A DNA stretch of 64,000 nucleotides, taken from positions 502,172 through 566,171 of the forward strand of contig NZ_LN852694.1 of NCBI RefSeq assembly GCF_001244545.1, given 5' to 3'. This DNA comes from Candidatus Stoquefichus sp. SB1 (GTDB lineage: Bacteria > Bacillota_I > Bacilli_A > Erysipelotrichales > Coprobacillaceae). How positions within the stretch are numbered: the first letter of the stretch is position 1; every line of letters begins with the position of its first letter. Both the position numbers and the translations under genes were made by a program. Below, in pieces: positions 1 through 64,000 of this stretch. Under the pieces are notes generated by a model. The model was not told where the DNA came from. It saw only the letters and a list, made by a program, of their open reading frames with translations, and did no database searches.

Positions 1-2
1 AT

Positions 3-1694
3 GAAACAAAAAGACATATGGAGCGAAATACAATTCCGCCCATCAAAAGAATGCAAACTGTAACTTTCCAACATTACATTTTGAGTGATAAGGGCTTAAT
101 TGTTGATTTTGGTGAAATGATTTCTGGCTTTATCAATCTCACATTTCAAGCTGAAGCTCATCAACATGTTGTGTTGCAATACAGTGAGAATTTTCAAGAT
201 GGCCAGATGGATTATCATACATGTTTGGCTGGAAGTGTTGGTGAACGTATTCAAGATATGGTCATTCCTGGTGGAGCAGGAGCGCCAACTATGGGAATTC
301 AAAAAGATGAAATCATTGCTTGTCAAGGCGAAAATGTGTATACCAATACATTCACATATCATTCTTTTCGATATGTCCTTATCCAAGGGTTGAAAAAAGA
401 GGATATTCTCAGTTTGTCAGCAACTTATGTTCATACCGATTTACAGCAAATTGGAAAGATAAAGACAGACAATCCTATTTTCAATGAATTGTATGAAGCA
501 GCCATGCGTACAAAATTAAATAATGTTCATAGTACCTTTGAAGATTGTGCCCGTGAAAGACTGGGATATGGTGGTGATATGGTCGCTTTAGCAACTTCTC
601 ATCTCTATATCTTTGATTTAGAAGAATTCTATAAAAAAATTATTAAAGATTTTCGCTTTGAACAAACAGAAAATGGCGGTATTCCAGAAACTGCACCTTA
701 TATGGGAATCCAATCAAATGGGACTGGTGAAGGAGAAGGACCTATTTTATGGCAATTGGTTTATCCTTATTTAACCTATAAACACTACCAGTACTATGGT
801 GATCGAAGGGTCCTTGAAGAGGAATATCCTTATTTACAAAAACAAATGAAATATCTTTTGAACTATGATTTAGAGAAGTTAGTTCATTGTTGTTTGGGAG
901 ATCATGGAAGTCTGTTAATTGCTGGTCAATTTAGAAAACCAACACCAGATAAATTATTTTTAGGCTATTGTACAGTTTTACTTTTCTTGAAATATAACAT
1001 CATCATTGGTCGTATTCTTCATCAAGATATATCTCAATATCAAAAAAGATATGATGAGATTGAATCTAAGATTATTCATCAGTTTCAAAATGAAGATGGT
1101 ACATTTGGGGAAGGAAGCCAGACAGGATTTGCTTTTGCAATTGCGTTAAAACTCGCATCACCTGAACTTTTATGTCAGAAGTTTGTTCAAAAAATAGAGA
1201 GTGATCGAGGAATTTTTAATTCAGGGATTTTTGGAATGGCTTTGACATATGAAGTTTTGAATCGCTATGGTTATAATGAAGTTATCGAAAATTGGCTGTT
1301 ACAAGAGAGTGATGTTGGTTTTTTAGCAATGTTAAAAACAGGAAATAAAGCTTTGGCAGAATTATTTGTTGGAGAACAGCTGTCATTAAATCATGCGATG
1401 TTTGCAAGTTATCAACAGTGGTATTACCAAGGGTTGGCAGGAATTCAAATTGATGAAGAAGCAGTCGGTTTTCATAAAATCAGACTTTCACCTTATTTTT
1501 CAAAAAAGGTTCAGCATGTTGAATGTTCGATTCAAACCAAACAGGGAATGATCCAGTCATCATGGCAAAGAAAAAATCATGAAATCATTTGGACAATAAA
1601 TGTGCCTGAGCATATCCAATATGAAATTATACTTCATCAGGATTATCAAAAAGTTGGTAATGATAATCAAGTGATGATTTATATACAGGAATAA
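3..1694 (+). CDS. alpha-L-rhamnosidase, GH78 (5' end outside window)
   Basis: Glycoside hydrolase that releases terminal L-rhamnose from glycans or plant glycosides. The reading frame is open to the window edge and GH78 enzymes are usually much longer than these ~560 residues, so the N-terminus is probably cut off; the first in-frame ATG is at 18. The start of the visible protein looks like the beta-sandwich that precedes the catalytic barrel. The motif DCARERLGYGGD, about residue 175, corresponds to the conserved GH78 acid-containing motif of the (alpha/alpha)6 barrel. The end resembles the C-terminal beta domain. No signal peptide can be judged. An AraC regulator follows 30 bp downstream, and rhamnose catabolic genes lie 4.5 kb further on, so it should feed that pathway. 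Family assignment is firm; substrate is inferred. Confidence 0.85.
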   Translation, partial: ETKRHMERNTIPPIKRMQTVTFQHYILSDKGLIVDFGEMISGFINLTFQAEAHQHVVLQYSENFQDGQMDYHTCLAGSVGERIQDMVIPGGAGAPTMGIQKDEIIACQGENVYTNTFTYHSFRYVLIQGLKKEDILSLSATYVHTDLQQIGKIKTDNPIFNELYEAAMRTKLNNVHSTFEDCARERLGYGGDMVALATSHLYIFDLEEFYKKIIKDFRFEQTENGGIPETAPYMGIQSNGTGEGEGPILWQLVYPYLTYKHYQYYGDRRVLEEEYPYLQKQMKYLLNYDLEKLVHCCLGDHGSLLIAGQFRKPTPDKLFLGYCTVLLFLKYNIIIGRILHQDISQYQKRYDEIESKIIHQFQNEDGTFGEGSQTGFAFAIALKLASPELLCQKFVQKIESDRGIFNSGIFGMALTYEVLNRYGYNEVIENWLLQESDVGFLAMLKTGNKALAELFVGEQLSLNHAMFASYQQWYYQGLAGIQIDEEAVGFHKIRLSPYFSKKVQHVECSIQTKQGMIQSSWQRKNHEIIWTINVPEHIQYEIILHQDYQKVGNDNQVMIYIQE

Positions 1695-1724
1695 TTTTTA
1701 ATTTTATTTTAATGGAGGAGCAAG

Positions 1725-2696
1725 ATGATACCTATTCATATCCTTGAACAATTGGTATGTTTTACCCAGGAAGAAATGGATTCTTTGCAGGGTATAGATA
1801 ATATTGATAAAAGTATCTTTTCTGATGAGACTTCTCATGTTATTGATTATCATCAGCTTTTAAAAAAAGATCAAATGTTTTCTGTGAGGAAGCATGCTAG
1901 ATTTTGTCAATATCCAACTCATCGTCATAATTATATTGAATTGATGTATGTTTATAGTGGCCAGATGACACACCATATCAATCAACAAGACATAACAATA
2001 AGAACTGGGGAACTTCTTTTATTAAATCAAAATATTGAACATGCAATAGATTATTGTGATGAAAATGATATCATTTTTAACTTTATTATCAGACCAGAAT
2101 TTTTATCCTTTTTATCAACAATGATTGAAAATGAAAATGTTGTTTCAAGGTTTATTTTTGATGCTTTATATTCGTATGATAATGACGGAGAATACCTTGT
2201 TTTTAAGGTTCAAGATCATCAAAAAGTTAAAGATGCTATTGAATCAATTATTATGAATCTTTATGAACCTCAACTTTATAATGACATTGAACTTAAACTT
2301 TTGGTTGGACTCCTTTTAACTGAATTGATGAATCATCCTGAGAAGATAGAAAGTTATACTGGTGATAGTTATGAAAAAATATTAAGCAGCACAATCTTGA
2401 AATATATAGTGACAAATTATCAAACAGGAAGTCTTTATGATTTATCGCAAAAGATTCATCAACCTAATTATAAAATCTGTAAAGTCATAAAAAATCAAAC
2501 AGGTCAAACATTTACCAAACTTTTACAGCAAGAGAAATTAAAAGTAGCAGAAAAGTTATTAAAGACTACGCAATTATCTATGGAAGAAGTAATTCAAGAA
2601 GTTGGGTATGAAAATATATCTTATTTTTATAGATTGTTTAAAAAGAAATATAAAATGACTCCTTTAATGTATAGAGAAAAATCTAGAGAAATTTAG
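1725..2696 (+). CDS. AraC-family transcriptional regulator
   Basis: A 323-residue regulator with an N-terminal cupin-like sugar-sensing region (HRHNYIELMYVYSG, about residues 66-80) and a C-terminal double helix-turn-helix of AraC/XylS type (about residues 220-320, ending in the typical VGYENISYFYRLFKKKYKMTP). The ATG follows a good GGAGG ribosome site. It sits directly after the GH78 gene and upstream of rhaBAD, so control of rhamnoside uptake or breakdown is the simplest guess; the inducer is not shown by the sequence. Known rhamnose regulators RhaR and RhaS are of this family, but they are not specific enough relatives to justify that symbol here. Confidence 0.85.
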   Translation: MIPIHILEQLVCFTQEEMDSLQGIDNIDKSIFSDETSHVIDYHQLLKKDQMFSVRKHARFCQYPTHRHNYIELMYVYSGQMTHHINQQDITIRTGELLLLNQNIEHAIDYCDENDIIFNFIIRPEFLSFLSTMIENENVVSRFIFDALYSYDNDGEYLVFKVQDHQKVKDAIESIIMNLYEPQLYNDIELKLLVGLLLTELMNHPEKIESYTGDSYEKILSSTILKYIVTNYQTGSLYDLSQKIHQPNYKICKVIKNQTGQTFTKLLQQEKLKVAEKLLKTTQLSMEEVIQEVGYENISYFYRLFKKKYKMTPLMYREKSREI

Positions 2697-2711
2697 ATTT
2701 TTTTCTTTTAT

Positions 2712-2754
2712 AAAAGAAAAATGAAAATTTTTTGCGTATATATATAGTAGGAGG
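2712..2754 (+). promoter_or_regulatory. shared A-rich/TATATATA promoter-SD block, copy 1
   Basis: A 43-base block: A-rich stretch, then GCGTATATATATAGTAGGAGG. It aligns without gaps with 14971-15013, and its last 22 bases nearly match 39086-39107. The TATATATA core could be a -10 element with transcription starting just before the AGGAGG ribosome site. In this copy the first ATG downstream (2767) opens only an 11-codon frame, and the Rpn gene starts about 100 bases later with its own ribosome site. Confidence 0.5.
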
Positions 2755-2854
2755 AATAATTAAATAATGTGCTTATTGCAAATATATAAACGTTTATGCT
2801 AAAATATATCTGAAAATCATCGCTTTATCTCAACTATAAAAAGGAGGTATATCG

Positions 2855-3853
2855 ATGCATAGAACGAAAAAAAAGAAGAAAATGAAACGTCAGGATGCTT
2901 TATTAAAAGTTTACTTTCATGATCCTTATAGATTTGCAGATTTTATTAATGTTATTCTTTTTAATGGGCAAGAAATATTGGAACCTACGATGCTTGAGGA
3001 TTATGACAGTGATACATCAACATATGTTGAAACCCATCAGATAGGTGTCATAGGTATTAATCGAAATCGTGATATTATTAAAAAAGTCAATATTGATGGA
3101 AAAATGGGTTTAATCGCTATTGAAAATCAGAGTCATGTAGATCGAAGAATGTTATATCGTATTAGAGAGTATGACAGTTATACTTGTTTAAATCAATATT
3201 ATTATCAACAGTCTCAATCTAAGTCAAGAAAAAAATTATTACATATTATGACTTTAGTGCTTTATTTTGGATCAAAGCCATGGAAAGGAGCCAGGACATT
3301 TAATGAGTTAGCCTTACAGCCACCATCATCACTGGAGTCATTTATGAATTATCCTATGGTTCCTATTGTTTGTGTAACAGATTTAGATTATCACATGTTT
3401 CATCATTATGATAATCTCAATTTGATACGAGGATTACAGATTATTTATCGGTTTAACGGAAATATAGAAATGTTAAAGGGAATGATTGTCAGTAAAATTG
3501 TTGCCAGTTTATTAGCATTATTTTCGGATGATGAGGAATTATTTGAAATGATACAAATTCAATCACAGGAGGAAATCAATATGTGTGAGTCAATCAGAAA
3601 GTTTAAGGAAGACAACATTCGTCAAGGAAAAATAGAGGGACGTATGGAAGGACGCATCGAAGGCCATATAGAAGGACGCATCGAAGGTCAAGTAGAGTTG
3701 CTCATTGAAATACTTCAATATAAATTGAAGTATTTATCACAAGAAACAATATTCAAATTGCAAAACAGTAGTGAACAACAGCTAAAAGAGTTATCAAAAC
3801 ATATTTTTGAGATTCAAGATGAGAAAGAAGTTACACAAATACTTGTAAGTTAA
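2855..3853 (+). CDS. Rpn family PD-(D/E)XK nuclease ('transposase'-type)
   Basis: A 332-residue protein of the Rpn/PD-(D/E)XK nuclease family, often annotated as recombination-promoting nuclease or nuclease-family transposase. The nuclease core is in the N-terminal half; GLIAIENQSHVD (about residue 92) carries the E-x-Q catalytic signature. The C-terminus has a run of EGR/EGQ repeats (about residues 257-275) leading into a short helical tail. The ATG at 2855 follows AAGGAGG. An internal AGGAGG (3567-3572) stands 8 bases before in-frame ATG 3581, so a C-terminal fragment of 90 residues may also be made. In E. coli, related rpn genes encode such intragenic small antitoxins. The 3' part is duplicated just downstream. 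Function (genome rearrangement or phage defence) is inferred from the family. Confidence 0.8.
   Translation: MHRTKKKKKMKRQDALLKVYFHDPYRFADFINVILFNGQEILEPTMLEDYDSDTSTYVETHQIGVIGINRNRDIIKKVNIDGKMGLIAIENQSHVDRRMLYRIREYDSYTCLNQYYYQQSQSKSRKKLLHIMTLVLYFGSKPWKGARTFNELALQPPSSLESFMNYPMVPIVCVTDLDYHMFHHYDNLNLIRGLQIIYRFNGNIEMLKGMIVSKIVASLLALFSDDEELFEMIQIQSQEEINMCESIRKFKEDNIRQGKIEGRMEGRIEGHIEGRIEGQVELLIEILQYKLKYLSQETIFKLQNSSEQQLKELSKHIFEIQDEKEVTQILVS
3581..3853 (+). CDS. possible intragenic small protein from the Rpn 3' end
   Basis: Same frame as the full-length Rpn gene, beginning at Met243. An ideal AGGAGG lies 8 bases upstream, better than chance inside a coding region. The product would be 90 residues: a charged helix, the EGR repeats, and the C-terminal helical tail. 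In enterobacterial Rpn systems the C-terminal part translated from an internal start acts as antitoxin to the full nuclease; here that role is inferred from layout and from the fact that the duplicated copy downstream starts at exactly the same Met. Confidence 0.45.
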   Translation: MCESIRKFKEDNIRQGKIEGRMEGRIEGHIEGRIEGQVELLIEILQYKLKYLSQETIFKLQNSSEQQLKELSKHIFEIQDEKEVTQILVS

Positions 3854-3922
3854 CCAAATAGAGATTTTTGTGATGAGAAATGATTAAAAAATATTGAAAT
3901 TCAATTACTAGGAGAAATCAGT

Positions 3923-4174
3923 ATGTGTGAATCAATCAGAAAGTTTAAAGAAGACAATATTCGTCAAGGAAAAATAGAGGGACGTATGGAAGGACGTATT
4001 GAAGGTCAAGTAGAGTTATTCATTGAAATACTTCAATATAAATTGAAGTATTTATCACAAGAGACAATATTTAAATTACAAAGCATTAATGAGCAACAGT
4101 TAAAAGAATTATTAAAACATATTTTTGAAATACAAAATGAAAAAGAGCTCGTAAACGTACTTGTGAGCTTATAA
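3923..4174 (+). CDS. free-standing duplicate of the Rpn C-terminal fragment
   Basis: An 83-residue ORF nearly identical to the C-terminal 90 residues of the preceding Rpn gene, lacking eight residues of the EGR repeat. Homology starts upstream of the ATG and includes the ribosome site (AGGAGA, 7 bases before ATG 3923), so the copy carries its own translation signals. Many differences from the parent copy are silent or conservative, which suggests that the protein has been maintained. It contains no nuclease core. It could be a stand-alone antitoxin/modulator of the Rpn nuclease, or simply the remains of a tandem duplication or of a second, deleted Rpn gene. Confidence 0.6.
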   Translation: MCESIRKFKEDNIRQGKIEGRMEGRIEGQVELFIEILQYKLKYLSQETIFKLQSINEQQLKELLKHIFEIQNEKELVNVLVSL

Positions 4175-4204
4175 AAAAATAAATATGTTATTAGTGATTC
4201 TATA

Positions 4205-4232
4205 TTGACATTAAAGATGATTTTGATATAAT
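4205..4232 (+). promoter_or_regulatory. promoter for the MATE riboswitch transcript
   Basis: TTGACA at 4205-4210 and TATAAT at 4227-4232 with a 16-base spacer, a near-consensus vegetative promoter. The start of transcription would fall near 4239, at the 5' edge of the structured leader. Confidence 0.7.
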
Positions 4233-4238
4233 AATTTT

Positions 4239-4325
4239 TGCTCGGAGGGCAAGTCATTCAATAAGAAATGATAAGCTGGACAAGGCGACAGATTGGAATA
4301 TCTGTTTCTTGTTCGGCTTTTTTTG
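4239..4325 (+). ncRNA. guanidine-IV (mepA)-like riboswitch with attenuator
   Basis: The leader of the MATE gene. A small GC/GC-closed hairpin with loop containing CGGAGG (4238-4252) and a second hairpin TCATT/AATGA (4254-4271) come first. The segment AAGCTGGACAAG (4273-4284) then pairs fully with CTTGTTCGGCTT (4308-4319), forming a terminator with a run of seven T. The terminator's left arm overlaps the segment next to the two hairpins, as expected for an ON switch. Association with a MATE exporter and this sequence style match the mepA motif, known as guanidine-IV. I recalled the motif from memory, so the ligand is tentative; attenuation is directly visible. Confidence 0.6.
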
Positions 4326-4342
4326 TGAAGGAGGAAGAGAAT

Positions 4343-5686
4343 ATGAATTTTACAAGTGGCAAGATTCGTTCACTTTATTTTAAGTATTTGACTGCAGCCT
4401 TTGGAAGTGCTTTAATGACTTCTGTTTATTCTATTGTAGATATGGCTATGGTGGGACAATATCAAGGACCAGAGGGAACTGCTGCTTTAGCTGTTGTTGC
4501 ACCAATATGGAATATTATATATAGCTTAGGGCTTCTTATGGGGATTGGCGGTTCTGTTATTTTAAGTACACTTAAAGGAAAAGCAGATAAAAAATTAGAG
4601 AATGAAAATGAATATTTTACTGTTGCAGTTATGGGTTCTCTTTTTCTGGCTGCTATCATGTGGATTGTAATTGTCTTTTTTGATAGAGAGTTATTGATGT
4701 TTTTTGGAGCCCAAGGTCAACTTTTATCGCTAGCAGAAACTTATCTTATTCCGATTAAGTTTGTCATTCCAAGTTTTTTATTTGTTCAGATGTTAGCTGC
4801 CTTTTTACGAAATGATAAAAATCCAACATTAGCAACAATTGGTGTTCTATCTGGTGGAATATTTAATATGATTGGTGATTACATTTTTATATTTGTGTTT
4901 GATATGGGTATTTATGGTGGTGGTTTAGCCACTGCAATGGGTTCAGTGATTTCTTGTCTTGTCATGTTAACACATTTTTTATCAACTCGAAATTCATTGT
5001 CTTTGATGAAACCAACCAAGATATTTTATCAGTTCAATAGAGTTGTAATTACAGGCTTTTCAACATTCTTTATTGATATTGCAATGGGAATTTTAACGAT
5101 TTTATTTAATCGTCAGATAATGAAATATTTAGGAACAAATGCACTATCAGTCTATGGAATTATTGTCAATGTGAGTACTTTTGTGCAGTGTTGTGCTTAT
5201 AGTGTTGGACAAGCATCACAACCGATTATATCTGTTAACTATGGAGCCAAATTAGGTCATCGTATTAAAGAAACATTAAAATATGCACTTTATTCAGTTA
5301 TGTTTTTTAGTCTCTTTTGGACATTATTATCATTGTTAGTACCGAATATATATATTTATATTTTTATGCATCCAACAAAAGAAATTTTAAAGATAGCACC
5401 AACTATTATTAGATGCTATGCCTTATCTTTTCTCTTGTTGCCATTCAATATCTTTTCTACTTATTATTTTCAAGCTTTATTAAAACCAAAATCTTCATTC
5501 ATTGTTTCTGTATCAAGAGGGATGATTATCAGTGGCATACTGATTTATATGTTACCACTTATTCAAGCAAATTATCTCTGGTTAACAATGCCAATAACAG
5601 AATTCATTGTTGCTATTTATGCGATTATGCTAATGATTCGTTATACTCGTCAATTACCAAATGGTCATGAAACAATAGATGTATAG
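4343..5686 (+). CDS. MATE family efflux transporter
   Basis: A 447-residue, 12-helix multidrug/toxin exporter of the MATE family, expected to work by Na+ or H+ antiport. The N-terminal part shows the family's Y-S-I-V-D-M-A-M-V-G-Q segment in helix 1, and the two halves are visible as repeated blocks of membrane segments. The start at 4343 has AAGGAGG 8-9 bases upstream and begins MNFTSGKIRSL, better than the longer frame that would start inside the terminator. It is a single gene behind the attenuator, so it probably exports the compound sensed by that leader; guanidine is the leading guess. Confidence 0.88.
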   Translation: MNFTSGKIRSLYFKYLTAAFGSALMTSVYSIVDMAMVGQYQGPEGTAALAVVAPIWNIIYSLGLLMGIGGSVILSTLKGKADKKLENENEYFTVAVMGSLFLAAIMWIVIVFFDRELLMFFGAQGQLLSLAETYLIPIKFVIPSFLFVQMLAAFLRNDKNPTLATIGVLSGGIFNMIGDYIFIFVFDMGIYGGGLATAMGSVISCLVMLTHFLSTRNSLSLMKPTKIFYQFNRVVITGFSTFFIDIAMGILTILFNRQIMKYLGTNALSVYGIIVNVSTFVQCCAYSVGQASQPIISVNYGAKLGHRIKETLKYALYSVMFFSLFWTLLSLLVPNIYIYIFMHPTKEILKIAPTIIRCYALSFLLLPFNIFSTYYFQALLKPKSSFIVSVSRGMIISGILIYMLPLIQANYLWLTMPITEFIVAIYAIMLMIRYTRQLPNGHETIDV

Positions 5687-5689
5687 ATA

Positions 5690-6108
5690 AAAATATTTTA
5701 TTGTAGTTGGTGTCTTTGTTTGTATTCTTTAAAGAATCAATAATCAGTATGATGAAACTCTTTATTGATTTTACAAAAGGACTTTCTATGTTCAAGAAGA
5801 AAGAATATTATAGCAGATATACAACCAAGAACAATAATGAATGTATTCGTACAGATCGTAACTGCATAAGACTTTCTATGGTTGGTTGTGTTGAAATTAA
5901 GTTCTATCAGTCTATAGAAGGTCATTTTCAAAGAGTTAATGTGATTGAGTGTAGAGATGCAAGATACTCTTTTTCTATATGTATTTTATGTGTTCTAGTA
6001 GAAATATTGGAATACATCTAAAGCATAGGAATAGATTTAGAAATCAGTGAACTGATGATGGTAAAAAAGGTGAAGATTAAATTGAGTGCAAAATAGGACA
6101 ATAGAGAA
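5690..6108. other. gene-poor stretch between MATE and rhaB
   Basis: About 420 bases without a convincing gene. A 104-codon plus frame (5707-6021) and a 64-codon minus frame overlap, but neither has a good ribosome site or a recognisable family. The sequence may be the worn-out remnant of a former gene. Confidence 0.4.
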
Positions 6109-6144
6109 AACAACTCAGGACATTAAAACTTGGGTTGTTTTTTT
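6109..6144 (+). terminator. rho-independent terminator before rhaB
   Basis: AACAACTCAGG pairs with CTTGGGTTGTT over 11 bp (two G-T), followed by a run of T. It isolates rhaB from upstream transcription; it could also act as an attenuator if a rha promoter lies upstream of it. Confidence 0.8.
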
Positions 6145-6176
6145 GTATGATTGAATTGTAGAAAAGAGGTGGCAAG

Positions 6177-7589
6177 ATGAAATATTATTTAGCAATTGAT
6201 ATTGGTGCATCTAGTGGTAGACATATTTTATGTTCAATCCAAAATAATCAAATATGTTTAGAAGAAATCTATCGATTTCAAAATTATGTTGAACTGAAAA
6301 ATAATCATTACTATTGGAATATAGATTATTTATTGAAAGAAGTTGTAGCAGGTATTAAAGAATGTGTGAAACAAGATAAGATACCTGTGACATTAGGAAT
6401 TGATACATGGGCAGTAGATTATGTATTACTAGATAACAATGGACAACGTATTGATGAAGTTTATGCTTATAGAGATCAACGAGTTGATGATTTCATTCAA
6501 CCGGATCAATTTCAGAAGTTGTATATGAAAACAGGGATTCAGTATCAAAAATTCAATACGATTTATCAATTGGCAAGTGATGATACGGTGAGAAAGACAA
6601 GAGCAGTTGATTTTTTAATGGTACCTGATTATTTGAATTATTTGTTGACAGGCAAAAAGGTGAATGAGTATACCAATATGTCAACAACTCAGCTTTTGGA
6701 TATTCAAACCGATACACTATCAAAGGAACTATTGGACTTTTGTCAAACTGATGAGAAGATTTTTCAAACAATGGTTATGCCTGGAACTTCACTTGGTTCA
6801 CTTTCCCTTGATATGCAAAAAATCATTGGAACTGATATAGAAGTGATTGTTCCTGCAACCCATGATACTGGCAGTGCTTATATGGCTGCAATTGAAGAAA
6901 ATAGCGTTATTTTAAGTTCGGGAACATGGTCATTACTAGGAATAGAAACAACAAAACCAATTGTGACATTAGAATCAATGAAAGCAAACTTTACAAATGA
7001 AGGAGGCTATCACCATCGCTATCGCTTTTTGAAAAATATTATGGGTTTATGGATTATTCAGGAAGTTTCAAGAAATTTTGGGCGTAAGTATAGTTTTGCA
7101 GAGTTAGTAGAGCTAGCAAGACAAGAACAATTTGAGGGGATTTTTGATGTCAATGATGAAAGATTTTTAAAACCAGCGAGTATGATTTTAGAAATTAAGC
7201 AATATTTTGAGGAAAGAAATGAAACACCACCACAAACAGCAGGAGAAATCGCATATTGTGTTTATCATTCATTGGCTCATTGTTATAAAAAAGCAATTGA
7301 GGAATTAGAAAGTATAACTCATCAAACTTATTCAACTATTAATATTATTGGTGGAGGGTGTCAAAATCAATTATTGAATGAAATGATTGCGAAAGTGACG
7401 AGAAAGAAGGTCATTGTTGGACCTATTGAAGCAACGGCATTGGGAAATATTTTGGCTCAGTTGATTCAACAAAAAGTTGTTAAAGATTTAAGAGCAGGTC
7501 GAGAGCTGATTAAAGAATCATTTGAAATGAAAGAATATAAAGGAGAATTATATGAATCAAAGATATCAAGAAGCAAAAACAATTTATAA
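6177..7589 (+). CDS. rhaB: rhamnulokinase
   Basis: ATP-dependent phosphorylation of L-rhamnulose to L-rhamnulose 1-phosphate in the cytoplasm. The 470-residue protein has the FGGY-kinase fold: N-terminal phosphate loop [11 protein letters not shown] (residues 4-14), [14 protein letters not shown] (about 76), [11 protein letters not shown] in the middle (about 226), and the C-terminal [14 protein letters not shown] (about 390). Assignment is supported by the next two genes, isomerase and aldolase. The 3' end overlaps rhaA by 38 bases, so the genes are co-transcribed and probably translationally coupled. The ATG is preceded by AGAGGTGG. Confidence 0.94.
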
Positions 7590-8799
7590 AAAATTAGGAG
7601 TCGATGTTGAAGAAGCACTGAAGAAGTTACAAACGTTTCCTATTTCTATGCATTGTTGGCAAGGTGACGATGTTGTCGGATTCGATGGGGCAGGAGCTTT
7701 ATCAGGAGGTATTCAGACAACTGGAAATTATCCAGGAAAAGCAAGAAATTATCAGGAGTTAATGAATGATATTGATGAAGTGTTAAAATTAGTTCCAGGA
7801 ACAAAGAGAATCAACTTACATGCTTCATATGCGATTTTTGAAGACGGTGAAAAGGTAGATAGAAATGCGATTGAACCACGTCATTTTAGCAAGTGGGTTG
7901 AATTTGCAAAAGCAAGGCATTTGGGATTGGATTTTAATCCAACACTTTTTTCTCATCCTTTGGCTGAAGGGTTAACACTTTCTTCACCTAATAAAGACAT
8001 CAGAGATTTTTGGATTCAACATTGTCAGGCATGTCTTCGTATTGGTGAATATTTTGCTGATGAGTTAGGAACACCATGCTTAATGAATATATGGATTCCT
8101 GATGGTTTAAAAGATATCCCAGGCGATCGATTGTTACCAAGAAAAAGATTTATGGAATCATTAGATCAAATTCTTTCTATTCATTATGATAAAGAAAAAG
8201 TTCTTGTCTGTTTAGAATCAAAAGTCTTTGGGATTGGAATGGAATCATATACAGTAGGGTCAAGTGAATTTACAATGAATTATGCTAAGACAAGAAATAT
8301 TTTACCATTAATGGATAATGGTCATTACCATCCAACGGAAGTTGTTTCAGATAAATTATCAGCAATGCTCTTGTTTTATGATAAAGTTGCATTGCATGTG
8401 ACAAGACCAGTACGCTGGGATAGTGACCATGTTGTCTTATTTGATGATGAAACAAAAGAAATTGCAAAGGAAATTGTCAGAAATGATGCGATGGAGAGAG
8501 TTTTAGTAGGTTTAGATTTCTTTGATGCAAGTATTAATCGTATTGCAGCTTGGTGTGTCGGTATGAGAAATATACAAAAAGCGATGCTATATGCTTTGCT
8601 TCAACCTCATGAGATGTTAAAGAACGCTCAAGATCAAGGTGATTTTACACAAATCATAGTTATCAATGAAGAATTGAAAACATATCCATTCAATGATATT
8701 TGGGATTATTATTGTGAAATCAATCAAGTTCCAGTCAGAGAAAGCTGGTATGATGAAGTTAAAAAATATGAAATAGAAGTCTTAACAAAGCGAGGATAA
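7552..8799 (+). CDS. rhaA: L-rhamnose isomerase
   Basis: Metal-dependent isomerase that converts L-rhamnose to L-rhamnulose. The 415-residue length is normal. The N-terminus shows [13 protein letters not shown] (about residues 33-45), typical of RhaA, and the TIM-barrel metal ligands lie in [10 protein letters not shown] (about 222) and [11 protein letters not shown] (about 253). The start follows AAAGGAG and lies inside the end of rhaB; four bases separate the stop from rhaD. Typical rhaB-rhaA-rhaD order. Confidence 0.95.
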
Positions 8800-8803
8800 T
8801 CAA

Positions 8804-9631
8804 ATGAATATATTAGAACAAGAATTTATAAAAGGCTTTATGAGAATGTGTAGTGATGGTTTTATGCAAGGCTGGCATGAACGTAATGGTGGAAATTTAT
8901 CTTATCGTATGAAAGAGCAAGAGGTCCAAAGTATACAATCAGCATTTTCATATCAACGTGCCTGGACAGATATAGGAACAGAAGTTTTGAATCTTGCAAA
9001 TGAATATTTTTTAGTCACAGGTTCCGGAAAATATTTTAGAAATGTGGAATTGAATCCTGAAGCGAATATAGGGATTGTTGAAATTGATGCAACAGGGACA
9101 CAATATCGTGTCGTCTGGGGGCTTATCAATGGAGCAGTTCCAACTAGCGAACTCCCAACACATTTGATGAATCATGCTGTTAAGAAAATGACAACGAACA
9201 ATTTACATCGAGTGATTTATCATTGTCATACAACAAATGTCATTGCTTTAACATTTGTTTTGCCACTTAAAGATGAAATCTTTACAAGAGAGTTATGGGA
9301 AATGGCAACGGAATGTCCAGTCGTATTTCCATCAGGTGTAGGTGTTGTTCCATGGATGGTCCCAGGTGGAAAAGATATTGCAGTCGCAACAAGTGAGAAA
9401 ATGCACAATTATGATGTTGCCATTTGGGCTCATCATGGTATATTTTGTTCGGGTATAGATTTTGATGCAACATTTGGTCTTGCTCATACTGTAGAAAAGT
9501 CAGCAGAGATATTGGTGAAAATGTTATCAATGACACCTCATAAATTACAAACAATTACACCTGCTCAATTTTGCCATTTAGCAAAAGAATTTCATGTATC
9601 TTTACCAGAAAAATTTTTATATGAAAAATAA
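8804..9631 (+). CDS. rhaD: rhamnulose-1-phosphate aldolase
   Basis: Class II zinc aldolase that cleaves L-rhamnulose 1-phosphate into dihydroxyacetone phosphate and L-lactaldehyde. The 275-residue protein has the aldolase II/AraD fold: WHERNGGNLSYR (about residue 24), VTGSGKYFRNV for phosphate binding (about 71), the zinc ligand pair in VIYHCHTTNV (about 138) and a further histidine in IWAHHGIF (about 207). Last gene of the rhaBAD operon; a strong terminator follows. Confidence 0.94.
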   Translation: MNILEQEFIKGFMRMCSDGFMQGWHERNGGNLSYRMKEQEVQSIQSAFSYQRAWTDIGTEVLNLANEYFLVTGSGKYFRNVELNPEANIGIVEIDATGTQYRVVWGLINGAVPTSELPTHLMNHAVKKMTTNNLHRVIYHCHTTNVIALTFVLPLKDEIFTRELWEMATECPVVFPSGVGVVPWMVPGGKDIAVATSEKMHNYDVAIWAHHGIFCSGIDFDATFGLAHTVEKSAEILVKMLSMTPHKLQTITPAQFCHLAKEFHVSLPEKFLYEK

Positions 9632-9668
9632 ATATTTGTAGAATTTTAACCTCCCTTAAAATTCAATG

Positions 9669-9697
9669 AAAAAGTATGCAATATCATACTTTTTTTG
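9669..9697 (+). terminator. rho-independent terminator of rhaBAD
   Basis: AAAAAGTATG / CATACTTTTT with a 6-base loop and a run of seven T. It separates the rhamnose operon from the RpiR-sheath-tube unit. Confidence 0.85.
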
Positions 9698-9790
9698 TTT
9701 TTATATAAATTAAAGAAGATAAAGAGATTGAAAGTTTTATGCAAAAGATGAGAAATGGTTTATAATAATAACAAAGGAAGGGTAAACATT

Positions 9791-10543
9791 ATGGAAATAA
9801 TTATTTCAAGAATACTTAAATATCTTAATGGTTGTTTAAATGATGATCATATGTATCGGATTGGTAATTTTGTTGTGAAACATTATACACATATTTGCCA
9901 GTATCCATTGTCACGTTTTTTAAGTGAAGGTGGCTTTACTGAAGATGAGGTCGCTGATTTTTTTCATCATTTAGGATTTCATAGTTTTGATGAGTTTAAA
10001 CAAAAGTTATTAATTGACCATCAATTAAGAATGGAACAAATTCATGCAAGAATGATAGGTGCTAATGCAAATCAATTTTTAGATCATTTGAATGTTCAAT
10101 CAACAAAGGAAGAGTTTTTAAAATTAATTGATGATTTATGTGAATTGATTTTCCACGAAGGAAGAATTGTCATTGTAGGAGCATTGTTTCCAAGTAGTTT
10201 AGCAGTTGATTTTCAAACAGATATGATTACTCTTGGAAAAGAGGTCGTTGAATATCATCATTTTGATAAAACATTCCAATTTAAAGAAGATGATATCGTC
10301 TTTTTTATGACATCAACAGGAAGAACAATGGAATATAATGCAAAAAGAATGGTGAGTCAAAATCTTTGTGAAGCATATGTCGTTTTAATGACACAAAATA
10401 TTAAATATATTCATTTTGAGGATGTATGTGCTGATTATGTTGTTCATGTTCTTGGAAAGTTTAATGGAATTGAATTTGCTTATCAGGTCTTAATGGTTTT
10501 AGATTTAATCAGAGTACGTTATTATCAAAAATATTATCAATAA
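9791..10543 (+). CDS. RpiR/MurR-family regulator with SIS domain
   Basis: A 250-residue transcription factor. The N-terminus carries the RpiR-type helix-turn-helix (YPLSRFLSEGGFTEDEVADFFHHLGF, about residues 38-63; read as two shorter motifs), and the C-terminal half is a sugar-phosphate isomerase (SIS) fold with IVIVGALFPSSLA (about 128) and FFMTSTGRTMEYN (about 172). The start at 9791 has AAGGAAGGG upstream. Such proteins sense phosphosugars. It lies 30 bp before the phage-tail-like sheath gene with no terminator between, so it may control that pair, or it may regulate rhaBAD from behind. Confidence 0.82.
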   Translation: MEIIISRILKYLNGCLNDDHMYRIGNFVVKHYTHICQYPLSRFLSEGGFTEDEVADFFHHLGFHSFDEFKQKLLIDHQLRMEQIHARMIGANANQFLDHLNVQSTKEEFLKLIDDLCELIFHEGRIVIVGALFPSSLAVDFQTDMITLGKEVVEYHHFDKTFQFKEDDIVFFMTSTGRTMEYNAKRMVSQNLCEAYVVLMTQNIKYIHFEDVCADYVVHVLGKFNGIEFAYQVLMVLDLIRVRYYQKYYQ

Positions 10544-10575
10544 TTGGATTGATGTATGTAAAAGGAGTGAATGTG

Positions 10576-12285
10576 ATGGCAGAATATCTGGCACCAGGAG
10601 TTTATGTTGAAGAGTTTGATTCAGGAGTCAAAGCAATGGAAGGTGTAGGAACTAGTGCTGCTGGTTTTATAGGCATGGCTGTTCGTGGACCAACAAGAGG
10701 AAAACCAAGATTAGTCACTAATGTTACAGATTTTCATAAAAAGTTTGGTGGTTATCTAGGTGAAGAATATGGGGAACATCGTTTCTTAAGTTATGCAGTT
10801 GAACAATTTTTTGCAAATGGCGGAAGTCGCTGCTATATAATGAGAGTTGCTTCAGACAATCAAATGAGTGCAACGGTTGATATTGAAAATGTATTGAGAT
10901 TCACAGCAACAAGTTCAGGAAATTGGGGCAATGCGATTAAAGTTCAAATTCGTAAAACTTATCAGGCAAAAACTTTTGTAACTCGAAAGGCTAACGAGGA
11001 TGAAGAAAAAAAGAATCAGTATGTAGTAAAGTCATCTTATGGTTTTTATCCTGGTGATGTGATTGAATTTAATGAAAAACTTTATACAGTTATCAATGTT
11101 TTTGATAATATTTTAGAGTTGAATAAATCTTTAGAAGGTAATTATTTTAAAGATGAAACACATCCTCATGCTTTTTTGCAAAGTGTTGTCATGGATATAC
11201 ATGTGATATATGAAAATTTTGAAGAAGTTTATGAAAATTGTTCATTGAATCCGTCTTCACCTTCATTTGTTGTTAATGCTTTAGAAAAATCAGATTTTAT
11301 TCAAGTTAGTCTTATAGAAACAACTGATAAAAAAGTGGATTATGAAGTGTTCTATACAAAATATACAACTGAACTGCAACCTTATCTTTTGACTGGTGGT
11401 ACAACCATTATGCCGTCAGTCGATTATGCGGATATGTATATTGGAAAAGATAATGGTCCCTCACAACGTTCAGGAATTCAGGCATTTATTGAAATGAATG
11501 ATGTCAGTATAATGGCTGTACCAGGAATTACAAGTGAAGCTATACAGAGTGCTTTAATTACGCATTGTGAAATGACAGGAAGTCGTTTTGCAATCTTAGA
11601 TGCTCCATTTAATGCGACAACTATTGATCAATTATTGTGGCATCGTGACCAGTATAATACAACTTATGCTGCTATATATCATCCATGGTTACTTGCTTTT
11701 GATCCATTATTAAAGAAAAATTCATATACACCACCAAGTGGAGCAATGGCAGGAATTTATGCAAGAGTTGATAATACACGTGGAGTATGGAAAGCTCCTG
11801 CAAATGAAGTTGTTAGAAATGTAATAGGGTTATCTGTGAATTATAATGAAGCTGATCAAGGAAAATTAAACCCTAAAGGAGTGAATTTGATTCGCTCTTT
11901 ACCAGGTATGGGAATCCGTGTTTGGGGTGCAAGAACATGTTCAAGTGATAGCAATTGGAAATATGTCAATGTGCGTAGATTATTCATTTATATAGAAGAG
12001 TCTATTAAAGCCAATACTAGTTGGGCAGTTTTTGAACCTAACGATGAAAATTTATGGTCACGTGTTTCTGGAACAATCCATGTTTTCTTAACAACTTTGT
12101 GGCGTGATGGTGCATTAGCTGGGTCATCAGCTGATGAAGCATTCTTTGTTAATGTTGGAAGAACAACAATGACACAAGATGATATTTCAAATGGACGTTT
12201 GATTTGTGTTATTGGGGTTGCACCAGTCAGACCAGCAGAATTTATTATCTTTAGAATTACTCAAAAAATACAAGATGCAAGTTAA
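10576..12285 (+). CDS. contractile-tail sheath protein (phage/eCIS type)
   Basis: A 569-residue sheath protein. In contractile phage tails and extracellular contractile injection systems such subunits form the outer tube that shortens to drive the inner tube. Key signs: N-terminal YLAPGVYVEEFDSG (residues 4-17), TSAAGFIGMAVRGP (28-41), the middle region including FAILDAP-type beta-strand, and the C-terminal closing domain VIGVAPVRPAEFIIFRI. The start at 10576 is 10 bases after AAAGGAG. The tube gene is 15 bp downstream. No baseplate, spike, capsid, lysis or AAA ATPase gene is present nearby, so the product cannot make a full particle with the genes in this window. Codon use resembles its neighbours. 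Confidence 0.87.
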   Translation: MAEYLAPGVYVEEFDSGVKAMEGVGTSAAGFIGMAVRGPTRGKPRLVTNVTDFHKKFGGYLGEEYGEHRFLSYAVEQFFANGGSRCYIMRVASDNQMSATVDIENVLRFTATSSGNWGNAIKVQIRKTYQAKTFVTRKANEDEEKKNQYVVKSSYGFYPGDVIEFNEKLYTVINVFDNILELNKSLEGNYFKDETHPHAFLQSVVMDIHVIYENFEEVYENCSLNPSSPSFVVNALEKSDFIQVSLIETTDKKVDYEVFYTKYTTELQPYLLTGGTTIMPSVDYADMYIGKDNGPSQRSGIQAFIEMNDVSIMAVPGITSEAIQSALITHCEMTGSRFAILDAPFNATTIDQLLWHRDQYNTTYAAIYHPWLLAFDPLLKKNSYTPPSGAMAGIYARVDNTRGVWKAPANEVVRNVIGLSVNYNEADQGKLNPKGVNLIRSLPGMGIRVWGARTCSSDSNWKYVNVRRLFIYIEESIKANTSWAVFEPNDENLWSRVSGTIHVFLTTLWRDGALAGSSADEAFFVNVGRTTMTQDDISNGRLICVIGVAPVRPAEFIIFRITQKIQDAS

Positions 12286-12300
12286 AGGAGAAAATAGAAA

Positions 12301-12723
12301 ATGGCATATGTATATCCATACAAAAAATACAATTATATTATTTTCATTGATTCAAAAGAAATGGCAGGATTCTCTGAAATCAGTGCTTTGGATATTGCAA
12401 TCGATCCTATTGAGTATCGTGAAGGTATACACCCTGTTCTCAAACAACCAGGACTTGTTAAATATGGTAATGTCACTTTGAAATGGGGAGTTATTACAGC
12501 GACTGAATTCTTCACTTGGTTACAAAGTGCTGGTGAGGATACATGTGAGAGAAAAACAATCACAGTTCAACTTTGTGATGATTCCCATGGCATGGCTGCA
12601 AAGTGGGAAGTGATTAATGCGTGGCCAGTTAAATATACACTAACAGATGTTAATGCAACAAGTAATGAAATTGCGATTGAAAATATGGAACTGGCACATG
12701 AAGGTATTGTTTGTATAAGATAA
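12301..12723 (+). CDS. tail tube protein (gp19/TIGR02241-like)
   Basis: A 140-residue protein of the T4 gp19-like tail tube family, whose hexameric rings stack to form the inner tube within the sheath. Family signs are the N-terminal FIDSKEMAGFSEISALDI (residues 15-32), the segment KYGNVTLKWGVI (57-68) and the C-terminal IAIENMELAHEGI. The ATG follows AAAGGAG by 8-9 bases, 15 bp after the sheath stop. A strong terminator follows, so sheath and tube form a two-gene unit, perhaps with the RpiR regulator. There is only one tube paralogue here; eCIS loci often have two. Confidence 0.87.
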   Translation: MAYVYPYKKYNYIIFIDSKEMAGFSEISALDIAIDPIEYREGIHPVLKQPGLVKYGNVTLKWGVITATEFFTWLQSAGEDTCERKTITVQLCDDSHGMAAKWEVINAWPVKYTLTDVNATSNEIAIENMELAHEGIVCIR

Positions 12724-12802
12724 TAATCTCTATTTCTTTATAAATTGTTAAAAATTTTTATATTTAAGATAGCTAACTTTTTATAGATTCCATAATCAAA
12801 TA

Positions 12803-12829
12803 AAGGCACTCCATACACTGGAGTGCCTT
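12803..12829. terminator. bidirectional terminator between tube gene and glmS
   Basis: AAGGCACTCCA / TGGAGTGCCTT, 11 bp with a 5-base loop. It ends the plus-strand sheath-tube unit and the minus-strand glmS. Confidence 0.8.
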
Positions 12830-12835
12830 AAATTA

Positions 12836-14638
12836 TTATTCGACAGTTACTGATTTTGCTAAGTTACGAGGCTTATCAACGTCGCATCCTTTAATGCAAG
12901 CTGTATAATAAGCAAGCAATTGTAATGGAATGGCTACTAAAATAGCTTGCAATGTTGGAGTTACATCTGGTAAATAGTATGTGTTTTCAACATTTTTGAC
13001 TTCTTCACCATGAGTCGTTATTAAAATCACACGTGCTCCTCTTGCGATTGTTTCTTGAATATTACTAATGGTTTTAGCAGCAATATGAGGTTGAGTTGCA
13101 ACCGCAATGACAACAGATCCTTCTTCAATTAAAGCAATAGGTCCATGTTTTAATTCACCTGCAACATAAGCATCAGCATGAACATAAGAAACTTCTTTTA
13201 ATTTTAATGCCCCTTCTAAAACACTCGCATAATCTAAGCCTCGGCCAATAAAATAAGCATCATGTAATGTTTCTAACATTTTAGCATATTGTTCAAAGAG
13301 CTGATGATCATTTAAAATATTTTCAACATATTGAGGGATTTGATTTAATTGTTGAATTGTTTTGAAATCAACATCTTTCCCTAACTGTTGTGCAACATAA
13401 TAGGCTAATAAAATTAATAAGACCAATTGTGTTGTATAGGCTTTGGTTGAAGCAACAGCAATTTCAGGTCCAGCACAAGTATACAAAACATAATCAGCAT
13501 CTCTGGAAATTGTACTTCCTAAAACATTAGCAATAGCAATTGTTGTGGCATGATGTTCTTTAGCAAGACGTAAGGCTGCTAAGGTATCTGCCGTTTCACC
13601 AGATTGTGAGACAAATATAGCAAGTGTATGTTCATCAATCAAAGGATCACTGTATCTAAATTCACTAGCAACAGTTGCTATGACAGGAATTTTTGTTGAA
13701 CGTTCTAAAACTTGTGAGCCACATAATGATGCATGGTAGGCTGTACCACAAGCTACAAAATAGACTCTATTATATTGATGAAAATCAATCCCTTGAAGTT
13801 CATCAAGAATGATTTTCTGATCAGCAATTCTTCCTCTTAATGTTTCCTGAATAACATGTGGCTGTTCATAAATTTCTTTTAACATAAAAGTATCATAACC
13901 ATCTTTTTGAGCAGCTTCTAAATCATAGGGAATAGTGACAAGTTCTTTATTTATTTCTTTTCCATCATGAGTATAAAAATGAATTTTGTCTTTTTGTAAA
14001 ATAGCCATTTCTAAATCATCTAAAAAATAAACATCTTTTGTATATGCAAGTAAAGCTGGAATATCACTTGCTGCAACATAAGCCCCATCAGCTTTTCCAA
14101 TAATTAAAGGACTATCTTTTTTCGCAACAATAATTTTTTCGGGCTCAAAAACAGAAACAATACATAAAGCATAACTCCCTTCAATTTTTTTGAGAACTTT
14201 TTTTGTCGCTTCAAATAAATCTCCATCATAATAATAGTCTAATAATTGAACTACCACTTCACTATCAGTCTCAGATTGAAAATGATATCCTTTTGCAATA
14301 AGCTCATCTTTTAATTCACGATAATTTTCAATAATTCCATTGTGTACTAAAGAAATCGTTTCATCATCATTGCTATGAGGATGAGAATTGAGATTTGAAG
14401 GGATTCCGTGAGTTGCCCATCTTGTATGACCAATCCCAACATGCCCTTCTAATTTGTAATCTTGAAGTTTATCTTCAAGATTTTTTAATCTCCCTTTACA
14501 TTTAACCGTTTGTAAAGCACCTTTTTCAATGGTTGTCACTCCTGCACTATCATATCCACGATATTCGAGTTTAGAGAGTCCCTGCATTAAAAAGGGTAAA
14601 GCAAAACCATTACCGCAATACGCTGTAATTCCACACAT
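12836..14638 (-). CDS. glmS: glutamine-fructose-6-phosphate aminotransferase
   Basis: Converts fructose 6-phosphate and glutamine to glucosamine 6-phosphate, the first step towards cell-wall UDP-GlcNAc. The 600-residue protein begins MCGI, giving the catalytic N-terminal cysteine after Met removal. The glutaminase domain contains GIGHTRWATHG (about 70) and HNGIIENY (about 98). Two SIS domains follow: ACGTAYHASL (about 296) and SQSGETADT (about 345), and the C-terminus is the usual CDVDKPRNLAKSVTVE. GGAGG stands upstream of the ATG. A glmS ribozyme lies in the leader, so expression is expected to fall when glucosamine 6-phosphate is plentiful. Confidence 0.97.
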   Translation of the reverse strand: MCGITAYCGNGFALPFLMQGLSKLEYRGYDSAGVTTIEKGALQTVKCKGRLKNLEDKLQDYKLEGHVGIGHTRWATHGIPSNLNSHPHSNDDETISLVHNGIIENYRELKDELIAKGYHFQSETDSEVVVQLLDYYYDGDLFEATKKVLKKIEGSYALCIVSVFEPEKIIVAKKDSPLIIGKADGAYVAASDIPALLAYTKDVYFLDDLEMAILQKDKIHFYTHDGKEINKELVTIPYDLEAAQKDGYDTFMLKEIYEQPHVIQETLRGRIADQKIILDELQGIDFHQYNRVYFVACGTAYHASLCGSQVLERSTKIPVIATVASEFRYSDPLIDEHTLAIFVSQSGETADTLAALRLAKEHHATTIAIANVLGSTISRDADYVLYTCAGPEIAVASTKAYTTQLVLLILLAYYVAQQLGKDVDFKTIQQLNQIPQYVENILNDHQLFEQYAKMLETLHDAYFIGRGLDYASVLEGALKLKEVSYVHADAYVAGELKHGPIALIEEGSVVIAVATQPHIAAKTISNIQETIARGARVILITTHGEEVKNVENTYYLPDVTPTLQAILVAIPLQLLAYYTACIKGCDVDKPRNLAKSVTVE

Positions 14639-14679
14639 AAAAACATTCCTCCATTTAAATTATTTATTATTGAATGAAG

Positions 14680-14814
14680 TTATGCCTGATGATATTTGTT
14701 TAATGATTACTCATTATTTTTGCTCATCGTTTAGGTAGCATCATACCTCCAGATCATCCGCCGAATCTTTCGATAAATCTGGTCCTCGTCAACTCATAAA
14801 GAGTCCTGGCGCTT
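14680..14814 (-). ncRNA. glmS ribozyme
   Basis: On the minus strand, just 5' of glmS. The core is clear: AGCGCCAGGACT at the 5' side (cleavage expected between 14813 and 14812), AGTTGACGAGGA, TTATCGA, TTCGGCGGATGATC, and the P4 hairpin GGTATGATGCTACC. The ribozyme uses glucosamine 6-phosphate as cofactor to cut its own mRNA. The 3' border is approximate. Confidence 0.92.
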
Positions 14815-14970
14815 CTTTTTTTTATTTCCTTCTTCAATAACGATTACCATTATACATGAAACTGACTTCTATTTTTTTCATATTTTAAAAATAGAAGATA
14901 TATTAATATATGTTATTAAAAATGCTTGTGTGAAGATAAATCAAACTTTTTTAAAAAAGTTTGATTAAAA

Positions 14971-15013
14971 AAAAGAAAAATGAGAAAAATATGCGTATAT
15001 ATATAGTAGGAGG
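14971..15013 (+). promoter_or_regulatory. shared A-rich/TATATATA promoter-SD block, copy 2
   Basis: Ungapped match to 2712-2754; the last 22 bases are identical. Here the block runs straight into the ATG of the next gene (6 bases after the SD), which supports a combined promoter and ribosome-site function with a very short leader. Confidence 0.55.
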
Positions 15014-15019
15014 GTTATT

Positions 15020-15541
15020 ATGAGTATTCAGAGTAATTTAATGGAAATTAATAAATCATTACAAAAACTTGAAGAATCTGGTATCTATGATGTTGAAAAA
15101 TATAGTTATGCATTGTTGCATCAAACCAATCAGCTAGAATATTTTTATTGCCATCTTGTGAAAGATGGTGACTGTAATCAAACATATTATCATGTACATA
15201 AACGCCCACGTATTCATCAACTGGCTTATTTCAATATAGGAAGAGGCTTTCCTAAAGAACTGATGGATGGACACTGGTGCTATGTTTTAAAAGATATGGG
15301 CTATAAGATGTTAGTGATTCCCTGTACATCAATTAAAGAAGATTCAACACCACCTAATCCTTTGTTTGAAAAGGACATTAAAATAAAAACTGACGCACAT
15401 ATAACGCATTGCCGCATTCAACTAAGTGATATTCGTTCTATTGATTTGCAACGATTAGATTTAAGAAAAGCATTTTATACTGTTTTAACACCAAAAGAAG
15501 AAATATTAGAATTTGTAGAAAAAAATTTGTTTGATAAGTAA
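15020..15541 (+). CDS. uncharacterised protein, possibly MazF/PemK-like
   Basis: A 173-residue soluble protein that I do not firmly recognise. Residues 1-50 look helical. The segment from about 70 on (FNIGRGFPKELMDGHWCYVLKDMGYKMLVIPCTSI, read in parts) followed by THCRIQLSDIRSIDLQRLD resembles the order of elements in MazF/PemK RNases: a glycine-rich entry loop, a strand ending in V-I-P-x-T-S, and a late strand with I-R-x-I-D-x-x-R-L. No antitoxin-like gene is adjacent. Its start is fixed by the shared promoter-SD block 6 bases upstream. It may instead be an unrelated beta-barrel protein. Confidence 0.45.
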   Translation: MSIQSNLMEINKSLQKLEESGIYDVEKYSYALLHQTNQLEYFYCHLVKDGDCNQTYYHVHKRPRIHQLAYFNIGRGFPKELMDGHWCYVLKDMGYKMLVIPCTSIKEDSTPPNPLFEKDIKIKTDAHITHCRIQLSDIRSIDLQRLDLRKAFYTVLTPKEEILEFVEKNLFDK

Positions 15542-15586
15542 ACTTCTTTCATGTATGATAATGTTTATATATGTGGGGGAATGAGT

Positions 15587-16291
15587 ATGAATGAGTTTAT
15601 AGGTGGATGTAAAAAAGGTATGCCAATAGCTCTGGGATATTTCCCAGTTGCTTTTTCTTTTGGGGTACTGGTTGCATCAAGTGGATTACCACTTGGATTA
15701 GCAACTTTGATATCATTGACAAATTTGACTTCGTCAGGACAATTTGCTGGAATATCATTAATCTTAGCCAATGCATCTTATCTTGAAATTGCAGCAACAT
15801 TATTGATGATTAATGCAAGATATTTTTTAATGTCTTTATCATTAAGTCAGAAGATTGATCAAAATATGAATACATTACAAAGAATGATTATTTCTTTTGG
15901 TATTACTGATGAAACATTTGGGATTGCTTCAATTCAGCAGGAAACATTGACTTTTCGTTTTATGCTTGGATTTATTTTGCTGCCAATTATTGGATGGACA
16001 AGTGGAACTTTAGTGGGGGAAACTTTAATGAATGTATTACCGCCAGTATTGCAGAGTGCTATGGGGATTGCGTTATATGGAATGTTTTTAGCCATTATTA
16101 TTCCAGCTTCAGGAAAATCAAGAGCTATTTTAGAAGTGGTTATGATAAGTGCTTTTGTTTCAATTATCTTCTATTATGTGTCTTTCTTTGACGATATGTC
16201 GAGTGGTTTGAAATTAATTCTTGCGACAATGACTGGTGCTGTTTATGGAGCGTGGCGCTATCCATTGAAGGAGGAATGTAGAGATGAATAA
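15587..16291 (+). CDS. azlC: AzlC family branched-chain amino acid exporter subunit
   Basis: Large subunit of the AzlCD exporter for branched-chain amino acids and analogues in the cell membrane. The 234-residue product starts NEFIGGCKKGMPIALGYFPVAFSFG (read in two parts), the typical AzlC opening, and shows about seven membrane segments. The start at 15587 sits 8 bases after GGGGGA; an upstream ATG at 15581 is too close to that site. It overlaps azlD by 8 bases, the usual arrangement. Confidence 0.9.
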   Translation: MNEFIGGCKKGMPIALGYFPVAFSFGVLVASSGLPLGLATLISLTNLTSSGQFAGISLILANASYLEIAATLLMINARYFLMSLSLSQKIDQNMNTLQRMIISFGITDETFGIASIQQETLTFRFMLGFILLPIIGWTSGTLVGETLMNVLPPVLQSAMGIALYGMFLAIIIPASGKSRAILEVVMISAFVSIIFYYVSFFDDMSSGLKLILATMTGAVYGAWRYPLKEECRDE

Positions 16292-16601
16292 ATATATATT
16301 AATAAGTGTTTTGATTATGGCAGTATTTACATATATACCAAGAATGTTACCATTAACTTTTTTTAGAAAAGAGATCAAATCAACTTTTATTCGCTCGTTA
16401 TTGTTTTATGTTCCTTATGCTGTGTTATCAGCATTAACATTTCCAAGTATCTTCTATGCGACTGGCAATATTTATAGTGCCATAGGAGGATGTTTGGTAG
16501 GAATTTATTATGCATATTTAGATAAAGGACTTATCTTTGTGGCGTCTATGGCAATGCTGACTAGTTTAGTCATTGGGATAATATCCTTAGGAATCGGATG
16601 A
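16284..16601 (+). CDS. azlD: AzlD family small exporter subunit
   Basis: The 105-residue partner of AzlC with three to four membrane helices. YIPRMLPLTFFRKEI (about residues 18-32) is the family hallmark. The ribosome site AAGGAGG lies within azlC and the coding regions overlap by 8 bases, so translation is probably coupled. The stop codon is part of the terminator hairpin that follows. Confidence 0.88.
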   Translation: MNKYILISVLIMAVFTYIPRMLPLTFFRKEIKSTFIRSLLFYVPYAVLSALTFPSIFYATGNIYSAIGGCLVGIYYAYLDKGLIFVASMAMLTSLVIGIISLGIG

Positions 16602-16618
16602 ATCTGGTTCCTTTTTTT
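16590..16618 (+). terminator. terminator of azlCD
   Basis: GGAATCGGAT / ATCTGGTTCC, 10 bp with two-base loop and seven T. The azlD stop codon lies within the stem-loop. Confidence 0.75.
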
Positions 16619-16686
16619 ATACCCTATTTTGAAAGGAGGTGATGCCTGTATATTATTAATTAATGACAAAGAAAGGGGAAAAAACA

Positions 16687-19600
16687 ATGAAGAAAATTTT
16701 AAATGTCATTATGGTTTTATTTGTTATTGTGTCAACAGTTTTGACACATGTATCACAGATTCATGCAGAAAGTAGTCAGCCAGCTTCGACTTATCCAAAG
16801 AATGAAAGTATTGTTTATAATGGAAAAACAACATATGGAAACACTATAGTTGGTAATTTTAGTGTGGGAGGTCAGCAGGCATTTTGTTTGCAGCATCCCA
16901 AAACAACACCGGCTACTGGCACAAAAGTTACATCAAAAATTTATGAAAACACAGATATTCAAAAAGTCCTTTATTATGGTTGGAAAGGGCCAAAACAATG
17001 GAGTGGATTTAAGAGTGAAAGTCATGGTATTGTTGTGACATCACTGGCTTTAAGTTATTATTACTATGGTGATAATTCATCACCAAAAACGATTGCAGAT
17101 TTTATGGATTATATTAAGAATTTAACAGTTCCTGACTTTTCTGTTCGTTTTTCAGATGAGCATGTTCAGGCTTATCGAGAAGGTCAAATTCAAAGAACAA
17201 AAACAATGACGTTACAAAGTGAAAGTTCACTATTTGGTGTTACACTTTCATTACCAGATCAAATGACTTATGTTGATGAAACACATAATCAACGTCAAAA
17301 AGGTGGAAATGTGACGATTAAAGGACAGACAAAATTTCATTTAGAAGCACCATTAAATGAAAAACTTGATGTCTTTTTTTCTGGCGAAAAAACCAGTTCA
17401 TATGATTTCTTACCAATTGTTTCTACTGCCAGTTCATCTAGTTTACAAAATGTTGGTCGAGGTGAATATATCACTCAACCTCATCAGACAACTTCCATGT
17501 CAGTTGAATGGTTACAATTAGCTTCTTTAGAAATTACTAAGACAGATGTTTATCAACAGCTTATTGATGGGGCCGTTTTTAGATTGTGGAATCAAGCAGA
17601 TTATGATCAGCAAATAACAGTTAAGAATGGGCGAATCACTGTCAATGATTTAACAACAGGAATTTATTATTTACAAGAAGTCAATGCACCCGATGGCTTT
17701 TTAAAAGATGATACGATTTACACGATTACTCTTCAAGCAGGAGATACTGTTTCGCAAACTGTGACAGATAAAGAACCAACAGGTGAAATTAAGATTACCA
17801 AAACAAATGACCATCAAGATAAGATTAAAAATGCAGAATTTGATATTGTCAGTGATGGTGATATTTATTCAGCTGGTGGAAAACTTTTATTGAAAGATGG
17901 AACAATCGTAGATCATGTAGTTTCTGATGAATTGGGACTTGCTACTTCTAAACAGTTACCTTTAGGAAATTATTATATTATAGAAACAAAGGCACCGGAT
18001 GGTTATTTATTGAATCAAGAACGTTTGAAAGTTTCACTTAAATATGTCGATCAAACAACTTCAGTTGTGAGTGCATCCTCTACGATGATTAATTTAGAAG
18101 CAACAGGATCGATTCAATTTCAAAAGAAAATAGATAGTCAAATAACGGATGGTCACTTAGGTGACGTTTTTTTATCTCAAATTGAATATGGATTATATGC
18201 ACGAGAAACAATTCAAAATACTGCGAAAACAGTGACTTATTATACAAAAGATCAACTTGTTTCTCAGAAGGTAACTGATGATAAAGGCGTTATCAAATGG
18301 GATCAGTTACCATTAGGTCATTATTACTTAAAAGAACTGAAAACAAATCAATCATTAGTTTTAAATCCAGAGGAAATAGATGTTGATGTTCTCTATGCTG
18401 GAATGAATACACCTCAGGTTCATGTGCTGGCTTCTGGAGTGAATAAAATTGCGAGTCAACGTATTCAAATCTTTAAGGAAGGAACGAAAGAAGGAAGTAA
18501 TGGTGTTGTCAAAGGCTTACCAGGGGCAGAATTTACATTTGTTTTAAATAGTGAGTATGAGCAGGTTGGATTTGAAAAAGCTAAACGCTATTTTGTTGGG
18601 ACAACAGATGCAAATGGTTATTTAACTACATCACTGTTGCCATATGGAACATATCGTGTGAAAGAAACAAAGACACCTCAAGGGTATTATGGAGCGAGTG
18701 ATTTTCTTGTTTCTGTAGAAAAGGATTCATCTTTATATGAAGTAGGATATCGTTTGAAAAAGGTTACTGTGAATAATGTTCCTTTTGAATCATTATTAAA
18801 GGTGATTAAGGTTGATCAAAATTCAGGAGAGATAATTCAACTTGCTGGAACAACATTTAAACTCAAGAATTTAGATACAAATGAATATGTTTCTTATATT
18901 GATTGGAGTGCTTTCCCAAATATTGTTGTTAATCAATGGACAACACATGATGATGGAAGTGTAACTTTAAATACGAAGTTAAAAGCCGGAAATTATCAAT
19001 TAGAAGAAGTGAAAGCACCAGAGGGTTATGTCATCAATCCAACACCAGTTGTTTTCCAAATTTCTCAAGATCATTATGATATTGCTGATGATAAGCTGAC
19101 TCCTATTACAGTGGTAAAAATGGGTGATAAAGCTGTCAAAGGACGTGTCACAATTGAAAAAACAGGAGAAGTATTAACTGATTATCGTGATGGAAAATTT
19201 ATTTATGAGCAACAGGGATTAGCAAATGCAAAATTTGAAATTTATGCAAAAGAGGATATTATGGATCCTAGTCATAATGGCAAGGTTCTATATCAAAAAG
19301 GAGAACTTGTTGAGACTTTAGTTACAAAAGAAAAAGGTCGAATCACTTCTAAAGAACTTCCTTTAGGAGAATATGAATGTTTAGAAGTAGAAGCACCATA
19401 TGGCTATGTTTTAGATACTGAAAGAAAAGCTTTTTCATTAACATACGACAATCAAGAAACAGCAATTATCTATCAACATCAAGCGATTCAAAATGAACGA
19501 CAGAAAGTCCAAATTGAAGTTGCTAAAAAAGATGCTAAGACAAATGAAATGGTTTTTGGAGCAGAGTTTTCATTAATTGCTAATCGAGATATTTATAATG

Positions 19601-20295
19601 TGAATGGTGAAGTAATTGTGAAAGCAGGAACAGTATTAGAAAAAGTGATATCATCACAAACAGGTAAAGTTCTCTTTAATAGTGATCTGCCATTGGATTT
19701 AACGCCTGAATATGCAACTATGCCAATTGAAGAATCAACCGAAATTGTTGGTGATCCTCATTCTCTTTATCTTATTAAAGAAACAAGACAACCAGATGGG
19801 TATATTTCAAAACCAGTTCATTATTATGTTGATGCCAAGTATACTCAATCACAGGAAAAGGTGATACAACATACATATGATTTCTATAATCAAAAAACAA
19901 AGACTGTTGTTCATAAAGTGGATTCAGTCAGTTTGGAACATATTGAAGGGGCACATTTACAAATTATTGATTCACAAACAAAAAAGATTATTGATGAATG
20001 GGATAGTACTCAGGAGGGACATGTTATTGAAGGTTTAGTCGTTGATCGTCTTTATATTTTGCATGAAACAGTAGCTCCTATAGGTTATACCATTGCAAAA
20101 GATCAAGAATTTACTATTCAAGATCAAGAAGATGAGCAAAGTATTCGTTTTATAAATGAGAAAATGCCAATTACTGTTTTAGGTGATGAACCAGTCGTTA
20201 CACAGGATTTGACGATTATCATGCCTTATATTGTTATTATTATTGGTTCATTTATCTGTTTACAGATTGTAAAGAAAAGACAACGTGATAAATAA
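16687..20295 (+). CDS. thioester-domain/SpaA-CnaB repeat surface protein
   Basis: A 1202-residue predicted surface adhesin. Residues 1-28 form a signal peptide. A thioester-like domain follows (about 45-160), with the cysteine in QQAFCLQHP (Cys67) and the later SHGIVVTSLALSYYYYG in place of the usual TQ motif. From about residue 280 come eight SpaA/CnaB-like modules, each with a strand carrying lysine (such as LEITKTD, IKITKTN, LLKVIKVD) and ending E-x-x-A-P-x-G-Y, typical of self-made isopeptide bonds. The C-terminus has one membrane helix and KKRQRDK, but no LPxTG before it. The start at 16687 (AAGGGG upstream) gives a cleaner signal peptide than 16663. Single-gene unit ending in a strong terminator. 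Confidence 0.85.
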   Translation: MKKILNVIMVLFVIVSTVLTHVSQIHAESSQPASTYPKNESIVYNGKTTYGNTIVGNFSVGGQQAFCLQHPKTTPATGTKVTSKIYENTDIQKVLYYGWKGPKQWSGFKSESHGIVVTSLALSYYYYGDNSSPKTIADFMDYIKNLTVPDFSVRFSDEHVQAYREGQIQRTKTMTLQSESSLFGVTLSLPDQMTYVDETHNQRQKGGNVTIKGQTKFHLEAPLNEKLDVFFSGEKTSSYDFLPIVSTASSSSLQNVGRGEYITQPHQTTSMSVEWLQLASLEITKTDVYQQLIDGAVFRLWNQADYDQQITVKNGRITVNDLTTGIYYLQEVNAPDGFLKDDTIYTITLQAGDTVSQTVTDKEPTGEIKITKTNDHQDKIKNAEFDIVSDGDIYSAGGKLLLKDGTIVDHVVSDELGLATSKQLPLGNYYIIETKAPDGYLLNQERLKVSLKYVDQTTSVVSASSTMINLEATGSIQFQKKIDSQITDGHLGDVFLSQIEYGLYARETIQNTAKTVTYYTKDQLVSQKVTDDKGVIKWDQLPLGHYYLKELKTNQSLVLNPEEIDVDVLYAGMNTPQVHVLASGVNKIASQRIQIFKEGTKEGSNGVVKGLPGAEFTFVLNSEYEQVGFEKAKRYFVGTTDANGYLTTSLLPYGTYRVKETKTPQGYYGASDFLVSVEKDSSLYEVGYRLKKVTVNNVPFESLLKVIKVDQNSGEIIQLAGTTFKLKNLDTNEYVSYIDWSAFPNIVVNQWTTHDDGSVTLNTKLKAGNYQLEEVKAPEGYVINPTPVVFQISQDHYDIADDKLTPITVVKMGDKAVKGRVTIEKTGEVLTDYRDGKFIYEQQGLANAKFEIYAKEDIMDPSHNGKVLYQKGELVETLVTKEKGRITSKELPLGEYECLEVEAPYGYVLDTERKAFSLTYDNQETAIIYQHQAIQNERQKVQIEVAKKDAKTNEMVFGAEFSLIANRDIYNVNGEVIVKAGTVLEKVISSQTGKVLFNSDLPLDLTPEYATMPIEESTEIVGDPHSLYLIKETRQPDGYISKPVHYYVDAKYTQSQEKVIQHTYDFYNQKTKTVVHKVDSVSLEHIEGAHLQIIDSQTKKIIDEWDSTQEGHVIEGLVVDRLYILHETVAPIGYTIAKDQEFTIQDQEDEQSIRFINEKMPITVLGDEPVVTQDLTIIMPYIVIIIGSFICLQIVKKRQRDK

Positions 20296-20305
20296 AGAAT
20301 AACCA

Positions 20306-20339
20306 AAAAGTCCTACAGTTATTTGTCTGTAGGACTTTT
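20306..20339. terminator. bidirectional terminator, surface protein / ackA
   Basis: AAAAGTCCTACAG / CTGTAGGACTTTT, 13 bp, 8-base loop. It serves both convergent genes. Confidence 0.88.
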
Positions 20340-20341
20340 GA

Positions 20342-21532
20342 TTATAAGTTTAATAAACGTTTTGTATCTCTTGCAATGACTAATTCTTCATTTGTTGGGA
20401 TAACATAAACTTTAATTTTAGATTCTGGTTTCGTAATTAAACGTTCACCTTCACCATTTTCGTTTGCATCATCATCAATCACAATACCTAATGCTTCACT
20501 AACTAATGAAAGAATTTCTTTTCTTGCAAATGCAGAATTTTCTCCAATACCAGCAGTGAAAGCAATCGCATCACAACCACCTAAAGCTATAAAATAACGT
20601 CCAATATATGCAATAACTCTTCTAAAGAAAATATCCATAGCAAGTTTTGCTCTTTCATTTCCTTCATTAGCCGCATTCATAACATCTCTAAAATCACTAG
20701 AAACACCTGACACACCTAATAATCCAGATTCTTTATTTAACATATGAATAACATCTTTCATATCCATACCAACTTGTTCAATAAGATAATCGATGATTGA
20801 AGGATCTAGGTCTCCACTACGTGTTCCCATCATAATTCCTGCTAATGGTGTAAATCCCATTGATGTATTAATAGATTTTCCATCTTTAACAGCTGTTAAA
20901 GAACCACCAGCACCAAGATGAGCAACAATAATTTTAGAATGTTCAGGATGCCCTAACTTATCAATAACTCTTTGAGAAACATAAAAATGTGATGTCCCAT
21001 GAGCACCATATTTTCTAACTTTGTTTTCAGTATAGAATTTATATGGAATTGGATAAATATAACATTTAGGTTCTAATGTCTGATGAAAAGCAGTATCGAA
21101 TACAGCTACTGCACCAGCAGTTGGAATCGCTTCTTTAAAAGCATAATATCCTGTTAAATGTGCAGGATTATGTAATGGTGCTAATGATTTTAATTCATCA
21201 ATTTTATTGACAACATCATCATCAATAATAGCTGATTCTTTAAAATAAGATCCACCTTGAACGACACGATGACCAACACCCTTAATTTCATCTAATGAAG
21301 AAACAATTTGTTTTTCCATTAATGTATCTAATAACAAATGAACAGCTTCTTTATGTGTTGGAATCGCTAAAGTACGGACATCTTTTTCACCATTATATTT
21401 AATTGTGAAAATAGCATCTTCCATACCAATTCTTTCAATCACTCCAGAAGTAATAACATCTTCATTATCCATTTCAAATAATTGAAATTTTAATGATGAA
21501 CTACCAGCGTTCACAGCAATAACTTTTGACAT
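20342..21532 (-). CDS. ackA: acetate kinase
   Basis: Reversible phosphotransfer between acetyl phosphate and ADP, the ATP-yielding step of acetate fermentation. The 396-residue protein carries the family signatures VNAGSSSLKFQLF (residues 7-19), the catalytic region with AVFDTAFHQTL (about 144) and HGTSHFYVS (about 178), and ITAGIGEN-like AFTAGIGENSAFAR (about 321). GGAGG lies 10 bases upstream of the ATG. It is alone; no pta is seen next to it. Confidence 0.96.
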   Translation of the reverse strand: MSKVIAVNAGSSSLKFQLFEMDNEDVITSGVIERIGMEDAIFTIKYNGEKDVRTLAIPTHKEAVHLLLDTLMEKQIVSSLDEIKGVGHRVVQGGSYFKESAIIDDDVVNKIDELKSLAPLHNPAHLTGYYAFKEAIPTAGAVAVFDTAFHQTLEPKCYIYPIPYKFYTENKVRKYGAHGTSHFYVSQRVIDKLGHPEHSKIIVAHLGAGGSLTAVKDGKSINTSMGFTPLAGIMMGTRSGDLDPSIIDYLIEQVGMDMKDVIHMLNKESGLLGVSGVSSDFRDVMNAANEGNERAKLAMDIFFRRVIAYIGRYFIALGGCDAIAFTAGIGENSAFARKEILSLVSEALGIVIDDDANENGEGERLITKPESKIKVYVIPTNEELVIARDTKRLLNL

Positions 21533-21730
21533 TTATTTCGTCCTCCCTTAATTCTCCTTTATTATAGCATTAAAAATAAAAAAAACTAGGAAAAAATACG
21601 TGAAAAATATAACATATCGATATATCATTTTGATGAATATATCTATTATTTTAAGGATGAAAAAAATGACTATCTTTATCAATTGATAGAAAATCTTGAA
21701 ATTTATAGAAAAAGGATTATAATAGTCGTT

Positions 21731-21812
21731 GAGCCAGGGGTGCTTTTGCTGAGAGAGGTTTTAGCCTCATCCCTTATCATCTGAACTGGGTAATGCCAGC
21801 GTAGAGAGTGCA
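21731..21812 (+). ncRNA. TPP riboswitch (THI box)
   Basis: Contains the conserved GGGGTGC, GCTGAGAG, the CATCTGAACTGGGTAATGCC and AGCGTAGAGA segments in the right order. Binds thiamine diphosphate. A terminator hairpin (21828-21859) follows, so thiamine shortage should allow read-through to thiT. Confidence 0.93.
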
Positions 21813-21827
21813 AATAACGTTATTTTT

Positions 21828-21859
21828 GCTTTCTTGCGCATGTGTGAGAAAGCTTTTTT
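21828..21859 (+). terminator. riboswitch-controlled terminator before thiT
   Basis: GCTTTCTTGCG pairs with TGTGTGAGAAAGC-side sequence over about 11 bp (some G-T), followed by six T. Confidence 0.75.
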
Positions 21860-21895
21860 ATTTGTATGGCTCCAATATAAAATGTGGAGGAGAAA

Positions 21896-22447
21896 ATGAA
21901 AAAATTATTTAAAGTTGACTTGAATGTCAAAACAATGGTTCAATTAGCTATGTTTATGGCTATTACAATTATCTTAGGATATGTTAACAAGATTATTCCT
22001 GAGATGCCTCAAGGTGGTGCATTTATTTCTATAGATGTTATTGCAATCTTTTTATGTGCTTATTTACTAGGGGCTGGTTATGGCGTTATTTGTGGAATTG
22101 GCGTTGCTATTTTGCAATTTGTTTTAGCAATTGCAAGTTATTGGGGTCCATGGTCAGTTTTGTTAGACTATGTCTTACCTTTAGCTGTTTGTGGTATCGC
22201 TCCTTTGATAAAGTCCACTCATTTTAAAGAGGTTCCTATTTATTGGGGAATTATTGTTGCAATGTTTTTAAAATATTTGTGTCATTTTGCAAGTGGGGCA
22301 TTTTTGTTTGCTGAATATGCACCTGAAGGAATGAATCCAATGATTTATTCTTCTATTTACAACTTGCCTTATAATGTCACAACTTTAATATTATGTATGA
22401 TAGTTGTTCCTATCTTATATTCTCGATTAAAAAATGTATTTCGTTAA
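21896..22447 (+). CDS. thiT: thiamine ECF transporter substrate-binding subunit ThiT
   Basis: Membrane S-component that captures thiamine for an energy-coupling factor transporter; the shared EcfAAT module is not in the window. The 183-residue protein has six membrane segments and the conserved thiamine-site region PQGGAFISIDVIAIF (about residues 37-51), GVICGIGVAILQF, and SYWGPWSVLLDYVLP (about 80-95). The ATG at 21896 follows GTGGAGG; the GTG within that site is unlikely to be used. Position behind a TPP riboswitch confirms the substrate. Confidence 0.93.
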   Translation: MKKLFKVDLNVKTMVQLAMFMAITIILGYVNKIIPEMPQGGAFISIDVIAIFLCAYLLGAGYGVICGIGVAILQFVLAIASYWGPWSVLLDYVLPLAVCGIAPLIKSTHFKEVPIYWGIIVAMFLKYLCHFASGAFLFAEYAPEGMNPMIYSSIYNLPYNVTTLILCMIVVPILYSRLKNVFR

Positions 22448-22474
22448 AAACTGAGCAGACGATGCTCAGTTTTT
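22446..22474 (+). terminator. terminator of thiT
   Basis: AAAAACTGAGC / GCTCAGTTTTT, 11 bp with 7-base loop; the thiT stop overlaps its 5' side. Confidence 0.85.
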
Positions 22475-22695
22475 AAGTGCTATTCTAGCCTGATAATTGA
22501 AATTGAAGAGAGATTGGGGATTATTTAAATTCTCATTAGGCAGATATTTTGTTCAAATAAGCCTATAATAGATGACATTTATCATTTTATAAAAGGTTAA
22601 GAGGAAATAGGTTTCTCTTTTGTTTTCGAATAATAAACCTTTCAAAATGATATGATTTTGTGTATAATAACTATGTTATAGAAAGAGGTATGTTT

Positions 22696-23232
22696 ATGAA
22701 TAAAGCATTAGTAGGACATGATGTGCTTATTCATTGTTATAAGCATGATGGGAGTATTCATCGCTGCTGGAAAAAGGGATTTGTTTTAGAAGAAACAAGT
22801 CAGCATTATATTGTCATTAATAATCGGACTTTAGTGACAGAATCAGATGGTCGAAGATGGTATACAAGAGAGCCAGCTATCTGTTATTTTCCTAAGAATC
22901 AGTGGTATAATGTTATTTGTATGATTCGTAAAAATGGTGTTCATTTTTATTGTAATATTGCATCTCCAACATTGTTTGATGGTGATGCCTTAAAGTACAT
23001 AGATTATGATTTGGATTTAAAAGTTTTCCCTGATTATAAATATAAAATATTGGATGAAGAAGAATATCGTCAACATAAAGCACAAATGCATTATGGCGAA
23101 AAATTAGATCAAATATTAAATCAGCAGTTAGATATTCTCATAGAGATGGCGATGAATATGTCTGGACCATTTAGACCAGGTTTTGCTGAACATTGGTATG
23201 GTGTTTATCAGCAGTATATATCAAAAAAGTAA
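22696..23232 (+). CDS. DUF402 domain protein
   Basis: A 178-residue soluble protein of the DUF402 family (predicted RNA-associated or nucleotide phosphatase; the B. subtilis relative YgaC/YjjG type is little studied). Family signs are the KGFVLEET and TREPAICYFPKNQWYNVICMI segments (about residues 25-80, read in parts) and the acidic DYDLDLKVFPD stretch (about 103-113). ATG 22696 has AGAGG at proper distance; ATG 22690 is too close. It opens a cluster with tsaE 12 bp downstream. Confidence 0.7.
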   Translation: MNKALVGHDVLIHCYKHDGSIHRCWKKGFVLEETSQHYIVINNRTLVTESDGRRWYTREPAICYFPKNQWYNVICMIRKNGVHFYCNIASPTLFDGDALKYIDYDLDLKVFPDYKYKILDEEEYRQHKAQMHYGEKLDQILNQQLDILIEMAMNMSGPFRPGFAEHWYGVYQQYISKK

Positions 23233-23244
23233 GGAGGAAAGGGC

Positions 23245-23688
23245 ATGATAACGTTTCATAGTGAACAGGATATGATTGATTTTGGAGAAAGATTGGCGAA
23301 TCTTTTGTTTCCTGGAGCAGTATTGACATTAGAAGGAGAATTGGGGGCTGGAAAGACAACTTTTACAAAAGGAATTGGTAAAGGATTAGGAATTTCCAAG
23401 GTCATTAATTCACCAACTTTTACAATTGTGAAAGTTTATCAGGGCCGTCTTCCATTATATCATTTTGATGCCTATCGTTTAGAAGGACAAAATGAAGAAT
23501 TGGGATTTGAGGAAATGTTTGAAGATGAAGGGGTTTGTGTGATTGAATGGCCGATTTATATTCAAGATATTATTCCTACAGAAAGATTAGAGATTAAAAT
23601 TGTTAAAAATGATGATGAAACACGTTCTTTCTTTTTGAAAGCATGTGGCTTAAAATATGAAAATCTCATAAAGGAGTTGGCAATATGA
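23245..23688 (+). CDS. tsaE: tRNA t6A37 biosynthesis ATPase TsaE
   Basis: P-loop ATPase of the threonylcarbamoyl-adenosine complex that modifies A37 of ANN-decoding tRNAs together with TsaB and TsaD. The 147-residue protein shows Walker A GELGAGKTTFTKG (about residues 31-43), NSPTFTIVKVY (about 55) and the VCVIEWP motif (about 94). It overlaps tsaB by 4 bases, so the cluster is translationally linked. Confidence 0.95.
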   Translation: MITFHSEQDMIDFGERLANLLFPGAVLTLEGELGAGKTTFTKGIGKGLGISKVINSPTFTIVKVYQGRLPLYHFDAYRLEGQNEELGFEEMFEDEGVCVIEWPIYIQDIIPTERLEIKIVKNDDETRSFFLKACGLKYENLIKELAI

Positions 23689-24290
23689 TTCGTTTAATAA
23701 TGGATACATCAAATCAATATTTAATGGTTGCTTTGTATCAAGATGATCAGTGTTTAGAAGTGAAACAGGAGATGGGTTCAAAAAGGCAATCTGAAAATGC
23801 CATTCCTTATTTAGCATCATTACTAGAAAAACATCATTTGGAATTATTGGATGTTGAAGAAATGATTATAACACGTGGACCTGGATCTTATACAGGGGTA
23901 AGAGTCGCTATGACGATTGCAAAGACATTGAGCGTTGTCGCTCCTGTAAAAATAAAAGTTGTTTCATCATTGGCTGCCTATGCAGGTCTGCAAAAATGTG
24001 TATCAGTTATTGATGCGAGAAGTCAAAAAGTGTTTGTATGTGTATATGATCAAGGTCAGGCTATAACGTCTGAACAATTAATGCCAATTGATGATTTTTC
24101 ACACTTTATAGAAAATTATCCATATTATTGTGTGGTTGGGCAAAGTGAAGTTGTTCATTATCCTATGACAACTGTTAATTTAGCTCAAAATATGTATGAT
24201 TTGTCAAAAATGATAGAGCCAGTGGAAAATGTGGATGCATTGGTGCCTTATTATTTAAAAGATGTAGAGGCTAAGAAAATATGCTTATAA
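23685..24290 (+). CDS. tsaB: tRNA t6A37 biosynthesis protein TsaB
   Basis: Catalytically inactive ASKHA-fold partner of TsaD. The 201-residue protein has the N-terminal IMDTSNQYLMVALY strand pair and the family motif ITRGPGSYTGVRVAM (about residues 63-77). It overlaps tsaE (4 bases) and rimI (10 bases). Confidence 0.93.
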   Translation: MIRLIMDTSNQYLMVALYQDDQCLEVKQEMGSKRQSENAIPYLASLLEKHHLELLDVEEMIITRGPGSYTGVRVAMTIAKTLSVVAPVKIKVVSSLAAYAGLQKCVSVIDARSQKVFVCVYDQGQAITSEQLMPIDDFSHFIENYPYYCVVGQSEVVHYPMTTVNLAQNMYDLSKMIEPVENVDALVPYYLKDVEAKKICL

Positions 24291-24730
24291 GAGCAATGGA
24301 TTTGGATGATTTGGATCAAATTGTTGAATTAGAACAGCTTTTGTTTACTTCAGCATGGAGTCGCTCAGATTTTATGTATGAAATATTAGAAAATCAATTT
24401 TCATTTAATTATGTTTTGGAAATTGATAATGAAATTGTTGGTTATGTTGGTGTGTGGCTGATGTATGAACAATCACAAATTACAACCATTGGGATTGTGC
24501 CAAAATATCAGCATCAGGGTTTAGGACGTATTCTTATGCAGGAAATGATTGCTTTAGCATCACAGCAAGGTTGTGAAACAATGAGTTTAGAGGTTAGAAT
24601 ATCTAATCAAAAAGCAATTTCATTATATGAAAGTTTAGGTTTTGAAACAAAAGCTATTCGTAAAGGTTATTATCAGGATAATCATGAAGATGCCTATTTA
24701 ATGGTTAAAGGATTGGAGGGACAAAAATGA
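24281..24730 (+). CDS. rimI: RimI-type N-acetyltransferase
   Basis: GNAT-fold acetyltransferase; RimI acetylates the N-terminal alanine of ribosomal protein S18. The acetyl-CoA loop lies in IGIVPKYQHQGLGRILMQEM (residues 69-88, Q-x-x-G-x-G/L), followed by LEVRISNQKAISLYESLGF (about 107-125), a RimI hallmark. Between tsaB and tsaD with overlaps on both sides, a common Firmicute order. Confidence 0.9.
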   Translation: MLIRAMDLDDLDQIVELEQLLFTSAWSRSDFMYEILENQFSFNYVLEIDNEIVGYVGVWLMYEQSQITTIGIVPKYQHQGLGRILMQEMIALASQQGCETMSLEVRISNQKAISLYESLGFETKAIRKGYYQDNHEDAYLMVKGLEGQK

Positions 24731-25740
24731 GTTTAATTCTTGCGATAGAGTCAAGCTGTGATGAAATGTCAATAGCAATATTAAAAGATAAACGGGAACT
24801 TTTATGTAATGTTGTTGCATCACAAATTGATACCCATCGTTTATTTGGTGGAGTCGTACCTGAAATTGCGAGTCGTATGCATGTGGAATGTGTATCAACA
24901 GTTTTAAAAACGGCTTTGAATGAGGCAAATGTTGATATGCATGATATTGATGCTATTGCAGTAACGAAAGGTCCAGGACTTGTGGGCTCTTTGCATGTTG
25001 GGATGCAGGCGGCAAAGACTTTAGCTTTGGCTTATCATAAGCCATTGATAGGAGTACACCATATTGCTGGACATATTTATGCGAATGAATTAGTAGAGGA
25101 TATTGCTTATCCTTGCCTTTGTTTAGTCGTTAGTGGAGGCCATAGTGAACTGGTTTATATGAAACATGAGTTTTCTTTTGAGGTGATTGGACAAACTTTA
25201 GATGATGCAATAGGCGAGGCTTATGACAAAGTTGGGCGTGTTCTTCATTTGCCATATCCTGGTGGGCCAGTGATCGATAAGATGGCGCTTGAAGGAAAAC
25301 ATCGTTATCCTTTGCCATTGCCATTAAATGATGAATCCTATAATTTTTCTTTTAGTGGTTTAAAATCAGCAGTGATTAATTTGTGTCATAATGCTTCACA
25401 GCGTGGTGAAGATATTGTTCCTGTTGATTTAGCATGTTCATTTCAGGAAGTTGCTTTGGATGTTATGGTGTCTAAAACAATAAAAGCGGCAAAAGATTAT
25501 CAGGTCAAAGAAATTATTGTTGCTGGCGGAGTTAGTGCCAATCGAGGATTGAGAAAAAAATTAATGGATGAAAGTCCGATTAAAGTCTTATTTCCACCAA
25601 TGGCCTATTGTACTGATAATGCCGCAATGATTGCCTCAGCAGCTCGGATTATGTATGAGCATCAAAAGTTTTCAGCACTTGACTTGAGTGTCAAGCCATC
25701 ATATGATTTAGAGGAGGAAAGTGTTGATGAGTCATATTGA
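24727..25740 (+). CDS. tsaD: tRNA N6-threonylcarbamoyladenosine transferase TsaD
   Basis: Catalytic ASKHA-family subunit that transfers the threonylcarbamoyl group to tRNA A37. The 337-residue protein shows AIESSCDEMSIAI (residues 5-17), VTKGPGLVGSL (about 80), the metal-binding histidines in VHHIAGHIYAN (about 107), VVSGGHSELV (about 131) and GGVSANRGLR (about 265). Last gene of the t6A set; its end overlaps rex. Confidence 0.96.
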   Translation: MSLILAIESSCDEMSIAILKDKRELLCNVVASQIDTHRLFGGVVPEIASRMHVECVSTVLKTALNEANVDMHDIDAIAVTKGPGLVGSLHVGMQAAKTLALAYHKPLIGVHHIAGHIYANELVEDIAYPCLCLVVSGGHSELVYMKHEFSFEVIGQTLDDAIGEAYDKVGRVLHLPYPGGPVIDKMALEGKHRYPLPLPLNDESYNFSFSGLKSAVINLCHNASQRGEDIVPVDLACSFQEVALDVMVSKTIKAAKDYQVKEIIVAGGVSANRGLRKKLMDESPIKVLFPPMAYCTDNAAMIASAARIMYEHQKFSALDLSVKPSYDLEEESVDESY

Positions 25741-26374
25741 AAAAAAGCATCAAAAAATTTCTAAAGCAACAATGTCTCGTTTTCCTATTTATTTAAAAGC
25801 ATTGAGAAATATGCAACATGAAGGAAAAGACAATTTTTTATCAAGTGAATTGGCTGAAGCAACAGGTATTCTTGATACAACTATTCGTAGGGATTTTGGT
25901 TTTTTAACAAGTAAAGAATCTTTAGGTAAAAGAGGAATTGGTTACGATACAAAAGATATTATTAATATTTTAAATAATGTTCTTGGATTAGGTTTAGATG
26001 AACCCATTATTCTAATTGGTGTTGGAAATTTAGGAAGTGCAATTTTAAAGTATAATCGTTGGCAGTATACAGTTGGTAAAATTGTTTGTGGTTATGATCA
26101 AGATCAAAATAAAGTGGGAGAGCGTTTTGGTGTAAAGCTTTTACATATTGATGATTTAGAAGATACTTTTCCACAAGGCTGTAAAATTGCTATTTTGGCT
26201 ATTAGTGATCATGTTCAAGAAACAGTCGATCGTTTGATGGCATTAGGAGTCAAGGGAATTGTTGATTTTACACATACACATTTTACAGTACATAGTGATG
26301 TTGCCGTGCAAACTGTTGATGTTGTCGTTGCAATTCAGGAATTGGTCTTAAAAATGCATGCAAATGATGAATAA
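25727..26374 (+). CDS. rex: redox-sensing repressor Rex
   Basis: NADH/NAD+-responsive repressor of fermentation and respiration genes. The 215-residue protein has an N-terminal winged helix (TMSRFPIYLKALRNM, about residues 13-27; LDTTIRRDFGFL, about 48-59) and a Rossmann domain with ILIGVGNLGSAIL (about 88-100). ATG 25727 lies 9 bases after GAGGAGG; GTG and TTG codons just before it are less likely starts. It overlaps the tsaD stop. Confidence 0.94.
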   Translation: MSHIEKKHQKISKATMSRFPIYLKALRNMQHEGKDNFLSSELAEATGILDTTIRRDFGFLTSKESLGKRGIGYDTKDIINILNNVLGLGLDEPIILIGVGNLGSAILKYNRWQYTVGKIVCGYDQDQNKVGERFGVKLLHIDDLEDTFPQGCKIAILAISDHVQETVDRLMALGVKGIVDFTHTHFTVHSDVAVQTVDVVVAIQELVLKMHANDE

Positions 26375-26454
26375 GATAAGAAAAGTATTGAAATAATAAA
26401 GAAAAAGTGTTAATAATAATGTTACAAGTAATGATTTGAGAACGTATTTTTAAT

Positions 26455-26655
26455 GATATTTGAAAGCGACTCTTGGATGGTGTAAGCAAGAGAAATATCT
26501 AAAATATGGAACACTCAATGAACTGGGTAGGAGAAAATAAAGTAGACTATCCCGTAAGACTGCGTTAGAGTCTAAGAGTGCATAATCTTTGATTATGAAT
26601 AAGGATGGTACCGCGATATCAGTCGTTCCTTTGATAGGAATGGCTTTTTTTATTG
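26455..26655 (+). ncRNA. T-box leader of asnS
   Basis: The T-box sequence AAGGATGGTACCGCG is at 26601-26615, followed by a terminator (AGTCGTTCCT / AGGAATGGCT, about 26620-26644, then T run). Stem I elements GCGACTCTTGGATGGTG are at 26465-26481, and the probable specifier codon is AAC (26510-26512) before the CTC-type segment, matching asparagine. Uncharged tRNA-Asn should promote read-through. Confidence 0.9.
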
Positions 26656-26672
26656 GAGAAGGAGGAATAAGA

Positions 26673-28058
26673 ATGTTTGAATTTATGACTGTAAGAGAAC
26701 TCTATGAGATGGTTATGTCTGGTGCAGAATTTGAGACAGAAAGTCTTGAATATGTTGAATTAGATGGCTGGGTACGTACAAATAGAGATAATGGAAAAGT
26801 AGGATTTTTAGCTTTAAATGATGGGACATATTTTAGAAATTGTCAGGTTGTTTATTTAGCTGAGGCATTAACTAATTATGATGAAGTGAAACATATTAGT
26901 ACAGGAAGTGCAATTCGTGTATTAGGAAAGTTTAAGTTAACACCTGATGCGAAACAGCCATTTGAAATTGAAGCAACACAGGTTGTTGTAGAAGGTGCTT
27001 GTGATGATGATTTTCCACTTCAAAAGAAAAGACATTCTTTTGAATATATGCGTGAAATTCCCCATTTGAGACCACGTGCAAATACTTTTTATGCTATTTT
27101 TAGATTGCGAAGTGTTTTATCAATGGCAATCCATGAATTCTTTCAATCACAAGGATTTGTCTATGTTCATACACCAATTATTACTGGTAATGATGGTGAA
27201 GGGGCTGGAGAAATGTTTAGAGCAACAACAATTGATAACACAGATTTTGATAAAGATTTCTTTGGTAAAGAAGCTTTCTTAACAGTTACTGGTCAATTGC
27301 ATGTTGAAGCTTTCTGTATGGCATTTAGAGATGTTTATACTTTTGGTCCAGCATTTCGTGCTGAAAATTCAAATACTTCACGTCATGCTAGTGAATTTTG
27401 GATGATTGAACCTGAAATTGCTTTTGCTGATTTAGAGGATGATATGGATTTAATTGAAGATATGGTTAAATACTGTATTGATTATGTTTTAGACAATGCT
27501 CCAGAAGAAATGAAATTCTTTGAACAAATGATTGATAAAGATTGTATTCGTCGTATTACTGATGTTAAAAACAGTGATTTCCAACGCATGACTTATACAA
27601 AAGCAATTGAAATTTTAGAAAAAGCTGATGTTAAATTTGAAAATAAAGTTGAATGGGGAATGGATTTAAATAGTGAACATGAACGCTATATCTGTGAAAA
27701 AGTCATTGGTGGACCTGTTTTCTTAACCGATTACCCTAAAGAAATTAAAGCTTTCTATATGCGTTTAAATGATGATGGTAAAACAGTTGCAGCTTGTGAT
27801 TTATTAGTTCCTGGAATTGGTGAATTAGTAGGTGGTAGTCAACGTGAAGAGAGATATGATGTCTTAGAAAAAATGATGGATGAAAAAGAAATGGCTAAGG
27901 ATGGATTACAGTGGTATATGGATTTAAGAAGATATGGTGGCTGTAAACATGCTGGATTTGGGTTAGGATTTGATCGCTTCTTAATGTATTTAACTGGTAT
28001 GCAGAATATCAGAGATGTGGAACCTTTCCCAAGAACGCCTAGAAATTTAAAATTTTAA
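26673..28058 (+). CDS. asnS: asparaginyl-tRNA synthetase
   Basis: Charges tRNA-Asn. The 461-residue protein has an N-terminal OB-fold anticodon-binding domain ([21 protein letters not shown], about residues 27-47, read in parts) and a class II core: motif 2 region [24 protein letters not shown] (about 226-249, in parts) and motif 3 [15 protein letters not shown] (about 429-443). The start at 26673 follows AAGGAGG; a longer frame would begin inside the T-box. Regulated by the T-box leader. Confidence 0.96.
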
Positions 28059-28078
28059 GAGCAGTCATGCTCTTTTTC
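28057..28078 (+). terminator. terminator of asnS
   Basis: AAGAGCA / TGCTCTT with a GTCA loop and five T. Confidence 0.75.
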
Positions 28079-28157
28079 TTTGTTTTCAAAATTCCATTAT
28101 GATAGATATATTCAATCTTGTTTTTTTGTAGTATAATAGTTTCGAGGTGAAAACATA

Positions 28158-29624
28158 GTGAAAGACATTGATTTCATAAATACTTTTTTTAATATCATTT
28201 ATCAAAATGAATCAGCTTATATGAGAGATCTTATGTCTTCATATGAGTACACAAAACAATTTTGTCAATGGCTTAGGAATCGCTCAATTCCTTGTTTTTT
28301 ATTAGATCAGTTGACAAAAGAGGATTTTCAATTATTTTCAAAACGTACAAAAGCAGAAGATATTGATCATATATTACACATTCCTTTTTCAACTATGTTA
28401 AAAGAATTATCTATGCAATATCATGATGCTACACATATTCTTTATTTGCCTGGTTTTTTAGAAGATTCTTGTTTAGATATCAATGAAAAACAGTATAAAG
28501 ATATCTATATCTATAGTGTAAAAGAAGCATTTCAACGTAAGGATTTATCTTTTTTTGATCCGTTTCCAGCGTTTTTCTGTGCTATGAATCATGCGGATTT
28601 ATGGCCAGGAGTGCTTATTTTTAATCAAGATAATCAAGTTTTTACACCTATTCATCATAAACAGGATTGGGAAACTTTATTAAAGCATATTGATTTGGGA
28701 GATGATCTTTTTGATACATATAATGATTATCAAAATGATTCATATTTTATTCAATTAAGTGATTTGCATTTAGGTAAGAATAAACGTCAGAGAGGGTTAA
28801 TACAATTATATAATTCTCTAGATGCTATTGTACCTTTATTGCATTCTCATGAACAATTAAAGATATTGATTACAGGTGATTTGATGGAATCTCCTAATCG
28901 TAAAAATATGTATTTGGCTAATGATTTTATGAATAATTTAAAAAAACGTTATAAGGCAAATGTAACATTTATATTAGGAAATCATGATGTGATTGTTCAT
29001 GGTTTTAATATGGCACGTAATCAAAAGAGTAAAGTGATTGCTTATTTGTTGGGTGAGAGTATAAAGGTTTTAGAAAAAGAAAAACTCATATTGATTAAAA
29101 TGGATACAACCAGTGAAGGAAATTTGGCAAGAGGAAAAGTTGGTCAAAGGCAACTCAATGAAATTGATGATGAGTTAGAGGCTATTGATCATATTGAGGA
29201 TTATACAATGATCTTAATGCTTCATCATCATGTTTATCCTATTTCTAAAGCTCAATTTATTAAAACAAAATGGCATGAAAAAACATTTATTAATCGAATT
29301 GTAGAAACCTCTAAAGTTTTGGCTGATGCACCCTTACTAATTGATTGGATAAAGCAAAGACATATACAATATATATTTCATGGTCATAAGCATTTGCCTT
29401 TTTTTAGAAATCAACAGGAGCGTTATTATATTGGTGCGGGAAGTGCGACTGGGGGATTAAAAGAAAGTCAAAGTCGTTATATATCTTATAATGTTGTGAA
29501 ATATAATACATTAGAAAAGAAAATGAAGACATGTATGATTTTCTATGATGATAAAGCGAAAGCAGAAAGACAGCGTGTAGAGGTTTATTTATTTAGGAAG
29601 GATGATGAAAATGAAGATTGTTGA
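28158..29624 (+). CDS. metallophosphoesterase (calcineurin-like)
   Basis: A 488-residue protein with an N-terminal region of about 195 residues of no recognised family, then a calcineurin-like phosphoesterase domain: FIQLSDLHLGKNKR (about 198), TGDLMESPNRKN (about 240), FILGNHDVIVHG (about 275), MLHHHVYP (about 356) and HGHKHLPFF (about 410) supply the two-metal site. Substrate unknown. GTG start at 28158 after GAGGTG. Overlaps the following dehydrogenase gene, so the two are likely co-expressed. Confidence 0.8.
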   Translation: MKDIDFINTFFNIIYQNESAYMRDLMSSYEYTKQFCQWLRNRSIPCFLLDQLTKEDFQLFSKRTKAEDIDHILHIPFSTMLKELSMQYHDATHILYLPGFLEDSCLDINEKQYKDIYIYSVKEAFQRKDLSFFDPFPAFFCAMNHADLWPGVLIFNQDNQVFTPIHHKQDWETLLKHIDLGDDLFDTYNDYQNDSYFIQLSDLHLGKNKRQRGLIQLYNSLDAIVPLLHSHEQLKILITGDLMESPNRKNMYLANDFMNNLKKRYKANVTFILGNHDVIVHGFNMARNQKSKVIAYLLGESIKVLEKEKLILIKMDTTSEGNLARGKVGQRQLNEIDDELEAIDHIEDYTMILMLHHHVYPISKAQFIKTKWHEKTFINRIVETSKVLADAPLLIDWIKQRHIQYIFHGHKHLPFFRNQQERYYIGAGSATGGLKESQSRYISYNVVKYNTLEKKMKTCMIFYDDKAKAERQRVEVYLFRKDDENEDC

Positions 29625-31002
29625 TAAAATGAAAGATGAAAATTTAGGAATTGCTCTGATCTATAATTTTACAAAAGGATATCAAAAACCTGTTCCAATG
29701 GAATTATATGATGTTGTGTTACCTTTATTATATAATGATACTTTAAGAGCGGAGATTCTAAATCATGAAACGATTGAATCATGTATACAAGCGTGTTCAC
29801 AAAAAGAAGCTGATTTTAAAGAACATATTTTAGCAAGTATAGAAGAGAAGAAAGAAATGACTTCTAAAGCATTGGGAATTGCTATGTTACAAAAAATATT
29901 GAATTTTCAGATTGTCAATCAGACTATGTGTGGAATGGCCTTGGATACTAATATTCTTGATTTAAATGAAGCTATTCATTTGGGTTATATGTTACAGACA
30001 ATAAGAAAGGATGATATTATGCAATTATTACATCAGGAAGAATTAAAAATTGTCGTATTACAAAGTGCTTCTGTTGGTAAAGATATAGATTTATCACAGA
30101 TTGAAACATTAGGGCACGTAACAATGTATGAAGAGACAAAACAAGAAGAAATCAGAGAACGTATTTTAGATGCAGATATTGTGATTACGAATAAAAATCA
30201 AATGAATGCAGATGTCTTATCGGGTTTAACGCAATTGAAATTAATTTGTTTATTTGCAACGGGGACAAATAATGTTGATTTAGATTATTGTCGTGAACAT
30301 CATATCAAAGTCGCTAATGTCAAAGGATATTCAACAGATACAGTGGCACAGCATACATTAGCGTTGTTGCTTCATCTGGTTGAAAAAAATGCGAAATATG
30401 ATAGTTATGTGAAATCAAAAGAATATGCAATGAGTGGTCGTTTTAGTTATTTTGATGATGTTTTTCACGATATTTCATCAATGACTTGGGGAATTGTTGG
30501 TTTAGGTGATATTGGTCGAAAAGTGGCCTTGATTGCGACGGCAATGGGTGCCAAAGTGCAATATTATTCAACAAGTGGAAGAAATACAACATCTGATTAT
30601 CAACAAGTTGATTTTGAAACATTATTAAAAACATCAGATATTATTACGATTCATGCCCCTTTTAATCTTCAGACAAAATATTTATTTAATGAGGAAGCAT
30701 TAAGAAAAATGAAAAAGGATGCTTATTTAATTAATGTTGGGCGTGGTGGTATTGTTGAAGAAAAAGCCCTTGTTAAGGTTTTAAATGAAGGACATTTAGC
30801 TGGTGTTGGTTTAGATGTTTTTGAACATGAACCTTTATTAGAGGATGATATTATCTATTCTATTCAAGATATGGATAAAGTCATTTTAACTCCTCATATT
30901 GCTTGGGGATCAGTGGAAGCAAGACAAAGATGTGTAGATGAAGTTTATAAAAATATTGTGGCTTTTATAAAAGGTGAAGATAGAAATATTGTAAATGGAT
31001 AG
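29611..31002 (+). CDS. 2-hydroxyacid dehydrogenase with extra N-terminal domain
   Basis: A 463-residue protein. From about residue 148 on it is a D-isomer-specific 2-hydroxyacid dehydrogenase: the NAD motif GIVGLGDIGRKVAL (about 290), catalytic arginine region INVGRGGIVEEKAL (about 372), glutamate in VFEHEPLLEDD (about 405) and histidine in LTPHIAWGS (about 426). Residues 1-140 do not belong to this family: LGIALIYNFTKGYQ...MELYDVVLPLLYNDTLR resembles the small 'middle component' proteins of three-component ABC (ABC-3C) systems. Start taken at 29611, 9 bases after AGGAAGG. Substrate unknown. Confidence 0.8.
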   Translation: MKIVDKMKDENLGIALIYNFTKGYQKPVPMELYDVVLPLLYNDTLRAEILNHETIESCIQACSQKEADFKEHILASIEEKKEMTSKALGIAMLQKILNFQIVNQTMCGMALDTNILDLNEAIHLGYMLQTIRKDDIMQLLHQEELKIVVLQSASVGKDIDLSQIETLGHVTMYEETKQEEIRERILDADIVITNKNQMNADVLSGLTQLKLICLFATGTNNVDLDYCREHHIKVANVKGYSTDTVAQHTLALLLHLVEKNAKYDSYVKSKEYAMSGRFSYFDDVFHDISSMTWGIVGLGDIGRKVALIATAMGAKVQYYSTSGRNTTSDYQQVDFETLLKTSDIITIHAPFNLQTKYLFNEEALRKMKKDAYLINVGRGGIVEEKALVKVLNEGHLAGVGLDVFEHEPLLEDDIIYSIQDMDKVILTPHIAWGSVEARQRCVDEVYKNIVAFIKGEDRNIVNG

Positions 31003-31034
31003 ATAGTATATACATGAAAACAATGTTTACGGTT

Positions 31035-31067
31035 ACAGAAGATTTCAAAAAAGAAATCTTCTGTTTT
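31035..31067 (+). terminator. terminator of the dehydrogenase operon
   Basis: Perfect 12-bp stem ACAGAAGATTTC / GAAATCTTCTGT with a six-A loop and TTTT. Confidence 0.85.
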
Positions 31068-31129
31068 ATGATGAAAAGAGTTGTATTTTGTATACAATAA
31101 TATTATCATATATGCTATATCAAAAAGAA

Positions 31130-31230
31130 GGAGGAGTCTACATTAGTAGCAAAGAATGTACGGTCTTTTGATCGGAATTAACGCCTGTGGACTAGAAACG
31201 AGGACGAAGCAGGAAACATTTGTTATAAGT
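31130..31230 (+). ncRNA. candidate structured leader of the ECF S-component gene
   Basis: Between a possible promoter (TATAATA-like, about 31095-31120) and the next gene. It can fold as a three-way junction: AGTCT/GGACT (31135-31139 with 31189-31193), ACATT/AATGT (31140-31144 with 31155-31159) and CGGTC-TTTT-GATCG (31161-31174), followed by ACGAGGACGAAGCAGG. It does not match the THF, TPP, FMN or cobalamin consensus that I know. Could be an unassigned vitamin-sensing leader. Confidence 0.4.
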
Positions 31231-31241
31231 AGCATTGTGTT

Positions 31242-32060
31242 ATGGAACAAATTATTTTAGGAAGTATTATTATTGCGTTAGGGATTTATGTATTCAAGTT
31301 TTATCCTTTTGAAAAGGGAAATGTAATGAAATTAGTTATTGCAGCTATTTTTGTTATTTTGACAGCTATTTGTAAAAGGTTAGCTATCATGATACCACTT
31401 TTTGGAGCTGAGAGCTTTAAAATTGGTTTTGAGTATATTCCCTTGATGATTGCTGGCTTTTTCTTATCGCCAAGCTATGCTTTTTTAGTGGGATTGTGCA
31501 GTGATGTGATAGGATTGATTTTAGTGCCTACCGGATTTCCTTTTTTAGGATTTACATTAGGAACAATTCTTGTTAGTGTTATTCCCTCACTTGTCAGAGA
31601 GCATTTACAAAATGTTAGTCAGAAAGTTGTACAGTATGTTGTTATTGGACTTATTCTTGTTTTAGGAATAGGAGCATCTTGTTATATATATACTTTAAAT
31701 GAAATCACAATTTCTCAAACTGTTCATCTGATGACATCACAAGAAAAAATAACTTTGATTTCTATTTGTTTAGCATTAACAGCTATCTTTATTATTTTGA
31801 TTATGTTATTAAAAAAACAAATCCATGATCAAGAAGCCAAAGAGTTTTCTACCTGGATATTATGTGTTGTTTTGGTTGAATTGGTAGTTACACTTTGTTT
31901 AACACCTTTATGGCTAGATATGATGTATAAGATACCGTTTGTTATTTCTTTATGCATTCGAGTCATTAAAGAATGTGCTGTTTTACCAATAGAAATTTTT
32001 ATTGGATATACATTGATTAAATTCATGAAAAGAATGCTTGTTCGTTTAGAGCGAAAATAA
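31242..32060 (+). CDS. ECF transporter S-component, folate (FolT)-like
   Basis: A membrane protein of 272 residues whose segment ESFKIGFEYIPLMIAGFF (about 64-81) and LCSDVIGLILVPTGFPFLGFTL (about 90-111, in parts) match FolT-type S-components of energy-coupling factor transporters. It is longer than usual FolT because of an extra helix at each side of the middle. No clear ribosome site precedes ATG 31242; ATG 31326 with AAAAGGGA upstream gives a typical S-component start and may be the real one. Folate is the most likely vitamin, pantothenate or another is possible. Confidence 0.72.
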   Translation: MEQIILGSIIIALGIYVFKFYPFEKGNVMKLVIAAIFVILTAICKRLAIMIPLFGAESFKIGFEYIPLMIAGFFLSPSYAFLVGLCSDVIGLILVPTGFPFLGFTLGTILVSVIPSLVREHLQNVSQKVVQYVVIGLILVLGIGASCYIYTLNEITISQTVHLMTSQEKITLISICLALTAIFIILIMLLKKQIHDQEAKEFSTWILCVVLVELVVTLCLTPLWLDMMYKIPFVISLCIRVIKECAVLPIEIFIGYTLIKFMKRMLVRLERK

Positions 32061-32088
32061 GTTTTATGAATTGATATATAAGTGAAAT

Positions 32089-32127
32089 AAAACACCAAGA
32101 TATTTGTTATCTCTTGGTGTTTTATTT
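32089..32127. terminator. bidirectional terminator
   Basis: AAAACACCAAGA / TCTTGGTGTTTT, 12 bp. It serves the S-component gene and the minus-strand small gene. Confidence 0.85.
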
Positions 32128-32223
32128 GTGATTAATAGTTTTTTTATGACCATCTTCATCAATTTCAACAACTTCAAAATAACGATAAATAAAATCTTTC
32201 ACCCAATTTTTAATTTTTTTCAT
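32122..32223 (-). CDS. small basic protein, 33 residues
   Basis: A short ORF beginning MKKIKNWVKDFIYRYFEVVE and ending in ...KKTINHK. A strong ribosome site (GGAAAGGAG) lies 6 bases before ATG 32223; a second ATG at 32226 is in frame. The stop lies in the terminator that follows on the same strand. The N-terminal half looks amphipathic. Function unknown; the signals at both ends are better than random. Confidence 0.6.
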   Translation of the reverse strand: MKKIKNWVKDFIYRYFEVVEIDEDGHKKTINHK

Positions 32224-32343
32224 CATAAACTCCTTTCCTTTTTATTATATGAAAAACAGAGTAAGAAAATACGCGAATTTTAAGTGAATAAAATGATGTT
32301 TGAAAAATTAAAATTTGTAAACACTATGTAAGAGGTGAAATTT

Positions 32344-32787
32344 ATGGATAGAAAAGAATATGATCAATTGGCAGAAGAATTGAAACCCAATGGTCATAAA
32401 GTTAAAAATGGATTCAATGCATTTTTATATGGTGGTGTCATGGGTGCAATTGCGCAGGGTGTTTTGGAATTTTTTATGAATACAATGCACGTGAGTGAAA
32501 AAGATGCGAGCCCTATGATGATTATTACACTCGTCTTTGTAGCGTGTTTATTAACAGGCTTAGGATTGTATGATAATATTGCCAAGCGTGCTGGAGCGGG
32601 CACTTTTATTCCCATTACTGGATTTGCAAATAGTATGACTTCGAGCGCTCTTGACAGTAAGAGTGAAGGATTGGTTATGGGAATAGGAAGCAATATGTTT
32701 AAATTAGGAGGAACTGTCATTACCTACGGTATTGTGAGTGCCTCATTGTTAGGAGTGATTCGTTATGTCATCACGCTTTTTGGGTAA
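32344..32787 (+). CDS. spoVAC: stage V sporulation protein AC
   Basis: A 147-residue membrane protein of the SpoVA channel that moves dipicolinic acid into the forespore and out during germination. Typical SpoVAC features: HKVKNGFNAFLYGGVMGAIAQ (about residues 18-38, in parts) and AGAGTFIPITGFANSMTS (about 83-100). ATG 32344 follows AGAGG by 8 bases; GTG 32335 overlaps that site. It overlaps spoVAD by 23 bases. Expression is expected from forespore sigma G; I could not define its promoter convincingly. Confidence 0.93.
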   Translation: MDRKEYDQLAEELKPNGHKVKNGFNAFLYGGVMGAIAQGVLEFFMNTMHVSEKDASPMMIITLVFVACLLTGLGLYDNIAKRAGAGTFIPITGFANSMTSSALDSKSEGLVMGIGSNMFKLGGTVITYGIVSASLLGVIRYVITLFG

Positions 32788-33772
32788 TTCAGTAAAATTA
32801 GAGAATGTTTATATTGCTTCTACTGGAACAACTTGTGGACCATTAGAATATCAGGGACCACTTGGAACATATTTTGATAAAGGATTTGGTGATTATCATT
32901 GTGGTGAAGATTCTTTTGAAAAAGCAGAACGAAAAATGCTACGTGATGCATTGGATATCTGTTTGAAAAGAGAAAAGCTGAAGTATAAAGATATTGATTT
33001 ATATATGGGTGGAGATCTCTTAAACCAAATTACAACGGTTAATTATTTAGCCCGTGAGATTCCTAAACCATTTGTGGGTATTTATGGTGCATGTTCAAGT
33101 TTTTGTTTGTCTATGGCCATGTCATCTTTGTTAATTGAAGGTGGTTTTATTGAAAAAGCCGTAGCAATGGTATCTAGTCATAATGCAACAGCAGAAAGAC
33201 AGTATCGCTATCCAGTTGAATATGGTGCTCAAAAGAAGGAGACAACAACTTTTACAGCGACAGGAGCAATTTCAACATTATTAACCAATCAACCAACTGA
33301 TGTCCGTGTTGAAGCTTTAACATTAGGGAAAGTGATTGATTATTCACAAGATGATCCTAACGATATGGGAAGAGCTATGGCACCAGCTGCATTTGATACG
33401 ATAACTTCACATTTTCAGGATTTAAAAAGAAGTTTTCAGGATTATGATTTGGTTGTTACAGGAGACTTATCAACATATGGACATAAGATTTTAAAAGAAA
33501 TGATGCAGCGTCATAAGATTGATGTTGTTCATTATAATGATTGTGGATGTATGTTGTATGATGTTGCACATCAGGAAGTTTTTCAAGGTGGCAGTGGCTG
33601 TGCTTGTAGCGGACTTGTAACGATGGGATATCTTTATCCGATGTTAAAAGAAAAAAAGTATAAACGTGTTTTAATTGTGGCAACTGGAGCACTATTATCA
33701 CCGATGATGAGTGCTCAAAAGGATACAATTCCCTGTGTTGCACATGCCATCAGTCTGGAGGTAGTAGAATGA
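32765..33772 (+). CDS. spoVAD: stage V sporulation protein AD
   Basis: A 335-residue thiolase-fold protein that binds dipicolinic acid in the SpoVA complex. GACSSFCLSMAMSSLLIEGG (about residues 109-128) corresponds to the thiolase nucleophile loop, and VYYNDCGC-like HYNDCGCMLYD plus FQGGSGCACSG (about 257-282) are characteristic. It overlaps spoVAC and, by 4 bases, spoVAE; the operon order is conserved in spore formers. Confidence 0.93.
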   Translation: MSSRFLGNSVKLENVYIASTGTTCGPLEYQGPLGTYFDKGFGDYHCGEDSFEKAERKMLRDALDICLKREKLKYKDIDLYMGGDLLNQITTVNYLAREIPKPFVGIYGACSSFCLSMAMSSLLIEGGFIEKAVAMVSSHNATAERQYRYPVEYGAQKKETTTFTATGAISTLLTNQPTDVRVEALTLGKVIDYSQDDPNDMGRAMAPAAFDTITSHFQDLKRSFQDYDLVVTGDLSTYGHKILKEMMQRHKIDVVHYNDCGCMLYDVAHQEVFQGGSGCACSGLVTMGYLYPMLKEKKYKRVLIVATGALLSPMMSAQKDTIPCVAHAISLEVVE

Positions 33773-34119
33773 ATTATATAATGGCTTTTTTATTTAGTGG
33801 ATTGGTATGTTTTCTGGCACAAATGATTTATGACAATAGCAAGTTAACACCAGGACATATCACCAGCTTATTTGTTGTGATTGGCTCATTTTTAGATTTA
33901 TTCCATATTTATGATAAACTTATCGAAATCTTTCATGCAGGAGCATTGATACCGATTACCAGTTTTGGACATTCTTTAATGCATGGTGCAATGGCAGCAA
34001 CCAAACAATATGGCATCTTTGGGATTGCTATGGGAATGTTTGATTTAACAGCTGCAGGGATAACTGCTGCTATTCTCTTTGGATTCTTGGTTGCCATTAT
34101 CTTTAAACCTAAATCATGA
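33769..34119 (+). CDS. spoVAE: stage V sporulation protein AE (SpoVAEb type)
   Basis: A 116-residue protein with about four membrane helices; part of the membrane channel for dipicolinate. AGALIPITSFGHSLMHGA (about 62-79) parallels the SpoVAC motif, as in the family. Overlaps its neighbours by 4 bases on each side. Confidence 0.9.
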   Translation: MNYIMAFLFSGLVCFLAQMIYDNSKLTPGHITSLFVVIGSFLDLFHIYDKLIEIFHAGALIPITSFGHSLMHGAMAATKQYGIFGIAMGMFDLTAAGITAAILFGFLVAIIFKPKS

Positions 34120-35390
34120 ACGATTCCTATGATTTAAAACAACGTGTTCTTAATTTTAGAGGGAGACTGATTTATCTATATTTTTTAGCAAGTCTTTCTA
34201 ATGATACGTTGATTTCTCGTTTGGTGGAAGGTATTGAAAATAATCAGGGAAAAGATTTAGAGAATTGTTTAAATATGGGAGATGTTGAAATCGTTAATAC
34301 GAATGATATTACAAATATTCAATATGCATTAATGTGTGGAAATTGTGCTCTTTTTGATGGAGAAACAACTTATATAATGGATACAAAAAATTATCCAAAT
34401 CGTTCTATTGAAGAACCAGAAACAGAAAAAAGTGTTCGTGGAGCCAAAGATGGCTTTAATGAATCTATTTTGAATAATACAGGTTTATTACGTAGACGTA
34501 TTAAGTCTGTTGAACTTTGTTTTCATAAGGAAACGATTGGAACTAAAAATCCAATTGATATAGCGGTGGCTTATTTAGAAGATAAAGTTGATCAAAAAGT
34601 TTTAAAACAAGTTTTAGATCGTATTCAGGAAGTGCATGCTCAAGAATTAATTATGAGCGATCGAGCATTAGAAGAATTGTTATTGGATCAAGGTTATAAT
34701 CCCTTTCCGTTAGTCCGTTATAGTGAAAGACCGGATATTGTTGCGACACATATTCAACATGGCTATATTGCTATTGTTTGTGATACATCATCATCAGTAC
34801 TGATGTTACCAACAACAATTTTTGAAATTCTTGAACATGTTGAAGAACATCGTCAAACACCATTGATAGGAACATTTATTCGTCTCATTCGTTTAAGTGC
34901 TGTTTTATTATCAATTTATTTGGTTCCTATTTGGTCATTATCAGTTTCGTTTTTATCATGGGATTGGACTTTCTTTGTTCAAATATTGTTAGTTGAATTA
35001 TCAATTGAATTGTTAAGAATAGCAACCATTCATACACCTGAATCCATATCTAATGCAATGGGTCTTATTGCGGCTTTATTATTGGGACAATTTGCTATAG
35101 ACTTAGGTTTTTTCTCAGAAGAGATTCTTCTTTTTTGTGCGGTTGGTGCGATTGGAGGATTTGCGACGCCTAATTATGAATTATCATTGACGAATAAATA
35201 TATTAAAGTTATGATGATTGTCAGTATTATGTTATTGAATATATATGGTTTTGTTATTTTTAATCTTTGTTTATGGATTTATTTGGCAAAACTTAAACCT
35301 TTTGAAATGTCTTATTTGTATCCTTTATTTCCACTTGATATCAAAGGATTAATCCAATTTTTGATTAGAAAGCCTAAACAAGGAAAATGA
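34116..35390 (+). CDS. GerA-family / SpoVAF-like spore germination protein
   Basis: A 424-residue protein with the GerA/SpoVAF domain plan: a soluble N-terminal half with EPETEKSVRGAKDGFNESIL (about residues 106-125) and NTGLLRRRIKS, then a membrane half with about five helices. Position as the last gene of the spoVA operon points to SpoVAF, which supports germinant-triggered DPA release. It is shorter than the ~490 residues common for SpoVAF, missing C-terminal sequence. The hairpin that ends the operon includes its stop codon. Confidence 0.87.
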   Translation: MNDSYDLKQRVLNFRGRLIYLYFLASLSNDTLISRLVEGIENNQGKDLENCLNMGDVEIVNTNDITNIQYALMCGNCALFDGETTYIMDTKNYPNRSIEEPETEKSVRGAKDGFNESILNNTGLLRRRIKSVELCFHKETIGTKNPIDIAVAYLEDKVDQKVLKQVLDRIQEVHAQELIMSDRALEELLLDQGYNPFPLVRYSERPDIVATHIQHGYIAIVCDTSSSVLMLPTTIFEILEHVEEHRQTPLIGTFIRLIRLSAVLLSIYLVPIWSLSVSFLSWDWTFFVQILLVELSIELLRIATIHTPESISNAMGLIAALLLGQFAIDLGFFSEEILLFCAVGAIGGFATPNYELSLTNKYIKVMMIVSIMLLNIYGFVIFNLCLWIYLAKLKPFEMSYLYPLFPLDIKGLIQFLIRKPKQGK

Positions 35391-35424
35391 GAAATCACTG
35401 AAATTTATAGTGATTTCTCATTTT
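35388..35424 (+). terminator. terminator of the spoVA operon
   Basis: TGAGAAATCACT / AGTGATTTCTCA, 12 bp with a 9-base loop, then TTTTATC. The first three bases are the stop codon. Confidence 0.82.
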
Positions 35425-35525
35425 ATCTTATCATTTGAAAAATAAAAATAGCTTTTTATGATATGATATCTTTCTTCTTATGAACAAGCGTGCTAAAATA
35501 GAGTGATGAAAGGAAGGACATTATT

Positions 35526-36794
35526 ATGCAAAATCATATTTATCAAACTTATATTCAAATTTTAAAAGAAGAATTAGTTCCAGCAATGGGCTGTACAGAA
35601 CCAATTGCGTTGGCATATTGTGCAAGCAAGTGTTTTGATACACTTGATGATAAAGTCCAATCAGTTGATATTTATGTAAGTGGGAATATCGTTAAAAATG
35701 TTAAGAGTGTTATTGTCCCTAATACTGATGGATTAAAAGGAATTGAAGCTAGTGTTGCAGCAGGAATTGTAGCAGGACAAAGCAGTAAGATATTAGAAGT
35801 GATTTCAGAGGTGACTGCACTTCAAAAAGTTGAGATGAAACACTTTTTAGAAACAGTTCCGATGAAAGTTCATCCTATTGAAAGTGATTGTGCGCTGGAT
35901 ATTTGTGTATGCATTCATGGCTTAGAACATCAGGCAAAAGTACGTATTGCTGGCTATCATACCAATATTGTTTATATTGAAAAAGATGAAGATATTCTTT
36001 ATCAATCAGGGGTTGTTGCATCAACTGATTCTTCGTTAACTGATCGCAGTTTATTAAATGTTAAGGATATTTATGAATTTGCAACAACGGTTGATTTGGC
36101 AGATGTCCAAACCGTTTTACAAAGACAAATTGATTGTAATTTAGCGATTGCTAAGGAAGGAATTGAAAATGACTGGGGTGCCAATATTGGAAGTATATTG
36201 CTTAAAACTTACGGTGATGATGTCAAAATAAAAGCTAAGGCTTATGCTGCCGCTGGTAGTGATGCCAGAATGAGTGGCTGTGAAATGCCGGTTATTATTA
36301 ACTCTGGAAGTGGAAATCAGGGGATGACAGCATCGCTTCCTGTCATCATTTATGCATTAGAAGAAAAAATGTCTCAAGAAAAGTTATATCGTGCATTAAT
36401 TATTTCTAATTTATGTACAATTCATCAAAAAACAGGAATTGGCAGATTGTCAGCTTATTGTGGGGCTGTCAGTGCGGGAGTTGGAGCAGGATGTGGTATT
36501 GCTTATTTAAAAGGTGGCGATTATACAACGATTGCTCATACGCTGGTTAATGCTTTAGCAATTAATTCAGGAATTGTATGTGATGGAGCAAAACCATCAT
36601 GTGCAGCTAAAATTGCTGAGAGTGTTGATGCTGGTATTTTAGGATACTATATGTATAAGAATGGATATCAGTTTAAAGGTGGCGATGGTATTGTTTCAAA
36701 AGGAGTTGAAAATACGATTCGCAATATTGGACGTTTGTCACGTGAAGGTATGAAGGAAACAGATAAAGAAATTATTAAAATGATGTGTGATTAA
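35526..36794 (+). CDS. cyuA: L-cysteine desulfidase family protein (UPF0597)
   Basis: A 422-residue enzyme of the serine-dehydratase-alpha-like/UPF0597 family; characterised members (CyuA) use an iron-sulfur cluster to break L-cysteine into pyruvate, ammonia and sulfide. VPAMGCTEPIALAYCASK (about residues 18-35) is the family hallmark, and cysteines in NLCTIHQKTG (about 295) and DGAKPSCAAKIAES (about 355) are candidates for the cluster ligands. Single gene with AAAGGAAGG upstream. Substrate is inferred from the family. Confidence 0.82.
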   Translation: MQNHIYQTYIQILKEELVPAMGCTEPIALAYCASKCFDTLDDKVQSVDIYVSGNIVKNVKSVIVPNTDGLKGIEASVAAGIVAGQSSKILEVISEVTALQKVEMKHFLETVPMKVHPIESDCALDICVCIHGLEHQAKVRIAGYHTNIVYIEKDEDILYQSGVVASTDSSLTDRSLLNVKDIYEFATTVDLADVQTVLQRQIDCNLAIAKEGIENDWGANIGSILLKTYGDDVKIKAKAYAAAGSDARMSGCEMPVIINSGSGNQGMTASLPVIIYALEEKMSQEKLYRALIISNLCTIHQKTGIGRLSAYCGAVSAGVGAGCGIAYLKGGDYTTIAHTLVNALAINSGIVCDGAKPSCAAKIAESVDAGILGYYMYKNGYQFKGGDGIVSKGVENTIRNIGRLSREGMKETDKEIIKMMCD

Positions 36795-36829
36795 TCATTG
36801 ATATAAAAATGATGATTTTATTATATAGA

Positions 36830-36867
36830 AAACATGGAGGATCTCTCACAAGAAATTCTCCATGTTT
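36830..36867. terminator. bidirectional terminator, cyuA / carbonic anhydrase
   Basis: AAACATGGAG / CTCCATGTTT, 10 bp with a longer loop. It overlaps the stop of the minus-strand gene. Confidence 0.7.
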
Positions 36868-37411
36868 ATTTATTAATATCTGTTAATGCTCCAGTACATG
36901 AATCCATGATAAAACCATGAATTGCAATATGAGAGGGAATAAGGGGATGCTTTTTTAGAATATCCACACTTTCTTTAACAGATGTTTTTACATCATCAAA
37001 TCCACCTAACCATTTTTCAAAATCAATACCACAGTACTGAAGATTTTGTATGACTTCATCATGAATACCCTGATTTTTCATCTTTAATAACATATTCTCA
37101 ACATCTATATGCTGAACACCACAATCTGTATGTCCAATTACCATAATATCTTCTACTCCTAATTCATATATAGCAATTAATAAGCTTCTCACTGCACTTC
37201 CAAAAGGATGAACAATCATTCCACCAGCATTTTTAATAATTTTTGCATCTCCATTTTTTATTCCTAATGCTGCTGGCAGCAATTCTATCAATCTGGTATC
37301 CATGCATGTGATAATTGCTAATTTACGATCAGGATATTTACTTGTTAAATAAGGCTGATACTTTTTTTCTTTTACAAATTGACGGTTATATTCTAAAATT
37401 TCATTAATCAT
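36866..37411 (-). CDS. beta-class carbonic anhydrase
   Basis: Zinc enzyme for CO2/bicarbonate interconversion. The 181-residue protein has the zinc-binding and catalytic signature AIITCMDTRLIE (Cys, Asp, Arg; about residues 31-42) and HTDCGVQH (His, Cys; about 92-99). The start at 37411 has AAAGGAG upstream and gives the normal N-terminus; a longer frame to 37558 has no support and would overlap the scpA promoter region. Lies divergent from scpA. Confidence 0.9.
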   Translation of the reverse strand: MINEILEYNRQFVKEKKYQPYLTSKYPDRKLAIITCMDTRLIELLPAALGIKNGDAKIIKNAGGMIVHPFGSAVRSLLIAIYELGVEDIMVIGHTDCGVQHIDVENMLLKMKNQGIHDEVIQNLQYCGIDFEKWLGGFDDVKTSVKESVDILKKHPLIPSHIAIHGFIMDSCTGALTDINK

Positions 37412-37518
37412 TTTTTTACTCCTTTTTTTGAGATTATAGCATATCCAAATAGACAATAAAAATAAATAAAGAAATTTATGAATAATTATGCTATAATAAC
37501 CAACAGGAGTGTGATTAT

Positions 37519-38247
37519 ATGAGTTATGAAGTTGTTCTTGATGATTTTCAGGGACCATTAGATTTATTGCTACATCTTATTAAAGATAAACAAATGGATC
37601 TTGAAACATTAGAAGTTTCAACAATTACTGATCAGTATTTAGCTTATATTGATCAAATGTCACCAGATCAATTAGAGACAATGTCTGAATATCTTGTGAT
37701 GGCTGCACAGCTTATTGAGATGAAAAGCAAAATGCTTTTACCTAATGAAAAAGTTGAACTTGATGATGATTATCAAGAAGATCCTCGTGAACAATTAATC
37801 AGACGACTCATTGAATATAAAAAGTATAAAGATATCTTAGAGGAATTTAGGGAATCTTATGAACATCGTCAAACATTACATACGAAAGCACCAGCATTAA
37901 TGGATGATTATGTTGTAGATACAAGTGAAATGATTCCTGATAATTTAGAAGTCTATGATTTGATTCGGGCAATGCAAAAAATGTTTCAAAGAAAAGCTTT
38001 AATGACACCTTTGGAATCAAGAATTGCACGTGTAGAAATTTCGATTGAAGAACGTAGTGATCAAATTAGACAATATTTTAAATGTCATAAAAATCAAAGA
38101 ATTGATTTTGAAGATTTGTTTGAAGAACCGACAAAAGTATTTTTTGTTGTGACATTTTTATCTGTGCTTGTATTGGTTAATACAAATGAATTAATTATTG
38201 AACAAGAAGGAAATTTTGAGAAAATATATTTAAAGGAGAATCATTAA
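37519..38247 (+). CDS. scpA: segregation and condensation protein ScpA
   Basis: Kleisin subunit of the SMC-ScpAB complex that organises and separates chromosomes. The 242-residue protein starts with VVLDDFQGPLDLLLHLIKDK (residues 5-24), diagnostic for ScpA, and ends in a winged-helix region (FEDLFEEPTKVFFVVTFLSVLVL, in parts). Its stop overlaps scpB start by one base. Confidence 0.95.
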   Translation: MSYEVVLDDFQGPLDLLLHLIKDKQMDLETLEVSTITDQYLAYIDQMSPDQLETMSEYLVMAAQLIEMKSKMLLPNEKVELDDDYQEDPREQLIRRLIEYKKYKDILEEFRESYEHRQTLHTKAPALMDDYVVDTSEMIPDNLEVYDLIRAMQKMFQRKALMTPLESRIARVEISIEERSDQIRQYFKCHKNQRIDFEDLFEEPTKVFFVVTFLSVLVLVNTNELIIEQEGNFEKIYLKENH

Positions 38248-38828
38248 TGGAACATGATGAAATATTAAGTGTTCTTGAAGGTATGCTTTTTTTATCTGGT
38301 GATGAAGGACTGACCATTAAACAGATTTCATCAGTATTACAGCTTACTAAAAAAGAAGCCACACAATATATCGATGAATTAATTCAAATAGTTAATGAAA
38401 GGTCAATCAAAGGATTTGAACTTGTTAATTTTGGAGGTGTTTTCAAATTTGCTACACTTTCAAAACATCATGAATATTATCAGCGTATGGTTGAACAAAA
38501 TGAGAATAGTCTTTCTAATGCAGCATTAGAAACATTAGCTATTATTGCTTATAATCAGCCTGTGACACGTGTACGTATTGAAGAGATACGTGGTGTTGGT
38601 TGTGATGCAATGATTCGAAAATTGGTTGCCAAGGCACTGATTAAAGAAGTAGGACGAGAAGAAACACCAGGTAAACCTATTTTATATGGCGTTACTGATG
38701 AGTTTATGGATGCATTTTCATTAACGACTTTAGATGAATTACCTGAATTAAAAGAAATCAAAGAAGATTTTGATCAAGAAGATATTTTTAATACAAAATA
38801 TACTGAAGACGTTGAAGATAATCATTAG
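38247..38828 (+). CDS. scpB: segregation and condensation protein ScpB
   Basis: A 193-residue double winged-helix protein that binds ScpA. LEGMLFLSGDEGLT (about residues 9-22) and ALETLAIIAYNQPVTRVRIEEIRGV (about 93-117, in parts) are the family marks. Acidic C-terminal tail. Overlaps scpA stop and is the last gene before the accessory island. Confidence 0.95.
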   Translation: MEHDEILSVLEGMLFLSGDEGLTIKQISSVLQLTKKEATQYIDELIQIVNERSIKGFELVNFGGVFKFATLSKHHEYYQRMVEQNENSLSNAALETLAIIAYNQPVTRVRIEEIRGVGCDAMIRKLVAKALIKEVGREETPGKPILYGVTDEFMDAFSLTTLDELPELKEIKEDFDQEDIFNTKYTEDVEDNH

Positions 38829-38933
38829 ATTATCTTTTTTATCTGATAAAAATCTGGATGTGTCAGTTAATATATTTGCTGAAAGCATTGAAGAATAAAA
38901 AAATAACTAAGCCATCATTATGATTATGATCTG

Positions 38934-39000
38934 AATCACACCACTATTATCAAAATAACAGTGATGTTTTAGTATCGATGTGTCATTTTAAATAGAAGGT
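38934..39000 (+). repeat. 67-base hairpin repeat, copy 1
   Basis: Aligns without gaps to 40584-40650 with 55 of 67 bases identical. It contains a hairpin: CACCACTATTAT (38939-38950), loop CAAA, ATAACAGTGATG (38955-38966), ten of twelve positions paired, followed by TTTTAG. The two copies flank the Rpn gene and an IS remnant in the same orientation. Confidence 0.75.
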
Positions 39001-39085
39001 AATGTAATGTTTGACAATTGCTTTATGCAATTATATAATAAAGTTGTAAAATGTTTCCATTATAAAAAGAAATTCCTCCTTTTTT

Positions 39086-39107
39086 TGCGTATATATATAA
39101 TAGGAGG
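39086..39107 (+). promoter_or_regulatory. shared TATATATA promoter-SD block, copy 3
   Basis: TGCGTATATATATAATAGGAGG, one base different from copies at 2733-2754 and 14992-15013. The Rpn start codon is 7 bases downstream. Upstream of the block the three loci diverge here (T-rich instead of A-rich). Confidence 0.55.
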
Positions 39108-39114
39108 GTAAATA

Positions 39115-40008
39115 ATGGAAGCAGATAAATTAGCACTTGATTATAAGGAAGACCTGTTTTTTAAGTACTACTGTGGCAGTGAGCATCTGGATGCCTTTAG
39201 ATTCAGAAAGTTCCTGATAGAGAATATCACTCATCTGGATATGACGGATGCAAGAATCAGCAATACCGAACTGACAACTCTGTCCAAGACTGACAAGAGA
39301 ATCATCATGGATACCTTAATCACAAAGGATGGCTATCAGGTAGATATGGAGATGCAGAATACAATATTGAATTCCTTTCTCAGCAAAAGGTTTCAGTACT
39401 ATGCATGTAAGAGCATTGTGATACAGCTGGCAGATGGAGAAAAAGACTATGGTAAGCTTAAGGAGTTCTATCTGATTATCTTTATCAATGAAGATAATGT
39501 TCATCTCATCAATCATGGAACCCTGAGATATGAGGATGGAAAGCAGATGAGAGACTGTGTGATACATATCTACTATGTGAATCTCAAAGCGATAAACAAA
39601 ATAGCAGGACAAAGGAAACTAAGCGAGTTTGAGGCAGTGATCTATCTTATGGCAAACAATACAGTAGAAAACATTGAATATGAAGAAAAGGAAGGGATGG
39701 TCCAATATATGGAAAGAAGCTATGAAATGTTTAAAGCAGATGGAGCGTTAATTAGAGAGTTGCTGGAGGAAAGAGAAAAGGAGTTCTTTCATGCGATGGA
39801 GCTTAATGAAACAAGACAAGAAGGTGAAGAAAAAGGGAAGAGATATGGCATGGTTAATTTACTAAATACACTTATTAAGATGAAATATCATGAAGATGCT
39901 GAGAAATGGCTAAGCCAATGTAATGAACAAGAATTCATACAGATACTAACTTTGGTTAATGATAATGTACCTTATGATAGTTTAGTTGAACAGTATATGA
40001 TGGATTAA
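39115..40008 (+). CDS. Rpn family PD-(D/E)XK nuclease, second type
   Basis: A 297-residue member of the Rpn/PD-(D/E)XK nuclease group. YQVDMEMQNT (about residues 79-88) holds the catalytic D and E-x-Q, and AIYLMANNT-like region near 180 closes the core. The C-terminal part is charged with EGEEKGKRYG. Only family-level similarity to the gene at 2855. Base composition in the first 500 bases is visibly richer in G and C than neighbours, which suggests later arrival. A weaker internal site (AAGGAG, 12 bases before in-frame ATG 39796) could give a 70-residue C-terminal fragment. It sits between the two copies of a hairpin repeat. Confidence 0.8.
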   Translation: MEADKLALDYKEDLFFKYYCGSEHLDAFRFRKFLIENITHLDMTDARISNTELTTLSKTDKRIIMDTLITKDGYQVDMEMQNTILNSFLSKRFQYYACKSIVIQLADGEKDYGKLKEFYLIIFINEDNVHLINHGTLRYEDGKQMRDCVIHIYYVNLKAINKIAGQRKLSEFEAVIYLMANNTVENIEYEEKEGMVQYMERSYEMFKADGALIRELLEEREKEFFHAMELNETRQEGEEKGKRYGMVNLLNTLIKMKYHEDAEKWLSQCNEQEFIQILTLVNDNVPYDSLVEQYMMD

Positions 40009-40083
40009 AAGAAAAGGGTTATATATTGTATAAGGAATATAATCAAATTCTATCTAGTTAAAAAAGAGTAATGATGAATTAGT

Positions 40084-40560
40084 GGGTTCTTTCTTGCTTT
40101 AGGGTATAAATAAAAAAGGAAGTTTTAATTTCATTGATGAATTCAATGATTTTAAGACTTCTTTGTTTTTATTTACTCAATATTGAGTAAGAATCGAATT
40201 AATCGTTACTCCTTTTCTTTCAAATTAATTTATAATAATAGTGCCAACATTAATCATATTCTCATCTCGAAAGGAGGGTTTTAAACCATCTTCAATCATA
40301 TCAAAATGCTATTTGATTTTAAAGATGATAATATCATTATTGCTGGATTGACTGTTGAAGGAAATACTAAAATGGCTTTTATTGAATACAAACTTATTGA
40401 TGTATTCTGTTTTGAATGTGATTCTAAAATGTATGTTAATGAAGGTTGGAATGGCACTGTTAAACATTAATATATCTGATAAACCTTTCACAATCTTTTT
40501 TAAACATGTTGATATGAAAAGATTATCACTGTTTTCGGGCATTTCGTAGACAATGATCAA
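40084..40560 (+). pseudogene. ISL3-family transposase remnant
   Basis: GGGTTCTTTC at 40084 resembles an ISL3-type terminus. An imperfect inverted repeat follows (about 40114-40165). From 40288, codons read HIKMLFDFKDDNIIIAG...KLIDVFCFECDSKMYVNEGWNGTVKH then stop, which resembles the N-terminal zinc-binding region of ISL3 transposases; after a frameshift ISDKPFTIFFKHVDMKR continues the pattern. The start codon appears lost (AAAGGAGG at 40270-40277 is followed by no ATG at fitting distance) and the catalytic domain is absent. Confidence 0.45.
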
Positions 40561-40583
40561 CTAGGGTGGTAAAAAAATTTTTA

Positions 40584-40650
40584 AATCACACTGCTATTAT
40601 CAAAATAATAACGGTGTTTTAGTGTAGATGTACAATTTTAAATAGAAGTT
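40584..40650 (+). repeat. 67-base hairpin repeat, copy 2
   Basis: Second copy of 38934-39000. Its hairpin (CACTGCTATTAT / ATAATAACGGTG) keeps pairing at 11 of 12 positions despite changes in both arms, including an A-T pair replaced by G-C. Ends just before the promoter of the CydDC-like operon. Confidence 0.75.
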
Positions 40651-40664
40651 GACATAAAATTTGT

Positions 40665-40723
40665 TTGACATAAAAGTTAGTCTGTGCTAACATCTAACTC
40701 GTGAGTTAGTTGTGACTAACTTT
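40665..40723 (+). promoter_or_regulatory. promoter with nested operator for the CydDC-like operon
   Basis: TTGACA (40665-40670), 17-base spacer, TAACAT (40688-40693). Overlapping it are two nested inverted repeats: outer AAAGTTAGTC / GACTAACTTT (40673-40682, 40714-40723) and inner CTAACTC-GT-GAGTTAG (40694-40709). The layout suits a dimeric repressor of TetR or MarR type. No such regulator gene is adjacent. Confidence 0.7.
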
Positions 40724-40740
40724 AATGAGGAGGAAATTGC

Positions 40741-42459
40741 ATGTTTGATAAAAGATTGATCAAAGAAATACCTGCTACCAAACCTTTTGTCATGAAACAA
40801 GTTTTATGTCTTTGGATAGCATTACTTATGAATATCATATTTACAATGGGACTATGCTTTATGTTTGTTGAATTATTAACAGCAAAGTTCAAAGTGATTT
40901 ATTTTATTTATGCTTTTTTAATAGCAGCAATCTTATTTGTAATAAGAGCATTTGTTTTAAAAAAGGCAACTCTTTATGCTTATCAGGGAGCTCGCTTAGT
41001 TAAAGAGAATTTACGTCAAAGACTTTTTGAAAAAGTCATAAATATAGGAATTCATTATCAGGATTATGTATCGACAAGTGAATTAGTGCAATTATCAGTT
41101 GAAGGTATTAATCAATTAGAAACTTATTTTGCTTTATACTTACCACAACTCTTTTATAGTGTCTTAGCTCCAGTAACATTGTTTGTTGTGATTTCTGGTT
41201 ATGATTTTCTAAGTGCTTTGGTGTTATTTATTTGCGTTCCAATTATTCCTATTTCCATTGTTTGCGTACAGAAATTTGCTAAAAAGTTATTATCAAAATA
41301 TTGGAAGAGTTATACAACTTTAGGAGATAGTTTTTTAGAAAATCTACAAGGCTTAACAACTCTTAAAATATATCAGAGTGATGGATATAAACAACAACAA
41401 ATGAATGAAGAAGCAGAAAACTTCAGAAAAGTGACAATGCGTGTTTTAATCATGCAATTAAACAGTATTAGTATTATGGATATTGTTGCTTATGGTGGTG
41501 CTGGACTAGGGAGTTATTTAGCTATTCATCATTATATGAATCAACTAGTTGGGTTATTTGGAACTTTATTGATTATTTTGTTGTCATTTGAATTTTTTAT
41601 TCCTTTACGTCAATTGGGGTCTTTCTTTCATATTGCTATGAATGGAATGGCTGCAAGTGATAAGATTTTTAAGGTCTTAGATATTGAAAATAAGCATCAT
41701 GGAGAACATCATCTGCATGCTAATGATTTGAGTATTATGATTCAAAATTTATCTTTTCAATATGATTCAAAACGCCCAATATTACAAGATATTTCTTTTG
41801 AAATAAAACCAAATCAATTTATTGGAATTGTAGGAGAAAGTGGTTCTGGAAAAAGTACAATTGCTAAATTAATTATGGGTTATCATCAAAATTATCAAGG
41901 TGTATTAAAAATACAAGATTATCAAAGATATGATATCAAAGATAATGATTTTGCTAAGAGAGTCACTTATATTACTCATGAACCAATGATTTTTAAAGGA
42001 ACATTAAGAGAAAATATTGATTTTTATCACCGTTATCAGGATGATGAGATTTTCTCAGTCCTCAAACAAGTATGCTTAGATGAATACTTTTTACAACAAA
42101 ATGGTTTAGATACAACACTTTTAGAGGCTGGAAGTAATTTATCTGGAGGACAAAAACAGCGTTTAAATTTAGCACGTGCTTTGTTGGCAGATAGTGATAT
42201 GTATATTTTTGATGAAGCAACAAGTAATATTGATGTTGAAAGTGAAGAAAATATATTATCTGTTATTGAAAAGTTATCACAGACAAAAACAATCATTATG
42301 ATTACCCATCGTTTAAGTACAGTCGAGCGATGTGATGAAATCTTAGTTATGAAAGATGGTCAACTGATAGAAAAAGGAACACATCATGAGTTAGGAAAAC
42401 AAAAGGGACTCTATTATCAATTATTGAATCAGCAAAAAGCATTGGAGGTATATCAATGA
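40741..42459 (+). CDS. ABC transporter, CydD-like permease/ATPase
   Basis: A 572-residue fused membrane and ATPase half-transporter. About six helices in residues 20-320, then the nucleotide-binding domain: Walker A GESGSGKSTIAKL (about 365), signature LSGGQKQRLNLARALL (about 468), Walker B DMYIFDEATSNID (about 489). The pair resembles CydDC, which exports cysteine or glutathione and is needed for cytochrome bd assembly; no cydAB is seen, so export of another substrate is possible. Overlaps the next gene by 4 bases. Controlled by the nested operator upstream. Confidence 0.8.
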   Translation: MFDKRLIKEIPATKPFVMKQVLCLWIALLMNIIFTMGLCFMFVELLTAKFKVIYFIYAFLIAAILFVIRAFVLKKATLYAYQGARLVKENLRQRLFEKVINIGIHYQDYVSTSELVQLSVEGINQLETYFALYLPQLFYSVLAPVTLFVVISGYDFLSALVLFICVPIIPISIVCVQKFAKKLLSKYWKSYTTLGDSFLENLQGLTTLKIYQSDGYKQQQMNEEAENFRKVTMRVLIMQLNSISIMDIVAYGGAGLGSYLAIHHYMNQLVGLFGTLLIILLSFEFFIPLRQLGSFFHIAMNGMAASDKIFKVLDIENKHHGEHHLHANDLSIMIQNLSFQYDSKRPILQDISFEIKPNQFIGIVGESGSGKSTIAKLIMGYHQNYQGVLKIQDYQRYDIKDNDFAKRVTYITHEPMIFKGTLRENIDFYHRYQDDEIFSVLKQVCLDEYFLQQNGLDTTLLEAGSNLSGGQKQRLNLARALLADSDMYIFDEATSNIDVESEENILSVIEKLSQTKTIIMITHRLSTVERCDEILVMKDGQLIEKGTHHELGKQKGLYYQLLNQQKALEVYQ

Positions 42460-44117
42460 AGAAAAAAGAAATGAATAATTTTCAAGTCGTTTGGCGCATG
42501 ATGAAACTGGTGAAACCATTAGCACTTCCTATGTGCTTTGCCATTGTTATGGGAGTCCTTGGCTTTCTATGTGCAATTGGCATACCAGTACTTTCTACAA
42601 TGGCACTTTTACAAGTAACAGGAATGTATCCCCATTTGCCTCTTGACTTTATTTTGATTATTTTGCTTGCTATGGCAGTTATGCGTGGTGTATTGCATTA
42701 TGGTGAACAAGCTTCTAATCATTATATTGCCTTTAAACTATTGGCGATTATTCGTGATCATGTTTATACGTCGTTAAGAAGATTAGCTCCAGCAAAATTA
42801 GATGGACAGGATAAAGGCAATTTGATTTCCCTTATTACCAATGATATAGAACTCTTAGAGGTTTTTTATGCTCATACGATTTCACCTGTTTTTATTGCAG
42901 TTGTGACTTCCTTGATTTTACTTAAATTTTTTGCTCATATGCACATTGTTGCTATGGTGATTGCTTTGCTTGCTTATTTAACTATGGCTATTGTGATTCC
43001 TTTCTACGTATTTGATAAAGGAAAAGAGTTGGGACAAAAAAACCGTGATCAAATTGGTCAGATGAGTAGTTATATTTTAGAAAGTTTTAGAGGACTTTCA
43101 ACAATTTTACAATATGGTATTGGAGCATTACGCATGCAAAAGATGTTAAAACAAAATGAGGATATTGAAAAACTTCAAAAACAAATGAAATCTATTGAAT
43201 CTTATCAGATTGCAGCTTCACAAATATTAATTTCATTATCAGCAATCATCATGTTTGTCAGTATGTATCTTTTATATCAAAATGATGCAGTCAGCATCTA
43301 TAGTGTGATTATGTCTACAGTATTAATGATTTCAAGTTTTGGTCCAGTGATGGCTCTATCAAACTTGGCCAATAACCTCTTGTCAACTTTAAGTAGTGGA
43401 CGTCGTGTGATTGCATTGCTAGATGAAGAAGAATTAATCCATGAAGTCAATCATCAAACAGCAACTTCTTTTGATGATATCTCTGTTGAAAACTTATCAT
43501 TTGCATATGATGATGAAATGATTTTAAAAGATTTAAATCTTCATTTTCCAAAATATCATAAAATTGGAATTGTTGGGAAGAGTGGTAGCGGCAAATCAAC
43601 GCTTTTGAAATTATTGATGCGTTTTTATGACCCAACAGAAGGTGTGATTAGAATTGATAATCAATCTTTAAAAATGATTAATACGAAAGATATGCGTCAA
43701 ATGTTTGCCTATGTCACACAAGAAACTGTGTTATTCCATGATTCTATTTTGAATAATATTAAAATTGCAAATCTTCATGCTAGTGATGAGGATGTCCAAT
43801 TGGCATGTCAAAAAGCGAGTATTCATGATTTTATTATGTCTCTTCCACAAGGATATCAAACAACAGTTGCTGAATTAGGTTCATCGTTATCGGGTGGGGA
43901 AAGACAAAGAATTGGTTTGGCTCGTGCCTTTTTAAGTGATGCTCCATGTATTTTACTAGATGAACCAACAAGCAATTTAGATGTTTTAAATGAAGCATTT
44001 ATCTTAAAGGCATTGCAAGCTCAAAAAGATAAAACAATTATTTTGGTATCTCATCGTGAATCAACTATGAAAATTACAGATCAAGTGATTGAAATGAATC
44101 AAGGAAGAGTGAGTTAA
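42456..44117 (+). CDS. ABC transporter, CydC-like permease/ATPase
   Basis: The 553-residue partner half-transporter. Six membrane helices, then Walker A GKSGSGKSTLLKL (about 378), signature LSGGERQRIGLARAFL (about 482) and Walker B CILLDEPTSNLD (about 504). Heterodimer with the preceding gene is expected because of the overlap and domain plan. Ends one base into the next gene. Confidence 0.8.
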   Translation: MKKKEMNNFQVVWRMMKLVKPLALPMCFAIVMGVLGFLCAIGIPVLSTMALLQVTGMYPHLPLDFILIILLAMAVMRGVLHYGEQASNHYIAFKLLAIIRDHVYTSLRRLAPAKLDGQDKGNLISLITNDIELLEVFYAHTISPVFIAVVTSLILLKFFAHMHIVAMVIALLAYLTMAIVIPFYVFDKGKELGQKNRDQIGQMSSYILESFRGLSTILQYGIGALRMQKMLKQNEDIEKLQKQMKSIESYQIAASQILISLSAIIMFVSMYLLYQNDAVSIYSVIMSTVLMISSFGPVMALSNLANNLLSTLSSGRRVIALLDEEELIHEVNHQTATSFDDISVENLSFAYDDEMILKDLNLHFPKYHKIGIVGKSGSGKSTLLKLLMRFYDPTEGVIRIDNQSLKMINTKDMRQMFAYVTQETVLFHDSILNNIKIANLHASDEDVQLACQKASIHDFIMSLPQGYQTTVAELGSSLSGGERQRIGLARAFLSDAPCILLDEPTSNLDVLNEAFILKALQAQKDKTIILVSHRESTMKITDQVIEMNQGRVS

Positions 44118-44413
44118 TGGAGATTGAAAAAAAGCGTCAAAAAGAAATAGAAATTGTCACTTTAATGATTCGTTTGTATTGTCGTCATCATCAGGATATA
44201 GATATGAAAGAACTCATTGATTATGCATCATTACGAATTCAAAAATGTCCAAGAATAAAAAACAAAACTTTCTGTAGTCATTGCCCTATTCACTGTTATG
44301 AAAAAACTATGCTTAAAAAAATCAAGAAAGTGATGCGTTATAGTGGTCCCAGAATGATTTTGTATCATCCGATTTATAGTATAAAACATGTGATTTGTCG
44401 AAAGAGTATATGA
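44117..44413 (+). CDS. nitrous oxide-stimulated promoter family protein
   Basis: A 98-residue cysteine-rich small protein. LYCRHHQ (about residue 16), KCPRIKNKTFCSHCPIHCYEKTM (about 38-60, in parts) and VMRYSGPRMILYHP (about 72-85) match the family named for a nitrous-oxide-stimulated promoter. The Cys/His set suggests binding of a metal or cluster. Its coupling to the CydDC-like operon fits a redox-related role, but no reaction is known. Confidence 0.8.
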   Translation: MEIEKKRQKEIEIVTLMIRLYCRHHQDIDMKELIDYASLRIQKCPRIKNKTFCSHCPIHCYEKTMLKKIKKVMRYSGPRMILYHPIYSIKHVICRKSI

Positions 44414-44465
44414 AAGGAAATGTTTTTGGAGAAAGTCATTTCAATAAAAAATGAAAGATAAATGG

Positions 44466-44490
44466 ACACCTCATGTTGATCATGAGGTGT
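44466..44490 (+). promoter_or_regulatory. hairpin/operator before the DUF454 gene
   Basis: Perfect 10-bp inverted repeat ACACCTCATG / CATGAGGTGT with a 5-base loop, 22 bases before the start codon, with no T run. Could be an operator or an mRNA hairpin affecting translation. Confidence 0.5.
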
Positions 44491-44512
44491 GACATTCATA
44501 AGGAGAATGAAT

Positions 44513-44887
44513 ATGAAATATATATATATGGTATTAGGTATGATCAGTTTTCTTTTAGGAGCAGTTGGTGTTGTTTTGCCAGTGCTTCCAACAACCCCAT
44601 TTTTACTTGCTGCTGCTTTTTGTTTTGCAAGAAGTTCAAAAAGAGTGAACGATTGGTTTTTATCCACAAAAATTTATCAAAATCATTTAGATTCATTTGT
44701 ACAAAATAGAGCCATGACATTAAAAACAAAAATTTGTATTTTAACTTTTGCTTCTTTCATGCTTGCTTTCCCACTCTTTTTATCACAAAATCTTTATTTA
44801 AGAATATTTATTGTTTGTTTGTATCTTGTTAAATATTATTATTTTATCTTTAAAATCAAAACAATTTCATCTCAGCGCAGCATATAA
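44513..44887 (+). CDS. YbaN/DUF454 family membrane protein
   Basis: A 124-residue membrane protein. LGAVGVVLPVLPTTPFLLAAAFCFARSS (about residues 12-39, in parts) is the DUF454 signature, with four helices in total. Often found near haem or redox genes, but its function is unknown. ATG 44513 has AAGGAG upstream; the longer frame to 44489 lacks one. Confidence 0.85.
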   Translation: MKYIYMVLGMISFLLGAVGVVLPVLPTTPFLLAAAFCFARSSKRVNDWFLSTKIYQNHLDSFVQNRAMTLKTKICILTFASFMLAFPLFLSQNLYLRIFIVCLYLVKYYYFIFKIKTISSQRSI

Positions 44888-44888
44888 A

Positions 44889-44919
44889 AAAATCAGTGTA
44901 GGTAAACTACACTGATTTT
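44889..44919. terminator. bidirectional terminator, DUF454 / cspA
   Basis: AAAATCAGTGTAG / CTACACTGATTTT, 13 bp with GTAAA loop. Confidence 0.88.
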
Positions 44920-44949
44920 CACAATTTCAATATCGAAATTGTTTATGGT

Positions 44950-45153
44950 TTAACCGATAACTGTTACGTTAGCAGCTTGAGGACCTCTATCTCCTTCAAC
45001 GATGTCGAATTCAACGTTTTGTCCTTCTTCTAAAGTTTTGAAACCATCAGAGTTGATTGCAGAAAAATGTACAAATACATCTTTACCATCATCAGCAGTG
45101 ATGAAACCATATCCTTTATCAGATTTAAACCATTTTACTTTACCTGTACTCAC
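44950..45153 (-). CDS. cspA: cold-shock protein
   Basis: A 67-residue single OB-fold nucleic-acid chaperone. [30 protein letters not shown] (residues 4-33, in parts) contains RNP1 (KGYGFI) and RNP2 (VFVHF). GGAGG stands upstream. The mRNA leader of about 115 bases is typical for cold-regulated csp genes and may be thermosensitive; this is inferred. Confidence 0.96.
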
Positions 45154-45276
45154 TATGAAGTACCTCCTTCAATAATTTGCAAAAAACCAGTACCTCATTT
45201 TTAAAACAACTACTAAATCTTTGAAGAAATACTAATACCTTTTTAAAACTGCGTGCTATGTTCCTTTGCTGAAACT

Positions 45277-45305
45277 ATTATATCATAGTCCTTAAAATCA
45301 TACAA
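45277..45305 (-). promoter_or_regulatory. promoter of cspA
   Basis: On the minus strand TTGTAT (45305-45300), 17 bases, TATAAT (45282-45277). Start expected near 45270, giving a leader of about 115 bases. Confidence 0.7.
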
Positions 45306-45371
45306 GTTATTGTTGACTTTGGTTGAGTTTTGGGTATCATTTTAATAAATGAAAGAAAAGGTGGATGTCAA

Positions 45372-46589
45372 ATGTTAGAAAAATATGCAGAATTAATTGT
45401 CAAACAAGGAGTTAATTTACAAAAAGGTCAAGAATTGGTTATTGATTCCTCAATTGAGTGCTTCGATCTTGTACGTGCAATTGCAAAAGCAGCTTACCAA
45501 ATTGGGGCAAAAGATGTAATTGTTCATTATACAGATGAAAAAATTTCACGATTACGATATGAAAATTGTCCTCAGGAACATTTTGAAAATATTCCTCAAT
45601 ATTTAGTGGAATTAAGAAATCAGTATGCCTTAAGACATGCTGCTATTGTCACGATTACATCGAGTGATCCAGAAGCAATGAAAGGGATTGATCCACGTAA
45701 GATTCAAACATGGAGTGCTGCAATACATAAAGCTTGTCTTACATTTTATGATCATCTTGATTTAGGGATTGACCGTTGGTGTATTGTAGGTGCACCAAGT
45801 GTTGGCTGGGCGAATAAGGTTTTTCCTGATATGAGTGATACAGAAGCAGTTAGGGCACTATGGCAAGCTATTTTTAAAGTGACACGCTGTGATCAAAAAG
45901 ATCCAATAGAAGCATGGAATGAACATCGTCGTTCTTTTGAAAAACGTATTCAAGTATTAAATGAAAAGAAAATAAAATCTTTACATTATACAAATGGTTT
46001 AGGAACAGATTTAACTATTGGAATGAATCAGAATTATTTATTTGCGGGTGGAGGAAGTTATACGACAGATGGCATTTATTCTTTTCCAAATATGCCAACA
46101 GAAGAAATTTTTACATCACCAAATAAAGATCAAGTCAATGGAATTGTTTATAGTTCAATGCCATTAAATTATAATGGTCATTTAATTGATCGTTTCTCTA
46201 TAACATTTCAAAATGGTCGAATTGTAGATTATACAGCAGAAGTTGGTTATGATGTTTTGCAAAGTATTATTGAAACTGATGAAGGTAGTCATTATTTAGG
46301 AGAAGTTGCATTGGTACCTTATGATTCTCCTATTAGAAATATGGGCATTTTATTTTATAATACTTTATTTGATGAAAATGCTGCCTGCCATTTGGCTATT
46401 GGAAAAGGTTTTGGTGAGTGTATGGTTGATGGCTTGAAAATGTCTAAGAAAGAATTGTTTGAAAAAGGTATTAATGATTCATTAACACATGTAGATTTTA
46501 TGATTGGGACAAAGGACTTATCAATTGTGGCTGTTTTAGAGAATAATGAACAATTTGTTATCTTTAAAGATGGAAACTTTGTATTTTAA
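45372..46589 (+). CDS. aminopeptidase, M29 family
   Basis: A 405-residue metallo-aminopeptidase of the AmpS/PepS/thermophilic aminopeptidase family (M29). The C-terminal catalytic half has MPTEEIFTSPNKDQVNG (glutamate ligands, about 259-275), DEGSHYLGEVALVP (about 306-319), NTLFDENAACHLAIGKGF (about 334-351) and HVDFMIGTKDL (about 375-385), which supply the two-metal site. ATG 45372 follows AAAGGTGG; the frame is longer but unsupported. Single gene. Confidence 0.92.
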   Translation: MLEKYAELIVKQGVNLQKGQELVIDSSIECFDLVRAIAKAAYQIGAKDVIVHYTDEKISRLRYENCPQEHFENIPQYLVELRNQYALRHAAIVTITSSDPEAMKGIDPRKIQTWSAAIHKACLTFYDHLDLGIDRWCIVGAPSVGWANKVFPDMSDTEAVRALWQAIFKVTRCDQKDPIEAWNEHRRSFEKRIQVLNEKKIKSLHYTNGLGTDLTIGMNQNYLFAGGGSYTTDGIYSFPNMPTEEIFTSPNKDQVNGIVYSSMPLNYNGHLIDRFSITFQNGRIVDYTAEVGYDVLQSIIETDEGSHYLGEVALVPYDSPIRNMGILFYNTLFDENAACHLAIGKGFGECMVDGLKMSKKELFEKGINDSLTHVDFMIGTKDLSIVAVLENNEQFVIFKDGNFVF

Positions 46590-46652
46590 AATTGACAAAT
46601 CGTATGATTTTCATTAATATGTAAAATTAGAGCGACATAAGGAGGGAATATC

Positions 46653-48242
46653 ATGTCAGAATTTATTGAAGAAGTTAAGAAACGTAGAACTTTTGCAATT
46701 ATTTCCCATCCAGATGCTGGGAAAACAACTTTAACAGAAAAATTCCTTCTTTATGGAGGAGCGATTCAAGAAGCGGGAATGGTTAAAGGGAAAAGACAGT
46801 CTAAACATGCTGTAAGTGACTGGATGGAAATAGAAAAACAAAGAGGAATTTCTGTAACCTCTTCGGTTTTGCAATTTAATTATGATGGTTTTTGTATTAA
46901 TATTTTGGATACACCAGGCCATCAGGATTTCTCGGAAGATACTTATCGTACATTAATGGCAGCAGATAGTGCTGTGATGGTTATTGATGGTTCAAAGGGT
47001 GTCGAAGATCAGACAAGAAAATTATTTAAGGTTTGTGCAATGCGCCATATTCCGATTTTTACCTTTATTAATAAAATGGATAGAGAAGCAAAAGATCCTT
47101 ATGAATTAATGGAAGAAATTGAACGTGAATTAGGTGTTGAAACTTGTGCAGTCAATTGGCCAATTGGCTGTGGAAAAGAGTTTAAGGGTGTATATGAACG
47201 TCATAATGAGGAAGTCATTCGCTTTATGCCTGTTCAAGGTGGTAAAAAAGAGGTTGATGTTGAAGTCTGCTCAGCACATGATGAGACATTAAGTGAAGCA
47301 TTAGGTGAAAGATTATATCAACAATTACAAGATGATATTGAATTATTGGATGGAGCAGCTGCTGAATTTGATTTAGAACGTGTACAAAAAGGCGAATTAT
47401 CACCTGTTTGCTTTGGTTCCGCTTTAACAAATTTTGGGGTAGAACCTTTCTTAAAACACTTTTTAGATATGACAACATCACCATTACCTCGTCAAAGTAA
47501 TATTGGTGAAATTGATCCTTTATCAGAAGAGTTTAGTGCTTTTGTTTTTAAGATTCAAGCCAATATGAATAAGGCACACCGTGATAGAATGGCATTTATG
47601 CGTATTTGTTCAGGAAAGTTTACAAAAGGTATGGAAGTTTTCCATTATCAAGGGAATAAAAAGATTAAATTAAATCAGTCTAAACAGATTATGGCTGAAA
47701 ACCGTGAAGAAGTTGAAGAGGCTTTTTCTGGTGATATTATTGGTGTTTTTGATCCAGGAATTTTCTCAATTGGTGATACATTGTGTATGCCTAAGAAAAA
47801 GTTTGCTTTTGAAGGGATACCAACATTTGCGCCTGAACACTTTGCTATGATTAGAAATACGGATACAATGAAACGTAAGCAATTTGTGAAGGGTGTGGAA
47901 CAGATTGCTCAAGAAGGTGCAATTCAGATATTTACTGAATTAGGCGGTGGTATGGAAGAGATTATTGTAGGCGTTGTTGGTGTTTTACAATTTGAAGTTT
48001 TATCATATCGCTTAAAAAATGAATATAATGTTGATATTGTCAATACACCATTAGCATATCAGCATATTCGTTGGATTCAAAATAAGGATATTGATTTGAA
48101 ATCATTGAATTTATCTTCAGATACAAAGAAAGTTCAGGATTTAAAAGGACAATACTTATTATTGTTTTCAAATGAGTGGGGTGTGCGTTGGGCAACTGAC
48201 AAAAATCCAGATTTACAATTAACAGAGTTTTCACAAAATTAG
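46653..48242 (+). CDS. prfC: peptide chain release factor 3
   Basis: GTPase that recycles RF1/RF2 from the ribosome. The 529-residue protein has G1 ISHPDAGKTTLTE (residues 17-29), switch region RGISVTSSVLQF (about 64), G3 DTPGHQDF (about 86), G4 NKMD (about 140), and RF3-specific C-terminal domains. AAGGAGG upstream. Its terminator, just after the stop, is split by the IS element described next. Confidence 0.96.
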   Translation: MSEFIEEVKKRRTFAIISHPDAGKTTLTEKFLLYGGAIQEAGMVKGKRQSKHAVSDWMEIEKQRGISVTSSVLQFNYDGFCINILDTPGHQDFSEDTYRTLMAADSAVMVIDGSKGVEDQTRKLFKVCAMRHIPIFTFINKMDREAKDPYELMEEIERELGVETCAVNWPIGCGKEFKGVYERHNEEVIRFMPVQGGKKEVDVEVCSAHDETLSEALGERLYQQLQDDIELLDGAAAEFDLERVQKGELSPVCFGSALTNFGVEPFLKHFLDMTTSPLPRQSNIGEIDPLSEEFSAFVFKIQANMNKAHRDRMAFMRICSGKFTKGMEVFHYQGNKKIKLNQSKQIMAENREEVEEAFSGDIIGVFDPGIFSIGDTLCMPKKKFAFEGIPTFAPEHFAMIRNTDTMKRKQFVKGVEQIAQEGAIQIFTELGGGMEEIIVGVVGVLQFEVLSYRLKNEYNVDIVNTPLAYQHIRWIQNKDIDLKSLNLSSDTKKVQDLKGQYLLLFSNEWGVRWATDKNPDLQLTEFSQN

Positions 48243-48255
48243 ATCTTCGTTTAGG

Positions 48256-49859
48256 GGCTCTGTGTCAAGAGTGGAGGATAAAGGAATAACTATTGAAAAA
48301 TAGGGATTCCTTTTTTTCTGTCTTTATAAGTAAAAGTATAACTATATCCAAGATGTAAAAATATGCGTTTTCTTAAATTGTAGAAATATCTGAAACCATA
48401 TGCATTCCTTTTGACAAGTTTGATTTTATTATTCATTCCTTCAATGAATCCATTATTAAAGCTCGTTCTATATGATCTGTTTCTTCTTTTGTATATGGTT
48501 GTATAGGATAATGAACATAAAAGAGGAATAAACCATCTCTTTCTAAAGTTTTTAGCAGTTATCTGATAATAACTATTTTGAGTATCAAAGATATAATCAA
48601 GCCATCTGTTTAATTCTTTTTTGTAGTCATTATGTTTTTCATGTATAAGTTTCAATAGATTCTGATAAATTTCATAGTTATCAAGCATTTCTAAAATGAC
48701 AAGAGAATCGAACATAGTATTATCATCACAGTCTTTATCATTTCTTCTTTCACTAAGATCATAAAGATAATCAATATAGGAAGCACAGGTAAAGTATCTT
48801 TTCAGATGAAAATCATACCATGTCTTTTCATTATCCAGATCTTTTCTGAATTTATAGAATAATCGAAGCTGTCTTTTGATAGATTTAGCTAATGGCTGAT
48901 AGTGAAGAGAAGAACAGGCATCGAGTCTTGACTGGATAAAATTCTGACCAGCAAGTCTGACGTAATGAAACCTGTCACATATAATCTGGGCATGAGGGAA
49001 AAGAGAATGCATAATACAGTAAAAAGGACCAGAAAGATCCATAATGATAAACTTAACCTTCTTTCTTTCAGAGAAGGGAAACCTAAGGAAATAGTTTTTC
49101 AGGAAGGAAGCTTTTCTATCTTCGATAATATCAAGAGTTTTACCAGTGATAGGATTGACTATATTAAAAGCATAAGTTCCCTTATCGCTGGTAGCCTTAA
49201 ATTCATCAATAGAGATAACAGAGGAAAGATGATAGAATCTATCAGGAATATGGATATTTTCACTGAAGATGCGATACATAGTATTTTTACCAAGGCCATG
49301 CATTCTGGAGATGGAAGCCATAGAATGATTTTCATTCAATTCAAAAAGAGCGGACTGAACATTAGGAATAGTAGCCTTTCTATTGTAAAACTGAAAAGGA
49401 ATATCTTCAACGAAATAGGAAGAACAGTCATGACAAATATATCTGTGATAGGAAACCACAAGAACGACAGGGAGAGAGCCAAAGGAGAAATGCTTAAGAT
49501 TGATAGATCTTGTTCCTTTAGATATGTGATGATTATATGAACCGCAGTGAGGACAGACAAGAGGAGAGACTTGAGATTTAAGATGGATGAATAAAGTGAG
49601 AACACCGTTAGAATCAGGAACTTTTTTAAGACATGAAGAAGAATCATCAAAGGGAGCAGGAATAAAAAGATGAGAAAAATGATTAATTTGTAGAATTTCA
49701 AGAATAAGATTGATATAATCAGAAGTGGACATAATATATAACCTCCAAAGAATTTTAGTTAGCACATAAATTTTACAGTAAGGTTATAGTTATGTCTATT
49801 TTTATATAAAAAATAAAACTGAAAGATTTATTTAAATCCTCCAGTTAAATTATAGAGCC
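48256..49859 (-). mobile_element. ISL3-family insertion sequence, 1604 bp
   Basis: Ends start GGCTCT on both sides and share GGAGGAT about 12 bases inward (48271-48279 region; 49836-49842 region reversed), forming imperfect terminal inverted repeats. Perfect 8-bp target duplication CGTTTAGG at 48248-48255 and 49860-49867. Contains one full transposase gene on the minus strand. Appears intact, so recent insertion is likely. Confidence 0.93.
48290..49732 (-). CDS. ISL3-family transposase
   Basis: A 480-residue DDE transposase. The N-terminal zinc-binding region reads VCPHCGSYNHH (about residue 60) and YICHDCSSYF (about 101), followed by a helix-turn-helix (HSMASISRMHGLGKNTMYRIF). The catalytic core shows ISIDEFKAT (D and E, about 174), IIMDLSGPFY (about 228) and ICDRFHYVRLAGQNF (about 248), and the end has NGFIEGMNNKIKLVKRNAYGFR, the family's typical C-terminal block. 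Start at 49732 has TTTGGAGG upstream. No frameshift seen. Confidence 0.93.
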   Translation of the reverse strand: MSTSDYINLILEILQINHFSHLFIPAPFDDSSSCLKKVPDSNGVLTLFIHLKSQVSPLVCPHCGSYNHHISKGTRSINLKHFSFGSLPVVLVVSYHRYICHDCSSYFVEDIPFQFYNRKATIPNVQSALFELNENHSMASISRMHGLGKNTMYRIFSENIHIPDRFYHLSSVISIDEFKATSDKGTYAFNIVNPITGKTLDIIEDRKASFLKNYFLRFPFSERKKVKFIIMDLSGPFYCIMHSLFPHAQIICDRFHYVRLAGQNFIQSRLDACSSLHYQPLAKSIKRQLRLFYKFRKDLDNEKTWYDFHLKRYFTCASYIDYLYDLSERRNDKDCDDNTMFDSLVILEMLDNYEIYQNLLKLIHEKHNDYKKELNRWLDYIFDTQNSYYQITAKNFRKRWFIPLLCSLSYTTIYKRRNRSYRTSFNNGFIEGMNNKIKLVKRNAYGFRYFYNLRKRIFLHLGYSYTFTYKDRKKGIPIFQ

Positions 49860-49969
49860 CGTTTAGGAAGGTCTTTTTTGCTTGTGAAAAAGTTAATGAT
49901 GTGAAAAGTGACATCTTGCTTTTTTGGGATAAAAAAAAGTGATAGAATAATGAAAAGGAGGTGTCGCTT

Positions 49970-50203
49970 GTGGCTAATGAAGGAAAACGTTGTTATTGTC
50001 GCTGTATTAAAGAAATGACAATGATTATTGGAAAAGAAGAAATGGTTATCTTTGCATTTAAGAAAGTTTATCCTTGTATGATTAGGACAAGTGACATGGA
50101 GGTTAATTATTATAAAATATATGGAGAAGAGTTTTCATTAAGCTGTAGTGAGGTAGAATTTAAGGAACATTTTAAGCTCATTATTCATACACAACATGAT
50201 TAG
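49970..50203 (+). CDS. small hypothetical protein
   Basis: A 77-residue protein starting at GTG 49970, 8 bases after AAGGAGG; a GTG at 49961 overlaps that site. It begins ANEGKRCYCRCIKEMTMI and has four cysteines. No membrane helix or recognised family. It lies between the IS and the ATPase-like gene, 66 bp before the latter; the two may be co-transcribed. Confidence 0.6.
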   Translation: MANEGKRCYCRCIKEMTMIIGKEEMVIFAFKKVYPCMIRTSDMEVNYYKIYGEEFSLSCSEVEFKEHFKLIIHTQHD

Positions 50204-50269
50204 AATTTTGAAGATGGGTTTGTTTTTTGAAAAAAATATGTTATGATGTCTTGAGAAAGGGTGATAAAT

Positions 50270-52216
50270 TTGTCGAAAAAAACATTTGAAATATCAAATA
50301 TTCAGACGGTTGAAGATTTGAATAAATTAAGTCTTGAACTCAATTCTAGAGAACAAGTCTCACATATTAAAATAAATAAAGGCAGTATTACTTTTAACTG
50401 TATTGATATTGATGCCTTATTACGCCTTATTCATGGGATTAATAAAGAATTGGTGATTAAAGAGGTTATTGATGGTACAAAACGTCAATATGATTTTGCT
50501 CAAAAAAAGGAAGTAAAACATTACTTTATGTTTAGAAACCTTATGACTGAAGATGATATTGAAGTATTGGTAAAAAATCTTGAAGATGATCAAAGATACC
50601 ATGATGTTTATTATGATTCACAAAATAAACTGTTAACCCTTATTTCTTCACAACGTGATGTTTTAAGCTTGGTACGTAAAGAACTCTTTAAAATTAATCC
50701 TTCTATAGATATGATTGAACATCGAAAACCAATTCGTTCACAAGATGTTTTTAATCAGAAATATATTCAAACTTATATTCGTGTTGGTATTTTTCTTGTT
50801 GTGATTGCATTGGCTTTGATTACTTCAAAAGATCATAGTCAGTTAACACCTTTTTTATGGTTAGCAACGATGTTATTATTGGCTGAACAATTATTAAGAA
50901 AAGCCTTTAAAGATATAAAACAAAAACATATCTTAACAGAAGATGTTTTGGCATTGTGTGCAATGCTTATGGGTGTTGTTTCAGGTGCTTATTTTGAAAC
51001 ATGCTTAGCTGTAGTTTTGTATGAAGCGACAACACCACTGCTTAATAAATTCTTAGAGCACTCATTAGAAAAAATAGATCGTGCTGTTGAAATGCCTGAA
51101 ACTGGCACAAGAGTGGTAGATGATCATGAGGAAACAGTGTCTTTGTATGAAATAGAAGTTGGAGATATTCTTGTTATTAAACCTGGTGAAACTGTTCCTA
51201 TTCCTGGAAAAGTGACCAAAGGGCCTTCTGAATTAAATACTTATTCTAATACTAGTACTTATGAACTTGTAAAAGTGAAAAGAGGAAGTGAAGTTCATAG
51301 TGGTGATGTGAATGCTGGTCAAAATCCAATTTATGTTAAAGTGAGCGAAACTTATGAAAGTTCTAATTATATTGAATTGATGAATATTGCAAGTGTTGCA
51401 CCGGCATATGAGTCAAAGATAGAAAAATATACAAAAACTTTATCAAAATTTTATACACCATTAATGGTTATCTTAGGGCTTGGATTAGGTATTATTTTAC
51501 CAATTGTTAATTTTAAAGATTATGGACAATATATTCATGTAGGAGCTATCTTGTTATTGTTATCTGGAGCTTTATCTAGTGATCAATCTACATCATTAGG
51601 AATGTTAGCAGGATTTGCAAAAGCTTTTCAAAATGGTATTATTGTGGAATCATCTTTAGGATTAGATTCTATTAATGCTGCTCAAACGATTGTTTATGAT
51701 CGTTTTGATGGTGTTGAAGTAAGTGAAGAAGAATTAGAATTGTTTAAGAAATTATCACATATGGGAAGAACATTGGTTATTTTTAATGATGGACCTGTGG
51801 CTTTAGAAAATGATCAATATACAATTTATAATGATTTGACTGTTGAAGAAAAATTAGAAAAAATGGATACATTGATTGGACCAATTGTCTATATTGGTGA
51901 TAGTTTTAAAGATATTGCACTTTTACAAAAGAGTTTTGTTGGGATATCACGTGGTGGTCTAGCAGATTCTAAAGTGGTTGAAAATAGTGATGTTGTTTTG
52001 ATCGATTCACAATTAAATCGGGTTTATGAAACATTCATCATTGCAAGAAATATGCGTACAATTGCTGTAGCAAATCATATTTTAACTTTATCTATGAAGT
52101 TAGCTATATTGATTTTGGTTATTTCTTTTACAGCTTTACCACTTTGGGGTGTTGTTCTGGCTGAGTTTTTAGTCAGTGCCTTTGTCATGGTGAGTGCTAC
52201 ACATATTTTAGAGTAG
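50270..52216 (+). CDS. degenerate P1B-type ATPase-like membrane protein
   Basis: A 648-residue protein built like a heavy-metal P-type ATPase but without its working parts. Residues 1-140 form two ferredoxin-like segments without the CxxC metal site. Membrane helices surround an actuator-like domain (VGDILVIKPGETVPIPGKV, about 301-319) in which the TGES loop is replaced by SNTSTYE. The CPC helix reads SGALSSDQSTS. The phosphorylation motif DKTGT is replaced by DRFDG (Asp about 477), and YIGDSFKDIALL follows after only about 70 residues, so the nucleotide-binding domain is missing. TTG start at 50270 after AAAGGGTG. No stop or frameshift: probably a maintained protein with another role. Confidence 0.75.
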   Translation: MSKKTFEISNIQTVEDLNKLSLELNSREQVSHIKINKGSITFNCIDIDALLRLIHGINKELVIKEVIDGTKRQYDFAQKKEVKHYFMFRNLMTEDDIEVLVKNLEDDQRYHDVYYDSQNKLLTLISSQRDVLSLVRKELFKINPSIDMIEHRKPIRSQDVFNQKYIQTYIRVGIFLVVIALALITSKDHSQLTPFLWLATMLLLAEQLLRKAFKDIKQKHILTEDVLALCAMLMGVVSGAYFETCLAVVLYEATTPLLNKFLEHSLEKIDRAVEMPETGTRVVDDHEETVSLYEIEVGDILVIKPGETVPIPGKVTKGPSELNTYSNTSTYELVKVKRGSEVHSGDVNAGQNPIYVKVSETYESSNYIELMNIASVAPAYESKIEKYTKTLSKFYTPLMVILGLGLGIILPIVNFKDYGQYIHVGAILLLLSGALSSDQSTSLGMLAGFAKAFQNGIIVESSLGLDSINAAQTIVYDRFDGVEVSEEELELFKKLSHMGRTLVIFNDGPVALENDQYTIYNDLTVEEKLEKMDTLIGPIVYIGDSFKDIALLQKSFVGISRGGLADSKVVENSDVVLIDSQLNRVYETFIIARNMRTIAVANHILTLSMKLAILILVISFTALPLWGVVLAEFLVSAFVMVSATHILE

Positions 52217-52236
52217 ACTTGTTCTACTCTTTTTTT
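52211..52236 (+). terminator. terminator of the ATPase-like gene
   Basis: GAGTAGA / TCTACTC, 7 bp with 5-base loop and seven T; the stop codon lies in the stem. Confidence 0.75.
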
Positions 52237-52271
52237 GGAAGTCTTGAAACAATAGGGAAAGGAAATACAAA

Positions 52272-53114
52272 ATGAAATATCATGTTGATGAAGAAATGTT
52301 ATTAATGGATTTTTTATTAGTGAAAACCCAGAGAAAAAGAAATGATATTAAACGTTTGCTGAAATTTGAAAATGTTTATGTAGATGGGCATATTGAAACT
52401 TATTATGCATATCATTTACAAGTAGGACAAACTGTTGAGATTAGTGCAAAAAAAGAGGACAAATTACCGTTTCCAATTATCTATGAAGATAAAGAATTGA
52501 TTGTTATTGAAAAACCATGTGGTTTATTAAGTGAACAAACATCTGGAGAATCTCAAAAAACAGCTTACTTTATAGTAAAGCAATATTTAAAAAAGAAAAA
52601 AGAAAATATTTATTTAGTTCATCGTTTGGATCAATATACATCAGGAATATTAATGTTTGTAAAAAGTAAAAAATTATATGAACTCTTAACTCATGATTGG
52701 AATCATTATGTCAAGATAAGAGGATATATTGCTATTGTTGAAGGCATGATGAAAAAGCCAAAAGGAACAATTGAAAATTATTTAGCGGAATCAAAAACTC
52801 AGACTGTCTATATTTCAACAAAAGACCAGGGGAAAAAAGCGATTACTCATTATAAACAGATTCAAACAAATAAACGTTATAGTATGTTAGAAATCTATTT
52901 AGATACGGGTCGCAAAAATCAAATTCGTGTACATCTTTCATCATTACATCATCCAATTATTGGAGATGATAAGTATGGAGCGAAAACCAATCCAATTAGA
53001 AGATTGGGATTGCATGCTCATGAATTGATGTTTATTCATCCATTAACTCACAAAGAGATGCGATTTACCTCTCAAACACCAGATTCTTTTCAAAAACTCT
53101 TCAAAAAAGGTTGA
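52272..53114 (+). CDS. RluA-family pseudouridine synthase
   Basis: A 280-residue RNA pseudouridine synthase. S4-like N-terminus (FLLVKTQRKRNDIKRLLKFENVYVDG, about residues 15-40, in parts), catalytic motif VHRLDQYTSGILMF (Asp about 121), and the C-terminal GRKNQIRVHLSSLHHPIIGDDKYG (about 217-240, in parts). Target (23S rRNA or tRNA) cannot be chosen. Confidence 0.92.
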   Translation: MKYHVDEEMLLMDFLLVKTQRKRNDIKRLLKFENVYVDGHIETYYAYHLQVGQTVEISAKKEDKLPFPIIYEDKELIVIEKPCGLLSEQTSGESQKTAYFIVKQYLKKKKENIYLVHRLDQYTSGILMFVKSKKLYELLTHDWNHYVKIRGYIAIVEGMMKKPKGTIENYLAESKTQTVYISTKDQGKKAITHYKQIQTNKRYSMLEIYLDTGRKNQIRVHLSSLHHPIIGDDKYGAKTNPIRRLGLHAHELMFIHPLTHKEMRFTSQTPDSFQKLFKKG

Positions 53115-53290
53115 CAGAAACGATTTAATTCGTTATGATGTATCAGTAAATGAAAAGTAGTGGAAAGAAGAAGTGCCTACTTCTCGCCTGAGTGTCAGTA
53201 ACGCTAGGCTAACGTCACTAAGATATCATATCTTAATGTCAATATGTGGGTGCTTTATGTACTCACTTTTTATTTGTACTACAAAATTTA
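53115..53290 (+). ncRNA. L20-type leader of infC-rpmI-rplT
   Basis: A 175-base leader rich in inverted repeats (for example AGATATCATATCTTA and GTAGTGG...), ending in GTGGGTGC / GTACTCAC with a T run (about 53247-53273) just before the infC ribosome site. In Firmicutes this leader binds ribosomal protein L20 and ends transcription early. Assigned by position and the attenuator, not by a full structure match. Confidence 0.7.
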
Positions 53291-53302
53291 TAGGAGGTGG
53301 CT

Positions 53303-53839
53303 ATTATTAGCAAGTATAACAACCAACAAACAAATGATGACTTGGTGAATGAAAAAATTCGTTTTAAAGAAGTTTTAGTTATTGATCAAAACGGTGATCA
53401 ATTAGGCGTTCTGTCACGTAATCAAGCTTTGCATACTGCTTCTGATGCAAATTTAGACTTGGTTTGTGTGGCTCCGAAAGCTGCAACTCCAGTATGTCGT
53501 ATTATGGACTATGGGAAATATCGTTTTGAACAACAAAAGAAACAAAAAGAAATGAAGAAAAATTCTAAAGTTGTCTCTTTAAAAGAAACGCAATTATCTC
53601 CAACGATTGATGTTCATGATAAGAACGTAAAACTCAAAAGAACAATTAAAATGTTAGAGGCAGGAGATAAAGTAAAAGTAGCTGTACGTTTTAGAGGAAG
53701 ACAATTAGCTCATATTGATATTGGTCAAAAAATACTAGAAGATTTCGTTGCTGAATGTGCTGACTATTGTATTGTTGAAAAGCCAGCAAAAATGGAAGGA
53801 CGAACATTGATTGCTATATTAGCACCAAAGAAGAAATAA
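53303..53839 (+). CDS. infC: translation initiation factor IF-3
   Basis: IF-3 stops premature subunit joining and checks start codons. The 178-residue protein has the N-domain [22 protein letters not shown] (about 12-33, in parts), [16 protein letters not shown] (about 64-79) and the C-domain [16 protein letters not shown]. There is no ATG. GTG 53297 lies within the AGGAGG site, so ATT at 53303 (or 53306), 5-8 bases from the SD, is the likely start. AUU start codons in infC are well known and allow IF-3 to control its own translation. Confidence 0.93.
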
Positions 53840-53855
53840 ACAGGAGGACAAAATT

Positions 53856-54050
53856 ATGCCAAAAATGAAATCTCACAGTGGTCTAAAAAAACGTTTAAAA
53901 AGAACAGGTTCAGGGAAATTGAAACGTAGTCATGCGTATGTTTCACATTTATCTCATAACAAGACTCATAAACAAAAGAAACACTTAGCAAAAGCAACTT
54001 TAGTACACCCTTCAGATATGAAGAGAATTAAATCTAGATTACAAGGGTAA
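53856..54050 (+). CDS. rpmI: ribosomal protein L35
   Basis: A 64-residue basic protein of the large ribosomal subunit. [20 protein letters not shown] is the typical start. ACAGGAGG upstream; 16 bp after infC and 19 bp before rplT, standard operon. Confidence 0.97.
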
Positions 54051-54069
54051 TAAATAGGAGGAAAAACAT

Positions 54070-54429
54070 ATGGCAAGAGTTAAAGGTGGATATACAACTA
54101 GACGTAGAAGAAAGAAAATCTTAAAATTAGCTAAAGGATATTTTGGTTCTAAGCATACATTATATAAAACAGCTAATGAACAAGTCATGAACTCATTAGA
54201 ATATGCATATAGAGATAGAAGAAACTTAAAACGTGAAATGAGAAAATTATGGATTGCACGTATTAATGCTGCTGCAAGAATGAATGATATTTCTTATTCT
54301 CAATTAATGCATGGTTTAAAATTAGCAAATGTTGAAATTAACAGAAAAATGTTATCTGAAATTGCAATTGCTGATCCAAAAGGATTTACTGCAATTGTTG
54401 ATTCAGCTAAAAAAGCATTAGCAAAATAA
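54070..54429 (+). CDS. rplT: ribosomal protein L20
   Basis: A 119-residue 23S rRNA-binding protein needed for 50S assembly, and regulator of this operon. [20 protein letters not shown] and [20 protein letters not shown] are standard. AGGAGG upstream. A terminator follows. Confidence 0.97.
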
Positions 54430-54431
54430 TG

Positions 54432-54459
54432 AAAACTGCACATGAGTGTAGTTTTTTTA
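54432..54459 (+). terminator. terminator of infC-rpmI-rplT
   Basis: AAAACTGCAC / GTGTAGTTTT, 10 bp with ATGA loop, then T run. Confidence 0.85.
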
Positions 54460-54484
54460 TATTTTATTATGTAATCGCTTTCTG

Positions 54485-54536
54485 TTGACATTTTTAGAGA
54501 GTTGTTTATAATTATATGTAGCATGCTACATATAAT
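54485..54536 (+). promoter_or_regulatory. promoter with 26-bp palindromic operator for marR-ABC operon
   Basis: TTGACA (54485-54490), 16-base spacer, TATAAT (54507-54512). A perfect 26-bp palindrome centred at 54523/54524 (ATTATATGTAGCA and its complement, 54511-54536) overlaps the -10 and start site. Fits autorepression by the MarR protein encoded next. Confidence 0.85.
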
Positions 54537-54549
54537 AGGGAGATATAAA

Positions 54550-54963
54550 ATGAATGAACAGGATATCAGTGTTTTGATTTATAAAATGTCAAGTGCTATA
54601 GTGACATATATCAATCATGAATTGAATGCTTATCATTTGACTTTTCAGCAATTTTCTATTCTTCGTTATATCAGTCAACAAGATGATGAAGTCATAGGAA
54701 AAGATATTTGTCAGTTTTTAGGTGTTTCGCATCCTACTGCTGTTGGGTTGACATCAAGAATGGTGAGAAATAATCTTTTAATCGCATCTATCTCATCAAA
54801 TGATCGTAGACAGACAGCTTTTTGTTTGAGTCAATATGGTCAGGAGATTTTAACACAAACGCAAAGTCTTATTGATCAGGTAGAAACGCAAATAGCAGAT
54901 GGTTTGGGTGAGAACAGTGAAACTTTTAAACAGTGTTTATTATCTTTAGAAGAGATTTTTTAA
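54550..54963 (+). CDS. MarR-family transcriptional regulator
   Basis: A 137-residue winged-helix regulator: FQQFSILRYISQQDDEVIGKDICQFLGVSHPTAVGLTSRMVRNNLL (about residues 31-76, in parts) is the DNA-binding part, followed by SSNDRRQTAFCLSQYGQEIL, the MarR wing. ATG 54550 after AGGGAG; the longer frame would start before the operator. Likely controls itself and the ABC transporter. Confidence 0.9.
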   Translation: MNEQDISVLIYKMSSAIVTYINHELNAYHLTFQQFSILRYISQQDDEVIGKDICQFLGVSHPTAVGLTSRMVRNNLLIASISSNDRRQTAFCLSQYGQEILTQTQSLIDQVETQIADGLGENSETFKQCLLSLEEIF

Positions 54964-54981
54964 TATGAGGGAGGAAAAAAT

Positions 54982-56283
54982 GTGGGGACTTTAAAGTTTT
55001 CTTTAAAAATGTTAAAAAAGGAATATAAAAAGAGTTTTGTCTATACACTCACGTTATGTTTGACGATTGCTGTTACTTTTCTTTTTTTTAATATTATTGA
55101 TAATGTTTATTTAATGGAACATGTATCAGCCAATCATTCATTGTCTGGTTTAGATATTCCATTTTCTTCAACATTATCTTTTATCATTATTATTTTTTGT
55201 GCCTTTATGATTATCTTTGCAAATAATTTTTATATATCTAGAAAAACAAAAGAAATTGCTATTATGACAATGTCAGGTGCAAGTTTTTTAGATACAACCA
55301 TGTATTTGTTTTATCAAAATTTTATCATGACATTGATTGCTTTTCCACTTGGAATTGGGATTGGCTTTGTGATGTCGATAGGTGTGAATCAGTGTATCTA
55401 TCAATATTTAAGTTATCAGGCACCTTTTTTATATGTTCCATTCAATGCTATCAGTGATACTTTGATTTGTATATGTGCAATTATTGGTGCACAATTAATT
55501 TATGCATCAGGGTTTGTTTATCGAAAAGATATTCAATATATGTTATCGCAAGAACATAGTGCACAAGTAAAAGATGAACGAATTATTCAACTACCATCAG
55601 CTATGTATTGGCTGGTTTATATTTTGGGTCTCGTTCTTCTTATCAGTGTTCCTTATGATGCAACATCAGCACTTTTTCCCTGCTGTATTGGAACTTTAGG
55701 GATTGGAGGTATGTTAAAATATTGTTTCCCAGCGCTCTTTAAAAAAATCAAAGAACGACGTCTGATTGCAGATAAATTGTGGTTAATTGCCCTTTCTAAT
55801 CTTTATGCTTCCTTGCGACGTGCAGTTTTACTGATTGAAATCTATGCAATATCAAGTAGTGTTATGATTGCTATTATGATTTCACAGCAGGAGAATCCAC
55901 GTGAAATGATAACCGCTATTATTGGTTTTATCGTTGTAATTTTACTCTTGCTGGCTAGTATTCTTTATAAATATACAATGGAAGCCACAACAAGACATAT
56001 GTTTTATTATAACTTATATAAATTAGGTTATACTTATCGACAATTATTATCGATTATCAAAAAAGAAGTTATTTCATTTTATGTGATTTTAATTGGATTA
56101 CCTTTATTCTATATTGGTATTACATTAATACGTGCTTTTTTACATCAGGGAATTACATTATCATTCTTCATAACGGTTTTTTTGGCTCAGATATTACCAG
56201 CATTATTAGCCGGTATATTAACATATATATCATATAAAAATTCTGTTTTATTGGTTTTAAAGGAAGGGGTTCATTATGAATAA
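54982..56283 (+). CDS. FtsX-like ABC transporter permease
   Basis: A 433-residue membrane protein with about eight helices. The first 180 residues (NNFYISRKTKEIAIMTMSG, about 85-103) and the last 130 (MFYYNLYKLGYTYRQLLSIIKKE) carry FtsX-type features. It is shorter than BceB-type permeases of about 650 residues and lacks their large outer loop. GTG start at 54982, 7 bases after GGGAGG; an ATG at 54979 is out of frame. Overlaps the ATPase gene by 8 bases. Substrate unknown; antimicrobial peptide response is a family-based guess. Confidence 0.8.
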   Translation: MGTLKFSLKMLKKEYKKSFVYTLTLCLTIAVTFLFFNIIDNVYLMEHVSANHSLSGLDIPFSSTLSFIIIIFCAFMIIFANNFYISRKTKEIAIMTMSGASFLDTTMYLFYQNFIMTLIAFPLGIGIGFVMSIGVNQCIYQYLSYQAPFLYVPFNAISDTLICICAIIGAQLIYASGFVYRKDIQYMLSQEHSAQVKDERIIQLPSAMYWLVYILGLVLLISVPYDATSALFPCCIGTLGIGGMLKYCFPALFKKIKERRLIADKLWLIALSNLYASLRRAVLLIEIYAISSSVMIAIMISQQENPREMITAIIGFIVVILLLLASILYKYTMEATTRHMFYYNLYKLGYTYRQLLSIIKKEVISFYVILIGLPLFYIGITLIRAFLHQGITLSFFITVFLAQILPALLAGILTYISYKNSVLLVLKEGVHYE

Positions 56284-57046
56284 AGAAATTTTAGTTGCGG
56301 ATCATGTCACAAAAATATATGGTGTAGAAACCAAAAATCCAGTGACTGCATTGTTAGATGTTTCATTAAAAATGTATGAAGGTGATTTTATTTGTGTTAT
56401 GGGACCATCAGGCTCAGGAAAATCAACATTTATCAATAATCTTTCAACCATTGATGTACCTACCAAAGGTCGAGTTTATATTAATGGGAAAGAAGTCAGA
56501 ACGATGGGAGAAAATGAGGTTGGTCGTTTTCGCTATGAAAATTTAGGATTCATTTTTCAGGAGTTTAATCTGCTTGATTCATTAACGATTTTTGAAAATA
56601 TTGCTGTACCATTATCTTTAGCAAATAAAAATATCAAAGACATTAATGAACGTGTACATCAAGTAGCACAAAAATTAAATGTTCATCAATTGTTAGATAA
56701 ATATCCTCATGAATGTTCAGGTGGACAAAGACAACGTGCCGCTATCGCAAGAGCATTAGTGACAAATCCTAAATTAATTGTTGCAGATGAGCCAACTGGA
56801 AATTTAGATAGTCAAAATTCTCATGAATTATTAGAATTATTTAAAAATTTGAATGATCAAGAAGGTGTCTCTATCTTGATGGTGACTCATGATTCAATGA
56901 TTGCGAGTTATTCTCAAAAACTTCTTTATATTAAAGATGGTGAAATTGCTGAAACGATTGAACGCGGTGATTTATCACAAAAGGATTATTTTTATAAGAT
57001 TGTTGATGTGAATTCAGTTGAATCTCAAAAACTATTCGTTGATTAA
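56276..57046 (+). CDS. ABC transporter ATPase (BceA/MacB/LolD type)
   Basis: A 256-residue ATPase: Walker [15 protein letters not shown] (about residues 43-56), Q-loop [18 protein letters not shown] (about 90-107), signature [15 protein letters not shown] (about 144-158), Walker [15 protein letters not shown] (about 164-177). The signature starts with Cys in place of Leu. Partners with the preceding FtsX permease. Terminator follows. Confidence 0.93.
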
Positions 57047-57066
57047 CAGGCTATGCCTGTTTTTTG
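57045..57066 (+). terminator. terminator of the MarR-ABC operon
   Basis: AACAGGC / GCCTGTT, 7 bp with 3-base loop and T run; overlaps the stop. Confidence 0.78.
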
Positions 57067-57174
57067 TTTATTTTTGATAAAATATGTGCATACTTTGTTT
57101 GGTTCATATTCAGTTGAAATTATTTGTCTAAGATAGAAAATAGTTATATAATATATCACTAGGAGGTAATTAAT

Positions 57175-58245
57175 ATGGCAGATTTAGAAATGTTAAAAAA
57201 GATCAGTTTAGTGAATGGGATTTCAGGTTATGAAAAACAGGTAACACGTCTGATGAAATCATATATTGAGGATTGTGTTGATGAAATACAATATGATCAA
57301 TTAGGAAGTTTAGTTGGTGTCAAAAAAGGTGAAAGTGATTTAAAAGTCTTATTAACTGGGCATGTCGATGAAATTGGTTTTATCGTTAAAGATATTGATG
57401 AAGGTGGATTTATCAAAGTTCAGCCAGTTGGTGGATGGATGGGACAGAATTTACCATCTTCACTTATGTGTATCACAACACGTGATGGTCGTGAAATCAA
57501 AGGTGTTTTTGGTTCAGTCCCACCTCATGGTAAATCATTGGAAGAAAGAAATAAAGTTGTTGATCCTAAGGATTCCTTCTTAGATATTGGTGTTTTAAGT
57601 AAGCAGGAAGCTTTAGATTTAGGGATTCATAAAGGTGATCCCATAACACCTGTATCAGAATTTACAGTCATGGGAAATGAAAAATGTTTGATGTCAAAAG
57701 CATGGGATGATCGTATTGGAGTTGCAGTGATTATTGAAGTTTTGCGTCAATTAAAAAATGAAAGTATTTATCCAACGTTATATGGTGCTGGAACTGTTCA
57801 GGAAGAAGTTGGTTTACGTGGAGCCAAAACAGTTGGTCAGATGATTAAACCAGATATTGCGCTTGCGATTGATGTCACATTCTCACAAGATTTACCTGGT
57901 GAAAAAGGTGATGTTCGTTTAGGCAGTGGCGTGGCCTTAAGTGTTATGGATGGAAGTGTCATAGCACATAGTGGGCTATTAAAAGCATTGGAGAATATTT
58001 GTGAAAAGCATCAAATTGCTTATCAGTTAGATATGATTGCGGCTGGTGGAACAGATTCAGGCGAATTAAGTAAAGTAGAAGCGGGTGTTATGAATATCAC
58101 CCTCTCTATTCCATCACGTTATATGCATTCTCATCATACAATTATTAATTGTGATGATTTTGATGCGACAGTTCAATTATTAGTGGAATTTATCCGTGCA
58201 CTGAATCAAGATTTATATGTTGCAATGGTTGAGGATAAAAGATAA
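57175..58245 (+). CDS. M42 family metallopeptidase
   Basis: A 356-residue glutamyl-aminopeptidase/endoglucanase-like enzyme. LLTGHVDEIGFIV (about residues 60-72; first metal ligand), SKAWDDRIGVAVI (about 176-188; bridging Asp), TVQEEVGLRGA (about 208-218; catalytic Glu pair) and SRYMHSHHTII (about 313-323; last His) make the two-metal site. AGGAGG upstream. Shares one base with the next gene. Confidence 0.94.
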   Translation: MADLEMLKKISLVNGISGYEKQVTRLMKSYIEDCVDEIQYDQLGSLVGVKKGESDLKVLLTGHVDEIGFIVKDIDEGGFIKVQPVGGWMGQNLPSSLMCITTRDGREIKGVFGSVPPHGKSLEERNKVVDPKDSFLDIGVLSKQEALDLGIHKGDPITPVSEFTVMGNEKCLMSKAWDDRIGVAVIIEVLRQLKNESIYPTLYGAGTVQEEVGLRGAKTVGQMIKPDIALAIDVTFSQDLPGEKGDVRLGSGVALSVMDGSVIAHSGLLKALENICEKHQIAYQLDMIAAGGTDSGELSKVEAGVMNITLSIPSRYMHSHHTIINCDDFDATVQLLVEFIRALNQDLYVAMVEDKR

Positions 58246-59087
58246 TGGGTGCACTCATTTTAGAAGGTGGAACATTTCGTCCCATCTTCTCAAGTGGGGT
58301 CATGGATGCATTGCTTGATACAGGTGTAGAGTTTCCCTATGTTATTGGTGTTTCAGCAGGGATTACTGATGGTTTTTCATATGCTTCAAAACAAACACGA
58401 CGTAATTATGATATTCTTATGAATCATCGACACGATAAGCGTTATGTTGGACTTCGTAATTATATAAGTGATAAAAGTCTGTTTGGATTGAAATTTGCTT
58501 ATGAAACCATTCCTAATGATCTCTATCCTTTTGACTGGGAGACGTTTTTAAAAAATCCAATAGAAATTAAAGTTGGTGTCACAAATGTAGAAACTGGTCA
58601 ATGTGAGTATTTGGATGGTAAAAAATTAGATCAGCAATGTACAATGTTAAAAGCAACATGTGCCATTCCTTTTGCATTTCCAATTATTCATCTTAATGGA
58701 AAAGGTTATTATGATGGTGGGATTTGTGATCCTATACCAGTTAGAAAGGCTATGGCAGATGGTCATGAGAAAATGCTGATTGTTTTGACAAGGCCAAAAG
58801 GTTATCGTAAAAAATTATCGCGAGCAAATGTTTTGGCAAGTCGTCGTTTAAAGAAAAGATACCCACATCTGGTTAAACCGCTTTTAACAAGGCATGAATT
58901 ATATAATGAAACATTGGCTTACTGTGAACAGTTAGAGCAGGAAGGTAAGGCTATTATTTTAAGACCTACTGAGGAAGTTCAGATTGATTCTTTTGAAAAG
59001 GATTTAGATAAGATTGATCGTATTTATCAATTTGGTTATCAACTTGCTATGGAAAATATGGAAAGTATAAAAAAATTGCTTTTATAG
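58245..59087 (+). CDS. patatin-like phospholipase
   Basis: A 280-residue lipid hydrolase with the patatin Ser-Asp pair: oxyanion loop LEGGTFRPIFSSGV (residues 5-18), nucleophile motif GVSAG (Ser about 37) and DGGICDPIP (Asp about 162). Similar to the YjjU family of E. coli. Cytoplasmic or membrane-linked; substrate unknown. Its ATG overlaps the M42 stop. Confidence 0.88.
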   Translation: MGALILEGGTFRPIFSSGVMDALLDTGVEFPYVIGVSAGITDGFSYASKQTRRNYDILMNHRHDKRYVGLRNYISDKSLFGLKFAYETIPNDLYPFDWETFLKNPIEIKVGVTNVETGQCEYLDGKKLDQQCTMLKATCAIPFAFPIIHLNGKGYYDGGICDPIPVRKAMADGHEKMLIVLTRPKGYRKKLSRANVLASRRLKKRYPHLVKPLLTRHELYNETLAYCEQLEQEGKAIILRPTEEVQIDSFEKDLDKIDRIYQFGYQLAMENMESIKKLLL

Positions 59088-59095
59088 ATATTTTT

Positions 59096-59124
59096 TTGAC
59101 ATTTTCACACACTTTTAAAATAAT
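59096..59124 (+). promoter_or_regulatory. probable promoter of htrA
   Basis: TTGACA (59096-59101), 17-base spacer, AATAAT (59119-59124). The -10 is imperfect. Confidence 0.5.
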
Positions 59125-59190
59125 GTTTTGTCAATTATGTTTTATGATAGTAAATGTAAAAACAATACATAGAGAAAGGAAGATTGTAAA

Positions 59191-60393
59191 ATGGAAGATA
59201 TGGATAAAAAAGCTTTTGAAGAAAATGAAGAGTTTAATGAACATATAAATGCTTATCAATCTGATGAAAATAAGCCAGGTCATACGAAGAAAAAGATCAA
59301 TGGAAATCTTATCTTTAAAGTGGTTATCATTGTTTTATTGGTTGTTTCTTTAGGATGTAATGGTTTCTTGATGTATAAGGTGTTAGGAACATCTTCTTCA
59401 AATGGGTCAACATCTAACAATAAGGTTCAAACAATTAATTATGATGTGAAAACAGATTTAACAGATGTCATTAAAAAGGCAAAGGAATCAACTGTTGGAG
59501 TTGCTGTTTATCAGAATAATAAATTATCTGGTAGTGGTAGTGGTGTTATTTATAAGGTTAATGGTAAAACTGTTTATGTTATTACGAATCATCATGTTAT
59601 TGATTCTGCACAATCTATTGAAGTTATCTATTCAAATGGTGAGTCTGTAAAGGCTGAGTTAGTTGGTAGTGATCAATATGGTGATATTGCTGTTTTAAAA
59701 ATGAATGTTAACTTTGATGTTACTGCTTTTAAAACAGGGGATTCTGATTTGTTAGATCCTGGTGAAACAGTTATGGCTGTAGGAAGTCCTTTAGGAATTG
59801 AATATGCTGGAACAGTTACACAAGGTATTGTTTCTGCTGCTAAACGTACTGTTTCTGTTGATTTAAATGGTGATGGTAAAGAAGACTGGGATATGAATGT
59901 TATTCAGACAGATGCAGCTATTAATCCTGGAAATAGTGGTGGTGCTCTTGTCAATGCTGTTGGTGAATTGGTTGGTATTACTTCAATGAAATATTCTTCA
60001 GAAGAAGTAGAAGGTATGGGATTTGCCTTACCAATTAATGATGCAGTGAAATTAGTTGAAGAAATTATTTCAACTGGTAAAGTCAATCGACCTACATTAG
60101 GTATTTCTGGATTATCATTAGATGGTTATTCATCTTATGAATTGTATATGTATCGTATTCAAACAAATTTAAATAAAGGAATTTATGTTGCAAGTGTACA
60201 AAGTGGTTCAGCAGCAAGTAGTGCAGGTATTGAAGTTGGTGATGTTATTACAAAATTTGATGGTGAAGAGATAGAATCATACAAAGATTTCTTGACAAAA
60301 CTTTATTCTAAAAATCCTGGTGATACTGTGAAATTGACAATTAATCATGGTGGTTCGACATCAACAGTTAATGTTAAATTAGGTTCTTCATAA
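59191..60393 (+). CDS. htrA: HtrA/DegP-like serine protease
   Basis: A 400-residue membrane-anchored protease for misfolded exported proteins. Cytoplasmic charged N-terminus, one membrane helix (about residues 42-65), Ser/Gly/Thr linker, trypsin-like domain with triad His in VITNHHVID (about 133), Asp in YGDIAVLK (about 165) and Ser in NPGNSGGALV (about 248), then one PDZ domain (about 300-395). AAAGGAAG upstream. Terminator follows. Confidence 0.94.
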   Translation: MEDMDKKAFEENEEFNEHINAYQSDENKPGHTKKKINGNLIFKVVIIVLLVVSLGCNGFLMYKVLGTSSSNGSTSNNKVQTINYDVKTDLTDVIKKAKESTVGVAVYQNNKLSGSGSGVIYKVNGKTVYVITNHHVIDSAQSIEVIYSNGESVKAELVGSDQYGDIAVLKMNVNFDVTAFKTGDSDLLDPGETVMAVGSPLGIEYAGTVTQGIVSAAKRTVSVDLNGDGKEDWDMNVIQTDAAINPGNSGGALVNAVGELVGITSMKYSSEEVEGMGFALPINDAVKLVEEIISTGKVNRPTLGISGLSLDGYSSYELYMYRIQTNLNKGIYVASVQSGSAASSAGIEVGDVITKFDGEEIESYKDFLTKLYSKNPGDTVKLTINHGGSTSTVNVKLGSS

Positions 60394-60394
60394 T

Positions 60395-60422
60395 AAGGAA
60401 AGACGAAAGCTCTTTCCTTTTT
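60395..60422 (+). terminator. terminator of htrA
   Basis: GGAAAGA / TCTTTCC, 7 bp with 7-base loop and T run. Confidence 0.82.
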
Positions 60423-60457
60423 TGTGTAAAAAATATATAATGTGAAAAGGTGATGAT

Positions 60458-61312
60458 ATGAATAAAGAGATAAAAAGACAATTAATCCTTTCTATGGTAT
60501 TGCTGAGTATGTTCGTTATGACACTCTTTTTTTGGTATGATAATTTTGTATTTCATACATATGTAACTACAAGTGACTATCAATATTGTTTTGCAGGTGG
60601 TAATGAGGATTTATCGATAGGTGGCTATGAATTTTCTAAAGATCATGGTGAAGAAAAATATGGTGGAGCAAGAATTGTAGCATTAAAAGATCGCTTTTTA
60701 TTAGAGAATGATCAAGTGACTATTGATTTTGTTATCCAGTATGATCAACAGGAAAAACGATTAACTCATCATTTTGATGTCAAAAGTGACAATGAAGTTT
60801 TATTTATGGATGTTGAAAAAACAAATGAATCCCTTTTGACAGATAAGATATCTACAGCACAATGTGAGGTTGTTGTTGAACGTGATCATCAAAAAGTGTA
60901 TGAACAAACCATAACAATGCAAAAACAAGATATTGTTGTTTATAATGGTGCGAATAAAAAATATGCTTTACAAAATATTTATGCAACCAGCTCATGGCTG
61001 AAAACAGGTGATTTTATATCAACTAATCAGCATATTTCCCAACAATATCCATATGTGATTATTGATTATTTATATTTAAAAGAAAATGGCAATAGTGATA
61101 ATCTTAATGATTATGAACGTTTTGCATATGTGAAGGGAAAAACACAGGATATTTTAGATGGAAAAAATAAATCAGTTGCTTTTTTTGATGATAAGGGCTC
61201 ATTGTTAGATAGAGAATTACGTTGTGTGGTGACGCTTATGGAAAGTGAATCACAGAGTCAGGGGTATACTTTTGTATTGAATTTAAAAGGTGCAATTAAG
61301 GCGGTGGAGTAG
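60458..61312 (+). CDS. hypothetical membrane-anchored protein
   Basis: A 284-residue protein not recognised. One N-terminal membrane helix (LSMVLLSMFVMTLFFWYDNF, about residues 11-30) and the rest predicted outside, beta-rich, acidic, without cysteine pairs or repeats. It ends on the base before the next gene's start, so both are likely co-expressed. GGTGAT upstream. Confidence 0.6.
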   Translation: MNKEIKRQLILSMVLLSMFVMTLFFWYDNFVFHTYVTTSDYQYCFAGGNEDLSIGGYEFSKDHGEEKYGGARIVALKDRFLLENDQVTIDFVIQYDQQEKRLTHHFDVKSDNEVLFMDVEKTNESLLTDKISTAQCEVVVERDHQKVYEQTITMQKQDIVVYNGANKKYALQNIYATSSWLKTGDFISTNQHISQQYPYVIIDYLYLKENGNSDNLNDYERFAYVKGKTQDILDGKNKSVAFFDDKGSLLDRELRCVVTLMESESQSQGYTFVLNLKGAIKAVE

Positions 61313-61768
61313 ATGAAAAATAAAAAGGATATTGTGACGATTTATATGTTAAGAAATGCTTTTGCGACATTGATGACAGCCTTTGTGTCTTTTATGATAT
61401 CTTTAATGAATTTTTATCATTGTCCATTTTCTGAAGCATTACAAAGATTGTTTGTGTTTGATATTTATACAACTCTTTATTTTTTGTTGTTGTGGGTATT
61501 TGATTATATTGTTTTTGAAATTTCTAAAATTGTATATGATATCTATGAAGAAAAGGTGACTTTTTTACCTTGTATTGGTTTATGGATTTTATGTGTTTGT
61601 ATTTTCTTTGCACCAATTCTGGATTTATTTCAATATAATCTTTGTATTTTATTTATCTTAATCAGTTTAAGAATGATTAAGGAAATGTGGAAAAGAACGC
61701 CAGAATTGTTTTCTTGGATTCATAAACTTATTGGTAAAGTGAAAAAAAGACCAGAGACTGGTCTATAA
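61313..61768 (+). CDS. hypothetical membrane protein
   Basis: A 151-residue protein with four predicted membrane helices (about 16-35, 52-72, 85-105, 110-125), rich in aromatic residues. No family recognised. Directly follows the anchored protein above and may form a pair with it. Confidence 0.58.
   Translation: MKNKKDIVTIYMLRNAFATLMTAFVSFMISLMNFYHCPFSEALQRLFVFDIYTTLYFLLLWVFDYIVFEISKIVYDIYEEKVTFLPCIGLWILCVCIFFAPILDLFQYNLCILFILISLRMIKEMWKRTPELFSWIHKLIGKVKKRPETGL
61742..61767. terminator. terminator of sspI
   Basis: AGACCAG / CTGGTCT with 3-base loop; on the minus strand a T run follows. It also overlaps the plus-strand stop. Confidence 0.7.
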
Positions 61769-61960
61769 TAAATGAGAAATATTTTGGAGAAATTGTTGTT
61801 TAGAATTTGAATCTAATGAATTGTAATATCGTTCAAATAATACACCTAAACCAACGAGAATTGTTTCTTCTTTAGAAGCAATGCCATCATCTATTGTTTG
61901 TTGTAGTTGAGAGGCTGAAAAACCTTTTAAATTATTTAAGAGCGCTTCACGCATTTGCAT
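61763..61960 (-). CDS. sspI: small acid-soluble spore protein I-like
   Basis: A 65-residue protein starting MQMREALLNNLKGFSASQLQ and containing EETILVGLGVLFERYY. Bacillus SspI has the same length and the same I/L-P/V-G-L-G-V-L-F-E core. SspI is a minor spore protein made in the forespore. Start at 61960 has AAAGGA at 8 bases; an ATG nine bases earlier overlaps that site. Agrees with the spoVA operon in showing spore formation. Confidence 0.85.
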   Translation of the reverse strand: MQMREALLNNLKGFSASQLQQTIDDGIASKEETILVGLGVLFERYYNSLDSNSKQQFLQNISHLL

Positions 61961-62019
61961 ATCTATCATCCTTTCTTATATAATATGGGATAATCAAAAG
62001 GAGTTTATACAGAAGTTTT

Positions 62020-62685
62020 ATGAAAAGTTACGAAATTCAACTTGGACAAGAGGTTTATCATTATGATGTCATCTATAAACGTATGACATCACTTCGCATG
62101 CGTGTTAAAGAGGGAAGAATTGTCGTGAGTGCACCTTATTATACACCACGTGCATTGATTGAAGATAATTTACGTCAATATCAAGAAAAGCTAATTCCAC
62201 TCATACAGAATTATGAATCTTATGCATGTTATTGTGATCAGGGTTATGTTGATATTTTTGCTTGCCGTTATGTTTTAGTGAGCAGAGATGTAGGAAAATG
62301 GCAATGTGAGAAACATGGTCAATCTCTTTATGTTTATCATAGGCAAATTGAACAGTGTGTTGAAAAATATTTAAAACAAGTTTTATTGGATTATATTGAA
62401 GAAAAAGTGATTGCATATTTGGCATATGATTTTGATTTGGATATGCCTCATATTGAAATTAAGAAATATAAAGGGCGTTGGGGCAGTTGTTATTATCAAC
62501 AAAATAGAATTTCTTTTAATTTGTCCTTAGTACATTTAGAGAAAGATTTGATAGATTATGTGATTGTTCATGAACTCACTCATTTTTTACAGGCAAATCA
62601 TTCATCACAGTTTTATCAGGAAATTGAAAAGAGAATGCCAGATTATAAACAACGTATCAAAAGGTTAAAGGAGAAACATGTATGA
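62020..62685 (+). CDS. YgjP-like (DUF45, M48-type) metallopeptidase
   Basis: A 221-residue protein with zinc motif VIVHELTHFLQANHSSQFYQEIE (about residues 181-203, in parts; HExxH and a third His) and KYKGRWGSCYYQQNRISFNLSL (about 148-169, in parts), diagnostic for the YgjP/DUF45 family. Natural substrate unknown. Overlaps the next gene by 4 bases. Confidence 0.88.
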   Translation: MKSYEIQLGQEVYHYDVIYKRMTSLRMRVKEGRIVVSAPYYTPRALIEDNLRQYQEKLIPLIQNYESYACYCDQGYVDIFACRYVLVSRDVGKWQCEKHGQSLYVYHRQIEQCVEKYLKQVLLDYIEEKVIAYLAYDFDLDMPHIEIKKYKGRWGSCYYQQNRISFNLSLVHLEKDLIDYVIVHELTHFLQANHSSQFYQEIEKRMPDYKQRIKRLKEKHV

Positions 62686-63407
62686 TTACATCTTTACAAA
62701 ATGAAAAAATAAAAGAATTGATGAAACTCAAACAAAAGAAGTATCGTGATGAAATGAATTTGTTTTTAGTAGAAGGATTTCATTTGGTTGAAGAAGCTAG
62801 AAAGAATGGCTGTATTCAAACTCTCGTTACAACTTTAGATGATGATTTTGCTGAAGATACACTTTATGTATCTGAATCTGTAATGAGTAAACTGGCTTTT
62901 ACAAAATCACCTCAACCAATTATGGCAGTTTGTCAAAAAAACAATACTTCAAAAATATTGCAAGACGGAACAAGATATTTATTGTTGGATAGAGTTCAAG
63001 ACCCTGGAAATGTTGGGACAATTTTACGTTCAGCATTAGCTTTTGGATATGACCAAATCATTATGTCACTAGATTGTGTGGATTTATATAATGATAAAGT
63101 GATACGGGCAACTCAAGGAGCCCTTTTTCAGATGAATGTTTGCATAATGGATTTGAAAGATGCTATTGAATGTCTGAAGAAACAAAATGTTTTGGTTTAT
63201 GGAACATGTTTGTTGAATGCGAAAAGCATTGATACATATTCAAATGAAAAAAAGATGGCTTTTGTAATGGGAAATGAAGGACAAGGAGTTTCTCAGAATA
63301 TTTTAGATTTATGTGATCAGCTTGTTTATATTCCTATTCAATCAGTTGAGTCATTAAATGTGGGTGTAGCAGCAGCTATTACTATGTATCATTTTAGAAA
63401 TGAATAG
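62682..63407 (+). CDS. TrmH/SpoU-family RNA 2'-O-methyltransferase
   Basis: A 241-residue SPOUT methyltransferase, YsgA-like. N-terminal substrate-binding part (KIKELMKLKQKKYRDEMNLFLVEG), then LDRVQDPGNVGTILRSALAFG (about residues 103-123, in parts), FVMGNEGQGVS (about 194) and the knot end IPIQSVESLNVGVAAAITMYHF (about 215-236, in parts). Target rRNA or tRNA position unknown. Confidence 0.92.
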   Translation: MITSLQNEKIKELMKLKQKKYRDEMNLFLVEGFHLVEEARKNGCIQTLVTTLDDDFAEDTLYVSESVMSKLAFTKSPQPIMAVCQKNNTSKILQDGTRYLLLDRVQDPGNVGTILRSALAFGYDQIIMSLDCVDLYNDKVIRATQGALFQMNVCIMDLKDAIECLKKQNVLVYGTCLLNAKSIDTYSNEKKMAFVMGNEGQGVSQNILDLCDQLVYIPIQSVESLNVGVAAAITMYHFRNE

Positions 63408-63425
63408 TCAAAGGAGATAGCAATC

Positions 63426-64000
63426 ATGAGTGTTGATATAACGATTTATCAAAAGGGAATTTTTAAAAAGAAATTAAAGCTTCAAGATATTTTAATGGAG
63501 CAATTTGGCTATGGACGATACGATCAAAATTATGTTCTTGTTCCTGATGAAAGAAGTGAAAATGAAATCATTATTTATCATCCAGATCATATAGCAAGAG
63601 GAATAAGCGTTGTTTGGCATGAAGAGGAAACTTCGCAGGTGAGTTTACATATGCTTTTGCCAACGACAAATGAAGAAATTGATGATTTATATTGTTTGAT
63701 TCAACATCTTTGTCGATTATGGAAAGCATCTACATTTGTACAGGATGGGACTGAAAGAAAACTGTCAGATATTGAAAAATTGAAATCAGAGATAAAAGAA
63801 TTTAATTATGAAACTTTAAAAAGCTTTTTAACTGAACATGAAAATGGAAATTTCTTTTGTACTATGTGGCCTTACTATTTCCGCTCTCAAGACGTTCACT
63901 ATTGGCTTGAAGATAAATCTTTAAAGGCTTTTGCTAAGGATTTGCATCAGAATCAGCAACGTGATTTGTATTATGCAAATGCCCATATGTATCAGGATCC
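63426..64000 (+). CDS. DUF4299-like protein (3' end outside window)
   Basis: An open frame from ATG 63426 (AAAGGAG upstream) to the window edge, 191 codons visible. It begins MSVDITIYQKGIFKKKLKLQ and later has ARGISVVWHEEETSQVSLHMLLPTT. The look is that of the DUF4299 family, but I am not certain. No membrane helix. Function unknown. Confidence 0.55.
   Translation, partial: MSVDITIYQKGIFKKKLKLQDILMEQFGYGRYDQNYVLVPDERSENEIIIYHPDHIARGISVVWHEEETSQVSLHMLLPTTNEEIDDLYCLIQHLCRLWKASTFVQDGTERKLSDIEKLKSEIKEFNYETLKSFLTEHENGNFFCTMWPYYFRSQDVHYWLEDKSLKAFAKDLHQNQQRDLYYANAHMYQD

Follow-up and report, generated by a model that had tools for sequence, protein, structure and literature searches.

The Rpn proteins of Escherichia coli carry antitoxins, termed RpnS, that are encoded within the rpn genes themselves (Zhong et al. 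2023, PMC10327210). RpnS is also found as a separate downstream gene, namely ypaA after rpnE and a second rpnCS, and the free rpnS copies are reported to have independent origins, each deriving from its own neighbour (PMC10327210). RpnCL is blocked only by an RpnCS of equal four-residue repeat number (PMC10327210, Fig. 4D), a rule shown for one protein, RpnC, with one added repeat, and one that may not apply to the RpnL considered here. A comparison drawn by the same authors is with the TAEL repeats of the Type I restriction enzymes EcoR124I/II, in which the number of a four-residue repeat is a specificity ruler (PMC10327210); unlike the case of those enzymes, no restriction-modification gene was found at the locus described below, and the likeness is one of analogy only. 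A fusion of rpnE and ypaA has already been mentioned by Zhong et al., and phage defence among Rpn proteins is known only for RpnP2 (PMC10327210).

Here, an arrangement of this kind is described from Candidatus Stoquefichus sp. SB1, within a window of 64,000 nucleotides (contig NZ_LN852694.1, positions 502,172 to 566,171) that is the whole stretch of DNA analysed. The locus is a predicted RpnL/RpnS system with an extra, free-standing RpnS paralogue, arranged as in E. coli rpnE-ypaA (Table 1); in kind, a nuclease accompanied by a free RpnS is already described, for rpnE-ypaA and for rpnC with its second rpnCS. As in RpnE/YpaA, an intragenic RpnS is followed by a free RpnS copied from the same gene, with a different repeat number (7/7 rpnE/ypaA alleles read). 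The window locus differs in belonging to another Rpn subfamily, in a Firmicute, in retaining a 38-nt upstream coding vestige and in having a free copy that is 8 residues shorter; a further difference is that rpnE of K-12 is annotated as inactive. The rpnC system likewise has a free second copy downstream, of unequal repeat number in 5/5 alleles, with a length difference that is not always a multiple of four, and the rpnE and rpnC alleles are related and do not represent independent events. In the free RpnC copies that were read (L157-L160, L162), RRETRQTLAQ stands where the nested start has MMTLAQ, so that the double Met is gone, whereas the window copy keeps its start Met. Such free RpnC copies must start elsewhere or not at all.

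The rpnL gene and its nested rpnS

Table 1. Features of the rpnL locus and its neighbours (positions within the window)
Feature	Position	Strand	Description
AraC-type regulator gene	1725-2696		upstream neighbour, named from sequence
rpnL	2855..3853	+	full-length Rpn-type PD-(D/E)XK nuclease, 332 aa; core RDII...IAIENQ (R72, D73, E90, Q92)
Shine-Dalgarno AGGAGG of nested start	3567..3572	+	8 bases before in-frame ATG 3581
Nested rpnS	3581..3853	+	90 aa; helix of dimerisation type carrying EGR repeats of four residues, followed by small helices (DUF4351-like)
Decayed rpnL coding vestige	3871..3908	+	matches 3529-3566; frame broken by TGA
Shine-Dalgarno-like AGGAGA of free copy	3910..3915	+	before ATG 3923, at the place corresponding to AGGAGG
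Free-standing rpnS copy	3923..4174	+	83 aa; two four-residue repeats fewer than nested copy
MATE-type transporter gene	start near 4343		downstream neighbour, named from sequence

The N-terminal domain of RpnL scores 21.4 bits against PF04754 (YhgA/Transposase_31), barely over the cut-off of 21, and an NCBIfam search gave no match to an Rpn family. The R-D and E-x-Q core is shared by relatives: across 14 of them, R72 and E90 are invariant and D73 and Q92 almost invariant, and, going by the fold, D73, E90 and Q92 would be the catalytic residues. The predicted structure consists of a nuclease-like body and a 49-residue C-terminal helix that starts at the nested Met, and a fold search returned weak, non-significant matches, many of them to nucleases of the PD-(D/E)XK fold. 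For this locus, toxicity or nuclease activity of RpnL and its neutralisation by RpnS are predicted.

The AGGAGG noted in a preliminary description of this DNA lies exactly as given ahead of the in-frame ATG. A Shine-Dalgarno match of at least 6 nt occurs at the nested Met in 16/18 related rpnL genes and at 4/171 other in-frame ATGs, a comparison that somewhat favours the nested class because the best candidate near the C-terminus was chosen for each gene. Such counts indicate that the internal start is more than chance.

The neighbours in the window look metabolic or transport-related, and PADLOC matched neither of the two Rpn genes nor the regulator gene ahead of them; phage defence at this locus is plausible by family. 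Ahead of the MATE-type transporter gene, the stretch 4205-4335 comprises a perfect sigma-70 type promoter (TTGACA-16-TATAAT, 4205-4232) and, behind it, a strongly folding leader (z-score -5.1) that includes a stem resembling a terminator and a U-run; this leader has no Rfam family match and is possibly an undescribed regulatory element. The window also contains ordinary riboregulators that exceed Rfam cut-offs, namely a T-box leader (26422-26633), a glmS ribozyme (14678-14824), an L20 leader (53159-53280) and a TPP riboswitch (21726-21825).

Searches at the level of class and phylum place the window Rpn subfamily almost entirely within its family, and few Rpn genes of other types occur in the sample of the phylum. 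A single-protein scan of genome contigs recovered no orthologues; a search with a close alignment gave matches mainly in the sister genome and family members, the other genome of the genus in the comparison being Candidatus Stoquefichus massiliensis. When the sister genome was consulted for an empty site, the genes flanking the locus had their best matches on separate contigs. No phage-borne copies were found in phage records or viral contigs, and a plasmid search gave no match at E 1e-8.

Origin of the free copy and selection on both copies

Aligned in register, the free and nested 3' segments agree at 82% of positions over 157 and 211 nt, with the 8-codon gap in the EGR repeat that had been noticed at the outset as eight missing residues. 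Homology had been thought to begin just upstream of the ribosome site, with the same Met as first codon; the shared Met stands, and the homology in fact extends back to about 3871, where a 38-nt vestige matches rpnL at 29/38 positions, a match equalled by 0/20,000 random stretches. Within the duplicated segment, an open frame exists only from the ribosome site onward. The free copy lies 69 nt behind rpnL on the same strand, with no terminator-like site found between them. It resembles the DUF4351 domain (PF14261), which is known from stand-alone proteins, over its length, at a score of 23.4 bits that is under the curated cut-off of 25. Its predicted structure (pLDDT 85) has a 39-residue first helix (3-41) and three short helices, and a fold search of the RpnS model against solved structures gave no significant match, leaving a likeness to the RpnAS crystal structure unsupported.

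Nested and free copies differ at 19/46.2 synonymous and 12/199.8 non-synonymous sites (dN/dS 0.10, Fisher p = 1e-8; dS 0.6), which bears out the early impression that the differences are often silent. Neutral drift along the free branch would push dN/dS towards 0.5 even with the nested branch fully conserved; the value found is too low for a neutral free branch. In other nested/free pairs dN/dS ranges from 0.06 to 0.54. The start signals of the free copy have been retained while the sequence just upstream has decayed. These observations indicate that both copies are under purifying selection and that the free copy is not debris; the proposal that the nested antitoxin part was copied out as its own gene is thereby upheld, there being a 3' copy with its own ribosome site and constraint on both copies. 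The alternative of a mere tail left by a deleted second full-length gene with no conservation is right in part as to origin, given the vestige at 3871-3908, and is rejected as to the rest, conservation extending from the ribosome site onward and no further upstream.

Constraint is uneven along the protein. Across seven pairs, pN is 0.009 in the first helix and 0.068 in the tail (p = 4e-8), and synonymous divergence is also lower in the helix than in the tail (p = 0.008), as expected if the helix gets exchanged. The residues of the first helix are thus almost frozen, yet its length differs by whole four-residue repeats.

Repeat number is decoupled between nested and free copies

Among related genes, the distance separating the nested Met and the conserved tail is, with few exceptions, 14, 18, 22, 26, 30, 34, 38, 42 or 50 residues, a ladder of step 4 from which it follows that length changes by whole repeats. 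The search of relatives for stand-alone copies beside Rpn genes, suggested in the preliminary description, yielded 17 nested/free pairs outside E. coli, taken from one genome per species and limited to pairs with a well-aligning free copy, two pairs with strongly diverged copies being left out. Lengths were unequal in 13/17 pairs and equal in 4/17. Expressed as free minus nested length in residues, the difference is -8 (two repeats) for the window pair and +4 for a second such pair found in G000, the genome of the window (contig 4, 169-170 kb); in the other genomes the values are -8, 0, -16 and -8 (G004), -4, -8 and -4 (G029), -8 (G014), +4 with a second free copy at +12 (G019), 0 (G002), +8 with further copies at +8 and +4 (G052), 0 (G080), 0 and +4 (G089) and -8 (G060). 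The rate of equal lengths is about that expected for unlinked lengths, and our claim is one of decoupling between nested and free lengths rather than of active avoidance of matches. Nor do paralogues lend support to an active avoidance of equal lengths: in G013, two pairs among seven similar paralogues share a length, and the mismatch fits plain decoupling. The mismatch between nested and free copies does not figure as known in the main text of Zhong et al. (PMC10327210), and may be mentioned in the supplement.

The first alternative to be weighed against this background is that the free copy acts as the cognate antitoxin of the RpnL beside it, either as the working one or as an extra dose, the locus forming a two-gene toxin-antitoxin unit. 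Purifying selection on both copies, the identity of the first-helix residues and the placement of the free gene (its own ribosome site, the same strand, a short gap with no terminator-like site found) are all in keeping with such a role. Decoupled lengths, on the other hand, are evidence against a matched antitoxin: repeat number is off by two here and unequal in most pairs, for RpnC a difference of one repeat abolishes neutralisation (PMC10327210), and with the nested antitoxin intact an unmatched second one would be superfluous. The free copy is thus probably not the present cognate antitoxin of its neighbour, and this alternative seems unlikely. This was the view of the preliminary description, which proposed a conversion of the nested system into a two-gene unit; such a step is not supported, the nested copy and start being intact and the repeat number of the free copy different.

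A second alternative is orthogonal immunity, whereby a free RpnS, single or in an array, would neutralise other RpnL versions, paralogous or incoming, in the manner of orphan immunity genes. Several rpnL paralogues are present per genome, arrays of the form L-S-S and L-S-S-S exist with mostly different lengths, and G004 has one locus with a free copy that equals the nested copy of another locus in helix length and in 95% of residues. In the window genome, however, 0 free copies match another rpnL in length and sequence together, and incoming rpn genes would bring their own nested antitoxin, leaving this alternative with a low probability in our estimation. The arrays comprise two or three free RpnS behind one rpnL, with repeat numbers mostly different, as at L140 and L042 (both minus strand). 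At the second pair of the window genome (L006), another remnant of that upstream segment lies past the stop of the free RpnS, as though a third copy had once been present.

Exchange between nested and free copies

In E. coli, ypaA is absent from 24/60 evenly spaced records, and the rpnE alleles that have no ypaA carry a ypaA-type tail in 5/5 cases read. Fused alleles are scattered in several clades among two-gene alleles in a tree of the rpnE body, and in one fused allele the rpnL body shows no difference over 729 nt from its counterpart in a two-gene strain; together, the scatter and the identical body make repeated fusion likelier than repeated gain. By our reading, fusion would carry over the tail and repeat number of the free copy, or generate a new number through crossing over inside the repeats.

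Two loci of G004 have a common junction ahead of the free copy (18 sites) and therefore descend from one L-S pair. Within the free copy, 0 two-against-two sites follow that history and 8 contradict it. In the window genome, the tail of the third rpnL (contig 5) is a patchwork, part free-like and part nested-like, and in the fourth (contig 6) two RpnS units are fused in frame. This tandem (G000 contig 6, L005 1198-2289, minus strand) has a Shine-Dalgarno-like site before each internal Met. Taken together, the sequence patterns indicate that nested and free copies recombine in relatives.

A third alternative regards the free copies as by-products, tandem duplication of the 3' end recurring via the repeats or the nuclease, the copies then drifting and being lost, with apparent constraint reflecting short survival. 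Some free copies are indeed broken (the G014 copy has a stop inside), ypaA of K-12 carries a pseudogene annotation, and fusion in E. coli removes free copies. Against this stand the dS of 0.6 with dN/dS of 0.10 at the window locus, which imply long survival under selection, and the decay of the upstream vestige but not of the gene; a pure by-product must be regarded as improbable.

A possible spare module for the specificity helix

The reading preferred here, held tentatively and at somewhat less than an even chance, is that the free RpnS serves as a spare C-terminal module of shifted length, able to switch the specificity helix of the nuclease by recombining with it. The nested start would keep the antitoxin matched to RpnL at all times, because RpnL and RpnS are read from the same DNA. 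The free gene would encode an RpnS of another ruler length that, by the published rule, should not neutralise the adjacent RpnL. By crossing over with the nested copy, or by gene conversion between the two, the tail of RpnL and its repeat number would be rewritten along with the nested antitoxin, and, were the free copy expressed, an antitoxin close to the new version might already be in the cell at the moment of the switch. Several points temper such a scheme. The window copies are long diverged (dS 0.6), with recent exchange not seen there; lengths are equal in 4/17 pairs outside E. coli; the repeat number varies so much that the mismatch may be drift alone; and fused alleles, having lost the free copy, would make switching one-way unless duplication recurs.

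Whether the scheme extends to the Rpn family at large is more doubtful. In that wider form, which we consider rather unlikely, free rpnS genes would be expressed switching cassettes through which nuclease specificity and its built-in antitoxin are changed in one step and without self-poisoning, and mismatch in length with the neighbour would be general in the family. The reason for free rpnS copies, and how repeat number changes, are both questions left open by Zhong et al. (PMC10327210). Recurrent mismatch and tail exchange suggest a testable answer to both, namely that the free copy provides raw material for altering the specificity helix. If true, this would be a toxin-antitoxin system holding in reserve an antitoxin to a form that its toxin has yet to take.

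Follow-up and report, generated by a model that had tools for sequence, protein, structure and literature searches.

The window analysed here, the whole stretch of 64,000 nucleotides from Candidatus Stoquefichus sp. SB1, carries at 50270..52216 (+) the gene of a P1B-ATPase homologue that has no nucleotide-binding domain (N-domain). The frame 50270-52216 is open over 648 codons from a TTG and encodes 648 amino acids; a GTG at 50261 is also in frame and would give 651. The TTG start is supported because a conserved ribosome-binding sequence (agaaagggtg, 50254..50263, +; found from the sequence and the upstream alignment) and an extended −10 element stand just upstream, and ATG occupies the equivalent position in four Thomasclavelia-type orthologues. 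The intact frame and plausible TTG start described in an earlier note on this DNA thus held up. A probable promoter of the gene's own, TTGTTT-16-TATGAT with TG preceding the −10, was read from the sequence at 50220..50247 (+) and is absent from the list given by the sequence scan. The extended −10 pattern TATGnTAnnAT was kept in 13/13 aligned upstream regions, which represent 13 of the 26 orthologues aligned below. The sequence scan placed a terminator-like hairpin with a T run directly 3′ of the gene (52210..52238, +). Together, the extended −10 and the hairpin suggest that the ATPase homologue is transcribed on its own. A gene for a small protein of about 80 residues with four cysteines (49961..50203, +) lies 66 bases upstream of the TTG.

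In most orthologues the gene is located between prfC and a pseudouridine synthase gene, which is followed by infC and rplT, and a glycerate kinase gene often stands between the ATPase homologue and the pseudouridine synthase gene. The glycerate kinase gene of close relatives (L042 6862-7986, L044 6911-8032) is missing from the window at 52217-52271. An ISL3-family transposase gene (PF01610, 2.7e-32; window 48290-49765, −) is inserted between prfC and the small four-cysteine gene and is absent at the equivalent place in the close relative L042.

The domain layout was assigned from a structural model, profile matches and alignments (all features on the + strand). Residues 1-156 (50270..50737) form two domains with the HMA-like element order in the secondary structure of the model, where the two units cover residues 1-151; beta-alpha-beta-beta-alpha-beta is the order typical of HMA metal-binding domains. 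CxxC is missing from both, with no cysteine in either N-terminal loop in any of 26 rows, and the region has no notable sequence match in the PDB (best E 2). Membrane helices MA, MB, M1 and M2 follow at residues 160-272 (50747..51085; model and structural match), and then the actuator domain (A-domain) at residues 273-378 (51086..51403; PF00122 and alignments), in which NTST stands at the TGES position (51248-51259; alignment). M3 and M4 (residues 383-460, 51416..51649; alignments) include SGALSS (51563-51580; alignment), with GAL at the CPC position. The phosphorylation (HAD) domain, or P-domain, spans residues 461-582 (51650..52015; model, HMM and alignment) with no N-domain inserted, and M5 and M6, in which no residue is invariant, close the protein at residues 583-648 (52016..52213; model and alignment). 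Within the P-domain, alignments place DRFDG at the DKTGT position (51698..51712), Lys528 (51851..51853) opposite the PxDK/PEDK lysine of pumps and GDSFKD at the GDGxND position (51896..51913).

The sole Pfam match was PF00122 (E1-E2_ATPase, the actuator-domain model; 9.3e-17). In NCBIfam, models of P1B subfamilies scored best: the Cd/Zn-type model gave 139 bits, where its curated cut-off is 313.5, and the heavy-metal model gave 136 bits, where it is 346.25, so that neither reached half of the required score. HMMER aligned a profile of the 26 orthologues with the solved structure of a Zn pump, 4umv (2.9e-40), in two pieces that bypass the N-domain. The AlphaFold2 model (pLDDT 78.9, pTM 0.65) was compared with the PDB using Foldseek and VIA, and the P1B fold was present, with A- and P-domains, MA/MB and M1-M6. 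The best VIA match of the whole model was CopA 7r0g_A (Z 24.3, 445 residues aligned, r.m.s.d. 5.0); the P-domain alone matched CopA 3a1e (Z 17.2, 140 aligned, r.m.s.d. 2.7). The predicted fold is therefore that of a P1B ATPase without the N-domain, and the unrelated fold that the earlier note had allowed for was not what the model returned.

Three features are required of a pump: the N-domain for ATP delivery, the TGE glutamate for dephosphorylation and the CPx motif for the membrane ion site. Asp477 and Asp544 stand 67 residues apart, whereas the equivalent Asp residues of the genome's own ZntA-type pump (L147; alignment columns 23 and 210) are separated by 187, so that some 120 residues, corresponding to the N-domain, are missing. 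One report (PMC11970713) gives isolated LpCopA N-domain constructs as E433-D553, 121 residues. An earlier estimate of about 70 residues between DRFDG and GDS was right in recognizing a short gap; the exact figure is 61, or 67 from Asp to Asp. The catalytic Glu of TGE is missing in 26/26 orthologues (NTS, INGS/INGN or DG variants), as is the CPx metal site of M4. DKTGT is replaced by DRFDG in 25/26 rows and by DRIDD in one, with the Asp retained, and GDGxND has become GDxxKD in all 26, with both Asp residues retained and Asn changed to Lys. The earlier observation that TGES, CPC and DKTGT are all altered (here NTST, GAL and DRFDG) thus extends across the family. Without an N-domain, ATP could not be taken up as in pumps, and without the CPx site the usual binding of metal in the membrane would be impossible. 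Since the N-domain, the TGE glutamate and CPx are all absent, ATP-coupled transport by this protein is very unlikely on the evidence of its sequence.

A normal P1B ATPase was also looked for in the genome, as the earlier note had advised, and intact ZntA-type and CopA-type pumps were found, plus a KdpB-type one. Their presence, and a profile nearest to the Zn/Cd subfamily, would suit a regulatory protein that pairs as a heterodimer with one of the cell's active P1B pumps. We consider this highly improbable: family genomes without the homologue have such pumps too, and no such pump was recognised beside the homologue in the loci read, whose neighbouring genes were matched only to those of the window.

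Sixty genomes were searched for orthologues. A full-length orthologue with an intact frame was found in 26/37 genomes of the same family (the window's own included) and in 0/23 of the sister family. In a class-wide draw, 7/296 genomes matched at 1e-60, all of the same family. In a phylum-wide draw, the whole capless P-domain was spanned in 11/392 genomes, again all of the same family, and two further genomes matched part of it only. A pattern scan of one genome per species over 84,980 species returned 28 loci, in Longibaculum, Massilimicrobiota, Candidatus Stoquefichus, Thomasclavelia, Erysipelatoclostridium, Faecalibacillus and [Clostridium] spiroforme, and in entries labelled as Erysipelotrichaceae, Bacillota/Firmicutes or Clostridiales bacteria. 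Across these draws and the 84,980-species scan, the family was found only in genomes that we call Coprobacillaceae-type, because NCBI taxonomy splits Thomasclavelia (Coprobacillaceae) and Stoquefichus (Erysipelotrichaceae) between families. The closest relative of the window protein, at 86%, is from Candidatus Stoquefichus massiliensis.

A P1B ATPase tree gave full support to the split between all 30 active rows on one side and the orthologues plus two reduced relatives on the other; the exact place of the reduced relatives is unsure because their branches are very long. These two homologues, in genomes G002 and G003, have 593 and 594 residues, are 20-21% identical and are encoded near prfC. 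The P-domain is degraded in G002 (D-L-E-E and GES) and almost all lost in G003, where a stub is left. Such relatives near prfC were located at L041 5008-6792 (−) and L040 1933-3714 (−); at L041 almost the entire P-domain is gone and the frame is open. A prfC tree of 31 genomes shows two well-supported clades that have the homologue and a third in which it is reduced; it is absent from a clade of eight genomes and from G009, which belongs to the third clade. This is most simply read as a single origin that predates the divergence of the family, followed by losses.

The slot beside prfC was also inspected in the nine family genomes that lack the homologue, and no P1B gene that might represent an N-domain-bearing ancestor stands directly beside prfC there. 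Instead, seven of the nine loci (L136-L140, L142 and L144; sequences read for six of the seven) have an ORF of 208-224 residues. The slot after prfC without the module is occupied by this membrane protein at, for example, L140 8117-8743 (−), and the one example scanned was weakly PAP2-like (E 0.013, below the cut-off). ATPases of 900-1000 residues located 8-12 kb from prfC in L136-L139 were rejected as orthologues; those read (L136 and L138) are of the ordinary CopA type.

Selection was assessed from the alignment of 26 orthologues including the window's own, the other members of which are 30-86% identical to the window protein. Whole-gene Nei-Gojobori dN/dS was 0.049-0.196 for 10 chosen pairs, values that are rough because synonymous sites are near saturation in several of them. 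The ATPase homologue is kept by selection. Recent decay, an outcome that the earlier note had left to an orthologue search, is ruled out by the 26 intact orthologues, none of which retains the pump motifs, and by the low dN/dS. That the gene is a decaying pseudogene is barely credible: two relatives are shorter and more diverged and the gene was lost in the clade of eight genomes, but for the main lineage this reading is contradicted by 26 intact frames, dN/dS of 0.05-0.20 and a conserved promoter-like sequence.

The constraint is unevenly distributed. Of 50 invariant columns in the 26 rows, 26/122 fall in the P-domain, the best conserved stretch of the protein, and 24/526 elsewhere. Of the P-domain residues that lie at C-terminal ends of the four HAD strands, 15/28 are invariant, compared with 11/94 of the others (Fisher p 1.2e-5, with columns treated as independent). 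A comparison of 11 active ZntA-type pumps with 14 pseudo rows gave invariant columns of 25/78 versus 3/78 in M3-M4, 14/66 versus 0/66 in M5-M6 and 33/122 versus 28/122 in the P-domain (mean identity 0.58 versus 0.65). Because the sets are unequal in size and divergence, only the contrast between domains is readable and not the absolute numbers. The actuator loop and the ion path through the membrane have lost their constraint. The conservation of the P-domain could come from folding rather than chemistry.

The residues invariant in the 26 orthologues include Asp477, Arg478, Asp480, Asn506-Asp507-Gly508-Pro509, Lys528, Gly543-Asp544, Lys547 and Asp548, and 11 checked residues were retained in 6/6 additional orthologues from outside the alignment. 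In terms of HAD motifs, Asp477 is the motif I Asp at the end of model strand 473-477, Lys528 is the motif III Lys, and Asp544 and Asp548 are the acidic residues of motif IV. Asn506-Asp507, at the end of strand 501-506, may stand in the position of motif II (Ser/Thr), its register to the TGD of that motif being uncertain. The assignment of Asp477 was disputed by one method: profile–profile alignment of the P-domain in hhalign paired DRFDG with the last N-domain strand, VAIDGQ, and not with DKTGT, which contradicts Asp477 as the DKTGT Asp. HMMER and the structural ranges support it, and more weight was given to HMMER and VIA. VIA places residue 453 on CopA 400 and residue 463 on CopB 375; assuming no gap, residue 477 falls on CopA 424 and CopB 389, which we take to be the catalytic Asp of those proteins. 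The kept residues correspond to those with which HAD domains hold phosphate and Mg2+, and would be expected to do the same here.

Several of these features would be accounted for by a capless HAD phosphatase or phosphotransferase that is bound to the membrane and has a protein or lipid as its substrate: the retained Asp at the nucleophile position, the Lys and GDxxxD, the invariance clustered at strand ends and the missing cap (N-) domain; a cap is also lacking in HAD enzymes with large substrates. HAD phosphatases have an acid Asp at position +2 of motif I, however, and here that position is Phe in 25/26 rows and Ile in one. Motif II is not securely present either, and in G002 and G003 the P-domain is degraded, so these genomes do without its chemistry, a point against an essential enzyme. 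We regard such an enzyme as improbable.

The main rival is an inert pseudoenzyme, a scaffold or sensor that performs no chemistry and in which the P-domain is purely a structural or binding part; it owes this position to the two relatives without the P-domain core and to the hhalign result that disputes Asp477. The loss of all transport motifs and the Lys in place of the GDGxND Asn would agree with it, as would the open frames and shared neighbourhood of the two relatives without an intact HAD core. Set against this, precisely the positions used by HAD proteins to carry and bind phosphate are retained, in 26/26 and 6/6 rows, and the P-domain is the most conserved region. With the HAD core invariant and the P-domain most conserved, a protein that still deals with phosphate or Mg2+ is more likely than an inert scaffold, which we treat as a realistic but minority possibility. 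The view of the earlier note that this is a pseudo-ATPase and not a pump therefore stands as to a non-pump kept by selection, and needs amendment in that the catalytic centre has not simply been wrecked.

The gene whose distribution follows that of the ATPase homologue is the adjoining small four-cysteine gene. Its product was found in 34 members, and in the 22 aligned Cys13, Cys15, Cys39 and Cys62 are invariant, which suggests a metal site. The gene is present in 34/43 family genomes: in 32/33 with the ATPase homologue (it is missing in G002), in 1/9 without it (G009) and in a 43rd genome, G323, where it stands next to the end of the contig. Both genes mark the identical 7/296 genomes of the class-wide draw; this co-distribution is largely shared descent because the tree shows few independent losses. 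In G009 the small gene occurs alone, at L150 8033-8251 (−), away from prfC and with no ATPase homologue. No notable sequence match to the protein was found in Pfam, NCBIfam or the PDB. Its model (pLDDT 82.5) had no Foldseek match under E 0.28, and the best VIA Z of 5.6, to SH3 domains, does not suffice to assign a fold.

It seems that what was once an ion pump now serves another purpose, probably that of a sensor or regulator. Because the retained residues are those that hold phosphate and Mg2+ in HAD domains, we favour a regulator with a phosphate-handling P-domain: a P1B derivative dead for transport and selected as a membrane-anchored regulator or sensor, the P-domain of which still binds phosphate and Mg2+ or is phosphorylated. 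Our confidence in this reading is evenly poised between acceptance and doubt; the degraded P-domain of G002 and G003, the Lys in the GDGxND motif, the insecure motif II and the hhalign pairing all speak against it. The P-domain would be a HAD module without a cap, with phosphate and Mg2+ as its ligands; alternatively, Asp477 might be phosphorylated by a small phosphate donor or by another protein. The state of the P-domain could then be passed through the P-type scaffold (A-domain, membrane helices and HMA-like N-terminus) to a partner, for which the four-cysteine protein of about 80 residues would be the first candidate. A fuller account is rather doubtful as a whole: the N-domain may have been excised once and the ion path freed from constraint, with the P-domain phosphorylated, or reading phosphate, without ATP and reporting via the four-cysteine partner, after which one branch would have dropped the P-domain and kept the membrane and actuator parts.

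Among known systems, the protein is most like the P1B-2 (Zn/Cd/Pb) ATPases ZntA/CadA (TIGR01512, TIGR01525), with which it shares the domain order, MA/MB and M1-M6, the A-domain, the P-domain fold, a colinear linker from M4 to the Asp and the best NCBIfam scores. Unlike them, it has no N-domain, and TGES, CPC, DKTGT, GDGxND and the N-terminal CxxC are all changed. Five defining P1B motif or domain tests gave a negative result and the protein is therefore not classed as a P1B ATPase; judged from its sequence, it is a derived non-pump relative homologous to them. The N-domain of P-type ATPases delivers ATP and is taken as indispensable. The series from intact pumps through a capless P-domain to almost no P-domain is a natural gradient, and offers a natural test both of the role of a P-domain uncoupled from ATP and transport and of the change from pump to regulator. 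According to strain records, Thomasclavelia, Faecalibacillus and Massilimicrobiota are cultured gut bacteria, and because the genes occur in such bacteria the question is directly testable.

The resemblance to capless members of the HAD superfamily lies in the Asp, Lys and GDxxxD at strand ends; in contrast to these, the P-domain is fused to a P-type membrane and actuator part, and its motif I, DRFDG, has no second Asp at +2. The open-licence literature searched yielded no stand-alone bacterial family that has shed the N-domain and kept the P-domain core, and no bacterial case in work on N-domain-less, pseudo-/truncated or cyclase-linked P-type ATPases or on Thomasclavelia P-type ATPases. Degenerate P-type ATPase units are known: the P4-ATPase-like domain of Plasmodium guanylyl cyclase beta is without most signature residues (PMC6592433; see also PMC5746546), and in the guanylyl cyclase alpha paralogue a conserved catalytic Asp is required for parasite survival (PMC7858053). 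As in the guanylyl cyclase beta domain, most P-type signature residues have been lost here and the protein has been retained; the Plasmodium domain differs in that it is of the P4 type, eukaryotic and fused to a cyclase.
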